A stretch of 52,992 bases of DNA from Fibrobacter sp. Lineage in GTDB: Bacteria > Fibrobacterota > Fibrobacteria > Fibrobacterales > Fibrobacteraceae. The stretch lies in assembly GCA_012511955.1 (NCBI GenBank), contig JAAZFC010000100.1, forward strand, positions 1 to 52,992, in the 5' to 3' direction. This document shows, piece by piece, positions 1-52,992 of this stretch. Made by a program: the position numbers and the translations under genes. Below the pieces are notes generated by a model. That model did not search any database and had not been told where the DNA came from. It was given only the letters and a program-made list of their open reading frames with translations. Positions within the stretch are counted from its first letter, which is position 1. The number at the start of each line of letters is the position of its first letter.

Positions 1-156
1 ACGATAACATGCGCGAATGCCATTGACATTCCAACTATAAATATTCATATATTTTACCTAATATAATTATACCAAATCTAATACAAAAACATAAATATTA
101 CTCATCTTTAGTTTTCGCAACTATATTTGAAGAATAACCTTTAAAAAGGAAAGCCC
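1..156. other. AT-rich leader region without a gene
   Basis: No coding region is visible. A TTGACA at 23-28 followed after 19 bases by TATATT at 48-53 could be a sigma-70-like promoter for the lipoprotein gene at 157. The spacing is longer than ideal, so this is only a suggestion. A clear ribosome binding site (AAGGAAAG) lies just before the ATG at 157. Confidence 0.35.
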
Positions 157-729
157 ATGCGACAAACATTTTTTTCATCTGTTTCTGTGCTAGTTGTTGT
201 TTTTTTATTCTCTTGTAGCTCTAGCAAGAATGTCGTCTTAGATGTTCCCACAGACCTCCCTGAAATATGTAAAGGTATAGATTTCGTGTCACAACCCGAT
301 ATGCGAGAACTTTGTGGCGTTAGAACTTTGCGCTATCAAGCATATCAAAACATTGCCCTCCAACGCTATTTAATCATGCCTAAAGGAGCGAGCATCGTTA
401 AATCTCAAAACAGCTTAGAACTACGATTACCCAATATTTTACCCATCCCTTTACCTCAAGAATTAGCTAACTCCATTGAATTTAGTCAAGAAAAAAGATT
501 AGAACAGATAAAAAACACCATGGATTATAAAGAGTTATTTACATCTAACCGGGAGCGCATCAAGATTTTTAAGCTCTCAATCCCCCTTGATGCTGGAGGA
601 GTTAATGAGTTTTGCTTTAATATACCCGAAGTAAAGTTAGATAACCGCAAACGCACTCACAGTAGTACGCGCATAGAGTCTTTAAAATGCTCTGACTACG
701 ATAACATCATTGCTAAATACTCGAATTAA
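157..729 (+). CDS. Hypothetical lipoprotein
   Basis: I do not recognise the family. The 190-residue product begins with a short charged stretch, a hydrophobic core and a lipobox ending LFSC, so Cys20 is the likely lipidated residue and the protein should be anchored in an envelope membrane. The ATG is preceded by AAGGAAAG at good spacing. The mature part is mixed alpha/beta with several cysteines (about positions 38, 53, 152 and 179), which could form disulphides in the periplasm. The next gene is also a lipoprotein, 87 bases downstream. Function is unknown. Confidence 0.75.
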   Translation: MRQTFFSSVSVLVVVFLFSCSSSKNVVLDVPTDLPEICKGIDFVSQPDMRELCGVRTLRYQAYQNIALQRYLIMPKGASIVKSQNSLELRLPNILPIPLPQELANSIEFSQEKRLEQIKNTMDYKELFTSNRERIKIFKLSIPLDAGGVNEFCFNIPEVKLDNRKRTHSSTRIESLKCSDYDNIIAKYSN

Positions 730-737
730 CATAAAAA

Positions 738-753
738 TGTGACTTAACTCACA
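738..753. promoter_or_regulatory. CRP/FNR-type palindrome TGTGA-N6-TCACA
   Basis: The sequence TGTGACTTAACTCACA is a perfect inverted repeat with the exact half-sites of the classical CRP consensus. It lies between two lipoprotein genes, 64 bases before the ATG at 817. No convincing -10 box fixes its distance from a start point. The match is direct; binding by a CRP-family protein is inference. Confidence 0.4.
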
Positions 754-816
754 CCTACCCTTTTTTCCTGAGGACAATTTGGTTATCTTATGAGTATTCT
801 GATTAAGGAGAATAAA

Positions 817-1383
817 ATGAAAAGAATATTAATTTCACTTATAGCAATAGCTTTAGTTTTTGGCTGTTCAAGTTCCAACCCTAATAAAGTTGCTGGCTAC
901 AAAGTTGCAGAAACTCCCACTACTGAATTAGATGCAATTAAAAAGGCCTTAAATAAAAAAAATGTAATGGCTGAAATCGGTATAGGAGAATCCACAGACG
1001 AAATGGTTGCTATGACCATAGCCCAAGATGCTGGACGAGCTGCCATTGGTGTATCCATGGGCGACCAAGTAAAAAGGCTGTCCGAGCAATATGTGCAAAA
1101 TGTTAGCGGCGAAGCTAAACAGATCTGGGAAGAAAAAACCAACCATGTTACTGCAGAACTATTGCGCGGTACAACAGCTATGAAGTCTATCACCCTTTAT
1201 AACGAAGAAAAAGCTTCCTATAAAATCTATACCTTAATGGTTTTAGATCCTGGAATGTTTAAAGAAGCTCTTAATAACGCTAGTGCTGGCAATGACGAGT
1301 TGGAACTCAGAGTAAAATCTGCCGACATGCAACAACGCCTAGATGAAGCTGTTAAAGAATATCAACAACATTACGGTAGATAA
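817..1383 (+). CDS. LPP20-family lipoprotein
   Basis: The start is placed at 817 because AAGGAG ends six bases before this ATG and the signal peptide starts there; the ATG at 790 would add nine residues ahead of it. The protein (188 residues) has a type II signal with lipobox VFGC (Cys17). The mature part resembles the LPP20 lipoprotein domain: an alpha-rich segment with alternating 'A-x-x-x-A-R' spacing (about 65-95), then a beta strand 'ASYKIYTLMVLD'. LPP20-like proteins are outer-membrane lipoproteins of unknown biochemical role. A strong terminator follows. Family assignment is by pattern only. Confidence 0.7.
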   Translation: MKRILISLIAIALVFGCSSSNPNKVAGYKVAETPTTELDAIKKALNKKNVMAEIGIGESTDEMVAMTIAQDAGRAAIGVSMGDQVKRLSEQYVQNVSGEAKQIWEEKTNHVTAELLRGTTAMKSITLYNEEKASYKIYTLMVLDPGMFKEALNNASAGNDELELRVKSADMQQRLDEAVKEYQQHYGR

Positions 1384-1404
1384 TTAAGCAAATCCTTGCT
1401 AAGC

Positions 1405-1449
1405 AGCTAAATACTTAACTTTACTGCAAGTATTTAGCTTTTAATTTTC
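1405..1449 (+). terminator. Intrinsic terminator after LPP20-like gene
   Basis: A perfect 12-bp inverted repeat (AGCTAAATACTT at 1405-1416 and AAGTATTTAGCT at 1428-1439) with an 11-base loop is followed by TTTTAATTTTCTT. It lies between convergent genes and serves the plus-strand transcript. Confidence 0.8.
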
Positions 1450-2385
1450 TTAGTTTTTTGTTAATAATTGCTCAAAATAAGCCACGGTTTGCTCTAGACC
1501 TTTGCGTAATTGGGTGCATGGCTTCCATTTGAGCAGATCTTTTGCCAAGCTTATATCTGGCTGTCTTTGCTGGGGATCATCTTCTGGAACTGGCATAAAG
1601 ACAATTTTTGAAGAACTGCCAGTGATTTCAAGCACTAAGTTTGCTAATTCCATAATAGAAAACTCTATGGGATTGCCCACATTAACGGGGCCAATACTCT
1701 GTTCTTGCTCCATCATTAGATTTAAAGCTCTAATTAAATCGTCCACATAACAAAAAGAACGAGTTTGTTTACCATCTCCAAAGAGGCTAATGTCTTCGTT
1801 GCGCAAGGCTTGCACAATAAAATTTGACACCACGCGCCCATCGCTGGGGTGCATACGTGGTCCATAGGTGTTAAAAATGCGCGCAATGCGTATATCTACT
1901 TCATTTTGACGATGATAATCCATAAATAAAGTTTCTGCCACACGCTTTCCTTCATCATAACAAGAACGAATACCTATGGGATTGACATGCCCCCAGTAAC
2001 TTTCATTTTGAGGATGTACTTGGGGGTCTCCGTAAACTTCGCTAGTACTAGCTTGTAAAATACGAGCTTTAGTACGCCGACATAAGCCCAGCATATTTAT
2101 TGCACCCATCACATTGGTTTTAATGGTTTTTACTGGGTTATGTTGGTAATGAATAGGAGATGCTGGGCAAGCAAGATTGTAAACTCTATCAACTTCAAGC
2201 AAAATAGGCTCGGTAATATCGTGCCGTAGCAATTCAAAGCGTTTATAATCCAACAAATGCTCTACATTGCTGCGCTGCCCCGTAAAAAAATTATCTAAAC
2301 ATATTACTTCGTGCCCTTGTTTAATTAACAAGTCACATAAGTGGGACCCTAAAAAACCTGCACCGCCTGTTACTAAAACTCTCAT
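1450..2385 (-). CDS. UDP-glucuronate decarboxylase (UDP-xylose synthase), NAD-dependent SDR
   Basis: Converts UDP-glucuronate to UDP-xylose and CO2 in the cytoplasm, supplying a sugar donor for surface polysaccharide. The 311-residue length fits the soluble bacterial enzyme. Visible features are the Rossmann motif GGAGFLG at 7-13, the TSEVYGDP segment at 114-121, the catalytic Tyr143 and Lys147 in YDEGK, and the C-terminal substrate region with R-S-F-C-Y-V-D-D, all typical of the UXS/UGD branch of extended SDRs. It overlaps the coaX stop by 4 bp (ATGA) and is third in the nadC-coaX operon, an unusual partner for cofactor genes. A flippase and glycosyltransferase near 17 kb may use related precursors, which is inference. 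Confidence 0.88.
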
Positions 2386-3176
2386 AGTTCCTCTCCCTGC
2401 AAGGCTACCAAGCGCACACCGCGCAAAGTTAAATAGGGGTCATAAAAATGCACCAAATTAGTTTTTTTCATTAGCAAATTAGACCAACCACCGGTGGAAA
2501 AGACTTTTATGGGGTTATCTAAATCTAATTCAGCTATAATACCATTCAATAAATACTCTAATTGCCCTAAAAACCCATATAACACCCCTGTTCTCAAAGC
2601 ATCGTCAGTGTTATTTGCGATAAACTTATCAGTCCAATCTAAAGTTACGGGCATTAGTCTTGCCGTTTTTTGTATTAGCGTTTCTAAGCCTACGGTAATT
2701 CCTGGAGCGATAATTCCACCTTTAAAACGACCATCTTTCATTACATCAAAGGTGGTAGCTGTACCCATATCTACCACTATTCCCGTTTCATAACCGTTTT
2801 CGCGCAAGGCCAACACATTACTGATACGATCTGAACCTAGTAAGTCTGGCACCGGATAATCGATGCTTAAACCCAAGCAATTTCGCGCAGATACAACTTT
2901 AACGGGTTTTTCAAACAAATAATTCAACGCTTTGGCCCAAGGGCGTTCTAACATGGGCACCACGGTGGATAATCCTATGTGAGTAACCTCGGTGTTACGC
3001 AATTTACTGGATTGATTTAACAAGCCGCTTATACGCAATAAAACTTCATCGGCGGTGGCTTGGGTTCTGGTAGTTAAACGCCAATATTCTATGATTTCTT
3101 CGCCTCTAAAAACACCAATAATGGTATGGGAGTTTCCCACATCTACCACCACAATTACGGGGGCAGTACTCATCAA
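2382..3176 (-). CDS. coaX: Type III pantothenate kinase
   Basis: Phosphorylates pantothenate, the first step of coenzyme A synthesis. The 264-residue protein has the ASKHA-fold phosphate motifs of CoaX: an N-terminal [11 protein letters not shown] (Asp12) and [11 protein letters not shown] in the middle, followed by the conserved GGIIAPGI. Length and motif order match the family. It overlaps nadC upstream and the UDP-xylose synthase downstream by 4 bp each, so the three are probably translated from one message. Type III enzymes are not feedback inhibited by CoA and need a monovalent cation, which is family knowledge. Confidence 0.93.
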
Positions 3177-4039
3177 ACAATCCTCATAGAGATATCTAAT
3201 GCTTTAACACTATGGGTTAAAGCTCCCACCGACACAAAATCTAAACCCAAAGTCCCTAAAGTTTGCAAACGCTCCAAATCCATGTTTCCCGATGCTTCTA
3301 ATTTTACGCTATCACCTGATTTACGCACCATTTTCACCGCTTCGGCCATGGTTTCATTATCCATATTGTCAAGCATAATTACATCTACGCCCTTACCCAA
3401 CAATAGTTGTAAATCTCCAAGGTTTTCCACCTCTATTTCCACTTTTAAATCAGCTTTATTCTGAGCGCGCACACTGGCTAAAGCTTCGAGCACTCCGCCG
3501 CTAGCTTTAATATGATTGTCTTTTATTAAAATCATATCGTGCAATCCCATGCGATGGTTATAGCCACCCCCTGCCCGCACTGCGTACTTTTGTAAGCGTC
3601 TAAAACCCGGCAAAGTTTTGCGAGTATCTAAAACTTTAGTTTTTGCACTTCCCAAAGCTTTGACATATTGAGCCGTAACACTAGCCACCCCAGAAAGTTG
3701 CTGTAAAAAATTTAATATCACCCTTTCGCCTGTGAGTAAAGCTTGGGTATGGCCAAAAATACTTGCTATTTCATCACCTACATCAACACTATCTCCATCC
3801 TGGCAAAAGTTTTCAATTTCCACGCCAGTATTAAGAATCTGAAAAACTTGCTCTACAATGGGTAAACCTGCAACAATTCCCGGTTCTTTAGCAATTAAAG
3901 TGGCTTTTTGCTTTTGCGTTGCAGGGATAGTCCATAAAGAAGTAAAATCCCCAGGTCCAATATCTTCATTTAAGGCTAAACGAATTAAAGTTTGTGCATC
4001 ACTTACGGGAAATTCGGAGTGACTAAATTTAAGAGGCAT
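3173..4039 (-). CDS. nadC: Nicotinate-nucleotide pyrophosphorylase (carboxylating)
   Basis: Makes nicotinate mononucleotide from quinolinate and PRPP in de novo NAD synthesis. I start it at the ATG at 4039 because AGGTGA lies nine bases upstream; a TTG at 4075 would add 12 residues. The 288-residue product shows the N-terminal 'LALNEDIGPGDFTS', the DTRKTLPGFR active-site segment with the conserved Arg/Lys, GGGYNHRMGLHDMILIKDNH, and the C-terminal barrel strands IMLDNMDN and 'LEASGNM'. No nadA or nadB is adjacent. It heads the operon with coaX, so two cofactor pathways are co-transcribed. Confidence 0.93.
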   Translation of the reverse strand: MPLKFSHSEFPVSDAQTLIRLALNEDIGPGDFTSLWTIPATQKQKATLIAKEPGIVAGLPIVEQVFQILNTGVEIENFCQDGDSVDVGDEIASIFGHTQALLTGERVILNFLQQLSGVASVTAQYVKALGSAKTKVLDTRKTLPGFRRLQKYAVRAGGGYNHRMGLHDMILIKDNHIKASGGVLEALASVRAQNKADLKVEIEVENLGDLQLLLGKGVDVIMLDNMDNETMAEAVKMVRKSGDSVKLEASGNMDLERLQTLGTLGLDFVSVGALTHSVKALDISMRIV

Positions 4040-4137
4040 TATATTTTCACCTAAATTAATGTTTATTCGCTCCAAATTTATAAAAACTTTAAATTTCCTC
4101 AGATTATTTGAGATAAGCTTTTATAGAATTAAACAAC

Positions 4138-5385
4138 CTATCCTTGATTTTGGGGATTTTTAAGTTCAGTATTTGCAGATTTTGATTTTGGTGCAGGCTG
4201 AATACCCATGGATTCTGCTTCTGGACTAGTTGCTGGCTCCACTGGTTCTTTGCTAGGATGCTCTTGTTTACTAGGCTCTTCTTTAGCTTCTTGAGCTTTG
4301 TTAGGTTCTTCCTGAGCTTTGCTAGGTTCTTCTTGAGCCCCTTTGGCTTCTTGAGCTTTGTTAAGCTCTTCTTGAACTTCTTCAGAGTCGTCTTCTAAGT
4401 CTTGAGGATCACTTTGATAAGCATTCTTTGAAAAATCGAAGGACTGAGACAGTCCTATCATATAGCCATAAGCGGGAAACCTTTGATAATTGGGCAATTT
4501 TGAACTTGCATCTATGCCAGGTGTATAAAGAATATCTTTTTGAGGATTTAGATCAAAATTAATACCTCCATATACTTGCATGCCAATTTCATCTATGTTG
4601 AACTGCAAACCTGCGGATGATTTAAGGGGGTAACTAAATATGGGAATATCTTTAGATGCCTGATTGATAGGCACTTCGGATTCAAAAGACCAAAACACGG
4701 TAAAGGGAGGAACAGGTGTAATTTCTACGCCAACCCCTATTAAAAAAGCATTTTGACTGCTCGCACCAGAAAAAGCCGCTCCCCAATTGAAATGCAACAT
4801 AATGGGAATTAAATCTTCGGCAGCACCTAAATTGGCGGTGGCTAACATTTTTGCAACAAAAACTGGGCCACGAGCTCCAAAAGCATTTCTGGTTTGCGGG
4901 GTTTGCATATCACCAGCTATGGTGGTGTTCCAAACATTGCGATTGTACCCCCCTTTTTTACCTGCAGAACTTGCTGTGGGCCAATCGAATTGTGCCAACA
5001 AAGCAATTTCAAAACCCGCTGGATGAGGATAAGGTGGATAGTTCATTTTAAAACTAGTGCGCAAATCACCAACACCTTGATGTCTTTTATCTAAAATGTC
5101 ATAATCTCTATAATATGGAACGGAAAAACCTATATCGAAATAATCAAAAAGACCATAGTTAAAGGCCGTAACTATATCCATGCGACTAGCATCTTTAGAA
5201 AACTCATCTAAACGCAAATCTTCGCCGAGATAGTAGGCTCCTCCTATATCTACTTGCAATACATTCTTTCCTAAAGGGAAAGCTGATTGAACTGTACCGC
5301 TTCCATTTACTCCCCCTGATAAAGCACTGGCGGCAAATAAGCTTAAGGGAGAAATCAATAAAAATAGTTGTAAATATTTCCTCAT
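4138..5385 (-). CDS. Outer-membrane beta-barrel-like protein with acidic repetitive C-terminal tail
   Basis: A signal peptide (about 1-20, ending FAASA) precedes a region rich in alternating hydrophobic and aromatic residues (about 25-310), as in a beta-barrel. The layout recalls the Phenol_MetA_deg-type putative outer-membrane proteins, but I claim no substrate. From about residue 325 the protein changes to a Glu/Lys/Pro/Ala/Gln tail made of near-repeats of KAQEEPS or KAQEAKE, ending in a Ser/Pro/Lys-rich segment. The tail is encoded by 21-bp DNA repeats (4288-4368) and should be disordered. The gene lies upstream of nadC in the same direction and is divergent from proS. Confidence 0.65.
   Translation of the reverse strand: MRKYLQLFLLISPLSLFAASALSGGVNGSGTVQSAFPLGKNVLQVDIGGAYYLGEDLRLDEFSKDASRMDIVTAFNYGLFDYFDIGFSVPYYRDYDILDKRHQGVGDLRTSFKMNYPPYPHPAGFEIALLAQFDWPTASSAGKKGGYNRNVWNTTIAGDMQTPQTRNAFGARGPVFVAKMLATANLGAAEDLIPIMLHFNWGAAFSGASSQNAFLIGVGVEITPVPPFTVFWSFESEVPINQASKDIPIFSYPLKSSAGLQFNIDEIGMQVYGGINFDLNPQKDILYTPGIDASSKLPNYQRFPAYGYMIGLSQSFDFSKNAYQSDPQDLEDDSEEVQEELNKAQEAKGAQEEPSKAQEEPNKAQEAKEEPSKQEHPSKEPVEPATSPEAESMGIQPAPKSKSANTELKNPQNQG
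4288..4380 (-). repeat. 21-bp tandem repeats inside the barrel-protein gene
   Basis: Units of the type TTCTTGAGCTTTGTTAGGTTC (plus-strand reading) run at 4288-4308, 4309-4329, 4330-4347 (shortened to 18 bp) and 4348-4368, with a partial unit after. They encode the KAQEEPS/KAQEAKE tail in frame, so unit number can vary without a frameshift. Confidence 0.75.
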
Positions 5386-5442
5386 AATAGCAATTTAGTC
5401 ATTTCCTCGTAGTAGTCCAATGATTTTTATAGATTTGTTGCT

Positions 5443-7134
5443 ATGAAACTTTCTAAATACTTTTTCCAGACCTTGCGTGAGACCCCTGCAGACGCTACTT
5501 TGGCATCACATATATATCTATTAAGAGGCGGATATATCAAAGCTTTAAGTGCCGGAATATATTCCATTTTACCCATGGGTTTACGAGTTATTCGCAAAAT
5601 AGAGAACATTATTCGCGAAGAAATGGAACGAATTGGTGGTTTAGAAGTGGATTTGCCCTTGGTGCAAACAGCTGATTTATGGTCAGAATCTGGTCGCTAC
5701 CAAGCTATTGGCGAAGAATTATTGCGTTTCAGAGACCGAGGAGATCACTCTATGGTGCTCGCCATGACCCACGAAGAGGCTGTTACGGACATGGCGCGAG
5801 CGGTTTTAAGTAGCTATAAACAGCTACCATTTATGCTTTACCAATTTAAAGTGAAATATAGAGACGAAGCGAGGGCCCGGGGCGGTTTGATACGAGTTCG
5901 GGAGTTTACCATGAAAGACGCTTACAGTTTTCATAGCACCGAAAAAGATTTAGACGCGTATTACCAAGAAGTTTATGATAGCTATTTGCGAATCTTCCGA
6001 AAAATGGGCATAGACCCAGTGGTGGTACAGTCCGATACGGGAATTATGGGAGGGGATATTGCCCATGAGTTTATGTTAGCCACTCCCCATGGCGAAGATT
6101 ATCTGATTTTATGTGAAAAATGTGGTTTTCAAGCCAATCAAGAAATAGCTCAATTTGTGCGCCAGCCTTTTAAAAGCGAAGATTTACCTTTAAGCAAAGT
6201 GGCCACGCCCGACTTGCAATCCATCGCCGAAGTTTCAGAATTTTTGCAAGTTTCCCCTGAAAGCACTGCTAAATGCGTGTTTTACGATGTAGATGGTGAA
6301 CTTATTACGGTGGTTCTCCCTGGGCACTTAGAAGTTTCCGAAACTAAATTGCGCAATTACCTAAAAACCCAAGAGCTTGCACCCGCCGAGGACCAGTTGA
6401 TTCGCAATGCAGGCATGGAACCCGGTTACGCAGCACCTATAAATGTAAAAACTCGAGTGATTTTAGATTTAGACTTGGACAAAGCCCAAGATTTGGTGGT
6501 AGGAGCCAATGAAGAAGGCTATCATTTTAAACATTGCATACCTTCCCGAGATTTCTCTCCTGGCTATGAATTAGCGGATATTGCCCAAGCCGATGAAGGG
6601 TGTTTATGCCCTCAATGCCAAGCTCCTTTGCACAGCACACGCGGTATAGAACTAGGCAATATTTTTAAATTGGGCACTACCTTTAGCGACGGTATGGACT
6701 GCAAATATTTAGACGAATCTGGTCGCCAACAATCCCCTATTATGGGTTGCTACGGTATCGGTGTTGGTCGCCTAATGGCTTCGGTTATTGAAGAACATAG
6801 CGATGACTGGGGTCCAATTTGGCCTAAAAATATTGCGCCATTTCAAGTATTGATATTAAATATCAACAAAAACGCCGAAGCCATGGAAGCTGCGGAGAAA
6901 ATCTACCGTGAATTAATAGTAAAAGGTGTAGAGGTGCTCTTCGACGACCGGGCAGAAAGACCCGGAGTAAAATTTAAAGATGCTGATTTATGGGGAATCC
7001 CTGTGCGCATTGCTGTGGGGGGTAAAAACTTGGTCCAAAATCAAGCTGAGTGGAAACTGCGCTCCGAAAAAGACTTTGAACTAGTCGATTTAGACAAAAT
7101 TGTGGAAAAAACCATTAACTGGTTAAACTCTTAA
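5443..7134 (+). CDS. proS: Prolyl-tRNA synthetase, bacterial type
   Basis: Charges tRNA-Pro in the cytoplasm. The 563-residue length and order are those of the bacterial (type 1) enzyme. A class II catalytic core carries motif 1 (around 'SAGIYSILPMGLRV'), motif 2 ('YRDEARARGGLIRVREFTMKDAYSFH') and motif 3 near 'GCYGIGVGRLMASV'. The YbaK-like editing insertion occupies roughly 225-385, and an anticodon-binding domain runs from about 465 to the end. Four Cys (two CxxC-like pairs, near 223-226 and 384-387) bracket the insertion and may bind zinc, which is inference. It starts the run that continues into lepB 27 bases later. Confidence 0.95.
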   Translation: MKLSKYFFQTLRETPADATLASHIYLLRGGYIKALSAGIYSILPMGLRVIRKIENIIREEMERIGGLEVDLPLVQTADLWSESGRYQAIGEELLRFRDRGDHSMVLAMTHEEAVTDMARAVLSSYKQLPFMLYQFKVKYRDEARARGGLIRVREFTMKDAYSFHSTEKDLDAYYQEVYDSYLRIFRKMGIDPVVVQSDTGIMGGDIAHEFMLATPHGEDYLILCEKCGFQANQEIAQFVRQPFKSEDLPLSKVATPDLQSIAEVSEFLQVSPESTAKCVFYDVDGELITVVLPGHLEVSETKLRNYLKTQELAPAEDQLIRNAGMEPGYAAPINVKTRVILDLDLDKAQDLVVGANEEGYHFKHCIPSRDFSPGYELADIAQADEGCLCPQCQAPLHSTRGIELGNIFKLGTTFSDGMDCKYLDESGRQQSPIMGCYGIGVGRLMASVIEEHSDDWGPIWPKNIAPFQVLILNINKNAEAMEAAEKIYRELIVKGVEVLFDDRAERPGVKFKDADLWGIPVRIAVGGKNLVQNQAEWKLRSEKDFELVDLDKIVEKTINWLNS

Positions 7135-7161
7135 ACCCTCTCACTTAACTACTTTGAAATT

Positions 7162-8511
7162 ATGGCTAATTCCCAAGACGATAAAAACAAAAAACCTTCT
7201 GTTAAGAACCGAATTTTTCGTACTTTAACCAAAGAAATCATCATCCCTATTTCCCTGGCCTTGGTGGTAATATTTTTTGCCATCCAAGCATTTAAAATTC
7301 CCAGCGGATCCATGGAAAATTCCCTGCTCGTAGGAGATTTTTTATTGGGACTAAAATTCGTCTATGGGGCCCCCATTCCCTTTACCGACAAAAAGCTTCC
7401 CGCTTTGCAAGAAGTTAAAGAGGGTGATATTGTGATATTTCGCTTTCCAGGAGAGCCAGAATATCCAGATTATGAGCCCGATCGCTACAATCACATCGCC
7501 AATCTGCTGATGTTGGGTAACTTGTACTGGGATAAGCAACCAAAACCGGGAATGCCAAGGCTTGTGCACTTCCCCACGGGACCCAAAGATTTTATTAAAC
7601 GCTGTGTGGGGCTTAGTGGTCAAACTGTAGAAGTCAATAATGGTGTGTTAAAAGTAGATGGACAAATCAAACCTGTGCCTGGCTATGGATATTACACTCC
7701 CCAACCCCGAGAACCCACCCCCAAAGACTTTTTTTCCAAACGCAAAATACCCTCTCCTGGAGACACCCTACACTTAGATTCCATGGGCATTGTGGATTTA
7801 TGGTTTGCCCGCTCTTTGATGATGCAAGAAAACCCCCAACAAAGGTTTGAAATTCAAATGGAATTGATAGATCCCCACGGTAAAAAAGCATCTGAATTTG
7901 TGTTTCCCGACTTTAAAGTTCCACTTTTTTACCACAAAGCCATGCTAGCCAATATTATTTTAGAACAGAACGCCCCTTTTGCCCAAGCTCCTTTGGTTAT
8001 GGGCGATACCATTAGCGGCAAAGTTCCTTTTTCCTTTTTTAGTCACTATGCTAAAAGTGGTTTTATCAGCCACCCTACCCCGCCCCCAGGCAAATTTGCC
8101 CGCACCGTGGCCTATGACTTTTTTGACCCCACTCAGTTTGAAGATCTGGAGCATAATGTTCAGCTGTTAAATGAAAACCTCAAAGCTGCAGCCTTGGCAG
8201 CTAGTCTTGATACCGACAACGGTGAAAACCTTGATTCAGTTCCACCTGCACCTCAATATCGCCTCAATTATCAAATTAACCATCAAGGCAAAGCCATAAA
8301 CAAATATGTAGTGCAACAAAAAGTTTATTTTATGGTGGGCGATAATCGCGACAATTCCCAAGATAGTCGTTATTGGGGATTTGTAAGTGAAAGAAACATC
8401 AAGGCCAAGGCTTTTATCATTTACTTTTCTTCAGAAAGCTTTAACCCCCTTAAATACCGCTGGACTAGAATTGGCAAACTAATCCAAGACATCGGTCGTC
8501 CTAATCAGTAA
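7162..8511 (+). CDS. lepB: Signal peptidase I
   Basis: Membrane-bound serine protease that removes signal peptides from exported proteins. A single N-terminal membrane segment (about 25-44) is followed by the catalytic IPSGSM box with nucleophile Ser50, and the general-base Lys146 lies in KDFIKRCVG. The family box GDNRDNSQDSR-W-G is near residues 393-405. At 449 residues it is much longer than E. coli LepB (324). The extra length lies mainly between the lysine box and the GDNRDNSQDSR box (about residues 180-375) and probably forms an enlarged non-catalytic periplasmic domain. It lies between proS and an exported Ig-like lipoprotein, with a 1-base gap to the latter. Confidence 0.92.
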   Translation: MANSQDDKNKKPSVKNRIFRTLTKEIIIPISLALVVIFFAIQAFKIPSGSMENSLLVGDFLLGLKFVYGAPIPFTDKKLPALQEVKEGDIVIFRFPGEPEYPDYEPDRYNHIANLLMLGNLYWDKQPKPGMPRLVHFPTGPKDFIKRCVGLSGQTVEVNNGVLKVDGQIKPVPGYGYYTPQPREPTPKDFFSKRKIPSPGDTLHLDSMGIVDLWFARSLMMQENPQQRFEIQMELIDPHGKKASEFVFPDFKVPLFYHKAMLANIILEQNAPFAQAPLVMGDTISGKVPFSFFSHYAKSGFISHPTPPPGKFARTVAYDFFDPTQFEDLEHNVQLLNENLKAAALAASLDTDNGENLDSVPPAPQYRLNYQINHQGKAINKYVVQQKVYFMVGDNRDNSQDSRYWGFVSERNIKAKAFIIYFSSESFNPLKYRWTRIGKLIQDIGRPNQ

Positions 8512-8512
8512 A

Positions 8513-10249
8513 ATGCCCACCTTCAAAAAAATTGCAGCTTTTTGCAGTAGCGCTCTGCTTATATTTAGCTGCGCCACTGTGGTTCCCCCCGATGGTGGTC
8601 CCGAAGATAAAAGCCCGCCCCGCATTTTAGCGGTCTATCCCCCTCCTAACTCTACGGATAATCCTGAAGAGTTAAAAATCGTGTTACAATTTGACGAATG
8701 GATTAGCGATCCAGTCCCCAAAGGTGCCGTGCGTATATCTCCCCCAGTGGCAGGCCGAGTTTTAACTGAAGTTAAGGGCAATATGTTACATATAAGTTCC
8801 AATGAAAATTTAGATTCAGCCACCACTTATACTGCAGTGATTTCTAACGCTATCAAAGATTTGCGCAACAATCCCTTGGGCCAGCCTTATACCCTGCTTT
8901 TTTCCACCGGTCCCCAACTTGACACCTTAGAAGTTTCGGGTTGGGTTAAAATCCCTGACACCGCTTTAGTGCGCAAAAACTTTCCCGTGGTAGCCTTGTA
9001 CCCCATGGGAACAGAAAGGCAAAACAAAAGTTATTTGCAAAGAGTCTATAAAGACTCACTCAAAGACAGTTTAGTGCCTCAAATGGGCTTTGAGCCCGCT
9101 ATGTTAATTACCCAAACTGATAGCACAGGGCGTTTTGAGCTTTTTGGTGTAGCTCCGGGGGAATATCGAATAGCAGCCTTTATAGACGCTAACCGCAACA
9201 ATATCATAGATATACAACAAGAAATTGCAGGGGTTGGAAGCGGCGAAATACATGTTAAAGGACATTCTTTGGATTCAATATTTTTGTTTATGGATTCCCA
9301 AGACACCGCTAGTTTAAGCCTAAGTGAAGTTAGCCAACAGTTAGGATTTTTTATCAATTTAAAATTCAATCGGCCCATAAATAAAGAAAACTTAGATAGC
9401 ATTGCCTCTAATTGTGGAGTTTATAATAAAGACTCTACCTTAAAGCAAGCTGCCAATGCTTGGTGGCCTTTGGGCGACACTTCACAAATCAATTTGGCCT
9501 TCAATTATGAGTTTAGTGAAGATAGCAGCTATAATATTGGTTGTAACACCGAAGATTTACATAAATTTAACTGGCAAAACCCCAAAGACACCGCTCAGAG
9601 CTCTTTTGTGCGCCTATGGTTAGCCGATCACAATCCAGCATTGGATTCTACTCCGCTAATAGTGGGAACATACAATATCCCCATAAATGCCGATACAATT
9701 TTGCCCAGACTACGAGCTATTTACGATCAAGACACCATCCCATTAGTGGGAAAACAGCGTTACGCTAATTCTTGGGAAGCACGCCCTAGCAAAGTTTTAG
9801 CCAAGAATGCTAGAATTAGCATTGCTTTAGAACAAATTGATAGTTTAAAAAAAGACAGCACGGTAGAGGTTAAAACTTCGTGGCGACCTTTGAGTTTTAT
9901 AGAAACTGCAAACCCATTAGATTTAACTCAATATTCAGGAAAGATAAATGGATGTGACGAAAACATCGTTATAAGGCTATATTCTATTAAAAACAAACAA
10001 CAATACTTAAGCCATTGTGACGGTGAAGGAAATTTTATATTTAACGATATTTTAGTTGGTAAGTATTTCTTAGATTATTTTGCGGCTACGAACCAAGACC
10101 AAAAACCTTATGCTGGCAGTGTTAGCCCGTATCGAGTTGCCGAAGTTTGGAGATTTGTAGCCGATACTATTTTTATTACTAAGGAAACTCAAAACGACTC
10201 TATCACTTACCCTTCTTTAAAATCAGGAGCATATTATGAACTTAAATGA
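8513..10249 (+). CDS. Ig-like (Big_5/SbsA-type) domain lipoprotein
   Basis: Predicted envelope lipoprotein: signal peptide with lipobox IFSC (Cys20), then VPPDGGPEDKSPPRI and a bacterial Ig-like domain to about residue 130 ('NPEELKIVLQFDEWI ... TTYTAVISNAIKDLRNNPL'). The opening resembles a Bacteroidota/Fibrobacterota lipoprotein family with a conserved 'GGPxDxxPP' start after the lipid anchor. A second beta-rich region at about 205-245 ('GRFELFGVAPGEYRIAAFID') looks like a carboxypeptidase-regulatory-like fold. The rest is beta-rich without a recognised domain. It begins one base after lepB and overlaps the next gene by 14 bases, so the three are co-transcribed. No enzyme activity is suggested. 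Confidence 0.75.
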   Translation: MPTFKKIAAFCSSALLIFSCATVVPPDGGPEDKSPPRILAVYPPPNSTDNPEELKIVLQFDEWISDPVPKGAVRISPPVAGRVLTEVKGNMLHISSNENLDSATTYTAVISNAIKDLRNNPLGQPYTLLFSTGPQLDTLEVSGWVKIPDTALVRKNFPVVALYPMGTERQNKSYLQRVYKDSLKDSLVPQMGFEPAMLITQTDSTGRFELFGVAPGEYRIAAFIDANRNNIIDIQQEIAGVGSGEIHVKGHSLDSIFLFMDSQDTASLSLSEVSQQLGFFINLKFNRPINKENLDSIASNCGVYNKDSTLKQAANAWWPLGDTSQINLAFNYEFSEDSSYNIGCNTEDLHKFNWQNPKDTAQSSFVRLWLADHNPALDSTPLIVGTYNIPINADTILPRLRAIYDQDTIPLVGKQRYANSWEARPSKVLAKNARISIALEQIDSLKKDSTVEVKTSWRPLSFIETANPLDLTQYSGKINGCDENIVIRLYSIKNKQQYLSHCDGEGNFIFNDILVGKYFLDYFAATNQDQKPYAGSVSPYRVAEVWRFVADTIFITKETQNDSITYPSLKSGAYYELK

Positions 10250-12962
10250 ATTTATTGCCATAGACATCGAAAGTACTGGATTGGATCCTGATAAAGATGA
10301 AATTATCGAAATTGCCATGGTGCACTTTAAAGATTCCCAAGTGCAAAAAACTTTTAGTTCACTGATAAAACCCCAGCAGGAAGTACGCCCTTTTATTTTA
10401 AAGTTAACGGGGATTAATAACGAAGAATTAGCCTCGGCACCAGACTTTAAGGCTATTAGTGAAGAACTTATTAATTTCATGGGAACTTTGCCCATGGTGG
10501 CTCATAATGCGATTTTTGATAGCAGATTTTTGAAAACCGCTTTAAAGAAAGTCGATGCTCCTTATAAAATGCCGATTTTTTACGACTCGCTTTTGCTTTC
10601 TCGCATCGCTTGGCCTTTAATGCCCAACCATCGCTTAGAAACTCTGATTACCGAATTAAAACTTGTTCGGGAACAATCCCACCGCGCATTGCCCGATGCC
10701 CAAGCCTGCGGAGAGATGTTTTTGCTCGCCTTGGAAAAATGTCAGAAATTTAGCGATCTCAGCAAATATCACTTGGCGCAACTAAGCAAAAACAGCCCTT
10801 GGGAAAATATTTTTGGCAAATTCACCGATATTCCCAGCGAAACCACCATCACCGCTTGCCCCAGCACCGCAGATGCTCCCAACGATGAAAAACCAGATAT
10901 TCCCGTGCGCATTAGGGACTGGTTTGGCGCCGAAAGGCTTTTAGCCAAGAACTTTGCGAACTATACCAATAGCAACCCCCAAAATGACTACGCTGGCATT
11001 GTGGAACGCAATATGTTTCGAGGAGGAACGGCGGTTTTAGAATCTAACCCTGGCATAAACACCGCCCAGGCTTTTTTGGTTCCCGCTTTACTCAAAGTAG
11101 TACAAAGCCAGGGGCGATTAGTAATAAGTACGGGGAGCAAAGCCAGTCTAGATAATTTGGCTACCCAACTCGCGGCTTTACTCCCGCTTTTTGGCGCGCA
11201 TATCAAAGTCGCCACCATCAAAAAGCGTAACCACTATTTGTGTTTGCGCAAGTTCAATGAGCATTTGCAAAATCATGAACTTTTGCTCACTTCCGACGAA
11301 AAACTGCAAATTATGCCCCTAATTCCTTGGATAGAATTCACTCAAACTGGAGATGCTTCTGAAAACAATGGCTTTAATCTCAATCGCAACTGGCAATTAT
11401 GGTATAAATTGCAAAGCGATGCCGCTTCTTGTGTAGCTAATGACTGTGAATTTGCGGAACAGTGCTTTGCCCTTAAAGCCCGCAAAAAAGCTGAGGCCGC
11501 CAATGTATTAATCACCCAACATCAACTATTTATTGAAAATTTAGATGCTGATTTAGCGCTTTTACCCCGCTATGAACACAGCATTTTCTGTGATGCCCAC
11601 ACATTGCCCCAACTCAGCCATGGCATTTTGGGTAAAAACATCAGATTTTTTGACCTACGCAATCAAGTTAAAATCCTCGCCCACACCAGAGAAATGGAGA
11701 AAGGGCTTTTAGCCGTGCTAGAACAGAAGGTAGCAGAGAGCAATCGTGCAGAAGTACAGGAAAAATGCCAAAGCATTAGAAAACTTATTAGCGAGTGTGA
11801 AAAACAATTACATCGCTTTTTTATACGCATTGGTAAAAGCGTTAAAAAACAAGGTTCTAAACCTAATCTACGATATTCTTATAGCATACAAGCGGAGTAT
11901 GAAGCGGATAATAAAAACCTATTAGAAGGATTAATATCTTTTGAAAAACAAACTCAAGAATTAATAGACTCCTTACAAGAAAACCCTGAAATTAAGTTTC
12001 TCGTTAAAAATGTTGCCGGTATTTTAAGTGAATGTGAAAAATTCCGCAAAGACCTAGAGTTTGTATGCGTAGGTTCCAAAGAAGATTGGGTTTATTGGTT
12101 AGAAGAACCAGGCAACCCCCATACATTGGTAATGCAAGCGCAACCTCTTAGCATTCATAATTTATGGTTAAACAAACATTATAAATGGGTGCAGTCAACC
12201 TTGTTCACCTCTAATACTCTAAGCTTGGAAAACAATTTTGATTATTTCACTTGGAGAATGGGCTTAAAATCTCGCAACTTGCCTAAAAACAAAACGCCTT
12301 TTGTCCGTAAAGTTGCTAATCCGTGGAATGTTGAGGAAATGCGCAAAGTTGTGGTGGCAGACTTTTTGCCTAACCCCAGCGATAAAAACTTCCAAAAAGA
12401 AATGGATGCCTTATTAACTGAGATTTTAAATCCCAGCAATTTAAACACATTGGCCCTATACACCAGCCAATATTCCCTGCTACAAAGCCATGAAGCTTTA
12501 GAAGAAATTTTTGCGGAACAACAAAAACTCTTGCTTTCCCAAAGCACCGATGGGACTTTAAACAATTTGCTAGACCTTTTCCGTAAAGAAAAAGGCGCTT
12601 GTCTCCTGGCTAGTCAAAGCTATGCAGAGCATATTTTTCAACAAGAAATTGCTGTAGATTTACTGGTTTTAAGCAAGCTCCCTTTCCCCAGTCCTGGTGA
12701 CGCTTTAGTACAAGCCCAGGGCGAAGCGATTAAAGAGCGCAATGGCAACCCTTTTAGAGATGTTTTTATGCCCACCGCCCTTAATGAAATGCGCCTTGCC
12801 ATGGACAATATGCTTAAATTTTCCCAAGATAAAGGCATAGTTTTGATCTTAGACAAACGAGTTGTCACTGAAAAATATGGCCGCTCTTTTTGCAGTTTAT
12901 GGGATAACAAACATATTGTGGTAAAAAGTTTAGCTGATTTACAAAAGATTTTACTACAATAA
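10236..12962 (+). CDS. DinG-like protein: intact DEDDh exonuclease fused to an apparently ATPase-dead XPD/DinG helicase
   Basis: Residues 1-165 form a DnaQ-type 3'-5' exonuclease with all DEDDh residues visible: Asp10 and Glu12, Asp95, His149 and Asp154. The rest aligns by eye with DinG. Motif Ia-like VISTGSKASLDNLA is at 296-309, and four cysteines (336, 399, 404, 410) have the 5- and 6-residue spacing of the E. coli DinG iron-sulphur site. The KLPF and DKRVVTEKYGRSF segments lie at 814-817 and 873-885. The ATPase motifs are degraded: the Walker A region reads ESNPGINTAQA (269-279) without the GKT/GKS lysine, DEAH reads CDAH (452-455), and motif VI (QGxGRxxR in DinG) reads LAMDNMLKF. It probably acts as a nuclease that binds rather than unwinds DNA. 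AGGAGC precedes the ATG. Confidence 0.82.
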   Translation: MNLNEFIAIDIESTGLDPDKDEIIEIAMVHFKDSQVQKTFSSLIKPQQEVRPFILKLTGINNEELASAPDFKAISEELINFMGTLPMVAHNAIFDSRFLKTALKKVDAPYKMPIFYDSLLLSRIAWPLMPNHRLETLITELKLVREQSHRALPDAQACGEMFLLALEKCQKFSDLSKYHLAQLSKNSPWENIFGKFTDIPSETTITACPSTADAPNDEKPDIPVRIRDWFGAERLLAKNFANYTNSNPQNDYAGIVERNMFRGGTAVLESNPGINTAQAFLVPALLKVVQSQGRLVISTGSKASLDNLATQLAALLPLFGAHIKVATIKKRNHYLCLRKFNEHLQNHELLLTSDEKLQIMPLIPWIEFTQTGDASENNGFNLNRNWQLWYKLQSDAASCVANDCEFAEQCFALKARKKAEAANVLITQHQLFIENLDADLALLPRYEHSIFCDAHTLPQLSHGILGKNIRFFDLRNQVKILAHTREMEKGLLAVLEQKVAESNRAEVQEKCQSIRKLISECEKQLHRFFIRIGKSVKKQGSKPNLRYSYSIQAEYEADNKNLLEGLISFEKQTQELIDSLQENPEIKFLVKNVAGILSECEKFRKDLEFVCVGSKEDWVYWLEEPGNPHTLVMQAQPLSIHNLWLNKHYKWVQSTLFTSNTLSLENNFDYFTWRMGLKSRNLPKNKTPFVRKVANPWNVEEMRKVVVADFLPNPSDKNFQKEMDALLTEILNPSNLNTLALYTSQYSLLQSHEALEEIFAEQQKLLLSQSTDGTLNNLLDLFRKEKGACLLASQSYAEHIFQQEIAVDLLVLSKLPFPSPGDALVQAQGEAIKERNGNPFRDVFMPTALNEMRLAMDNMLKFSQDKGIVLILDKRVVTEKYGRSFCSLWDNKHIVVKSLADLQKILLQ

Positions 12963-12997
12963 GTTAAGGCTGCTTTGCTTATAACTAGGAGTTATTC

Positions 12998-14332
12998 ATG
13001 CGCCAACTATGGTTTATGGTTTTTCATGCTGTGATTTTTGCAGTCCCTGGAATATGCAACGCCCAGTGGACCCTAGCTTGGTCCGATGAATTTGACTATA
13101 CAGGCAGCCCTGATTCCAACAAATGGGGCTACGATATAGGTGGTCATGGTTGGGGCAACAATGAATTGCAATTTTATACTAATCGCTTGGAAAACTCATC
13201 GGTAAACGATGGTATTTTAACCATTACCGCTCGCAAAGAGAGCTATCAAGGCAAAAACTACACTTCAGCCCGCTTAGTTACCCGCCACAAAGGGGATTGG
13301 CTGTACGGCAAAGTAGAAGTCAAAGCCAAATTGCCCCGAGGTGTGGGAATGTGGCCGGCTATATGGATGTTGCCCACGGATAATATTTACGGCACTTGGC
13401 CGGCCAGTGGCGAACTGGATATTATGGAAAATGTGGGCTACGATAGTACGCAAATTCACTGTAATATTCACACTCAAGCTTATCACCATAGCATTGGCAC
13501 CAACAAAGGCAATTCTATTAAGCTCTCTAACCCCTGGGATGAATGGCATATTTATAGCATGGAATGGTCGGCGGACACGGTATCTTTTTTTGTGAATGAA
13601 ACTTTGGTATTCAGCTTTGCCCGCCATGGAAATTTCAACCAATGGCCTTTTGACCAGCGTTTTCACCTTATTTTAAACATTGCGGTGGGAGGAGATTGGG
13701 GAGCAGCTAAAGGCATAGACGACAGCTATTTTCCCCAGCAAATGCTCATCGACTATGTACGGGTTTATCAAAAAGACACCACCCAAAATCATGGGCCTTC
13801 TGGTCCCATTGACGGAGAAATGGTGTGGAATGGCGATTTTTCCGAAGCTTTATTCAAGTGGGATGGAGTGGGGGCTTACGAAGGCGCCGTGGCTTCGGGA
13901 GCGGTGGAAAACGGCGAATTAAAAATTACCATCGACAATCCGGGTACCGATATTTGGCATATACAATTCAATCAAAACGCCATGAATTTTGAACAAGGCC
14001 AAAGCTACTTAGTCAAATTTAAAGCCCGCGCCAGCCTACCGCGCACCATAGTAGTGGCAGCCAATCAAGCCCAAGACCCCTTTGCTAATTACCATCGTGA
14101 AACATTGAATTTGAGCACATCCATGACAGAATATGAATATGTTTTTACCATGAAACACCCTAGTGATACTCAAGCCCGCTTGGAATTTGACTTGGGAAAA
14201 TATGCTGGACATGTTTGGTTAGACGATATCAGTATGCAAAAGGTGGGCAGCACCACTGCAATTATCAAAAAAGCTCGCCCACACTCTGCTAAAGAAAAAC
14301 CGCAGTACAATATTTTAGGCCAAAGGCGATAA
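12998..14332 (+). CDS. Secreted GH16 endo-beta-1,3(4)-glucanase with C-terminal carbohydrate-binding-like module
   Basis: A signal peptide (1-22, cleavage after CNA) leads to a GH16 laminarinase-like domain (about 24-258). The catalytic signature is GELDIMENVG at 138-147: nucleophile Glu139, Asp141 and acid/base Glu144. WPAIWML and 'DYVRVYQ' are further family marks. Residues about 268-428 form a beta-sandwich resembling a CBM4/9-like module ('WNGDFSE ... WLDDISMQ'). The likely substrate is laminarin or mixed-linkage glucan. The protein ends abruptly in a basic tail, PQYNILGQRR, resembling the start of 'YxxLGQ'-type secretion tails but much shorter than a complete type IX sorting domain. AGGAG precedes the ATG. 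Confidence 0.87.
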   Translation: MRQLWFMVFHAVIFAVPGICNAQWTLAWSDEFDYTGSPDSNKWGYDIGGHGWGNNELQFYTNRLENSSVNDGILTITARKESYQGKNYTSARLVTRHKGDWLYGKVEVKAKLPRGVGMWPAIWMLPTDNIYGTWPASGELDIMENVGYDSTQIHCNIHTQAYHHSIGTNKGNSIKLSNPWDEWHIYSMEWSADTVSFFVNETLVFSFARHGNFNQWPFDQRFHLILNIAVGGDWGAAKGIDDSYFPQQMLIDYVRVYQKDTTQNHGPSGPIDGEMVWNGDFSEALFKWDGVGAYEGAVASGAVENGELKITIDNPGTDIWHIQFNQNAMNFEQGQSYLVKFKARASLPRTIVVAANQAQDPFANYHRETLNLSTSMTEYEYVFTMKHPSDTQARLEFDLGKYAGHVWLDDISMQKVGSTTAIIKKARPHSAKEKPQYNILGQRR

Positions 14333-14349
14333 TTTCCGCTTTTTTATCT

Positions 14350-14369
14350 TGTGGAAGGCATTTTCCACA
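14350..14369. promoter_or_regulatory. Inverted repeat TGTGGAA-N6-TTCCACA
   Basis: A perfect 7-bp palindrome lies between the GH16 stop and the TIGR02147 start (14421). No T-run follows directly (the nearest starts about 11 bases on), so an operator is as likely as a terminator. The binding protein is unknown. Confidence 0.4.
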
Positions 14370-14420
14370 GTTTGCGCATATTTTTTCACTTAGCTAGGAC
14401 ATTACTATTATTTTAATAGC

Positions 14421-15248
14421 ATGAAGCCCATTAGCACATATTTTGATTACAGACAGTTTCTCAAAGACTGGTTTGAAGCGCAAAAGCAAATCAACGGATT
14501 TATGAGTTACCGTTATATGGCCGCAAAAGTATCCATGGATCCCAGTCATATAGTCAAAATATTCCATGGGCAGTTGCATTTAAGTGACGCCAAAGTCGAT
14601 GATTTTGTGAAATTATGCGATTTAAATGAAGAACAAGAGTCGTATTTCCGTCTATTAGTGCTTTACAACAAAGCTCGCAACGAAAAAGAGCAGAAAATTT
14701 ATTTAGAAAAACTTTTGGGCTTCACCGAAACAGAAACTGCCGAAATTAGCCGTGATCAGTATATGTTTTTCACTAAATGGTACTACACAGCTATATGGTG
14801 TGCTTTAGATATTTTTGAATTTAAAGATGATTTTAGCTTGCTGGGAAACTTTTTACAGCCTGCCATTAGCGCTGCCGAAGCCCAAGAAGGCATAGAACTT
14901 TTACAAAGGTTGCACTTAGTGGAGAAAACCGACGATGGAATTTGGCGCTCCACGGATTTAAACCTTAGCACAGGCGAAAACTGGCGTTCTTTGGCCATAC
15001 AAGAATACCAAAAAGAGCTTATGCGCCTAAGCGTAGATAGTTTGGAAAGGTTTCCCAAAGAGCAACGAGATATTTCTACCATTAGTTTGGTGGCTGATGC
15101 CACAGTTTTAGAAGAATGTCGCATTATCACCGCCGAATATCGCAAAAACTTACAAAGGATTTCTAATCAATGCAAAAATCCCGATCGCATTTTGCAAATA
15201 AATGTGCAAACCTTTCCCCTCACCAGCATTAAAGGAGCAAAAAAGTGA
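14421..15248 (+). CDS. TIGR02147-family protein
   Basis: The N-terminal 'STYFDYRQFLKDWFEAQK' and the following 'SYRYMAAKVSMDPSHIVKIFHGQ' are the hallmark of TIGR02147. The second part looks like a helix-turn-helix (about 35-60). The C-terminal two thirds is helical and acidic, as in the DUF4423 region, with the family-typical 'SRDQYMFFTKWYYTAIW'. The 275-residue length is typical. No enzyme motif or membrane segment is visible, so a cytoplasmic regulator is the best guess, not established. Its last four bases overlap the GTG of a lipoprotein gene, implying coupled expression. Confidence 0.82.
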   Translation: MKPISTYFDYRQFLKDWFEAQKQINGFMSYRYMAAKVSMDPSHIVKIFHGQLHLSDAKVDDFVKLCDLNEEQESYFRLLVLYNKARNEKEQKIYLEKLLGFTETETAEISRDQYMFFTKWYYTAIWCALDIFEFKDDFSLLGNFLQPAISAAEAQEGIELLQRLHLVEKTDDGIWRSTDLNLSTGENWRSLAIQEYQKELMRLSVDSLERFPKEQRDISTISLVADATVLEECRIITAEYRKNLQRISNQCKNPDRILQINVQTFPLTSIKGAKK

Positions 15249-16375
15249 AAAAGCTGTTAGTATTATTTTTGCTACTCATGTCCTGCGGAAAGGGTGAAAA
15301 AACCGCAGGGAGAACTGTGGAAACCACCAATGGTTTTGCAGGCATTGTCAAACACGCATCCCTTCCAGTGGCCTACGCTCATGTGGAAATTTTTGCAGAC
15401 AACGACTTTTCTGGCGTAGCCTGGGCGGAAACCACCACCGATAGCGAAGGTTATTTTGAATTTACCCAAATTCCCCAAGGAAAATACCGCTTAATAGCCA
15501 CTCATAAAGACTTTAAAGGGCAAATTAACCCTACGGTGTCCGAAGAAATACAAGATATTGACATTAGCGTGGATAAAACCACCACAATTTTGCTCAAAAC
15601 CAAAGATTTACCCATAGAAAATGGCATGCGGGTAGGTTTGCCTGGAACTAAAATTTGGCAAGATATTGATTCCACAAATTTGGAACAAAGTGAAGTGATT
15701 TTAGAAGGTATTCCCTTGGGAACATGGGAAAGCCTTTTGTATGGCTATCCCCACAGTCAAGCTATGCAAAATCTACTCAGGGAACCCTTGCAAATCACCC
15801 CGGAAACTCCAGACACCATAGTCATAGAAATGCCCAGCAATTTGATAGCCCATTGGCAAGGAGAACATGATTTTGACAGCGCTGAAGGCATTTTAATAGA
15901 TATTCCCAGCCTGCTGGATAAACCTCAAAGCATAACTTTACATGCAAGCATAACAGCCGAAATCGGTACAGCTATGGAAATAACCAGCCTAGGCAACAAT
16001 GTGGGCTTGCGCAGCGATGTAAATGACAGCACCATCAGTTTTTACGCCTATTATTCCTACGATGCCCCCAATGCTTGGCATATTTTGGGAGGACAAATGT
16101 CATACATGCCAGGCACTCCCCTCAATGTAACCCTAGTGGTGGATCCCGGAGAAGAAAACTTTAGCCTTTATTTAAACGGTAAAATCATGGTGCAAGCCAC
16201 GCCCAGCGAAGCCATTGCCTACAATAAAAGAGGTCAGCAACTGAGCATAGGCCGACACGCTTTAGACGAAGATTTTAACTTTAGCGGCACCATAAACAGT
16301 GTAAGTTGGTGGAATACAGCGCTTTCGGAGCAACAAATCCAAGAATTAAGCCAAAACATCAGCATAGACCAATAG
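15245..16375 (+). CDS. Lipoprotein with carboxypeptidase-regulatory-like and LamG-like domains
   Basis: GTG start overlapping the previous stop (GTGA), with AAGGAG upstream. The signal peptide ends in lipobox LMSC (Cys14). Residues about 29-117 form a CarboxypepD_reg-like beta-sandwich ('GFAGIVKHASLPVAYAHVEIFAD ... DSEGYFEFTQIPQGKYRLIATH'). Residues about 205-365 look like a LamG/concanavalin-like domain ('LIAHWQGEHDFDSAEG', 'FSLYLNGKIMVQA', 'NFSGTINSVSWWNTALSEQQIQEL'). Such proteins commonly bind glycans at the cell surface. Coupling with a TIGR02147 gene suggests the two form a functional pair, perhaps sensor/ligand and regulator; this is inference. Confidence 0.72.
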   Translation: MKKLLVLFLLLMSCGKGEKTAGRTVETTNGFAGIVKHASLPVAYAHVEIFADNDFSGVAWAETTTDSEGYFEFTQIPQGKYRLIATHKDFKGQINPTVSEEIQDIDISVDKTTTILLKTKDLPIENGMRVGLPGTKIWQDIDSTNLEQSEVILEGIPLGTWESLLYGYPHSQAMQNLLREPLQITPETPDTIVIEMPSNLIAHWQGEHDFDSAEGILIDIPSLLDKPQSITLHASITAEIGTAMEITSLGNNVGLRSDVNDSTISFYAYYSYDAPNAWHILGGQMSYMPGTPLNVTLVVDPGEENFSLYLNGKIMVQATPSEAIAYNKRGQQLSIGRHALDEDFNFSGTINSVSWWNTALSEQQIQELSQNISIDQ

Positions 16376-16408
16376 TCTGGCTAAGTTGGACTAAGGCGAG
16401 TTGCTGAA

Positions 16409-17803
16409 CTAAGATTGGCGCAGATGGCGTAGCACATTGAGGTCAAATATCTTTAATTTAACCAATAAAGCCAAATAAGCCCCCAGCCCCAATAGCACCA
16501 CTGCCACATTTAGTTGTTGAATTTGCGCCCACCACAAAGCACCGAAGCCCAGCCCCACAAACAATGCGGGTTTGGCACTGCTATAAGAAATTCTTTTAAA
16601 GGCAAAAACTGATAAATAGATTAAAATGCAAAATTCTGCGCCCACGGTGGCCCATGCAGAGCCCACTACCCCTATATGGGGAATCAATATGATATTTGCG
16701 AAGATATTCACCGTTCCCGCCATAATAGCCAGCCAAAAATAGGGCCATTTGCTGCTTTGGGCGAAAATCCATTCACTCAAGGGAATTGATAAAAACGCCA
16801 AACTCACATACACAGCCAGCACTGTTAAAACTTGGGCAGATAAATGCGCATTTTCCAGGGGCATAATTAGGGCAAATAACTTTTCCGCAAAAAACAAGCT
16901 GAAAGTGGCAAAAAGCAAGCTTAAAACCAATAAAGTTCCCTGCACACTGGCAATGGTTTTGGCTATGCGCGCAGAAGATTCTCGCAATAAAATGCCCATT
17001 TGGCGACGCAAAGGAATGCTAAATCCCGATCCCAACATAATCACCGCTAACACGATTTTGGCACTGTAATCGTAGATGCCCACTTGGACAAAATCCGTCA
17101 TTTTTTTGAGAATTATAATGGCCACATTTTGATGAATCATAATAAAAAAAGTAGAGACAAATAGCAATGAAGAAGGCTGAATCACGGTTTTGAGCCACAG
17201 CATTTTAGCCGCGGGGACTTTTTTCTGTTCCGCAGATATTTTTGGACCCAAAATCCACGCTAAAATCGCGATTATTGCTTCGCCAAGCATATCGTAAATG
17301 GCAAAAGCTTCCACGGACTTTATTAGCCCACTAAGTAGCAAAACCGTGAGCAAAGCTTGCCGCACTATGGTAATCATCTGGTATTTGCCATGAAACCCCT
17401 TGCGCTGAAACCACCATTCCATGGCCAAAGAACGCAGGGGCAGGGCCAATAAATAGATGATTAACACCATATTTGCTGAGCTTTGACCTCGTAAAACTAA
17501 GGCCACCACTAACGCCAAGACCACCGACAAAAACAAGCGCCAGGGCACTAAAAAATGAAAGAAATACTGGTCTTGTATCTGGGAATTGGGTTTATAAACT
17601 GTGCTGAGGGGCGCAATGCCAAAATCTATGATAAAAAGCAAATATGTTACCACGGTTAAGGCGTAGGAGATTTCGCCCCAAGCCCCGGCTCCCAGATCCA
17701 TAATCACCAAAGAAGCCACCACATAGCGCAGACCTTTGCCAAAAATTTGCGCCAAGGCGGTGAGAATAAAGTTTAATAGTAAAGAATGACTACTTTTGGG
17801 CAC
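16409..17803 (-). CDS. Oligosaccharide flippase family membrane protein (Wzx/MATE-like)
   Basis: A 464-residue, highly hydrophobic protein with about 12-14 predicted membrane helices. The N-terminus ('LAQIFGKGLRYVVASLVIMDLGAGAWGEISYALTV') has the pattern of polysaccharide biosynthesis flippases, which move lipid-linked glycans across the inner membrane. GTG start at 17803 with GGAAAG just upstream. It is divergent from the GT2 gene, 58 bases away, so the two may share a control region. The substrate cannot be read from the sequence. Confidence 0.78.
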   Translation of the reverse strand: MPKSSHSLLLNFILTALAQIFGKGLRYVVASLVIMDLGAGAWGEISYALTVVTYLLFIIDFGIAPLSTVYKPNSQIQDQYFFHFLVPWRLFLSVVLALVVALVLRGQSSANMVLIIYLLALPLRSLAMEWWFQRKGFHGKYQMITIVRQALLTVLLLSGLIKSVEAFAIYDMLGEAIIAILAWILGPKISAEQKKVPAAKMLWLKTVIQPSSLLFVSTFFIMIHQNVAIIILKKMTDFVQVGIYDYSAKIVLAVIMLGSGFSIPLRRQMGILLRESSARIAKTIASVQGTLLVLSLLFATFSLFFAEKLFALIMPLENAHLSAQVLTVLAVYVSLAFLSIPLSEWIFAQSSKWPYFWLAIMAGTVNIFANIILIPHIGVVGSAWATVGAEFCILIYLSVFAFKRISYSSAKPALFVGLGFGALWWAQIQQLNVAVVLLGLGAYLALLVKLKIFDLNVLRHLRQS

Positions 17804-17861
17804 TTGCTTTCCACTTAAATTTATAGTTTATGGCTATAAATTACATATCTTAGAGATACAA

Positions 17862-18845
17862 ATGAAGAAACTTTCCATCTTAATGGTAAATTATAACGGA
17901 CTAGAGCATTTAGCAGAGTGTTTTGGCTCTATTTTTGCGCAAATTGGCGATGCTACAGACATAGAAGTGGTGATGATAGACAACGCCTCCCAAGACGAAT
18001 CCATAGCTTGGACTGCCGAGCATTATCCCCAGGTTAAAGTCGTAGCCAGCGACCAAAATTTAGGTTTTGCCGAAGGCAACAATTTTGGTGCGCAATTCTG
18101 CTCAGGAGAATGGCTGTTTTTGCTAAACAATGACACAGTTTTAGCCGAGAATTGCTTGGCAGAATTGCGCAAAGCTGTGGCGAGCTACCCTGGGCATATT
18201 TTAGCCTGCATGATGCTAAACTACCACGACCGCAACTTGGTGGATAGCGCTGGGGATTATTTCTACCGCAGCGGACCTAGCTTTTCGCGGCGCAATATTT
18301 CTGCCCAACACCCTACTTTTGCAAATGATTCCCCGGTTTTTTCCGCCTGTGGCGGCGCTTTGGTCATTGAAAAAAGCTTATTTGAGCATTTGCAAGGCTT
18401 TGACGAAGATTTATTTTTGAATTTCGAAGATATGGACCTATGTATGCGGGCACGGGCCCAGGGCAATGAGATTATGCTTGTTCCCCACGCCCAAATTTTG
18501 CACAAGGGTTCTGCCACCATTGGGCACTACACTCGCACTTCGGTGTATTATTCCGTGCGCAATCAATTTTTGGTGCGCGTCAAAAACTACCCCTGGACGG
18601 TTTTATTGCGCTGCACTCCTGGGCATATTTTTACCGCTAGCTTGGCTCTGCTCAAAATCATTAAAAATGGAGCTTTTAAATGGTGGATACAGGCTCGCCG
18701 TGATCAAATTAAAATGCTTCCCCGCTTTGTGGGCAAAAGAAAGCACAATCCCATATTAGCTGCCCCAGAATTTCGAAATTGGCTACGCCCCAACTGGCTT
18801 GGCGATTACTGGAAGCGCACTAGGGGCAAGACTTTGGAGCCTTAA
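17862..18845 (+). CDS. Glycosyltransferase family 2 (rhamnosyltransferase-like)
   Basis: Transfers a sugar from a nucleotide donor to a growing glycan. I start at the ATG at 17862, where the GT-A fold begins (KKLSILMVNYNGLE); the longer frame to 17796 adds residues outside the family. Motifs are 'VVMIDNASQDES', 'ASDQNLGFAEGNNFG', the metal-binding-type LLNNDTVL, then FSACGGALVIEK and GFDEDLFLNFEDMDLCMRA, all typical of WcaA/rhamnosyltransferase-like GT2 enzymes. The C-terminus is basic and may be membrane-peripheral. Divergent from a flippase gene, it is likely part of the same surface-glycan pathway. Confidence 0.85.
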   Translation: MKKLSILMVNYNGLEHLAECFGSIFAQIGDATDIEVVMIDNASQDESIAWTAEHYPQVKVVASDQNLGFAEGNNFGAQFCSGEWLFLLNNDTVLAENCLAELRKAVASYPGHILACMMLNYHDRNLVDSAGDYFYRSGPSFSRRNISAQHPTFANDSPVFSACGGALVIEKSLFEHLQGFDEDLFLNFEDMDLCMRARAQGNEIMLVPHAQILHKGSATIGHYTRTSVYYSVRNQFLVRVKNYPWTVLLRCTPGHIFTASLALLKIIKNGAFKWWIQARRDQIKMLPRFVGKRKHNPILAAPEFRNWLRPNWLGDYWKRTRGKTLEP

Positions 18846-18865
18846 CGGCCCTAGATACCCTTAAC

Positions 18866-18886
18866 GGGAGCTTAATACTCCCTTTT
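18866..18886 (+). terminator. Intrinsic terminator after the glycosyltransferase
   Basis: GGGAG (18866-18870) and CTCCC (18878-18882) pair around a 7-base loop, followed by TTTT. It overlaps the last codons of the convergent gene ending at 18872. Confidence 0.5.
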
Positions 18887-20092
18887 AGTGTCACGAACTA
18901 CAAACCCAGATCCCACATTTATGTAATGCATATTCCCCGACATACCGGGATATTTTGGTGCAAATTGTGGCACACTATAGCCATATCTAATGCGTAAAAA
19001 CTTAAAGCTTGTTACAGGCTCATGCTTAAATGAGCTTTTAAATCTAAACTTGATATCTAAATTAGCTCCCAAAATATAAGCAGTGGTCGCTCTTAGTTCG
19101 AACTCCTCTAATTCGGACTTTATGGGATTTGGGAGTATTTCTTGACTACCGATGCCCGCAAAAGGGGTGATTTTAAACCAATTGCCGTCGTATAAGGTAT
19201 AGCCTAAGGACATTTCTAAAAGAGACACATTATTTTTTGAGCCCTTTTCCCAAACCCCCAAAGCGTAGGGCTTAGCTTTTTTAGTTTTACTATTATAGCT
19301 AGTAAAAAGCCTCAAATAGAGCGCTAAATTTCTCCTATAAACATCAGCAACAAACCCAAATAAAAGTATAGGGTTAGTATATTCTTTCTGCAAATTCCCC
19401 GTCAATATACCACCACCACTAAAGAGCCCCATGCCCCACCCCCAAGTTTCTGGCACTTGTTTATTTCTAATATGACTGCGCACAAAAGTTTCGAATTTAC
19501 TCTGGGGAAACTCTTTTAAAAACTCATCCACACGCTCATTAAATGTTTGCTGCAAATAAGGATCAGGCCTGTTTGGAGCTAAAATCCAGTCTAAAAATAA
19601 AAGCAAAAATGTTTGTTCTTCAAAATTCAAAGCCGACCTTTGAATCTGTTTTTGTAACTGTTCTTTACTTTCCTCAGTGGATTTTAATAAATTATTGTAC
19701 AGTAAATCTTGGGAGGGATGTTGAAAAAGCGAATACTTTAGGCGATTTGCTTCATTATCATATTTTTGTAAGGCAGGGAGCAAATGCTCGTATTCCTCAG
19801 TCCAAAGCCACAATAGATGAAGTTCATTAGTATGAAAAGATAAGTACAGTTTATCCTCTAATTCCAGCAAATAATCCTTAACTTCCCTAACCGCCTGCAA
19901 ATCTCCCTCCAAAAACTTGGCTAAGAGCAACTTTCTCCCTTTAAATATCTGCGGGGGTTTGACTTCTTCGAAGTTAAGAATTTGCGATTCAATGCTCTCT
20001 TCTATTAGTAGCTCCTCTATGACCTCATTTTCGGCAAAGAGCAGATTAAAAGCCAGCAATATGCATAGTATAACTGGTAGTTTTTTAGCCAT
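18872..20092 (-). CDS. Hypothetical exported protein, probable envelope/outer-membrane location
   Basis: Family not recognised. A signal peptide (1-20, ending LLFA) is followed by an acidic segment (EVIEELLIEESIESQ) and a helical, TPR-like region to about residue 210 with many Leu/Glu/Gln residues. From about 215 to the end the sequence is glycine- and aromatic-rich with alternating polarity ('WGWGMGLFSGGGILTGN', 'LSLEMSLGYTL'-like strands), as in a small outer-membrane barrel. The last strand, 'YINVGSGFVVRDTKREY', does not end in the classic C-terminal Phe. It lies 21 bases downstream of the DUF349 gene, so the two may share a transcript. Confidence 0.6.
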   Translation of the reverse strand: MAKKLPVILCILLAFNLLFAENEVIEELLIEESIESQILNFEEVKPPQIFKGRKLLLAKFLEGDLQAVREVKDYLLELEDKLYLSFHTNELHLLWLWTEEYEHLLPALQKYDNEANRLKYSLFQHPSQDLLYNNLLKSTEESKEQLQKQIQRSALNFEEQTFLLLFLDWILAPNRPDPYLQQTFNERVDEFLKEFPQSKFETFVRSHIRNKQVPETWGWGMGLFSGGGILTGNLQKEYTNPILLFGFVADVYRRNLALYLRLFTSYNSKTKKAKPYALGVWEKGSKNNVSLLEMSLGYTLYDGNWFKITPFAGIGSQEILPNPIKSELEEFELRATTAYILGANLDIKFRFKSSFKHEPVTSFKFLRIRYGYSVPQFAPKYPGMSGNMHYINVGSGFVVRDTKREY

Positions 20093-20113
20093 GGTTAATT
20101 CGCAAATGGAGAA

Positions 20114-22981
20114 TTATTCCCCACCCTCGTTGGATTTAGTGTTTTTATCGCCCCGCACGGCTGCAAAAGCGGCGTCGCAGGCTTTATTAAAGCGCTTCCA
20201 CACGCGGTCAGAATGACGGCGTGGCACAGAGCCCACTTCGCGCCACAAGCGACGCAAATGTTTGATTTCATCTAAGGAACTTTCATTTAAGTCATCGGAG
20301 GCCAAAATGCGTTCCGCTTGCTCCACCAAAAGCTCTTTGCGATGCAAATTGTTGCGACGGGCTTGCTCTTGGATGTCCAGTTGATCGCGGCGCGCAGTGA
20401 AAAAAGCATCGCAAGCATCACGAAATTCTTTGAAAAGCTCTTGCTCTCCGGCTCCTGAACGGCCAACATCTTTCCATTCGCCTTGCAAATTACGCACCAA
20501 AGTCGCTGTTTGGCTAGCCCCCGCATCATCTATGGATTCGCGGACTTTTTCAATCATGGCTTTTTTAGTCAAACTGCGATTTTCAAGTTCTGTGGCTAAT
20601 TCTTCATCTAATTCGGCGCGAGCTTGTAAAAAATCATCGGTGATTTTGCTAAATCTATCCCAGATAGAATCCACATCATCTTTGGGAACCATGCCTATTT
20701 CGTTCCATTCATTTTCTATGGCTTCTACAGTAGCAACCACCTCGGGATTAGCAGCATCTAAATCCATATTCTCCAATTTTTCACATAATTCTTGCTTTTT
20801 AAGCAGATTTTCTTCTTTTTCTTGGTCTAAAGTTTCATAATAAGCTCGTTTGTTATCAAAAAACTTATCACAAGCGGAGCGAAAGCGAGTCCAAATCTCT
20901 TCGGAATTAGCCCGGGGAACCGGTCCAATTTCCTTCCATTTCTTTTGTAAATTGCGCAACAATCTTGTAGTTCCATTCCAATCTTCAGAGTCTTGAACGG
21001 CTTCGGCTTGTTCGCATAGGGATATTTTTTCCGTCAAATTTTCTTGGCGACTTTCATCTTCTTCTGACAAATATTCTTTATGATTTTTAAAGAATATATC
21101 GCAAGCTGTGCGAAACCTTCCCCACAGTTCTTGTTTTTGTTCTCGAGGCACGGAGCCTATTTCTTTCCACTCTTTTTGTAAAGCTTGGACCTCACGGGAT
21201 TTTTCCCGCCAATTAACTTCGCCTTCTTCGTTATTAATAGCTTCCACTCGTTCACAAAGAGCTATTTTCTTAGCTAAGTTTTCTTCGCGTTCTACTTCTA
21301 ATTCCACAAAATACTCTTTAAACTTTTCTGCAACTTGGTCACAGGCATCTTTATATTGATCCCAATAATCTTGTAATTTATTTTGGGAAATATAGCCTGC
21401 ATCTCTCCAGGCTTGTTGCAAACTGCGCAATTTAGGCACCGCTTCACTACCATCTTCTAAGTTTAGCAGTTCTTTGATAGATTCAATAATGGTATCGCGC
21501 TCTTGTTCATTACGCCAAAACTCCCATTCTTTCATTTCTTCGAACTTAGCTGTAGCTGCTCTATATTCATGCCAAAGATCTTGGAAAGCGAACTTATCTT
21601 CGCCCACAGTATCGCGCCATTCATTGGAAATTTCCCGTAATTTTATGGATATTTCTTTGAAATCTTGTTTTTCATCTATGGCTTTTACTTGGGAGATCAA
21701 ATCTTGTAATTTTGCGCTTTGTTCTGCTATTTCTTGTTCCCGAGCTTGGGCGTATTTTTGCAAAAGTTCTTGTACACTATCTTGTAGGGAGGTGAATTTT
21801 TGTTGTTCGGGGTCTTCGCCTTCTAAAACAGGAAGTTTTTCCCACTCAGCTATTAATTTTTGAATTTGCTTACCCGCAACTTCCAAATCTTCGGATTTTT
21901 GCAGCTGTTCCATTTGCGTTAAAATTTGACTACGCCATTCCGTCATTTTTTCTTCGTTTTGGCGAGCTGCACGCATGGTTTCCATCTGTTCATGATAATT
22001 ACGCAAATATTCATTGAACTTTTTGGCCAAGGCGGTATTTTCAGCCCCTTTAAGCTCTTCCCAGCGAGTTTGTAAATCTTTGACTTCAGATTCACGGCCT
22101 AAAACAGTACCGCTAACTATACCTTTAAAGCTCTCAACTAAGTCTTTTTGAGCCGCTAGTTGCTCAGCCTTTTCCGCTTGTCTTTTTTCTTCTTGGGCTA
22201 GCTCGGCAATTTCAGTTTCTAAACGGTCTTGAAATAGCCCCACTAAATCATCAAATTCACCTTGTAATTCTCCCATTCCCAAAGCCGTGGCATTTTTTTG
22301 CATTTCCGCAAATTCTTCTTGCACATCAACTAAGGATTTCTTTTCTAATAAACGTTGAGCATGGGAAATCACCGCTTGTTGTTTCTGTAATTCTAGCGCT
22401 TCATTTTCTTCGGTTTCATCGACTTCGGGCTTCAATTGGCTATGGGCAAATTGACGCACTTTTACATGGCGAGAATTATCCGCAACTTCTTGTAAAGCTG
22501 TGGAACTCTCTAACATTTCCACTGCAGCCAAAGCCACAGTCTCACTTTCATCGCGCAAGGCCACAAAACTCAAAGTGCTGTTTTTAGGAGACAGTTTCAA
22601 CAACTCATGGCGCAGATCTTCGGAACGGGCATTACGCAAAAGATCGTCCAATTGCACAGCACCTTCTAAATCAGCTAACATGGTGCGATATTCCGAACAC
22701 AATTCCCCTTCAAAATTGCGCAAAACCTTGGCATATTCTTCTTGTACTTTTTGCAAAGCTATTTCGCGGATTTCAGCATCTTCATCATTTAATAACTTGC
22801 GTAACACATCGATGCGATTAAGTTTTTGCACCGCTACGCGGCGAACTTCAACTTCAGCATCTTTTTCTATTACTTCTATGAAAATTTCTTGTTGGCTGGC
22901 ATCTAAATTGCGAATGGCATTTATGCGAATAGTTGGATTAGAATGTCTCCATTTCGGGCGAAAAAAATCAAGTAGGCTCAT
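20114..22981 (-). CDS. Large DUF349 multi-repeat protein with N-terminal HEAT-like repeats
   Basis: GGAG lies six bases before the ATG at 22981, which I prefer over the in-frame TTG four codons upstream. Residues about 1-190 contain HEAT-like repeats with the pattern 'xxIRxxALxKL'. The remainder is a long, highly charged alpha-helical array of at least seven DUF349 units of about 75-80 residues, each with W-K-E-I-G-x-V-P followed by L-W-x-R-F-R-x-A-C-D-x-F-F. DUF349 proteins are known in several bacterial phyla without a firm function. No signal peptide is seen, so it is cytoplasmic. It may be a scaffold or nucleic-acid-associated protein; divergent transcription from priA is suggestive only. 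Confidence 0.8.
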   Translation of the reverse strand: MSLLDFFRPKWRHSNPTIRINAIRNLDASQQEIFIEVIEKDAEVEVRRVAVQKLNRIDVLRKLLNDEDAEIREIALQKVQEEYAKVLRNFEGELCSEYRTMLADLEGAVQLDDLLRNARSEDLRHELLKLSPKNSTLSFVALRDESETVALAAVEMLESSTALQEVADNSRHVKVRQFAHSQLKPEVDETEENEALELQKQQAVISHAQRLLEKKSLVDVQEEFAEMQKNATALGMGELQGEFDDLVGLFQDRLETEIAELAQEEKRQAEKAEQLAAQKDLVESFKGIVSGTVLGRESEVKDLQTRWEELKGAENTALAKKFNEYLRNYHEQMETMRAARQNEEKMTEWRSQILTQMEQLQKSEDLEVAGKQIQKLIAEWEKLPVLEGEDPEQQKFTSLQDSVQELLQKYAQAREQEIAEQSAKLQDLISQVKAIDEKQDFKEISIKLREISNEWRDTVGEDKFAFQDLWHEYRAATAKFEEMKEWEFWRNEQERDTIIESIKELLNLEDGSEAVPKLRSLQQAWRDAGYISQNKLQDYWDQYKDACDQVAEKFKEYFVELEVEREENLAKKIALCERVEAINNEEGEVNWREKSREVQALQKEWKEIGSVPREQKQELWGRFRTACDIFFKNHKEYLSEEDESRQENLTEKISLCEQAEAVQDSEDWNGTTRLLRNLQKKWKEIGPVPRANSEEIWTRFRSACDKFFDNKRAYYETLDQEKEENLLKKQELCEKLENMDLDAANPEVVATVEAIENEWNEIGMVPKDDVDSIWDRFSKITDDFLQARAELDEELATELENRSLTKKAMIEKVRESIDDAGASQTATLVRNLQGEWKDVGRSGAGEQELFKEFRDACDAFFTARRDQLDIQEQARRNNLHRKELLVEQAERILASDDLNESSLDEIKHLRRLWREVGSVPRRHSDRVWKRFNKACDAAFAAVRGDKNTKSNEGGE

Positions 22982-23080
22982 ATAAAACTCCAATGTAATA
23001 CAAACCCTCTTCTCTTCAGAGAAAAGGACTATGTATAGATAATCTAATAAATACCACGCATAAAATGCTATTATTTTACG
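22982..23080. promoter_or_regulatory. Divergent promoter region between DUF349 gene and priA
   Basis: This 99-bp AT-rich gap must hold the start signals of two divergent genes. CTCTTCTCTTCAGAGAAAAG around 23009-23028 contains a short inverted repeat (CTCTTC/CTGAAGAG-like). No clear -35/-10 pair stands out. Confidence 0.3.
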
Positions 23081-25099
23081 GTGAAAACTGATTTCTCGTT
23101 ATTTGTAGAGCTTTTAATCCACTCCGGATTCCCCGAAATTTTAACTTATGGCTTAAAAAAAGAGCAAAACTTAGAAGTGGGGCACTGGGTTTGGGTGTCA
23201 TTGGGGCGACGGGCTAAGCCACAATTAGCATTAATTATTAATATACACGATAAAAAGCCTCCTTTTAAGGTAAAAGGAGTGGAGGCGCATCCGGCAAATT
23301 TTAAGCTTTGCCCCGTGAGTCTAGAAAATCTTTTATGGACCGCAAAATATTACTGCACTCCCCCGGGAATTGTTTTGCAATCAACCTTGGCTAAGGAATT
23401 TCCTCGCTATTTAGAGCATTTATACAATCCTCCAAAGCGGAAATTGCGCACTTTTAGCCCCGATTGTGATAATCCCCAAGCACCGCCTCCGTTGAACTTA
23501 GAGCAGCAGGCTGCGGTGGAAAAGATTTCTCCCCTACTTGCTGGCGATGGTTTTAGAGGGGTTTTGCTCCATGGCGTTACGGGAAGTGGCAAAACTCGGG
23601 TTTATGTGGAGCTGGTGCGCCAGCATTTGGAACAACAGGGCAAAGTGTTGATTTTAGTGCCCGAAATTGCTCTTACTCCTCAAACTAGAGATAATTTTCA
23701 GCGTTATTTAGGCGAGCCGGTGTATTTGTACCATTCTAATTTGTCGGCGCCAGAAAAAAGAGCCACTTGGCTGGCTTTGCTAAAAGATGAAGCGCGCATT
23801 GTGTTGGGTACTCGCAGCGCTATTTTTGCCCCGAACTTAAATCCTTCTTTAATAATTATAGATGAAGAACATGATGGTTCTTATAAGCAACAAGATCCTG
23901 CGCCGCGTTATCACTGCAGAGAGTTGGCTTTTCATCACGCTTACAAGCACGGGGCTTTGGTGGTTTTAGGGTCAGCCACTCCCTCTTTAGAGAGTTATCA
24001 GTTGGCAAAACAGGGGCAATTGCACTTGGTGGAGCTAAAAAAACGCGCTTTAAACACTCCTTTGCCCGAAATTCAGGTGGTGGACTTGATGGCCCAAGCT
24101 AAACAGGATAAAAATTTGACTTTAAGTCCTATTTTGCGAGAAACTTTGACTGAGCATTTGCTGCAAGGAAATCAGGCTATTATTTTGCATAATAGACGGG
24201 GTTTTGCCACTTCGCGCCAATGTTTAAATTGTGGCGAGATTTTGCAATGTGAGCAATGCCAGGTGCCGGTGGTATGGCATAAACAGCATCACGGTTTGCT
24301 GTGTCATTATTGTAATCGCATTTATAAATTGGAAAATCCTTGCTCTTGTGGTTGCGAAGAATTTGAGATGGGGGGCGCGGCTATTGAGCAGGTAGAAGAA
24401 GAAATAAGGCAATGGATTCCCCAAGCTAAGGTTTTGCGCATGGATAGAGATACGGTGGCGAGGATTGGCGCCAGCGAAAAATTGCTCAATGCTTTTCGCC
24501 AGGGGGAATACAATGTGCTGCTGGGCACGCAAATGGTGGCCAAGGGCCACGATTTTCCCCAGGTGCAATTGGTGGGAGTGATTTCCGCAGACCTGGGGGC
24601 CGCCCTGCCGGATTTCCGCAGCAGCGAGCGGTTGTTTCAGTTGTTGACCCAGGTGGCAGGCCGGGCGGGGCGCGCCCAACAAGGCGGCGAGGTGATTTTG
24701 CAGACGCGCAATCCCCAAAACCCCGTTTTGCAATACGCTTTGCAGCACGATTACCCCGCTTTTGCCAATTATGAGCTGCCTTTGCGCCAAGAACTGCAGT
24801 ATCCGCCTTTTAAAAAGCTTTTGGCCATAGAGATTGCTGGGAAAAACTTGGATCGAGTGGAAAAGCTTTGCAGTTATTGGCAACAAGTTTTAGCAAAGCA
24901 AAAAGACATCGAAGCTTTGGGCCCCGCCGAAGCTTTTATTGCGGTGATTAAAGGTATGCACCGCCGGCATTTTTTGCTGAAAGGCGATAATACGCAAATA
25001 TTGCGCCATATTAGCGAAAATCTGCAAAAAACCACCCCCGAAGCTATGCAAAAAGGCTTAAATATCCGCTTTGATATCGACCCCATGGGATTTGTGTAG
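23081..25099 (+). CDS. priA: Primosomal protein N' (replication restart helicase PriA)
   Basis: Reloads the replisome at stalled forks. It starts with GTG. Motifs in order: Walker A GVTGSGKT (about 165-172), the ILVPEIALTPQT segment, DEEHDGSYKQQ (Walker B, about 261), GSATPSLES, then a zinc-binding region with eight Cys (CLNCGEILQCEQC ... CHYC ... CSCGC), and helicase motifs 'GTQMVAKGHDFPQVQLVGV' and 'QVAGRAGRAQQGGEV'. The 672-residue length is somewhat short of E. coli PriA (732), mostly in the N-terminal DNA-binding part. The gene is followed by an accessory patch beginning with heptamer repeats. Confidence 0.95.
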   Translation: MKTDFSLFVELLIHSGFPEILTYGLKKEQNLEVGHWVWVSLGRRAKPQLALIINIHDKKPPFKVKGVEAHPANFKLCPVSLENLLWTAKYYCTPPGIVLQSTLAKEFPRYLEHLYNPPKRKLRTFSPDCDNPQAPPPLNLEQQAAVEKISPLLAGDGFRGVLLHGVTGSGKTRVYVELVRQHLEQQGKVLILVPEIALTPQTRDNFQRYLGEPVYLYHSNLSAPEKRATWLALLKDEARIVLGTRSAIFAPNLNPSLIIIDEEHDGSYKQQDPAPRYHCRELAFHHAYKHGALVVLGSATPSLESYQLAKQGQLHLVELKKRALNTPLPEIQVVDLMAQAKQDKNLTLSPILRETLTEHLLQGNQAIILHNRRGFATSRQCLNCGEILQCEQCQVPVVWHKQHHGLLCHYCNRIYKLENPCSCGCEEFEMGGAAIEQVEEEIRQWIPQAKVLRMDRDTVARIGASEKLLNAFRQGEYNVLLGTQMVAKGHDFPQVQLVGVISADLGAALPDFRSSERLFQLLTQVAGRAGRAQQGGEVILQTRNPQNPVLQYALQHDYPAFANYELPLRQELQYPPFKKLLAIEIAGKNLDRVEKLCSYWQQVLAKQKDIEALGPAEAFIAVIKGMHRRHFLLKGDNTQILRHISENLQKTTPEAMQKGLNIRFDIDPMGFV

Positions 25100-25194
25100 G
25101 TTACGACAAGCTTTTCAGAAAACGGTCATCGAGTGTTTTTACTGAAGGAATATGTTAAAGTCTGGAGTAAAAATGTATCGAGATGGAAGAAAAT
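25100..25194. other. Gene-free stretch after priA
   Basis: AT-rich sequence between priA and the heptamer array. No terminator hairpin with T-run and no gene can be seen; it marks the start of the accessory patch. Confidence 0.4.
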
Positions 25195-25229
25195 AATGGT
25201 AAATGACTAATGGTTAATGGTTAATGATA
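25195..25229. repeat. Period-7 tandem repeat (AATGGTT-like, five units)
   Basis: AATGGTA, AATGACT, AATGGTT, AATGGTT and AATGATA follow each other without gaps. A 19-base stretch, TAATGGTTAATGGTTAATG, recurs in the same orientation just upstream of thyA near 48281. The repeat runs into the start codon of the hsdS fragment. Confidence 0.8.
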
Positions 25230-25531
25230 TGATTACAGAATTGCTAAAAAATGCAAAAGTTGAGTGGAAAACCTTGGGGGAGGTTCTTGTTCGCACAAAA
25301 GGAACCAAAATTACAGCAGGGCAAATGAAAGAGTTGCATAAAGTAAATGCCCCTTTGAAGATTTTTGCGGGTGGTAAAACAGTTGCTTTCTTTGATTTTC
25401 AAGACATTCCTGCGAAAGACATAAATAGAGAACCGTCAATTATTGTAAAATCTCGAGGCATAATTGAGTTTGAATATTATGATAAACCATTTTCTCACAA
25501 AAACGAACTGTGGTCATATCATTCAAAATGA
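25217..25531 (+). pseudogene. hsdS: Type I restriction specificity subunit fragment, 3'-truncated by an IS
   Basis: The 104 residues resemble the beginning of an HsdS target-recognition domain: 'LLKNAKVEWKTLGEVLVRTKGTKIT' followed by a region ending in an FSHKNELW-like strand. A full HsdS has about 400 residues with two such domains, so only part of the first remains. The true start may be the ATG at 25229 (MITELLK). The frame is stopped by TGA made from the first three bases of the IS end. No hsdM or hsdR is present in the window, so this is a decayed remnant that cannot specify methylation. Confidence 0.65.
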
Positions 25532-25553
25532 CCTGCGCCAGGAAAACGGACAG

Positions 25554-26252
25554 TTATGCAGCCTCTTTTGTTAATTCAAAGCTAGATGGGCTGTTATAAC
25601 CTAGCTTTGAATGTCTTCGTTGAGTATTGTACCTTTCTTGCTTAAGTGAACCAAAAAAGCTTTCCACAACAGCATTGTCCCAGCATTGACCACGCCTGCT
25701 CATAGACTGTAAAATACCCCTTTCATGCAGAAATCGTTGCATTTCATTAGATGTGTATTGACAACCTTGATCTGAATGAAACATGAGCCTCCATCTACGA
25801 TAAGGGCGATTTGCTAACGCATTTTTTAACGCATTAATTGCAAGGTTTGTATCAGCTCTATTTGATATTGACCAACCCACAACTTTCCTAGAAAACAAGT
25901 CTATTACCGTTGCTAGATAAAGCCAACCTTCTTTAGTCCATAGATAGGTAATATCTCCCACCCAATAACGATTAGTTTTAGTGGCAGAAAACCTACGCTT
26001 AAGACGGTTCTTACAAACTTTGTGCTCTGGTGTCTCATTGGCCTTGGGATATGGCTTAGAACGAATTGGAATAGCACGCAAATTGTTGCTTTTCATTGCT
26101 TTAACTACTGAGTTTCGACTTGCGAAAACACCATTTTTTGCTAATTCTTCTTTGATTGAACGGTATCCATAGGTACCCAGCCAGTCATAATAGCCAGACC
26201 TACTTACTTTTAGCACTCTACACATGCTTTTAATCCTAAATTCAAAGCTCAT
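25554..26252 (-). pseudogene. IS3-family transposase OrfB with internal deletions
   Basis: The DDE catalytic triad is visible: GDITYLWT, FHSDQGCQYTS and WDNAVVESFFGSLKQE. Compared with ordinary IS3 OrfB, two blocks are missing without loss of frame. About 25-30 residues are gone between VSRSGYYDWL and TYGYRSIKEEL, and about 20-25 between SLKQER and YNTQRRHSKLGY. The reading frame continues upstream into the WIKK of the frameshift region. At 232 residues it is clearly short, and the missing helices around the catalytic Glu probably leave it inactive. Confidence 0.8.
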
Positions 26253-26488
26253 TTTTTTGATCCAGGCGTATTTCTCTTGAGCCGATCTTGTGCGAAATAC
26301 GCCGTCGCTTTTTTTATTATTGCTAGTTCCTCCTCTAACTCAGCATTTCGCTTTTTGAGCTTAGCTAGTTCGTTTTTTTCTTCAATAGCAAAGCGCAACA
26401 GCTGAAATATTGCCACTTTCCTTTGCTTTTTTCACAGCATTTTCTTTGTATTCTGGACTGTATGTCCTCTTAGACCTTTTTTATTCAT
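26249..26488 (-). pseudogene. IS3-family OrfA remnant
   Basis: The ATG at 26488 opens a frame that closes after 18 codons. One frame over, the sequence reads KRSKRTYSPEYKENAVKKAK, the typical IS3 OrfA start, so a single-base slip in the A-run is implied. After SGNISAVA the helix-turn-helix part is missing and the frame changes again. The tail NELAKLKKRNAELEEELAII is the usual leucine-zipper end of OrfA. It terminates in AAAAAAATGA, where OrfB begins. It cannot make an intact OrfA. Confidence 0.75.
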
Positions 26489-26549
26489 TTTAAACACCTC
26501 ATACTGGTAAAGATACACCAGTTGTCTGTGTCCGTAAAGCTAGCTCAGG

Positions 26550-27297
26550 TCAAGTTCTTAATAGTTCACAATCGTTTAAATATAAAGAATCGGTAACGAT
26601 GCCATCTACCCATAAATCTAAGTTACCTGACGAGCTATCCATTTTCACGCAAAAAACCTCTCCCTCATGATATTCAAAGTCTATACAACTCTCCAACCAA
26701 GCACCTTCCCCTGTAAATGAAAATTTACTGACCTCGCCCGTTTTGGTATCTAATAGCCAATGGTGAAGTTCACTGGAAATGTATCTATAAAATAAAAAAC
26801 CGCCATTTTTCCAAACCTTAGCTTCTGCTTTCCAATTAATGCCGCCACCATTAGGAGAGATAAATTTATTCACCAGTTTAGGTTTTTCTCCAATTTTCCA
26901 ATAACCATATTTACTAGCATCCTTGCTAGCAACTAATACGGTGGAATCATCGATATGCCCTTTAAACACTGTAATATATTCATCTAAAGTATCCCCCCCA
27001 ATACACTTGCTTATTACGGTAATTAACTAAATACAAGCCAGGATTCTGAGGGATAGCCTCACAACCAGAAATACCAGTCATATTGAATTTGGGGGAATGA
27101 CACACAACTTTATTGTAAAAATTTTTGTAAATAGCCAAAGAGTCATTAATTATACTTGTTAATATCGAATTGCGGTCAGTCCAAGTAACAGATCTGTTGT
27201 TACTATCACACCCCCACAGCGTCACCAATAGCAAAGCCAACACCGCTTTTGCGCCCAAACTGCGGTTTATTTTTGAGGTTTTAGCTGCTTTTTTCAT
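26550..27297 (-). pseudogene. Lipoprotein gene with G7-tract frameshift and IS-truncated 3' end
   Basis: The start at 27297 gives a long, basic N-region, a hydrophobic core and lipobox LWGC (Cys30), so this was an exported lipoprotein. The first frame ends after 105 residues (VYWGGYFR-stop). The second frame, directly downstream (26969 to 26550), continues the same kind of sequence: DTLDEYITVFKGHIDDSTVL and so on. They are joined by a run of seven G on the coding strand at 26993-26999. With six G the frames fuse into one protein of about 248 residues. The 3' end stops at TGA supplied by the IS3 end, so the original C-terminus is lost. The family is not recognised. Confidence 0.65.
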
Positions 27298-27403
27298 ATT
27301 TATGCCCCCAAGGAGTCCTTTTTTGATAGAATAATAAAGTGCTGTGGTGGTGTCATCTATATTTTCGGGGGTTGAGTAGGGTGGTGCAGCAAGCTTTCTA
27401 CAA

Positions 27404-27431
27404 ACTTACAACTTCTAACTTACTACTTCTC
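27404..27431. repeat. Period-7 tandem repeat (ACTTACA/ACTTCTA type, four units)
   Basis: ACTTACA, ACTTCTA, ACTTACT and ACTTCTC follow without gaps. The units differ from AATGGTT but have the same 7-base period and also lie in an accessory patch, directly before the structured-RNA candidate. Confidence 0.65.
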
Positions 27432-27432
27432 T

Positions 27433-27584
27433 GGACTATGCTTGGATGATTTTAATCAGCCCGCTAATGCTGGCTGATAGAAAGTCCGGAAGTCCGCCAT
27501 ACACAGGGTTACTTTTTCCCATGACCGTAGGTGCAAATTCAACCATTTTCCCAGGGTGTTGAACTCAAGTTCAACACCTTTTTT
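27433..27584 (+). ncRNA. Candidate structured RNA, with RNase P RNA-like 5' motifs
   Basis: No credible protein is encoded. GGACT (27433-27437) can pair with AGTCC (27483-27487), enclosing a hairpin ATCAGCC/GGCTGAT (27555-27578 is a separate terminator; this hairpin is 27455-27461 with 27472-27478). It is followed by GAAAGTCCGGA (27480-27490), GGGTTAC-TTTTT-CCC and GACCGTAGGTGCAAATTC. These follow the order of the 5' half of RNase P RNA (GGAAAGUCCGG, the GGGUAAC hairpin, AGUGCAACAGA). The 3' half (ACAGAACCCGGCUUA) is absent. It could be a broken rnpB copy or an unrelated structured RNA or riboswitch. A strong terminator supports transcription. Confidence 0.4.
27555..27584 (+). terminator. Strong intrinsic terminator of the candidate RNA
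   Basis: GGTGTTGAACT (27555-27565) and AGTTCAACACC (27568-27578) form an 11-bp stem, followed at once by TTTTTT. The two-base loop would open to about six bases in practice. Confidence 0.85.
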
Positions 27585-27720
27585 AAAACAACAGTAGGTT
27601 TTTATAAAAGCTTTGTTATATTGCAAAGCATACCCTACCCATCAACACAAAAGCGGCTTTTCGTAAGAATGGCCGCTTTTTATTTATCTGCTTGTTTTTA
27701 TCTTAATCTGAAATTTAGAG

Positions 27721-27753
27721 AAATAAAAAAAGCCAAGACATTAATCTTGGCTT
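27721..27753 (-). terminator. Terminator of tRNA-Gly
   Basis: Read on the minus strand, AAGCCAAGA, a six-base loop and TCTTGGCTT are followed by a T-rich run (complement of the A-run at 27721-27729). It starts six bases after the tRNA 3' end. Confidence 0.85.
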
Positions 27754-27758
27754 TAAAG

Positions 27759-27830
27759 AGCGGCGAATCGGGATCGAACCGACAACCATTAGCTTGGAAG
27801 GCTAAAGCTCTACCATTGAGCTACCGCCGC
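27759..27830 (-). tRNA. tRNA-Gly (anticodon TCC)
   Basis: The minus-strand sequence begins GCGGCGGTAGCTCAATGGTA and folds into a full cloverleaf. The acceptor GCGGCGG pairs with TCGCCGC, the anticodon loop CTTCCAA gives TCC, and the T-arm is TCGGTTCGATCCCGA. The discriminator base is U, as usual for tRNA-Gly. CCA is not encoded. Confidence 0.95.
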
Positions 27831-27839
27831 ATGAATGCA

Positions 27840-27868
27840 TATTTAGTAAAAGTTTTTGGTTTTGTTAA
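27840..27868 (-). promoter_or_regulatory. Putative promoter of tRNA-Gly
   Basis: On the minus strand TTAACA (27868-27863) is followed after exactly 17 bases by TAAATA (27845-27840), about ten bases before the tRNA. The tRNA-Ser gene has the same layout (TTGAAA-N17-TAAATT), which strengthens both. Confidence 0.45.
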
Positions 27869-27877
27869 GGCTATTAC

Positions 27878-28642
27878 TTAAGATTTCCACACATCCCACA
27901 CTAATCTTCCTGCCATAAACAAGGCATCTAATTGTATGGCGCGCTTAATAATTTTTTCTCCTTTGTTTATTTGGAAGTTTCCGCCTATATATCCCCCCGC
28001 AATTCCCCCTGCTGCTTGCACTAAAGCGGCCTCCCATACCACAAAACCCGATTTAATAAAAATCAATGTACTAGTAAATATAAAAAGCACCGAAACTATG
28101 GCTTTTAAGGCGTTGACTCGCAATAAATCGAAGCCGGTAAACTTGGTTAATGAATAAATCAAGAAAAAGCCCACTCCCACTTGGATTAATCCACCATAGA
28201 AGCCCACAAAAAAGAAAGCCAAGCTCATTAGCCACACCTTAGGTTTAGGACGATTTTCATCTTTATCATTTAACTTGGGAGTAGGTAAATTACTAGCCAC
28301 CACCACAAACAGCAAAGCTGCAGCCAAAAGTATTCTAAACACTAAATCCGACAGGCCTATGGCTAAATACGCCCCTAAAACTGCTCCTAAAACCACGGGT
28401 AAAAAAAGTTTACTTATCACCCCTCGTTCAAAAAACCCCGCCGAACGCAATGACAGCGCAGAGGCTAAGTTTCCTGCCAAAATAGCAAACCTATTGGTTC
28501 CATTGGCCAATAAAGGGGGAATCCCCAGATGTATTAAGATAGGCAAGCTGATGGTGGAGCCTCCCCCCGCCAAACTATTTAAAAAACTGGCTAAAAATCC
28601 TATTACAAACAGTATTGGAATATGCCAAAGCTCTAATTCCAT
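27878..28642 (-). CDS. TSUP-family (TauE/SafE) membrane transporter
   Basis: A 254-residue integral membrane protein with about eight hydrophobic segments in two related halves. The N-terminal 'GFLASFLNSLAGGGSTISLPILIHLGIPPLLANGTN' is the signature of the sulfite exporter TauE/SafE family, and the second half repeats it ('FFVGFYGGLIQVGVGFFLIY'). Members move sulfur-containing or small organic anions across the inner membrane; the substrate here is unknown. It lies 22 bases downstream of the PBP gene and may be read through from it. Confidence 0.85.
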   Translation of the reverse strand: MELELWHIPILFVIGFLASFLNSLAGGGSTISLPILIHLGIPPLLANGTNRFAILAGNLASALSLRSAGFFERGVISKLFLPVVLGAVLGAYLAIGLSDLVFRILLAAALLFVVVASNLPTPKLNDKDENRPKPKVWLMSLAFFFVGFYGGLIQVGVGFFLIYSLTKFTGFDLLRVNALKAIVSVLFIFTSTLIFIKSGFVVWEAALVQAAGGIAGGYIGGNFQINKGEKIIKRAIQLDALFMAGRLVWDVWKS

Positions 28643-28664
28643 TAAATTTCCTTAAATATGTGCT

Positions 28665-31600
28665 TTACCACTGCATTTCTGCTTCGGGTTCTCCCCATTC
28701 AGGCAAGGGTTCGTCATCCCAGTATTCTTCAGCATCGAAACCCCAGGAGTCCTCTGCTTCGGGCGGCGCAGAACTTACAATTTTATCTTGGTTGTAAATT
28801 ATAGCAAAGTCTAACCAAGGCATGGTGCTCACATTGCCACTACTATCCGTGGGTTTTAAGCCATCACTGGCATCGACCACCATTTCCCCTGCCAAGCCTG
28901 GTATATATAAGGGTAACTTTCCTTGCTCAAGTTTTTCTGAGGGCCAATATGGGTGTAAATCTGCATCTCCGCGCTGTTTAAGGTAGCTTTGCGCAAAATT
29001 TATCCACGGTGGCAAAGCCCCAGATGATCCTGCCACGCGAATGTTTTTGTTGCGCATGGCGCGGTTATCATCATAGCCCACATAAGTTCCCAGATTAACT
29101 CCAGAACTAAAGCGGTAATCTTGAGCTATGCTATCCCAAGTGGGTAAAGCCCCCACAAAAGCCACATTGCGATAATCGTTGGTGGTTCCTGTTTTTCCCA
29201 CGGCGGGAAAGCTGATATTGCCTTTTTCCGGGTGTTTTAGCGCTATGGTGTTTAAAGCCCGCCTTCCAGTCCCGGATTCTATAACTTTACGCAAAATCAC
29301 CGCCATTTGCACCGCCACAGAATCTTCTAAAACCCGCCTTTCTTGCACTTCATTACTGAAAATCACCGCTCCATGGCGATCGCGTATTTCTTGAATCCAA
29401 CAGGGTTCACCCCAATAGCCATCGCTACAACGAGTTTGGTAGCCGCTGAGTAAACTTTGGTAAGCCACTACCATTTCTGACATGGTTATAGCGTTAGTTC
29501 CCAAAGGCATAGAAGGCACACTTTGCAAATATTGGTGAATGCCTATTTCCTGGCAAAAGCGTTTAAACTCTGCTAAAGCCAAAGAACGGCGAAATTCTGG
29601 CCAAAAATATAAGGTGGAATCTTCGGACAAATAATTTTTACCGGGCATGGGCATTTCCACCCGAGCAGCCAAGCTCATAAAATCTAATAAGGTCATAGAT
29701 TGAGAAATCTGCACTAAATCTGCAGGGGGCAAATCCTCTCCCCTGGCTTCCATAGCAAAACGGTCTTGCATTAGTGAATATAAACGCATAAAATTGAAGT
29801 TTAAGCGCTGGCGTTGTTCCTTAGATATGCCCCGGGCTTTTTTAAGTTCTCGAGTTGCTGAAAATCCATAGCTCATGTTTTGCAAATCCCAGGCTTTATC
29901 TTCGCGTCCCAACATCAGCCATTCTTGTCTTATGGCAAGCTTCGCTCTTTCAAACTCAATTTCCGTGCGGGCATTGTCATTTAAAACTATTCCCAAAGAA
30001 TCCCGCAAGCGCACTCTCCAAGTTTCAGTAGATTCGTTGTCTCTTTGCAAATATCCATTGCGCTCGGCTACTTCCATAAATTCCTCTAAACTCAATTTGT
30101 CTAATAAGTGCATCATCAGCCAAACTGTGGCAATATTTTCTGAGCGAGTTCCCGCCCAAGCAATACTTACCTTGTCGCCTTTATTGCTGTGATCGGGTCT
30201 AGGCTTGTAAATTTGATTTTGATATTCAAAAATATCCCAGCTATTGTCAATTTCGTCGGTATAACGCCAACCTAACTGAAAAGCTAAGGCATAAAGCAAA
30301 GGTTTCCATGAAGAACCAAATTGGCGCACCGCTTTATTGGCTCTATCGTAGCCAGTATTATGGAATCCTCCCACGGAAGCTAGCACTTTTCCCTGTTCTA
30401 AGGCAAATAAAGCTCCCTGGGTTTGGGGTTCGGACTCTATGCGACAGAGAACTTTGCCTTGATGTTTTGCGGTATCCAAAACTTTTACTAATAATACTGA
30501 GCCTTTGGTTAAATTGGTCCCTAAGGTTTGCTTTACGGTACTGCGTACTCGGCGAGCAAAAGTGTCTAACTCCGCTTGATTAACCACGCCTTTAATTTGA
30601 CCAAAATCCAGGTGTATTTCCCCAATGGAATTTGCTGTTTGCACTACGGAATCGACTTTTCCCAACAAATATTCCCCCGAACGCACCCGATGCACTCTAT
30701 TGGCGTACATGTTTTCGGGAATCACAAAGCCTCCCAGGAGCATTTGCAGGTCAGAAAGGGCGTTTTGCATGGCTTGGGTGGCACTGCTTTGGGCTTCTTT
30801 ATCTAAGGTGCTGGTGATAGTTAGCTGGGATTTTTGCCAAGCATCTATGCCCAGAGAATCAAACAAATTTTGATAAAAAGGCCCGCTGAGTTTTTCGGCA
30901 ATGCGCTCCATGGGACTAATCATGGAATATCTGAATTGTCCCATGCGGAATCTTAAAGGTTCCGATGTGGCGGTAGCATATTCATCTTTATTTATATAAT
31001 CTTCGCTTAACATGCGATTTAACACATAAGTCATGCGATTTTTAGCCCTTTCCATGGCTAATTCACGATTTTTGACCGTTCTTTGAATAAAAGGGTCGTA
31101 GCGAGAAGGGCCTTTCACCGATCCAGCGCTAAAAGCGCATTCTGCCAAGCTGAGGTCTTCGGGGTCTTTACTGAAAAAATACCAAGCGGCAATGGAAAGT
31201 CCTCGCCCAGTTCCTGACACATAAAATTGGTTCAAATAAAACTCTAAAATTTCTTCTTTACTGAAAAAATGTTCCAAACGCAAAGCGTAAAGCAACTCCT
31301 TCCATTTTTCATCGTAACTGCGGCTTTCGCGCCCAAAAATGTTTTTCGCAGTTTGCTGGGTGATTGTGCTTCCCCCTTGCACCACTCTGCCCGCTTTTAA
31401 GTTGGCGATCATAGCCCTTGTAAAGCCGCGCCAATCAAAGCCGCGGTGCTTTAAAAACCGCGCATCTTCGGCGGCCACTAGGGCATTTACCAAGTTTTGA
31501 GGCATATCCTGGTAATTGACATAAACTCGATGATTGGCATCGAAAAAAGCTCCCATGACATTTTGCTGATCCCGGTAATAAACCCTGGTTTCTCCAGTCA

Positions 31601-31760
31601 AAATGCTTTCAATATTTGCCCTAGTCATCTCGGCGGAAGGGTCTTTTTGGGGCAATATGTTAAAAACCCAAAACCATATCAAAAATCCCAGTAAAAAAAG
31701 CAAAAGGAACAACCACAACAATTTGCGGGCTATTTTTTTTAGCCAAGAATCTTTTTTCAT
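28665..31760 (-). CDS. Class A penicillin-binding protein (PBP1A-type)
   Basis: Bifunctional peptidoglycan synthase on the outer face of the inner membrane. A membrane anchor (about 13-35) is followed by a GT51 glycosyltransferase with catalytic Glu98 in VAAEDARF, GGSTITQQ (129-136) and the second conserved block near 'EKWKELLYALRLEHFFSKEEILEFYLNQ'. The transpeptidase has Ser483-x-x-Lys486, Ser540-x-Asn542 and Lys856-Thr-Gly. The distance between the first and third motifs (about 370 residues) is larger than in E. coli PBP1a (about 250), with the extra, helical and charged, at roughly 555-750. The C-terminal tail is acidic. At 1031 residues it is a large member. Confidence 0.9.
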   Translation of the reverse strand: MKKDSWLKKIARKLLWLFLLLFLLGFLIWFWVFNILPQKDPSAEMTRANIESILTGETRVYYRDQQNVMGAFFDANHRVYVNYQDMPQNLVNALVAAEDARFLKHRGFDWRGFTRAMIANLKAGRVVQGGSTITQQTAKNIFGRESRSYDEKWKELLYALRLEHFFSKEEILEFYLNQFYVSGTGRGLSIAAWYFFSKDPEDLSLAECAFSAGSVKGPSRYDPFIQRTVKNRELAMERAKNRMTYVLNRMLSEDYINKDEYATATSEPLRFRMGQFRYSMISPMERIAEKLSGPFYQNLFDSLGIDAWQKSQLTITSTLDKEAQSSATQAMQNALSDLQMLLGGFVIPENMYANRVHRVRSGEYLLGKVDSVVQTANSIGEIHLDFGQIKGVVNQAELDTFARRVRSTVKQTLGTNLTKGSVLLVKVLDTAKHQGKVLCRIESEPQTQGALFALEQGKVLASVGGFHNTGYDRANKAVRQFGSSWKPLLYALAFQLGWRYTDEIDNSWDIFEYQNQIYKPRPDHSNKGDKVSIAWAGTRSENIATVWLMMHLLDKLSLEEFMEVAERNGYLQRDNESTETWRVRLRDSLGIVLNDNARTEIEFERAKLAIRQEWLMLGREDKAWDLQNMSYGFSATRELKKARGISKEQRQRLNFNFMRLYSLMQDRFAMEARGEDLPPADLVQISQSMTLLDFMSLAARVEMPMPGKNYLSEDSTLYFWPEFRRSLALAEFKRFCQEIGIHQYLQSVPSMPLGTNAITMSEMVVAYQSLLSGYQTRCSDGYWGEPCWIQEIRDRHGAVIFSNEVQERRVLEDSVAVQMAVILRKVIESGTGRRALNTIALKHPEKGNISFPAVGKTGTTNDYRNVAFVGALPTWDSIAQDYRFSSGVNLGTYVGYDDNRAMRNKNIRVAGSSGALPPWINFAQSYLKQRGDADLHPYWPSEKLEQGKLPLYIPGLAGEMVVDASDGLKPTDSSGNVSTMPWLDFAIIYNQDKIVSSAPPEAEDSWGFDAEEYWDDEPLPEWGEPEAEMQW

Positions 31761-31832
31761 GGCTAAAAATTAGAAATAATCCCCAAAATATGACCTTAAT
31801 TTCATAAGAATGCATAAACTATGGTGAAACAT

Positions 31833-31861
31833 TTGAAATTTCAAATTTATTTTTGTAAATT
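31833..31861 (+). promoter_or_regulatory. Putative promoter of tRNA-Ser
   Basis: TTGAAA (31833-31838), a 17-base spacer and TAAATT (31856-31861) lie 13 bases before the tRNA start. This matches the layout upstream of tRNA-Gly. Confidence 0.5.
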
Positions 31862-31874
31862 GATGTTTCCTTAT

Positions 31875-31961
31875 GGGAAGGTGGCCGAGCGGTCGAAGGC
31901 GCGCCCCTGCTAAGGGCGTATGGGCTGAAATCCATCGAGGGTTCAAATCCCTCCCTTCCCG
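31875..31961 (+). tRNA. tRNA-Ser (anticodon GCT)
   Basis: An 87-base class II tRNA. The acceptor GGGAAGG pairs with CCTTCCC, the discriminator is G, and the anticodon loop CTGCTAA gives GCT. There is a long variable arm (TATGGGCTGAAATCCATC) and a T-arm GGGTTCAAATCCC. CCA is not encoded. Confidence 0.96.
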
Positions 31962-31965
31962 TAAC

Positions 31966-32005
31966 AAAGGCGTTTTGTTTTTTGCAAAGCGCCTTTTCTT
32001 TTTTT
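31966..32005 (+). terminator. Terminator after tRNA-Ser
   Basis: AAAGGCGTTTTG and CAAAGCGCCTTT pair with one mismatch around a T-rich loop, followed by TCTTTTTTT. It also lies in the leader of gltX (start 32017), which therefore needs its own promoter or read-through. Confidence 0.75.
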
Positions 32006-32016
32006 AAATTAGAAGT

Positions 32017-33486
32017 ATGAATACTTCAAAAAACCCCATTCGAGTTCGTTTTGCCCCTTCTCCCACTGGTTATTTGCATGTGGGAGGTGCCCGTACAGCC
32101 CTTTATAACTACCTTTTTGCCAAAGCCAATGGCGGCACTTTTTATTTGCGCGTGGAAGATACCGACCGTAAACGCTTTAATGAAGATGCCCTGCGCGATC
32201 TGTTCCGAGATTTACGCTGGTTAGGCCTAGATTGGGACGAAGGTGCTGAACAAGGTGGAGAACTCGGCCCTTATTATCAATCTGAACGCTTAAATATATA
32301 TGCCGAAGAAGTGAAGCGTTTATTAGAAGACGACAAAGCTTATCACTGTTTTTGCTCCGAAGAAAGGTTAGCTGAAGTGCGCGCCGCCCAAGAAAAATCA
32401 GGGCAAGCAGTAACAGGATATGATCGTCATTGCCGAAACATTAGCTTATCTGAAGCCCAACAGCGCTTGGAAAACGGTGAAAAATCCGTGGTGCGCTTAA
32501 AAGTACCTTTAGACGGTACTACAGTTTTCCACGATCAAATCCGCGGTGAAATAGTCTATCAAAACACAGTGTTAGACGATTTAGTTATTCTAAAAAGAGA
32601 TAAATTCCCCACCTACCATTTGGCTAGCGTAGTAGATGATTATTATATGCAGACCAGCCATGTGATGCGGGGCGATGAGTGGATTAGCTCTACTCCCAAG
32701 CATGTTTTACTTTACGATGCTTTGGGGTGGGAAGCGCCTATTTTTTGCCATTTACCGGTGATTTTAGCGGCGGGAGGCGGCAAACTTTCTAAGCGACACG
32801 GGGCTGCTAGTGTGGGTGATTTCCGGGATTTGGGTTATTTGCCCGAAACTTTGGTGAACTTCTTGGCGCTTTTGGGGTGGAATCCCGGCGATGAAAGAGA
32901 AGTTATGTCCAAAGAAGAGCTTATAGAATGCTTTAGCATTGACCGTATTAGCCCCACTTCGGCGGCATTTGATGAGAAAAAGCTGTTATGGATGAATGGG
33001 CAACATATACGTTTGAGCGATGACTCTCTGCTTTTGGAAAAGCTCAAAGAAGATTTGCCTGAAATTGTACCCGAAGAAAGCCTAGAAGGGGTTTCTAATG
33101 CAAAATTACTACATATAGTGCAAGTTCTTAAAAGCCGCATCAACTTTTTAAATGATTTAGCGCCCATGGCGGCGTACTTTTTTGTAGCTCCCCAAGAATA
33201 CGACGAAAAAGCTGCAAAAAGAGCTTTTAGAGAAGGTTCCCTCGAAGTTTCTGAACTTATAATTAATGCTTTAGAAGAATTAGACAGTTTTGAAACTGAA
33301 GTTGTAGAAGGTGCCTTTAAAAAGGTATGCGAAACTCACAATCGCAAATTGGGGCAATTGGTGCATCCCATACGCGTAGCAGTTTCTGGAACTGGTGTGG
33401 GTCCTGGTTTATTTGAATTACTATCCTTAGTGGGGCAAAAAGAAGTCATAGCGCGCATAAAAAAAGCTCAGCCTTTAATGCAATAA
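32017..33486 (+). CDS. gltX: Glutamyl-tRNA synthetase
   Basis: Class I synthetase charging tRNA-Glu, possibly also tRNA-Gln where Gln is made by amidation. The 489-residue protein starts with RVRFAPSPTGYLHVGGAR, containing the HIGH-like motif, and carries 'FYLRVEDTDRKR' and the KMSKS-type motif GGKLSKRHG near residue 255. The C-terminal helical domain is the anticodon-binding part. Only three bases separate it from the zinc-ribbon/BON gene, so the two form an operon. Confidence 0.96.
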   Translation: MNTSKNPIRVRFAPSPTGYLHVGGARTALYNYLFAKANGGTFYLRVEDTDRKRFNEDALRDLFRDLRWLGLDWDEGAEQGGELGPYYQSERLNIYAEEVKRLLEDDKAYHCFCSEERLAEVRAAQEKSGQAVTGYDRHCRNISLSEAQQRLENGEKSVVRLKVPLDGTTVFHDQIRGEIVYQNTVLDDLVILKRDKFPTYHLASVVDDYYMQTSHVMRGDEWISSTPKHVLLYDALGWEAPIFCHLPVILAAGGGKLSKRHGAASVGDFRDLGYLPETLVNFLALLGWNPGDEREVMSKEELIECFSIDRISPTSAAFDEKKLLWMNGQHIRLSDDSLLLEKLKEDLPEIVPEESLEGVSNAKLLHIVQVLKSRINFLNDLAPMAAYFFVAPQEYDEKAAKRAFREGSLEVSELIINALEELDSFETEVVEGAFKKVCETHNRKLGQLVHPIRVAVSGTGVGPGLFELLSLVGQKEVIARIKKAQPLMQ

Positions 33487-33489
33487 GCC

Positions 33490-34767
33490 ATGCTTAAACA
33501 CTTCATATTTAACCTTAATAGTTCCCATGTTTTTTGCGGACAATGTAAAATTATTTGTGAACATCATTTAAAATCTCGCATTAGAATTTATGCGGGTACT
33601 ACAGCTCCTAAGGGAGAACCTATATTAGCAATTTGCACAAAATGCAAATTTAAACAAATTTATTTTTCCCAAGAATTTACTCGTTTCTCCCCTCCTCATA
33701 GCCCCAATTCCATTTTCAAAATTGTGGGTTTTAGCAGGTTAAAAGTCAATGATTGGGTTTATATGCCTGGAGATTCTTTTGTGGGAACAATTAAAAGCCG
33801 TTTTCGCTTAAAAGACAAAGAGGTTTATAATATCATTCGCGAAGATGGCAGTGAAACATCTTATTCAACACCAGTCATAACAGATTACGCCCCCCATGCA
33901 AATTTATTTTTCCGACTTTTGCCAGCATACACTTATGGCACGCGCATTGGCGATCCTATTTTTCATATTCATAGAAATACTTTTGGCAAAGCTGTGGGTC
34001 TGATTTATGGGAAAAACGACAGGTTAGCTGTGCAACTTGCCGATAATAGCATCATTCTTTTAGAGCTCCCCCCCGCCATGCAGATAGCTCCTAACAAGAC
34101 CTTAATTGAAGAAGCTCAACATGCTTTAAAGACCCAATTAGCTGACGAAGCGGATGGTATTGCTCTAAGCGCTAACTTAGGTGTTTTGGTTGCCCAAGGA
34201 ACATGCAAATATCTTAGTTCTATTAGTAAATTAAAAAATATTCTAGCTCAAATCCCAGGCGTTCGCGGCGTAATGGATAACATTGTAGTTCAACCTCCTG
34301 AAAGATACAGCGATGAAATTATAACTAATCAAATAAAGAAGCTAATATGGTCGTATCAAAATTCGGTTTTTAATGTGAAACTAAAGTGTGAAAATGGAAA
34401 TGTGGAAATAAACGCTTTATGCCGAAACGAAACCACCAGAAGGGAACTGCCTGACATCTTAGAAAAAACTCCTGGGCTTATTACTTTAAGCGTTAACTTG
34501 CGCATCAAAAGCGAAGATGAATTTGAACAACGCAACAAAGCTTTGAAAATGGCTCAAAATTTACGCAAAAACCCAGCCCTGCAAGGCACGCAAATACGCA
34601 TTGCTTACTTAGATAACACAGCCACACTAGAGGGTTTAGTAACCTCAGCTTCGCAAAAACAAGCTGCAACACTGGCAGCTATATGGTCGAATAAAAATCT
34701 AAAAATCATCAATAATATTTCAGTAATAGACCATATTCAAGGAAATGCTTATATAAAAGTCGCCTAA
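33490..34767 (+). CDS. Zinc-ribbon protein with BON-like repeats, function unknown
   Basis: Residues 16-52 hold two Cys pairs (Cys16-x-x-Cys19 and Cys49-x-x-Cys52), a likely zinc ribbon. A middle beta-rich region (about 65-190) contains 'MPGDSFVGTIKSRFRLKDKEVYNII'. The C-terminal half carries about three BON-like units (roughly 195-268, 275-345 and 350-420), most clearly 'LGVLVAQGTCKYLSSISKLKNILAQIPGVRGVMDNIVV'. No signal peptide is present, so a cytoplasmic location is likely, whereas most BON proteins are periplasmic. It follows gltX by 3 bases and precedes a WYL regulator. I know no named family with this architecture. Confidence 0.65.
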   Translation: MLKHFIFNLNSSHVFCGQCKIICEHHLKSRIRIYAGTTAPKGEPILAICTKCKFKQIYFSQEFTRFSPPHSPNSIFKIVGFSRLKVNDWVYMPGDSFVGTIKSRFRLKDKEVYNIIREDGSETSYSTPVITDYAPHANLFFRLLPAYTYGTRIGDPIFHIHRNTFGKAVGLIYGKNDRLAVQLADNSIILLELPPAMQIAPNKTLIEEAQHALKTQLADEADGIALSANLGVLVAQGTCKYLSSISKLKNILAQIPGVRGVMDNIVVQPPERYSDEIITNQIKKLIWSYQNSVFNVKLKCENGNVEINALCRNETTRRELPDILEKTPGLITLSVNLRIKSEDEFEQRNKALKMAQNLRKNPALQGTQIRIAYLDNTATLEGLVTSASQKQAATLAAIWSNKNLKIINNISVIDHIQGNAYIKVA

Positions 34768-34826
34768 ACACTTGCTTTGTAGTTTTTACAATATATCTTG
34801 TTAGAAACAATATTTTAGGACTTTTA

Positions 34827-35825
34827 GTGAATAACATATCGGTTAAAAACAAAGAAAAGCCTTTCCAAAAACTTTTACGGCTAGAGACGCTATTAAAATC
34901 TGGACAAAAGTTCAGCATCAAAGAAATTGCCAAAGCTCTTAAAATAGACGAAAGATCTGTGTTCCGATATTTGCAAAGATTAGAAGTAAATGGCATAAGC
35001 ATTAGCAGCAGAATTAGAAAACAAAGAATAAAAGAATATTGGATTTCTTTACAAGACACAACTGTAAATCCCAAATTGCTAGAAGCCATCAAGGAAATGG
35101 ACACAGATTTAACTAAAAATGGGCTACGGAAATACCACAACTTATTAACTCAAATCCAAAACACTTTAAACGATAACCAACATAAAGAGGATATGGTTAG
35201 CAACTTAGTGCAAAGAGATTTTTACTTCGATAGCGGTCCTTTGGCGCATCATATAGGCAAAGACAACTTTTTACATAAAACCATTGATAAAATTTTAGGA
35301 GCCATACAACACAATTCAGTTTTAAAAATCACTTATACTGAACATAGCCAAAAAAGGAAACTCTCAACTTTTATTTTCCATCCTTATAGGGTTTTCTTGC
35401 GGGTAGGAAAGCTTTATTTAGTGGGTTATAAAGAAAAAGATAATAGCATTATTAATCTTATTATTCCTCGTATCAAAAAAATTGTGTTTACCAACGAAAG
35501 TTTTGAAGAAACCCCTTTTAACCTAGATTCTTATTTTAAATATTGCTTTGGCCAATGGGTCCCCAGAAATTCTCAAAAACCTGAAAAAATTCTTTTAGAG
35601 CTAAACGAAGACTGGGTCTTAAAATTATTTGCCGAAAGCAACTTTTATCCCAAAGCAAAGATGAAAAGAGGACAAAATCCTCCTCAAGTGGAGTTACAAT
35701 TATATATAACTCCCGATTTTATTTCATGGCTGGTAGGAATATTGCCCGCCATTAAAGTTTTAGAACCGCTTAGTCTAAAGCAACAATTAAAAGACCATTG
35801 TCAAAGAGCATTAAATTATTTATAG
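34827..35825 (+). CDS. WYL-domain transcriptional regulator (HTH + WYL)
   Basis: The GTG at 34827 has AGGA upstream. Residues about 15-75 form a helix-turn-helix of the HTH_11/DeoR-like kind ('RLETLLKSGQKFSIKEIAKALKIDERSVFRYLQRLEVNGI'). The WYL domain follows at roughly 150-235 ('LKITYTEHSQKRKLSTFIFHPYRVFLRVGKLYLVGYKEKD'), with a WCX-like C-terminus. Such proteins often control DNA-repair or defence genes after binding nucleic acid or nucleotides. Here the neighbours are gltX and the BON protein, so the target is unclear. At 332 residues it is full length. Confidence 0.82.
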   Translation: MNNISVKNKEKPFQKLLRLETLLKSGQKFSIKEIAKALKIDERSVFRYLQRLEVNGISISSRIRKQRIKEYWISLQDTTVNPKLLEAIKEMDTDLTKNGLRKYHNLLTQIQNTLNDNQHKEDMVSNLVQRDFYFDSGPLAHHIGKDNFLHKTIDKILGAIQHNSVLKITYTEHSQKRKLSTFIFHPYRVFLRVGKLYLVGYKEKDNSIINLIIPRIKKIVFTNESFEETPFNLDSYFKYCFGQWVPRNSQKPEKILLELNEDWVLKLFAESNFYPKAKMKRGQNPPQVELQLYITPDFISWLVGILPAIKVLEPLSLKQQLKDHCQRALNYL

Positions 35826-35829
35826 CTTT

Positions 35830-36564
35830 TTATTGATGTTTGTTAATCACCAAAGTTTCCGCTTCAAAAGTAAGGCGATTTATCCACTTAACCATTAATG
35901 AAATTTTATTGTCTGGATTCAACAAATCCCAATAATACTCCAAAGTGTCTAAGGCATTAGATTTTATTACAGCTAATTTAGGCTCACCTTCAAAAGAAGG
36001 CAAAGGATCGCCATCGCCCTGATAAGTAGTGATTAAATGCCCCAAACCAGGAAGGGGTTTTTCGTAGCTATAGGTATGCCGTAAACAACCTGAAGTGCCA
36101 TTATTATTCATGGTCTTTAATATAGAAAGCCTGTATATGGAATGATTTTCCATCATATCCATAATTCCCGTAATACGAGGGGTATAGTTGGGCGCATCGG
36201 GTTCAAACTCGCGTAGCTCTAGGGCAAATTCCATGGTTTTACCTTTTTGCATAGCTTCAAAAACAGTATCAGTCTGGTCGCCATTAGAGATTATATGGCA
36301 ACGATCCAAGTGCTTAGCCGGATGGTAGATTATCAAGGAAGGATCCGTTACTTTAGATTCGTCATAAGCTTTGGTACGCACAAATCCATTATCTTCTAGT
36401 TCAAATATGCGATTACGACTATTTTCTGATCGCCCCATAATCCAATAAACTTGTACCAAATTATTGGCATCAGGAGAACAGCCTAAAACTATCCCTCGGC
36501 CTGGATATGGGTTGTTTTGCAAAGCTTCCATGTTTTTTTGAGCAACTTCTTTTAAAGAATTCAT
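35830..36564 (-). CDS. IMP cyclohydrolase family protein (PurO-like)
   Basis: The ATG at 36564 is chosen because AGAGGAG lies just upstream; a TTG at 36582 would add six residues. The 244-residue protein has the PF07826-type signatures NPYPGRGIVLG, 'YWIMGRSENSRNRIF', DPSLIIYHP, SNGDQTDTV and 'REFEPDAPNYTPRITGI'. In archaea PurO closes the ring from FAICAR to IMP. Bacterial homologues exist, but their role beside PurH is less certain. No other purine gene lies nearby. Cytoplasmic. Confidence 0.85.
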   Translation of the reverse strand: MNSLKEVAQKNMEALQNNPYPGRGIVLGCSPDANNLVQVYWIMGRSENSRNRIFELEDNGFVRTKAYDESKVTDPSLIIYHPAKHLDRCHIISNGDQTDTVFEAMQKGKTMEFALELREFEPDAPNYTPRITGIMDMMENHSIYRLSILKTMNNNGTSGCLRHTYSYEKPLPGLGHLITTYQGDGDPLPSFEGEPKLAVIKSNALDTLEYYWDLLNPDNKISLMVKWINRLTFEAETLVINKHQ

Positions 36565-36619
36565 TTTTTCTCCTCTAGTCAACTAATAATTTACAAATTC
36601 TTAGCTAATAATGCTTGAA

Positions 36620-37063
36620 TTACTTATCAGAAATAATTTTAGCACTAACTTTCGCCACCCCAGCTTCAATTAAACCTATTTTTTTGGCCGCACCCACGCT
36701 TAAATCTAAAATGCGATCATCTTTATATGGACCTCGATCGGTAACCACTACTTCGACGCTTTTTTGATTGCTTAAATTAGTTACTAGTAGTTTAGTTTGA
36801 AAAGGGAGAGTTTTATGAGCGCAAGTCATAGCGTTTTGGTCGTAAACCTCTCCACTGGCAGTTAATTTGCCGTGAAATCCCGGTCCGTAATAGCTAGCCT
36901 TGCCCTTAAATTCTTCCCCTGGTTTTACAGATTTTGTCTTGTAAAACTTTTGCATGTTTTGCGGTCTATTAAAGCCTTGTCGCTGACTTATTTTTTTATT
37001 TAAACCTGCGCATCCCATTAGCACCAACAAATCTAAAACTATAACTAAAGGTAATTTCATCAT
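36620..37063 (-). CDS. rlpA: RlpA-like septal ring lytic transglycosylase (double-psi beta-barrel lipoprotein)
   Basis: A short lipoprotein (147 residues) with lipobox LMGC (Cys18), then an RlpA-type double-psi barrel at about 53-145. Motifs are KGKASYYGPGFHGKLTASGE, YDQNAMTCAHKTLPFQTKL and the catalytic-type DRGPYKDDRILDLS. Family members cleave denuded glycan strands at the septum. It lacks the SPOR domain that localises E. coli RlpA. The start overlaps the stop of the TPR lipoprotein gene by 4 bp, suggesting both act in envelope maintenance. Confidence 0.85.
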   Translation of the reverse strand: MMKLPLVIVLDLLVLMGCAGLNKKISQRQGFNRPQNMQKFYKTKSVKPGEEFKGKASYYGPGFHGKLTASGEVYDQNAMTCAHKTLPFQTKLLVTNLSNQKSVEVVVTDRGPYKDDRILDLSVGAAKKIGLIEAGVAKVSAKIISDK

Positions 37064-39159
37064 TCAAAATCGTACATAGTGTTATAGTCATCTTGCAAAA
37101 CTTCGTCGGCGGCTTCGCGCATTTGCACAGCTTCCCGTTCCTCACTTCGCATGCGTTTTTGTTCTTCTTCGTACTGCTTACGCATACGGTCGGCGCTTTC
37201 TTTATTTTGCTCCACTCGGCGACGTAAACGCTCAATATCTTTATCGGAATGCACCAAGCGTGAACTCAATTTATAATCCGCCGCCTCCCCCCAAGGAGTA
37301 GCCCGGTGTTTTGCACGCAAAATCGCATATAAACGGCGGGCTTCATTGACATTGTCCGTATAATTTTCCGTATAATGAGCCAATGCGTACAGCGCTTGCA
37401 CCGCCCGCTCGGTTTCAGGATAGCTTTTCCACACCGAATCGTAGGCGGCCAAAGCTTGGTCTAAGAGCGAAGAGCTAGGTTGAGGTGCAAAACCTTCATT
37501 TTCTTCTGCTATTTGCATAGAATCATCTTGAGATGTTTGGGTGCTTAGATCTGTTTTTGCGGAATCCATCGAGGTAGAATCTGGCAAAGGAACTTGCGCA
37601 ATTGGCTCCGTTTGTGCGGAATCCGGCAGGTTTTTGGCAATGATTATTTCGCCTTTTTGGATTTTTTCTGTCACCACGGTCATTAAGCTTTCCGCTTGTA
37701 AAAAAGCTAGGTGGGCCAAATCTTCTGGGGTAAGCTCAGTGATACGCATCCCCAAATTAGCTTGGGAACGCTGGGCAAATTCGGTGCCAGGATAGTTTGC
37801 TATAATAGCCCGGTAAAGGGAATCTGCTTTCGGTTCATCATCTTTATATTCATCGTACAGAAAAGCACGGGCATAAGCGGCTCGGGGCAGTATGGGGGAA
37901 TCTTGCTCGGCAATGCCTCCGCTGTCTAAAAGTCTGTCTAGCACCAACAACGCGCTGTCTATTTCCGAAAGCTTAAACAAAAACAGCTCGGCAATTTGAA
38001 ACTCTTCTTCAGAAGTACGCTCACGAGCCTGGCCAGTGGTGTCTTTTACGGTGCGCAAGGCCAGCAGTTCCCGCAAAGCAATGGCACGGCTACTGGCTTC
38101 GCGCCCCCATTCGGTGCCTGGGCCAGTAGTCCAAGAAGAATCATAGCGATCCACCGCAATGGCGAAGTTTTTGAGTCGCATTTGGGCATAATCCCCCATG
38201 ACAAACCACGCTTTGGAGGCATAAACGCTACGGCGCTTTTCTTGGGTCAAAAAGTACAAAGCACTATCGGCGCGATCAACATCATCTGCGGCATAAAGCA
38301 TTTCACCCCAGCGCACAATTTGCTTCATCCACAAAATCGATTGGCTTTCGTGGGCAAGCATAACTTTTTCATACTCTTTAGCCGCTTGGGCATAGCGTTT
38401 TAGGTTAAATAGACATTCTGCCCCTTGAGCCAGAGCCAACATCTGCTCTTTTTCTTCTAAATGTTTTACTTCTTCGTGGGTATAATGCTTATAAGCCATC
38501 TCCCATTTTTCTTCTTTAAAGTATAAATCACCTAAACGAATGTGGATTTTTGCCCGCAAAAAAGGTGTGCCATTTTCGGAAGCCAAGATCTTTTCTAAGG
38601 CAGAAATAGCCAAATCAGGCATTTCTGCATGTTCTTCTAATAATGCCAATAAATTTAGCCCATCAAAGTAATATGGGTGTTCCTCTCCAGACTCTATAAC
38701 CCTATCCACCGCAAAGCGCGCCAAAGGAAAATCACGATTTTTATACAAACACCAAGCTCGTTGGTATTCCGCCGCTGTCATGGAGTCGTGGTCGGCAAAA
38801 TACCTTTCAAATTCATCGTATTTTTGCACCGCTTTAGTGTATTGCCCCTGTTGGCGAAAAGATTCGGCAATTAAAAACACTGCACGGGGCTTCTGCTTAA
38901 CTTCGTCGGGAAAACGTTCCAATGTTCGGGAGCACTTTTCTATGACTCTATCGTATTTCTGCCTCTCTAAACCCTGGGCCACCGTAGTATCTGTGGGCAT
39001 GGAGTCCAAACGAGCTCGCCGCAGTTCTTCAGCCTCTTTCCATGCGCGTTCTGCATTGAACATGTGATTAAAATATGGGCAACAGGTGCAACTTTGTAGC
39101 CACCACAATCCCAAGAGCAAAAATATTCCCTGCAACTTTTTCACATTATTAAAATACAA
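37060..39159 (-). CDS. Large TPR-repeat lipoprotein with C-terminal coiled coil
   Basis: The signal peptide ends in LQSC (Cys24), so the protein is lipidated and envelope-anchored. Residues about 60-480 are a run of TPR-like helical pairs ('AVFLIAESFRQQGQYTKAVQKYDEF', 'AKIHIRLGDLYFKEEKWEMAYKHY'). A low-complexity Ser/Asp/Thr/Gln stretch follows (about 520-555), then more TPR ('LDQALAAYDSVWKSYPETERAVQALYALAHY'). A charged coiled coil closes the protein (about 640-690, rich in Arg/Glu/Met). Its role may resemble that of YbgF/BamD-like scaffolds. It is co-transcribed with rlpA (4-bp overlap) and lies 32 bases after carB. Confidence 0.78.
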   Translation of the reverse strand: MYFNNVKKLQGIFLLLGLWWLQSCTCCPYFNHMFNAERAWKEAEELRRARLDSMPTDTTVAQGLERQKYDRVIEKCSRTLERFPDEVKQKPRAVFLIAESFRQQGQYTKAVQKYDEFERYFADHDSMTAAEYQRAWCLYKNRDFPLARFAVDRVIESGEEHPYYFDGLNLLALLEEHAEMPDLAISALEKILASENGTPFLRAKIHIRLGDLYFKEEKWEMAYKHYTHEEVKHLEEKEQMLALAQGAECLFNLKRYAQAAKEYEKVMLAHESQSILWMKQIVRWGEMLYAADDVDRADSALYFLTQEKRRSVYASKAWFVMGDYAQMRLKNFAIAVDRYDSSWTTGPGTEWGREASSRAIALRELLALRTVKDTTGQARERTSEEEFQIAELFLFKLSEIDSALLVLDRLLDSGGIAEQDSPILPRAAYARAFLYDEYKDDEPKADSLYRAIIANYPGTEFAQRSQANLGMRITELTPEDLAHLAFLQAESLMTVVTEKIQKGEIIIAKNLPDSAQTEPIAQVPLPDSTSMDSAKTDLSTQTSQDDSMQIAEENEGFAPQPSSSLLDQALAAYDSVWKSYPETERAVQALYALAHYTENYTDNVNEARRLYAILRAKHRATPWGEAADYKLSSRLVHSDKDIERLRRRVEQNKESADRMRKQYEEEQKRMRSEEREAVQMREAADEVLQDDYNTMYDFE

Positions 39160-39190
39160 AATTTAAACCAAGACATTTAAAATTATGTTT

Positions 39191-42100
39191 TTAGAAAATC
39201 TCGTTCATTTTGTGGTACTCTTGCAGAGAAAAAACTTGCAGTTTTTGACTTTGCAGAGCTTCAATGGCCTCAGAAGTAGCCAAAGCAGCGGGTAAAGTAG
39301 TGGTATAGCTTATGGAATTGTACAGTGCAGTGGTTCTGATATATGCGTCATCTAGCTGAGCCGCTCTCCCTTTGGGAGTATTTATCAATAAATCCACATT
39401 TTGCGCTTCCATTAAATCCACCACATTAGGCGATTTTTTCTCCGAAAGTTTGGCGATTTCTTCGGCGGGTATTCCCATACCGTCTAAATGCGCAGCCGTG
39501 CCCTCGGTGGCGTAAATTTTAAAACCCAGGGAATGCAGTCTGCGAATGGCAGAATACATGCGTCCGCGATCGCGGGGATTTACACTCACAAAAGCTGAGC
39601 CACTGGTGGGCAAAGGACTTTCTGCGGCCATTTGGGACTTGGCAAAAGCCATACCAAATGACTTATCTATGCCCATAACTTCGCCGGTGGACTTCATTTC
39701 TGGGCTAAGTACCGTATCTACACCGCGAAACTTGCTAAAAGGAAGCACAGATTCTTTTACGCTCACATAACGGGGCATAATCTCTTTGGTAAAGCCCAAA
39801 TCTTTAAGTTTTTTACCCACCATTACCTTGGTAGCTAGCTTAGCCAAAGGTACGCCAATGGCTTTGGAGACAAAGGGCACCGTACGCGAGGCCCGGGGGT
39901 TTACTTCGAGAATATAAACCACATCGTTTTGAATGGCGAACTGAATATTCATTAGGCCTATGACTTTTAAAGCTTTGGCCAGCTTGCGAGCTTGGGATTT
40001 AACTTCTTCTATAACTTCGCCGTTAATGGAAATCGGGGGTAAAACACAGGCAGAATCCCCGGAATGTATTCCCGCTTCTTCTATATGTTGCATTAGCCCA
40101 GCCACCACTACGGTTTCGCCATCGCTAATGCAGTCCACATCCATTTCCACCGCATCTTGCAAAAACTTATCCACCAAAACCGGGCGTTCTTCGGAGGCCT
40201 CCACCGCATCGCTCATATAGCGACGCAGTTCTTCTTCGGTGTTCACGATCATCATAGCGCGGCCGCCCAACACAAAACTGGGACGCACCAATACTGGGTA
40301 GCCAATACGATCGGCGGCCACCACCGCTTCTTCTACACTACGTGCCAAACCGTTTTCAGGTTGGCGCAAACCCAGTTCATTTAATAAATCTGAAAACAGC
40401 TCGCGATCTTCGGCCAAATCAATGCTGTGAGGGCTAGTCCCAATAATTTTCGCACCAGCTTCTTCTAAAGCTGCGGCTAATTTAAGCGGAGTTTGTCCAC
40501 CAAATTGCAAAATCACTCCATCGGGTTTTTCGTGGTCAATAATCGCCAACACATCTTCCCGAGTTAGTGGCTCAAAATAAAGCTTATCCGAGGTGTCGTA
40601 ATCCGTAGAAACGGTTTCGGGGTTAGAATTGATCATAATCGCTTCGTAGCCTTCTTCTTGTAAGGCATAAGAAGCGTGCACGCAGCAATAATCAAACTCA
40701 ATTCCTTGACCAATGCGATTGGGACCACCGCCCAGAATCACTACTTTTTTGCGATCCGTACGCTGGGATTCATTTTCATTTTCATAACTAGAATAATGGT
40801 AAGGAACGGTGCTATCAAATTCGGCGGCGCAAGTATCTACGGTTTTAAAAACCGCATTTATATTTAAAGATTTGCGATAGGCTTCGGCGGCATGTTCGCC
40901 ACTTTGGGTTAAAAATCCGATTTGAACATCGGAATAACCCCATTCTTTGGCTTGGCGCAACACTTCAGGGCTAATTTCTTCGAGATTTTTGCCTTTAAGT
41001 TCTTCTTTTTCAAACTGCACCAATTCGGCGATGTGATTTAAGAACCAAGGATCCACCCCTGATGCTTCATAGAGCTTTTCCACACTCCATCCGTACTCCA
41101 AAGCCGCTTTAATGTAAAAAATGCGATCCGCTTTGGGTCGCTTAATATCGATTTGTGCTAGGATTTCGCTTTCTTCAATCTTTTGCTTGCCATCGGAACC
41201 TAAACCGCTGCGACCATTTTCCATGGAGCGCAAAGCTTTTTGTAGAGATTCTTTAAAAGTCCTACCAATGGACATGGCTTCGCCTACGGACTTCATTTGC
41301 GTGCCCAAGACATTTTCTGCCTGGGGGAACTTTTCAAAAGTAAAGCGCGGCACTTTGGTTACCACATAATCAATGCTAGGCTCAATATTGTACAAAGTGC
41401 TTTGGGTCAAATCATTTTTTAATTCGTCTAGGGTGTAGCCAATGGCTAATTTTGCTGCAATTTTAGCGATGGGAAAACCCGTGGCCTTAGATGCCAATGC
41501 AGAGGAGCGAGAAACCCTAGGGTTCATTTCTATCACGATTAAACGGCTATCTTCAGGATTTAGAGCGAATTGTATATTACAACCCCCGGTGCGCACACCA
41601 ATTTCACGGATGGCAGCAATGGAAGCTTCGCACATATTGCGATATTCTGCGGGGGTTAAGGTTTGGGCCGGGGCCACGGTGATGGAGTCCCCTGTATGAA
41701 TGCCCATGGCATCGAGGTTTTCAATGGAACATACCACAAGTACCGTGTCGTTGGCATCGCGAATTAGCTCAATTTCGAACTCTTTCCACCCCATTATGGA
41801 TTCTTCAATGAGAATTTCGTTGGTGGGGCTCAAAGTCAAGCCCCGTTGAGAAATCTCTAAAAATTCTTCTTCAGTATAAGCAAAACCGCCCCCTGCCCCA
41901 CCCAAAGTGTAAGCTGGGCGTATAACCAAGGGCAATCCTATCTCTGTTAAGGCCTCTTTGGCTTGCTCCATATTGCGTGCTATCACCGACTTGGCATTTT
42001 CTAAGCCAATTTTTTCCATGGCAGCACGAAACTCTTCACGGGACTCAGCTTTGCGAATGGCTTTGACATCTACCCCTATCATTTCCACATTGTACTTTTC

Positions 42101-42424
42101 CAAAACTCCGCGATCGTGGAGAGCCAAAGCACAATTTAATGCTGTTTGTCCTCCCAATGTGGGCAAAACCGCATCGGGACGCTCTTTTTCAATGATTTTT
42201 TCCACCACTTCCGGGGTAATGGGTTCAATATAAACCGCATCGGCTGTTTCCGGGTCAGTCATGATGGTGGCAGGATTGGAATTAACCAAAACTACTTGAT
42301 AACCTTCAGAGCGAATGGCTTTGCAAGCTTGGGTTCCTGAATAATCAAATTCACAAGCTTGTCCTATAACAATGGGTCCACTTCCGATAATCAGTATTTT
42401 TTGGATATCTTGGCGTTTTGGCAT
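39191..42424 (-). CDS. carB: Carbamoyl-phosphate synthase large subunit
   Basis: Makes carbamoyl phosphate from ammonia (delivered by CarA), bicarbonate and two ATP, for arginine and pyrimidines. The 1077-residue length equals the standard enzyme. Two homologous halves are clear: '[28 protein letters not shown]' and '[25 protein letters not shown]', each followed by an ATP-grasp domain ('[24 protein letters not shown]', '[24 protein letters not shown]'). The C-terminal MGS-like allosteric domain starts near residue 935 ('[39 protein letters not shown]'). carA is not in the window. AGGAA precedes the ATG. Confidence 0.97.
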
Positions 42425-42562
42425 TTTTTTTTCCTTATTGGGCGTCCAAATTGACGCAAAGATAAAAAACTCTGGGAAAATCTTTGACTTATTTGCAAAA
42501 AATATTTCTCTTTCTCTGGACTATGACACAAAGCTCACAAAGTTGCTAATCTTTAGGGAACT
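42425..42562. promoter_or_regulatory. Divergent control region between carB and ktrB
   Basis: This 138-bp AT-rich gap separates divergent genes. TTCTCTGGACTATG at about 42515-42528 recurs at 27427-27440 just before the candidate RNA, and GGACTATG also appears at about 23027 in the priA gap. It may be part of a start signal, but no standard box pair fits. Confidence 0.3.
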
Positions 42563-43903
42563 ATGTCTAGTTTAACTGGCAATACTATTTTTAAGGTTCA
42601 GCCTCCCAAACCTCACAATCCCATGCGCAAACCGGTGATAGCATATTTGCTGCTAATACTATTAGGAAGCATTGTTTTGTATTTGCCTTTTTTTAACACT
42701 CAACCTTTAAAACTTTGGGATGCTTTATTTACAGCCACTTCAGCCCTTTGTGTTACCGGTCTATCCGTGGTCAATTTAACTATGCAGTTCAATCAAGCAG
42801 GGTGGTTAGTTATAGCGGCACTTATGCAATTAGGTGGCTTAGGCATTATGACTATTTCTACATCTTTGCTATTAGCGGCAAGTTCCAAAGCTGGCTTTGA
42901 TCAACATCACCTTATTTTGGAAAATTTCACCTTAGAGGACGGTAGTTTTTCTACCACAAGAATTTTGCGGGAAGTCCTTAAATTCACTTTAACCATAGAA
43001 ACCATAGGCTTTGCGGTTTTTTGGTTTTACAACCCCGCAGTTTTTAGTGTAGATAAAATTGTACAAACTTTGTTTCACACCATTAGCGCCTTTTGTAATG
43101 TTGGCCTTAGCATTGCCCCCGAACACAGCTTTAACTTTGAAAGCAGCTGGCTGATAAACTTAAACTTTATCTTTTTAATGTGGGCTGGGAGCATTGGTTT
43201 TATAACTCTTTCTGAACTATTTAATCGTAAAAATAAGCAGCGTTTAAGCCTGCACTCTCGTTTAAACTTACTTAGTACGGCAATAATTGTGCTCATAGCC
43301 CTAGGAACTATCTTATTCATAGAAAAAACCCCTTTACTTACTACTTTAACCCAGGCTTTCGCTAGTCGCACAGCGGGATTTAGTCCTTTAAACTCAGAAC
43401 TTTTTGCTTTTCCTACACTTTTTCTATTAATGGCATTAATGTTTATTGGGGGTAGCCCAGGATCCTGTGCGGGGGGCATCAAAACCACCACCGCTGCAGT
43501 TATTGTTATAAACGGTCTCAATAAAATTCGAGGCCACGAACGCACCCAATTTTCACATGCCACCATACCCAATGGCGTGGTTCAAAAAGCTCTTAAAACT
43601 TTTGTTTTTGCTATTTTTATTTTAATTGGAGCTATTTTTATTCTGCTTTTTTTAGAAGCCAAAACACTAAAAACAGCAGGCATAGACGAAGTGTTTTTAA
43701 AAATTTCTTTTGAAGCTATTAGCGCCTTTGCCACTTGCGGAGCATCTCTGGGAATAAGCTCTTTAATTTCGGATTATGGCAGAGGTATTTTAATGCTTTT
43801 AATGTTTATTGGTCGTTTAGGGCCTTTGGTTTTACTTTCTGCTCTCAGTAAAACCATTAAAGCAGAACCTTGGTACGCAGAAGAGCAAATAATGGTGGGT
43901 TAA
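42563..43903 (+). CDS. ktrB: Potassium uptake channel subunit (KtrB/TrkH family)
   Basis: Inner-membrane K+ translocating subunit. Four pore-loop repeats are visible with their filter glycine: SALCVTGLS, SAFCNVGLS, ASRTAGFSP and SAFATCGASLG. Membrane helices flank each loop. At 446 residues it is in the KtrB rather than the longer TrkH range. AGGGAA lies before the ATG. The RCK subunit gene starts one base after its stop, so the pair is complete. Confidence 0.93.
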   Translation: MSSLTGNTIFKVQPPKPHNPMRKPVIAYLLLILLGSIVLYLPFFNTQPLKLWDALFTATSALCVTGLSVVNLTMQFNQAGWLVIAALMQLGGLGIMTISTSLLLAASSKAGFDQHHLILENFTLEDGSFSTTRILREVLKFTLTIETIGFAVFWFYNPAVFSVDKIVQTLFHTISAFCNVGLSIAPEHSFNFESSWLINLNFIFLMWAGSIGFITLSELFNRKNKQRLSLHSRLNLLSTAIIVLIALGTILFIEKTPLLTTLTQAFASRTAGFSPLNSELFAFPTLFLLMALMFIGGSPGSCAGGIKTTTAAVIVINGLNKIRGHERTQFSHATIPNGVVQKALKTFVFAIFILIGAIFILLFLEAKTLKTAGIDEVFLKISFEAISAFATCGASLGISSLISDYGRGILMLLMFIGRLGPLVLLSALSKTIKAEPWYAEEQIMVG

Positions 43904-43904
43904 C

Positions 43905-44570
43905 ATGGCGCGCAAGCAATTTACAGTCATAGGCATGGGGCAAACTGGTTATTACTTAGCTAAACATCTTAATGCTTTGGGTTACGATGTATTGACTGTG
44001 GACAGTAATGCTGAAAGGATCCAAGAAATCAGTTCAGAACTAAGTCGCAGTGCGGTGGCGGATTGCACCAAGCGTAAAATGGTAGCAGCCTTGCCCGTTT
44101 TAGAGTGTGAAAGCGTAATCGTCACTGTAGGCAAAGCCTTAGAAAACTCTTTGCTCATTGTACTAAACCTCAAAGAACTTGGAGTAAAAAATGTTATGGC
44201 CAAAGCATCCAGTGGGTCCCATGCAGCTATTTTAGCACGTTTAGGGGTAACAGAAATTTTTCACCCCCAAAAAGATATGGCTATTACCGTGGCAGAGCGT
44301 TTGCATCGTCCACAAATGTTAGAATATATTCCTTTTATGGATGGGCACAGCATTGTAGAATGGGTTTGTCCCGACGAACTCGTTGGCAGCACTTTGGCGC
44401 AACTAAATTTAAACCAAAAATTCAAGGTACAGGTGATTGCCATCAAAGATGCTCTAACCAATGAAGTGACCATGGTACCTCTCGCCGAAGAAGCCCTACA
44501 GGACACTCATATCCTATATCTTTTAGGCGCTAACGAAAACTTAGATAAGTTAATGGAAAAACTCGATTAG
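43905..44570 (+). CDS. ktrA: Ktr system regulatory RCK protein
   Basis: Cytoplasmic ring subunit that gates KtrB in response to nucleotides. The 221 residues have an RCK_N Rossmann start, TVIGMGQTGYYLAKHL, with an acidic strand end VDSNAER for nucleotide binding. An RCK_C domain occupies the last third ('IPFMDGHSIVEWVCPDELVGSTLAQLNL ... LLGANENLDKL'). One base after ktrB. Its last 4 bases overlap the convergent radical SAM gene. Confidence 0.92.
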   Translation: MARKQFTVIGMGQTGYYLAKHLNALGYDVLTVDSNAERIQEISSELSRSAVADCTKRKMVAALPVLECESVIVTVGKALENSLLIVLNLKELGVKNVMAKASSGSHAAILARLGVTEIFHPQKDMAITVAERLHRPQMLEYIPFMDGHSIVEWVCPDELVGSTLAQLNLNQKFKVQVIAIKDALTNEVTMVPLAEEALQDTHILYLLGANENLDKLMEKLD

Positions 44571-46063
44571 CCCTTATCCGTGGGAGCTTGGCGACCATGT
44601 TCTAGTTCGCCATGCCTTTTAAATAAATGCTGGGCCAAAGTTTTAAAACCCCGCCATACTCTATAGCGTTCGTGTTTGTCAATGAGTGCCATCCACCCTT
44701 GTTTTAGTATGTAACTGGGGCGTAAATAGAACTTGCGCCGAGCCAAATCGCAAAAATCCACCAATTGCTGACTAGAAAGTCCAGGCCTTTTGATAGTGGT
44801 GCGATGATGGCCATCTTTATCTAACCATTGGGAATAATCTCTACTGGCTAAAGCTCCCGAAGCCAAAGCCTCGTTATAAGCTTCAGTCCCTGGATAAGCC
44901 ATAATAGGGTAAAATTGAGCGGTATTGGGATTAAGTTTAAGGGCATAATCCAAAGTTTCTTGCAAAGTTTCGGGAGTATCGCTGGGGTTTCCTACCATAA
45001 AACAACCGTGAATTAATATCCCCGCCGCCCGGGCATCCTTCATAAATTGTTCAGCGCGATCCAATTTCAAGCCCTTTTTTACGCTTTTTAACACTTCCGC
45101 GCTGGCGGACTCGAATCCCACACAAAGCTCTCTGTTTCCAGCTTTTTTCATAAGTTTTAGCAAATCGCCAGAAACATCGGCGCGGGCATTGGCAGACCAA
45201 GTAATTTTGAGTTTGCGTTGTAAAATTTCCTCACAAATCGCTCTGGTATGGCGAGGATCCACGGTGAAAGTGTCATCTTCAAAAAAGACTTCTCCCAATT
45301 CAGGGAAATTATCTTTAATGTATTCTAACTCATCCACCACATCTTTGGGACTGCGTTTGCGATAAACATGCCCCGTAATGGTTTGAGGAACTACGCAATA
45401 AGTGCAACGATGGGGGCATCCCCTACCGCTTAAAATGACGATTAAGGGGTTGATATTCGCACCGTAAAAATACTTTTTGTAGCAGCTAAACAAATGCTCC
45501 TTGTAAATCTTAGAAACCCAAGGGAGTTCATCTAAATTTTCGATTTTAGCCCCTTCGGCGGTGCGACGCGGCTGGCCATTTTCTCGCCAGGCTATGCCCG
45601 CAATCATATCTAATTGTTTGACGCCATCTCCACGCCAATGGCGCACAAGTTCCCTAACGGTAAAATCCGCTTCGCCGATAATGCAGAAGTCTAAACTTTC
45701 CATCATTTCTAGGCTTTCTAAGGGTTCAGCAGTGGCATGGGTGCCCATAATAGCGATGGGAACAGCGAATCTTTGTTTAATGGCATGCACTACTTCGAGG
45801 TCATTTAAAATACTGGGAGTGGAGACATTAACCACCACCGCTTGGGGTTCAAATTCCGCCATTTTGGCTAAAGTTTGTTCTAAATCTAGTTCCATGGCAG
45901 GGCTATCGAGCAACTGAATCTCGTTGCCATCAGCTTCGGTGCAACCAGCAGCGTACGCTAAAAACATGGGCCAATACAAAGTGCTGGACTTAGTAACCGA
46001 GGGGCTACGGGATTCCCTACTGAACATAGGGTGAAATGGGGGATTTAAAAAACAAATTTTCAT
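44567..46063 (-). CDS. Cobalamin-binding-type radical SAM protein, substrate unknown
   Basis: Residues about 1-140 form a B12-binding-like Rossmann domain ('KICFLNPPF ... EPQAVVVNVSTPSILNDLEVVHAIKQ', GTHATAEP); the classic DxHxxG histidine motif is not obvious. The radical SAM core has Cys216, Cys220 and Cys223 in GCPHRCTYC, then 'FFEDDTFTVDPRHT', WSANARAD, 'CVGFESASAEVLKSVKKG' and HGCFMVGNPSDTPE. This is the P-methylase/BchE/HpnJ-like group, which modifies lipids, antibiotics or cofactors. The C-terminus (about 430-498) is basic and aromatic. It stands alone between ktrA and a MORN gene, so the product cannot be inferred. Confidence 0.8.
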   Translation of the reverse strand: MKICFLNPPFHPMFSRESRSPSVTKSSTLYWPMFLAYAAGCTEADGNEIQLLDSPAMELDLEQTLAKMAEFEPQAVVVNVSTPSILNDLEVVHAIKQRFAVPIAIMGTHATAEPLESLEMMESLDFCIIGEADFTVRELVRHWRGDGVKQLDMIAGIAWRENGQPRRTAEGAKIENLDELPWVSKIYKEHLFSCYKKYFYGANINPLIVILSGRGCPHRCTYCVVPQTITGHVYRKRSPKDVVDELEYIKDNFPELGEVFFEDDTFTVDPRHTRAICEEILQRKLKITWSANARADVSGDLLKLMKKAGNRELCVGFESASAEVLKSVKKGLKLDRAEQFMKDARAAGILIHGCFMVGNPSDTPETLQETLDYALKLNPNTAQFYPIMAYPGTEAYNEALASGALASRDYSQWLDKDGHHRTTIKRPGLSSQQLVDFCDLARRKFYLRPSYILKQGWMALIDKHERYRVWRGFKTLAQHLFKRHGELEHGRQAPTDKG

Positions 46064-46162
46064 ATTTAGTGCTGTGAAATTTATATTGAAGATACTAATT
46101 TCTTAAATTTAGATAATGAATGACAGACTTTTCGTTACAAAGCTGTATTATTAGAGGTTAAA

Positions 46163-46930
46163 ATGCGATTTTTTTACTTTATCCTTGTTTTTTCTTTGAC
46201 GCTGGCTACTGCGCAATCAGCTAAAACCAATAAGTCTAGCATTAAGCTAGATACTATAACTACTTATTTGCAAGATAAAAAGCAAATCGCCACTCAATAT
46301 TCGGTGCGTGCTGGTACAAATGTACGCGAAGGTTTTTACCAATCTTTTTACCCTTCGGGTAAACTAGCCCACCAGGGAAGCTACCAAAATGGCGAACAAG
46401 AAGCTATGTGGGAGTCTTTTTTTGAAAATGGCAAAATATGGAAAAAATGCTCTTTTAGCAAGGGTTTAGAGCATGGTTTATGTGCAGAATGGGATGAAAA
46501 TGGCGTGCAGCGCTCAGAAAGTCACTTTAAAGACGGCGAATTTGAAGGAAAAAAGATTTTGTGGAATGCCCTGGGTCAAAAGGAAAGCGAAGAAAACTGG
46601 CACAACAAAAGGTTGCACGGCACTTCTCGTGTGTGGAGAGATACGGTTTTAATGCGGGAACTAAACTATCATGAAGGGCATTTGCACGGTATAAACAAGA
46701 TTTATTGGCCCAATGGAAAGCTTAAAACCGAAATGCCTTTTGAGCACGCTCAGGTGCACGGAACCATGCGCGCCTTTGATCAACTCGGCAACAAAATTCT
46801 CGAAGTAGAGCATTTCAAAGGTGCTAAGCATGGGGTTTCACGGCGCTGGGACAATGGAATGCTCATCGAAGACCAAGTTTGGGAGCTAGATGTATGCAAA
46901 AAGGGTTGCCCCGAAGATGAAAAGAAATAA
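46163..46930 (+). CDS. Exported MORN_2/YwqK-type repeat protein
   Basis: A signal peptide (about 1-18, ending TAQS) precedes a run of about seven MORN-variant repeats of 22-24 residues, each with the pattern 'xYpsGKlxxxxxyxnGxxhGxwxxw': FYPSGKLAHQGSYQNGEQEAMW, FFENGKIWKKCSFSKGLEHG, WPNGKLKTEMPFEHAQVHG and others. YwqK-family proteins are annotated as antitoxins in some genomes, but the evidence is thin and none is claimed here. AGAGG precedes the ATG. It is divergent from the radical SAM gene and convergent with folA. Confidence 0.8.
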   Translation: MRFFYFILVFSLTLATAQSAKTNKSSIKLDTITTYLQDKKQIATQYSVRAGTNVREGFYQSFYPSGKLAHQGSYQNGEQEAMWESFFENGKIWKKCSFSKGLEHGLCAEWDENGVQRSESHFKDGEFEGKKILWNALGQKESEENWHNKRLHGTSRVWRDTVLMRELNYHEGHLHGINKIYWPNGKLKTEMPFEHAQVHGTMRAFDQLGNKILEVEHFKGAKHGVSRRWDNGMLIEDQVWELDVCKKGCPEDEKK

Positions 46931-46934
46931 GCCC

Positions 46935-46968
46935 GAAAAATAACACAATTAAAACTAAATTATTTTTC
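46935..46968. terminator. AT-rich inverted repeat between convergent genes
   Basis: GAAAAATAA (46935-46943) and TTATTTTTC (46960-46968) are perfectly complementary around a 16-base loop. The stem has a single GC pair, so it is weak. It could slow transcription from both sides. Confidence 0.3.
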
Positions 46969-47472
46969 TAGCTCTAAAAAGCTAAAAGCGGGAATATCTT
47001 CCACGGCGGGAAAGTCCTCGCGATGGGTGATTTTCCAAGCTTCGCCTAAAGGCGTGTTACTGGTGGCAGAGCTATCCCAAAAAGGGAAAAACACATCGCC
47101 GGTAAAATCTCGATGCACCCATGTCAGGTAAATCTTGTGAATTAAAGGCCAAGCTTGGCGATAAATTTCGGCTCCGCCAATGATAAACACCTCGCTTTCC
47201 CCTTGGGCACGGGCGTATTCCAAAGCTTGGGGCAAATCGTGGAGCACCACGCACCCCGGCGCAATAAAATCTTTTTGCCGGGTGAGCACAATATTGGTGC
47301 GTTGGGGCAAAGCGCGCCCGATGCTTTCATAATTTTTGCGCCCTAGCACCATGCAATGGCCGGTGGTAATGCGCTTAAAATTCTGCAAATCCGCAGAAAT
47401 ATGCCAAGGCAAATCGTTATTGTGGCCGATAACTCCATTATTAGCCACCGCCACAATTAAAGAAATCATCAT
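46960..47472 (-). CDS. folA: Dihydrofolate reductase
   Basis: Reduces dihydrofolate with NADPH, replenishing the folate oxidised by ThyA. The 170-residue protein shows the family start [23 protein letters not shown], with LPW and the catalytic acid region [28 protein letters not shown], and [12 protein letters not shown]. Two ATGs in tandem (47472 and 47469) both fit; the first overlaps the thyA stop as ATGA. Forming a pair with thyA is the classic arrangement. Confidence 0.96.
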
Positions 47473-48263
47473 ACCGCAACAGGCGCTTTGATATGGGGAT
47501 GCGCTTCGTAATTTTCTAAGCGAAAATCTGCAAATTCAAAGCTAAACAGATCTTTTTTGTCGGGATTAATCCACATTTGGGGCAAAGCCAAAGGACTGCG
47601 TGTCAATTGCAGCTCCGCTTGTTCGCGATGATTGGTGTAAAGGTGCAAATCCCCAAAAGTATGTACAAATTCGCCGGGTTCATAACCCAAAACTTGACAA
47701 AGCATCAGGGTTAGCAAAGCGTAACTGGCGATATTAAAAGGCACACCTAAAAATATATCCGCACTGCGCTGATAGAGCTGGCAGCTTAACTTACCATTAA
47801 CCACATAAAACTGAAATAAGCAGTGACACGGGGGCAAAGCCATTTGAGGCACCAAACCTACATTCCAAGCGCAAACCAAGTGGCGACGGCTATCGGGATT
47901 ATTTTTGAGACTCTCTAAAAGTTCGCTAATTTGGTCTATATGACCGCCATCGGGGGTGGGCCAACTGCGCCACTGGGCCCCATAAACCGGACCTAAATCA
48001 CCGTTAGCATCGGCCCATTCGTCCCAAATACGCACACCGTGATCTTTAAGGTATTTAATATTGGTGTCGCCACGCAAAAACCACAATAATTCGACGATTA
48101 TTGATTTGAGGTGCAATTTTTTGGTGGTAAGCACCGGAAAACCCGCGGATAAATCGTAGCGCACTTGCCTGCCAAACACGCTCCAAGTACCAGTACCAGT
48201 GCGATCATCTTTGCGCACACCGTTTTCCATCACATCTTTTAATAAATCTAAATATTGTTGCAT
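47469..48263 (-). CDS. thyA: Thymidylate synthase
   Basis: Methylates dUMP to dTMP using methylene-tetrahydrofolate. At 264 residues it has the same length as E. coli ThyA. Catalytic Cys146 is in [10 protein letters not shown]. Other marks are [11 protein letters not shown], '[25 protein letters not shown]', '[20 protein letters not shown]' and the C-terminal KAPVAV. Upstream of the ATG the sequence is GGGGGAAATATACTAATTAATGG, which runs into the heptamer repeat, so the promoter must lie in or beyond that repeat. Confidence 0.97.
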
Positions 48264-48398
48264 GGGGGAAATATACTAATTAATGGTTAATGGTTAATGG
48301 TGAATCGCGTACGCACCTTACGCTAAGTCCACTCGATTTATACAAAGTTTAATCAATCAACCCGTTATAATTATGACTACAAATGACTTATAAAGCGA
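48264..48398. other. Short gene-free stretch with period-7 repeat
   Basis: Between thyA and the broken IS256 transposase. It holds three AATGGTT-type units at 48282-48302, sharing TAATGGTTAATGGTTAATG with 25208 onward, then AT-rich sequence without a recognisable IS end or terminator. Confidence 0.6.
48282..48302. repeat. Period-7 tandem repeat (AATGGTT-like, three units) upstream of thyA
   Basis: AATGGTT, AATGGTT and AATGGTG follow without gaps, about 20 bases before the thyA start on the minus strand. It shares 19 identical bases with the array at 25195-25229. Confidence 0.75.
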
Positions 48399-49498
48399 TT
48401 ATGCAACATATTTTCTGTAATTTCTTTCAACCTCTAACTTTTGTTGGTTAATATATACTTTATTTGTTATCCAGTTTTCGTGAATTTCCATTAAAACAGC
48501 TGATACTAAACGCAAACATGATGCCTCATTCGGGAATAATCTTGCAACCCTAGTCCTACGCCGTATTTCGCTATTGGTTCGCTCTAAGATATTTACCGTT
48601 CTTAACCTTGAATGCACGCTTGGATCTTTAAACATATAGAAGGTCATGCCTTCCTCAGCAACTTCATCAAACCAGCGACTGAAATCAGGGGCTTTTTTAG
48701 ACCATTTTTCACATACTTCATTTTTACGGCGCATAGCATTGCTATAGTTTATCTGTTTAAACACATCCGCTACATCTCGGCCTATTTCTTTTTTATATTC
48801 CATTTTAGTGCAATAGCTTTGCGCATTTCTAGCAATATGAAATGTGCATCGTTGCATAGGAATTGAGGGCATTGTGTTCTCGCAAGCGGCTTTTAAGCCC
48901 GTATGGTTATCTGCCACTATCATTTCTACACCTTTTAAACCCCTAGCTTGCATACAGTACCATTATGGCGAACTTTTTCATACATAGCGTCCAAGTAAAT
49001 ATTTTTATAGGAGTCGTTTAATTTTCGCTCTCTAAAAAGTTCAAGTTGCTCGTCTAACTCTGCTGTTAAGCGAGAAACCTGGGTTGAACTAACCTCTAAA
49101 CCACACAATTCCTCTACAATAGATGACACTTTGCGAGTCGAAACTCCTTTTAGATACATCTGTGCAATGGCTGCTTTAAGTGCTTTTTCAGACATACTAC
49201 CTTGCTCTAAAGACTTTGGATAGAACTTTAGCCCTCGAACTTGGAGAATGCTTACAGGCACTGCTCCCATCTGAAATTTAAGCGTTTTAGGCTTGTATCC
49301 ATTGGCATAACCTATGCGCTAATCATTGCGTTGCCATGGCTTAGCTTTTAAGAAAGCATCGCGCTCTAACCTCATGGAATAATTGAAAAGCATTTGAAAC
49401 ATATCCATCAAAGCATCAGGTCCTTGATTAATTAACATTTCTACAATTTGTTTAAGCAAATCTTCAGAAGAAATTGTATCTTTATTTATGCGGGTCAT
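48399..49498 (-). pseudogene. IS256-family (mutator-type) transposase, disrupted
   Basis: The ATG at 49498 has AGGAG upstream. The frame has an in-frame TAG at codon 60 (49319-49321) after 'AFLKAKPWQRND', then resumes with RIGYANGYKPKTLKFQMGAV. It runs to 'LDAMYEKVRHNGTV', where about 40 residues of the usual catalytic region are missing and the frame shifts. It resumes at QARGLKGVEMIVADNHTGLK and ends normally (NEASCLRLVSAVLMEI). One acidic catalytic segment (VADNH) remains, but the stop and the deletion make it non-functional. Confidence 0.85.
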
Positions 49499-49583
49499 TT
49501 TGAGCTCCTATTTTAGTAGGTAGAGGTTTAAAGAGTACCCGCATTTTTTTATCTTGCGGGCAAATTACAGAAACAAATTTACA
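48399..49583 (-). mobile_element. IS256-family element remnant
   Basis: The 5' side of the transposase ends in TGTAAATTTGTTTCTGTAAT (minus strand, 49583 downwards), which has the look of an IS256-family terminal repeat. No matching repeat is visible beyond the 3' end near 48280-48398, so that end is lost or unrecognisable. The element abuts the 61-bp IS3 end fragment. Confidence 0.55.
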
Positions 49584-49587
49584 TTAT

Positions 49588-49648
49588 CCATCTAGCTTTG
49601 AATTAACAAAAGAGGCTGCATAACTGTCCGTTTTCCTGGCGCAGGTCA
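49588..49648 (+). mobile_element. IS3-family terminal fragment (61 bp), inverted copy of the IS at 25529
   Basis: The complement of 49588-49648 equals 25529-25589 base for base over 61 positions, including the terminal TGACCTGCGCCAGG. Sequence identity stops at 49588, four bases from the IS256 terminal sequence. This suggests an IS3 copy that was cut by the IS256-family insertion; the remaining IS3 part is absent. Confidence 0.85.
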
Positions 49649-49828
49649 AGTGGCTCCATAAGCTAAACCCGACAAACCAGCTGCATCTACATCCTCACCT
49701 GTAATCCACGATCCTCCATAAGCGGCACCTAGTGCGTTAAAACTCTTTTTGCGCATAAGGGAAATATATGTAATTGTTGGGTGATATAGTTCCAGATGTA
49801 CCACTGTGTTAAGGTTTCTATTGTTCAC
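49646..49828 (-). pseudogene. Truncated glycine-rich gene fragment, possible Rhs pre-toxin remnant
   Basis: At most 60 codons, ending at a TGA created by the IS3 end. The likely core starts at the second Met (MRKKSFNALGAAYGG) and has the pattern GEDVDAAGLSGLAYGA, like the small-residue, membrane-active stretch that follows the core of many Rhs proteins. It lies just downstream of the Rhs/lipoprotein pair, where displaced C-terminal toxin cassettes are usually found. The assignment is inference from a very short sequence; the start overlaps the upstream gene by 11 bases. Confidence 0.35.
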
Positions 49829-50417
49829 AGACTTTTGATGGTACTTTTGAAAATATTAAGTCAACACCTAAGTTTTTCTTCAATTTAATTTTGCGAACTA
49901 TTACTCTATGCACGTAAAATGTTATAAATCCATTTGAGGGGTAATATCCGTTTAACTCTAAATCGAATATTTTTTTATTGGTGTGCCTTTCTTTCCTTTC
50001 CTTCAAATCAATCATCCCATAACCTGCCCCGTCACAATACGAAAAAATCGCTGATAACTCATTTTCCTCCCCCCTTTTAACCATAACAAAAGGACGCGCT
50101 AAACGCGATACAACCGTTCTCACATTATTTTCAAATTCAGTAGTATCAAGATCAACCCCATGCCTATAAGAGTATCTTCTATAGTCAAAATCAGATTCAT
50201 AAATAAATTTGGTAGAATCAAAATAATAAACAATTGCTTTAGGTTGAGGCATAAGAGTAATTATACCAGTTTCATCTTTTTCACTTTCTATCCGCATGCT
50301 ATCAACCTCATAAAAATCAACTAAATCTGCTTTCAATAGCTTTTGAGGAGTTGTGGAACAAGATAAAACAACTATCGACACAAAAATCAACATAACCATA
50401 TGTCTATAACTATTCAT
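49818..50417 (-). CDS. Lipoprotein, candidate immunity protein for the Rhs toxin
   Basis: The 199-residue product has a signal peptide with lipobox VLSC (Cys20). The mature part is alpha/beta and charged ('YYFDSTKFIYESDFDYRRYSYRHG', 'LARPFVMVKRGEENELSAIFSYCDGAGYGMIDLKER'), with no family recognised. It starts one base after the Rhs stop codon (TAACATG), so translation is probably coupled. In polymorphic toxin loci the gene directly downstream is usually the immunity gene. A lipid anchor would suit protection against a toxin acting in the periplasm, or could reflect an unrelated surface role. The immunity role is inference from position. Confidence 0.6.
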   Translation of the reverse strand: MNSYRHMVMLIFVSIVVLSCSTTPQKLLKADLVDFYEVDSMRIESEKDETGIITLMPQPKAIVYYFDSTKFIYESDFDYRRYSYRHGVDLDTTEFENNVRTVVSRLARPFVMVKRGEENELSAIFSYCDGAGYGMIDLKERKERHTNKKIFDLELNGYYPSNGFITFYVHRVIVRKIKLKKNLGVDLIFSKVPSKVCEQ

Positions 50418-50418
50418 G

Positions 50419-52992
50419 TTAGTAACGTCCAGAAGAATTAGCGTTTTCTATGTAATATTTAGCTCCTTCCAAAAAGCGACGATGTCTTTTTTGAACCCAT
50501 TGCGTTGTATTTATGTCGTAATATTTGTAGAACCGATTTATCGTTTCATTTTGAATTGCTCTAACCTCTAGAAATGCTTTTAAACTAGAAGCTTCCTTAG
50601 CAGGTAACATCTTTTTATAAGGTCCATATAACTCTGTTAAATCACCCTGTGCATCTTTTATGTGACCGTGCTCATGAACTATTGCCGTATAAAAGTTACT
50701 TGCTGAAAATTCTCCACTTGCCTCATAACCAGTTTGCCAACTTATATTAATCTCTGGCTTACCACCTATTATACGAAATTTAGTTTTTCCATCATCTTCT
50801 ATGTCATTAGATCTTATTACTGGCACATCGATATTTTCTCGCTTTGCTACATACTCCCCCATTTTTTCTATGTAAGAAAAATCTCCTATACCACCTTGCG
50901 CTTTTTCATTGCCGTATTCTAATACTGTTTGATGTGTTTGCCACTTGAACCTATCAGATAACCCATAATGTACCGCACCTTTTAAACCACCAGCCAATCC
51001 TCCGCTTACGCCTCCAATTAACATGAATTGCGAAAAAATCCAAAAGTCCCATTTTTCTTTTTCAACAATCTGGTTGGCGGTATAAGCAACACCCCCTGAT
51101 AATGAGGCTATCGCTGCACCTTTAGCAGCTTCACCAGCTGCAGCAGCAAGAAGTCCAGAGCCGGTTGATAGTCCAGTAGCTCCAGCTACAACATTGCCTA
51201 TGCCGCCTACTAAGCCTGGTATGAAAGCTGTTAGTCCTCCCGCAACAACACCTACTGTTACACTCCTAACACAATTTACCTCAGATGACCCCATACACTG
51301 AACTAAGCCACTTACTGCTCCTATTCCAGCCCCTGCAACAATATGTACAGCTTCCCCATTGGGGTCTATGTAGTTAATCGGGTCATTGCCATAGCTATAC
51401 GGATTCGCAAACTGTCCGGCGGGGTCGGGGCTCATCCATTGCCCAAATAAAGGGTCAAAATACCGCGCTCCAAAATAATACTTGTCATGTTCCCCATCGT
51501 ATTCTTTGCTTTGCCAGCGCTTCCTGTCGGTCTCGCTATCTTCTTTGAGGGTGATGGTCATGCCATACGGCAAATAATCATAAGCGCTAACTACCCCTTG
51601 GCGATTAGCATACATACGCACATTGCCCTGGGCATCAGTAATGGGAAAATACGCTCGGTTTTCACCATTTTGATTCATAGCGCGGTAGCCTCCACCGATG
51701 AGGTCTAAGCGCTGTAGGCTAAAATCATTGCTATCAATGGATTTATAAACCCCCACCCCGCTAAAGGTAGCTTCCGTATAGGACATATTATCATCACTAT
51801 GGTAGCTATACCATAGGCGATTACCACCAGAATAGGCCATTTCTAGCTTATCGCCGTAATGGGATTCAGGTAGCGTTCCATTGGTAACTTGGTTATAAGT
51901 TGCATTGTGTTTTAGTTTATAAGCGGTTAGCGGTAGTCCGGCGGCATCGAGTTTATAAGCCGTGGAGCGGTATTGATCGAACCACACATTACCCGAAGAG
52001 TCATAGTCAAAAGCTACTTGGTGGGCATTAGGTGCCCGACCAGTTACCCCATAAAACTGAGGTCTGTAGCGATCGGGGGAATAAGCATAGCCCACGCCTA
52101 TATTATCCTCAAATTTGGAGGTTAAACGCCCCAAGTTGTCATAGCTATAGTTAGCGTTTTTGGGGCCACTTACCTCAGACAAACGCCCCAGATAGTCATA
52201 ACTGTAATGGTAATTTAGGACACTGGCTCCACTGTGGTTGAGTTGATGGTAATCGTGGCTCACAACTTGCATACGGCTAGCCCAGGGTTTTTCATAGGTT
52301 AGAGACTGGGTGTATAGGGGGGCATTTCCCTTGGTGTATTTAAGCTGGGTGGGGCGACCGTGAATGTCGGTGAGGATTTGTTTGGTAAAGACTTCGCTAC
52401 CTTGGTCGTAGTAGCTTTTGTTTTTAGTGTTGCCGTTAGCGGTGTATTCATAAGACGCCATGAGCTTATCCGCTCCGTTTACCACCTCGAAGGTGTGGGT
52501 TAGGCGACCTTGGGAGTCATATTGGCGTTTGCGTTGGGATTTAGCTTGCCAGTGGCCATTTTCCCATTGTGAATAGGAGCTATTTACTAGCTCACCGGCG
52601 GCATTGTAATTATAGTATAGTTGCACAGCCGGCAAACCACCTAATCCATATACCATCCATTGCTTGTTTTTTTGCCCCATCCGGTCAAACGAAGCCATGC
52701 TTACACTGGTCATATTTCCATCATCGCCGTAGGTGATGTGCGCTCCCACATCGAGGGCTTTAATGTTTTCCATGGCGGCTAAAATGCTGTCTGCAAGGGT
52801 GTTATCGTTTAGCAACTCCATTAAATTTTCCGGCGTGGGTTTGCCATAAACAAAGCGCTCATGGAGTTTAATATTGCTCCCAGGAATGTCTGCATCGGGG
52901 TTGGTGAAGCTGTACTGGCCTTGTACCTCTCCCACTGCCTCTACTCTGCCTATACTATCGAATATTTTTACCGAGAAATAGTTGGCACCCAA
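50419..52992 (-). CDS. Rhs-repeat protein with C-terminal zinc-metallopeptidase-like toxin domain (5' end outside window)
   Basis: Only the last 857 codons are present. YD repeats ('YSYDYLGRLSEVSGPKNANYSYDNLGRLTSKF') lead to the Rhs core at about residues 505-545 ('KYYFGARYFDPLFGQWMSPDPAG ... NPYSYGNDPINYIDPNGE'). After DPNGE a variable C-terminal domain of about 313 residues follows. It begins with a glycine/alanine-rich, membrane-like region (about 546-680) and contains HEHGH at 773-777 (DNA 50662-50676), the HExxH zinc motif. A downstream 'KAFLEVRAIQNE' could supply the third ligand. The domain probably hydrolyses a protein or peptide target in a rival cell. Confidence 0.85.
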   Translation of the reverse strand: MGANYFSVKIFDSIGRVEAVGEVQGQYSFTNPDADIPGSNIKLHERFVYGKPTPENLMELLNDNTLADSILAAMENIKALDVGAHITYGDDGNMTSVSMASFDRMGQKNKQWMVYGLGGLPAVQLYYNYNAAGELVNSSYSQWENGHWQAKSQRKRQYDSQGRLTHTFEVVNGADKLMASYEYTANGNTKNKSYYDQGSEVFTKQILTDIHGRPTQLKYTKGNAPLYTQSLTYEKPWASRMQVVSHDYHQLNHSGASVLNYHYSYDYLGRLSEVSGPKNANYSYDNLGRLTSKFEDNIGVGYAYSPDRYRPQFYGVTGRAPNAHQVAFDYDSSGNVWFDQYRSTAYKLDAAGLPLTAYKLKHNATYNQVTNGTLPESHYGDKLEMAYSGGNRLWYSYHSDDNMSYTEATFSGVGVYKSIDSNDFSLQRLDLIGGGYRAMNQNGENRAYFPITDAQGNVRMYANRQGVVSAYDYLPYGMTITLKEDSETDRKRWQSKEYDGEHDKYYFGARYFDPLFGQWMSPDPAGQFANPYSYGNDPINYIDPNGEAVHIVAGAGIGAVSGLVQCMGSSEVNCVRSVTVGVVAGGLTAFIPGLVGGIGNVVAGATGLSTGSGLLAAAAGEAAKGAAIASLSGGVAYTANQIVEKEKWDFWIFSQFMLIGGVSGGLAGGLKGAVHYGLSDRFKWQTHQTVLEYGNEKAQGGIGDFSYIEKMGEYVAKRENIDVPVIRSNDIEDDGKTKFRIIGGKPEINISWQTGYEASGEFSASNFYTAIVHEHGHIKDAQGDLTELYGPYKKMLPAKEASSLKAFLEVRAIQNETINRFYKYYDINTTQWVQKRHRRFLEGAKYYIENANSSGRY

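Follow-up and report, generated by a model that had tools for sequence, protein, structure and literature searches.

An ExoDinG of a Fibrobacter sp. with a degenerate ATP site: a probable ATP-independent exonuclease with a retained helicase body

What does a DNA-repair protein that fuses an exonuclease to an ATP-driven helicase become once the ATP site of its helicase has been lost? The question is raised by a gene in a window of 52,992 nucleotides from a Fibrobacter sp. (contig JAAZFC010000100.1), the window being the whole stretch of DNA that was analysed. The gene (10236..12962, + strand, as for all features given below unless stated) has an ATG start, preceded by a likely ribosome-binding site, GGAG, which lies 6 nt 5' of the ATG and within the end of the upstream ORF (10226..10229). 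It encodes an ExoDinG of 908 residues, consisting of an exonuclease and an apparently ATPase-dead XPD/DinG body. Residues 1-170 (10236..10745) form the predicted DEDDh 3'-5' exonuclease domain, based on the DEDHD alignment and on a Pfam RNase_T match (residues 7-161, 1.5e-30), and Helicase_C_2 covers residues 729-890 (1.5e-20). The best NCBIfam model, DinG PRK08074, matches end to end at 8.9e-125, although at about half its curated score, i.e. under the curated cut-off, and among PDB sequences S. aureus DinG matches best, over residues 4 to 891. Immediately upstream, with a 14 bp overlap, is the gene of a Big_5-domain lipoprotein (8513..10249), preceded by the signal peptidase gene lepB (Peptidase_S26, 7162..8511). 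Both neighbours are conserved, and the order lepB, Big_5 lipoprotein, dinG is common to the window, the Fibrobacteraceae loci and locus L102 of family f2; the window gene is therefore an ortholog, and the gene tree agrees with the synteny on orthologous descent. At the far end of the window, an ORF of 857 aa (50419-52992, - strand), open at the window edge, has no Pfam match.

The sequence-only reading held that the protein had kept its exonuclease residues and iron-sulphur cysteines and had lost its ATPase motifs, and a motif and cysteine table of about 55 homologues bears this out. The DEDDh residues D10, E12, D95, H149 and D154 are all present and aligned to the catalytic columns of the family, i.e. 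the N-terminal domain is that of an ExoDinG with a complete catalytic set. The cysteines C336 (11241..11243) and C399, C404 and C410 (Cx4Cx5C, 11430..11465) likewise fall in the Fe-S columns, and the spacing of the last three is that of E. coli DinG, the E. coli sequence serving as a comparison row only. Four cysteines in the DinG spacing place the protein with the Fe-S and not the pFeS type of DinG. The ATP site, on the other hand, is degenerate. The Walker A segment reads ESNPGINTAQA (residues 269-279, 11040..11072) for EAGTGTGKTLA in relatives, motif II is CDAH (residues 452-455, 11589..11600) for DEAH, and motif VI is RLAMDNMLK (residues 853-861, 12792..12818) for RQGxGRxxR, in relatives RQGxGRLIR. 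Motif V is broken as well (AEHIFQQ for WEGxDxP, within residues 792-804, 12609..12647), and motif III is altered (FTSNTL, with SNTL for the SATL of FTSATL, 12204..12221). With the Walker A GKT/S, DEAH and the motif VI arginines missing, the protein does not have the make-up of an active DinG/XPD SF2 helicase.

Altogether 9 of 11 ATP-site positions are changed, and the two that persist, the Q-motif Gln249 and the P-loop Gly273, might belong to a rearranged site that still binds or hydrolyses ATP, the more so as the structural model keeps the strand-loop-helix shape of the P-loop. We consider this scarcely credible, however, given that the Walker lysine, the Asp and Glu of DEAH, motif V and all the motif VI arginines are lost together and that no alternative GKT/GKS stands in a P-loop context. 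The protein has a single GK[ST], within RIGKS near residue 534, where relatives read KIGKK. It lies in a helix of the Arch domain (residues ~471-650, 11646..12185, modelled as helical, with limits inferred from the DinG/XPD order); it was rejected as an alternative P-loop because of that location. A genome-wide, sequencing, assembly or genetic-code artefact was also rejected, because the motifs GSGKT, DEEH and GRAGR and the zinc cysteines are all intact in PriA, whose gene lies 10 kb downstream in the window.

The pattern of loss within the protein is uneven. Among columns that at least 90% of 34 intact relatives share, the window protein keeps 36 of 38 in the exonuclease, 15 of 17 in the Fe-S region and 57 of 73 in the helicase outside the motifs, against 14 of 35 in the ATPase motifs, and the concentration of loss in these motifs (Fisher p = 1.8e-4) therefore exceeds chance. 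All seven of the mapped ssDNA-contact positions are kept: K329 and R331 (11220..11228), equivalent to K336 and K338 of the ssDNA channel in S. aureus DinG, and K814, F817, F840, R875 and Y881 (12675..12878), equivalent to S. aureus K801, F804, F823, R858 and Y864. The contacts were transferred from the S. aureus DinG structure at about 18% identity, with the contact list taken from PMC12345164, where mutagenesis shows their role in DNA binding or unwinding. Branch rates tell a similar story. The ratio of the window's own branch to its sister branch is 1.45 for lepB, 1.62 for the lipoprotein, 2.1 for the exonuclease and 2.0 for the helicase outside the motifs, and rises to 5.8 for the ATPase motifs, a rough figure since it rests on 76 columns; it is also raised, to 3.0, over 101 columns surrounding the Fe-S cysteines. 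These rates indicate that constraint is lifted mainly at the ATP-binding site, and the somewhat faster change of the exonuclease and non-motif helicase relative to the neighbouring genes leaves room for partly relaxed constraint there as well. A long branch with degenerate motifs is also what a functionless pseudogene in early decay would give, but we regard this as very improbable. The ORF runs through 908 codons with neither stop nor frameshift over a branch of ~1 substitution per site, its codon-position composition is normal, and the changes are concentrated in the motifs of a protein with a nearly unchanged exonuclease.

An AlphaFold2 model built from an alignment of 38 sequences has a mean pLDDT of 90.6 and a pTM of 0.88, and in a Foldseek search the two highest matches are both S. 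aureus DinG (8zef, TM 0.72), followed by E. coli DinG, XPD and CasDinG. The comparison with E. coli DinG thus returned a confident DinG fold, with the S. aureus protein as the best match and that of E. coli next, and the body is of the XPD type, matching 8zef, 9ii8 and 6fwr in having two RecA-like domains, an Fe-S/pFeS domain and an Arch domain. The genome has the means for Fe-S assembly in two SufB/D-type genes, and from these genes and the four cysteines we infer that the protein binds a [4Fe-4S] cluster.

Is the window gene an isolated case? A match to ExoDinG was found in 158 of 168 genomes of the phylum. Four Fibrobacterota genomes (G040, G051, G060 and G076) have no match at E <= 1e-30, and two of these, G040 and G060, are 96% complete with little contamination; the whole gene may be dispensable in places. 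The close homologues do have a normal Walker A, which does not rescue the ATP site of the window protein and instead marks the loss as lineage-specific and recurrent. The site is intact in the 34 members examined outside the losing lineages, in all 24 additional members from other families, and in 63 named loci, overlapping with the set of 34, except one, L102. It is lost in the window genus g1 (one genome), in g6 and g8 (11 genomes examined; g6 is Candidatus Fibrimonadaceae/Fibrimonadales by its named loci), in g12 of f2 (2 genomes) and in g13 and g15 of f3 (9 genomes). The DEDDh residues are kept in all homologues where they were examined. In g1, g6, g8 and f2 the Fe-S cysteines are kept after loss of the ATPase, whereas f3 has lost them too. 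Across the Fibrobacterota alignment, therefore, the lost lysine and kept cysteines seen in the window protein are not uniform, the lysine being intact in most members and the cysteines gone from f3. The combination of a lost ATP site and kept ssDNA contacts recurs in the Fibrimonads; f2 keeps only the domain-2 contacts, and g13 has lost its ssDNA contacts in addition to the cysteines. The converse variant also exists, in that L008, L009, L021 and L027 combine intact ATPase motifs with substitution of one or two of the Fe-S cysteines (CSCC, CCHC, CAHC). In a scan of viral contigs nearly all matches were limited to the exonuclease domain, with one, L162, extending to residue 436, and a single-protein scan of the genome contigs gave no match.

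The number of losses depends on the relationships of the window genus. Its nearest relative is G010 (g11), which has an intact DinG and shares 83% identity in carB, 57% in lepB, 57% in priA and 67% in gltX. A concatenated rpoB, priA and gltX tree groups the two with a support of 97 and rejects a clade of the window genus with the Fibrimonads (AU p = 0.0018), on which ground a single loss shared with the Fibrimonads was rejected. The DinG gene tree likewise groups the window genus with G010 (support 95), although on its own it does not reject the clade with the Fibrimonads (p 0.445). Since regain of Walker A is very unlikely, the trees point to a minimum of four independent ATPase losses in the phylum, with the exonuclease kept in every homologue examined. 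As a separate observation, the carB of the window (39191-42424, - strand) is 65-67% identical to that of f3/f4 and only about 50-60% to that of most other Fibrobacteraceae, and several such Fibrobacteraceae genomes hold a second full-length carB match at about 50%, which suggests that within the family carB has been replaced or has paralogs.

Alternatively, the body itself might be an inert relic, with only the exonuclease under selection and the rest staying for folding or through slow decay. The helicase motifs are broken in at least four lineages, and the absence of cysteines from f3 and of ssDNA contacts from g13 means that the body can be discarded. Of the dN/dS figures, which are those of the Fibrimonads, f3/g15 and f2 (g1 being one genome with no close relative), that of f2 is 0.54, from one pair, and those of f3/g15 are 0.2-0.3. 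We nevertheless find the relic account unlikely, because the window protein keeps most of its conserved non-motif helicase positions, the four cysteines and the seven ssDNA contacts, and because in the Fibrimonads the body is a gene of its own. In these termite-gut bacteria the gene is split into adjacent genes for an exonuclease of 192-223 aa and a motor-less body of 606-648 aa (L051, L032, L036, L042, L043, L048, L049, L050 and L058; g6/g8). In nearly all members the two genes meet at junctions of -4 to +11 bp, and they are probably translationally coupled. Both are under purifying selection, with dN/dS of about 0.03-0.14 for the exonuclease and about 0.07-0.17 for the body, and the stand-alone body is predicted to take the DinG fold (pLDDT 86.4), with E. 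coli DinG as top match. Support for folding of the exonuclease explains such a gene poorly.

The published work on ExoDinG offers a precedent for activity of the nuclease apart from the motor. The K290A mutant of B. subtilis DinG remains able to degrade ssDNA, its binding of ssDNA, at 1.1 nM, is close to the 0.7 nM of the wild type, and the toxicity of DinG overexpression needs the exonuclease and not ATP hydrolysis (PMC12525004). In Listeria, where DinG removes unprocessed rRNA, the E465A mutant retains exonuclease activity (PMC12774634). Since ATPase-site mutants retain these activities, loss of the motor would leave an enzyme that grips a strand and trims its 3' end. The older description of S. 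aureus DinG as a helicase turned nuclease, repeated in the sequence-only reading, is outdated, as 5'-3' helicase activity was later shown, and its ATPase is required for resistance to mitomycin and crosslinks in vivo (PMC12345164); loss of the ATPase in the window protein should therefore cost that function. The Bacillota ExoDinGs of S. aureus, B. subtilis and Listeria share the exonuclease-XPD architecture and fold of the window protein but have a working ATP site and no Fe-S cysteines, the reverse of what is found here. The intact Fibrobacteraceae ExoDinG (L004/L059, g11), an ortholog at the same locus with about 43% identity over the full length and four cysteines, differs in its intact GTGTGKT, DEAH and RQGxGRLIR. 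E. coli DinG and XPD have the same fold, Fe-S and Arch domains and cysteine spacing, but are active 5'-3' helicases with no exonuclease domain. The cyanobacterial sDinG is DinG-like with a similarly degenerate ATP site, but lacks both the nuclease and the Fe-S domain (PMC11981726). The literature searched yielded no report of an ExoDinG that is split or ATPase-dead.

The interpretation that we favour, with a probability of roughly two in three, sees the window protein as an ATP-independent 3'-5' exonuclease, with the helicase body serving as a passive single-strand clamp. The motor of an orthologous ExoDinG would have been disabled by substitution, and the N-terminal DEDDh domain would work as a 3'-5' exonuclease with no need of ATP. 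The XPD-fold body, braced by the four-cysteine Fe-S domain and lined with the domain-2 ssDNA-contact residues, would capture single strands and offer their 3' end to the nuclease, translocation and unwinding being gone. Candidate substrates would be 3' tails at stalled forks, R-loop RNA and unprocessed rRNA. Exonuclease activity, Fe-S assembly, clamp action and substrates are all deduced here. The suggestion that the body had become a redox- or structure-sensing DNA-binding clamp for the nuclease thus survives in part. The clamp fits the loss of the ATP site, the retention of ssDNA contacts, cysteines, fold and locus, and the recurrence of the pattern; for sensing we found nothing in support. 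A redox- or structure-responsive switch, with the Fe-S domain as sensor and as gate of the nuclease, would fit the persistence of the cysteines beyond the motor, and a review assigns redox sensing to the Fe-S domain of DinG and describes the cluster of the E. coli protein as redox-active on DNA (PMC11981726). Such a switch seems to us improbable, since a structural role accounts equally well for the kept cysteines, the four loci of the converse variant dispense with one or two of them while retaining the ATPase motifs, and no signature of sensing was found.

The clamp interpretation recalls AddB and RecC, in which a motor-dead helicase fold is also retained as a single-strand reader beside a nuclease; AddB also carries an Fe-S cluster required for DNA binding (PMC4824097 and the title of a work cited there). 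Those proteins differ in belonging to superfamily 1 and an unrelated lineage, in acting in a complex with a live motor and in recognizing Chi. The window fold is XPD/DinG, of SF2, and not SF1 UvrD-like, and on this comparison the resemblance is functional only, one of working and not of descent. More tentative, and to us slightly doubtful, is the wider proposal that the ExoDinG of the class Fibrobacteria was repeatedly rebuilt as an ATP-independent nuclease with an Fe-S clamp, of which the two-subunit form of the Fibrimonads, with the motor-less XPD acting in trans, would be the SF2 counterpart of AddB/RecC.

In the genome, which is 97% complete, no XPD-type protein was found besides the window protein, no other Helicase_C_2 or DEAD_2 match being above the cut-off. 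Compensation by a second helicase was rejected on this basis, and the organism probably lacks XPD-type unwinding activity. The recurrent loss of the motor amounts to a natural separation-of-function experiment for ExoDinG. The motor was apparently removed at least four times and the nuclease kept in all homologues examined, and it would therefore be the nuclease, not unwinding, that selection holds in these bacteria. For XPD-family enzymes it is debated whether the Fe-S cluster serves DNA holding or unwinding. That the Fe-S cysteines outlast the ATPase in three of the four lineages would separate the DNA-holding role of the cluster from its unwinding role.
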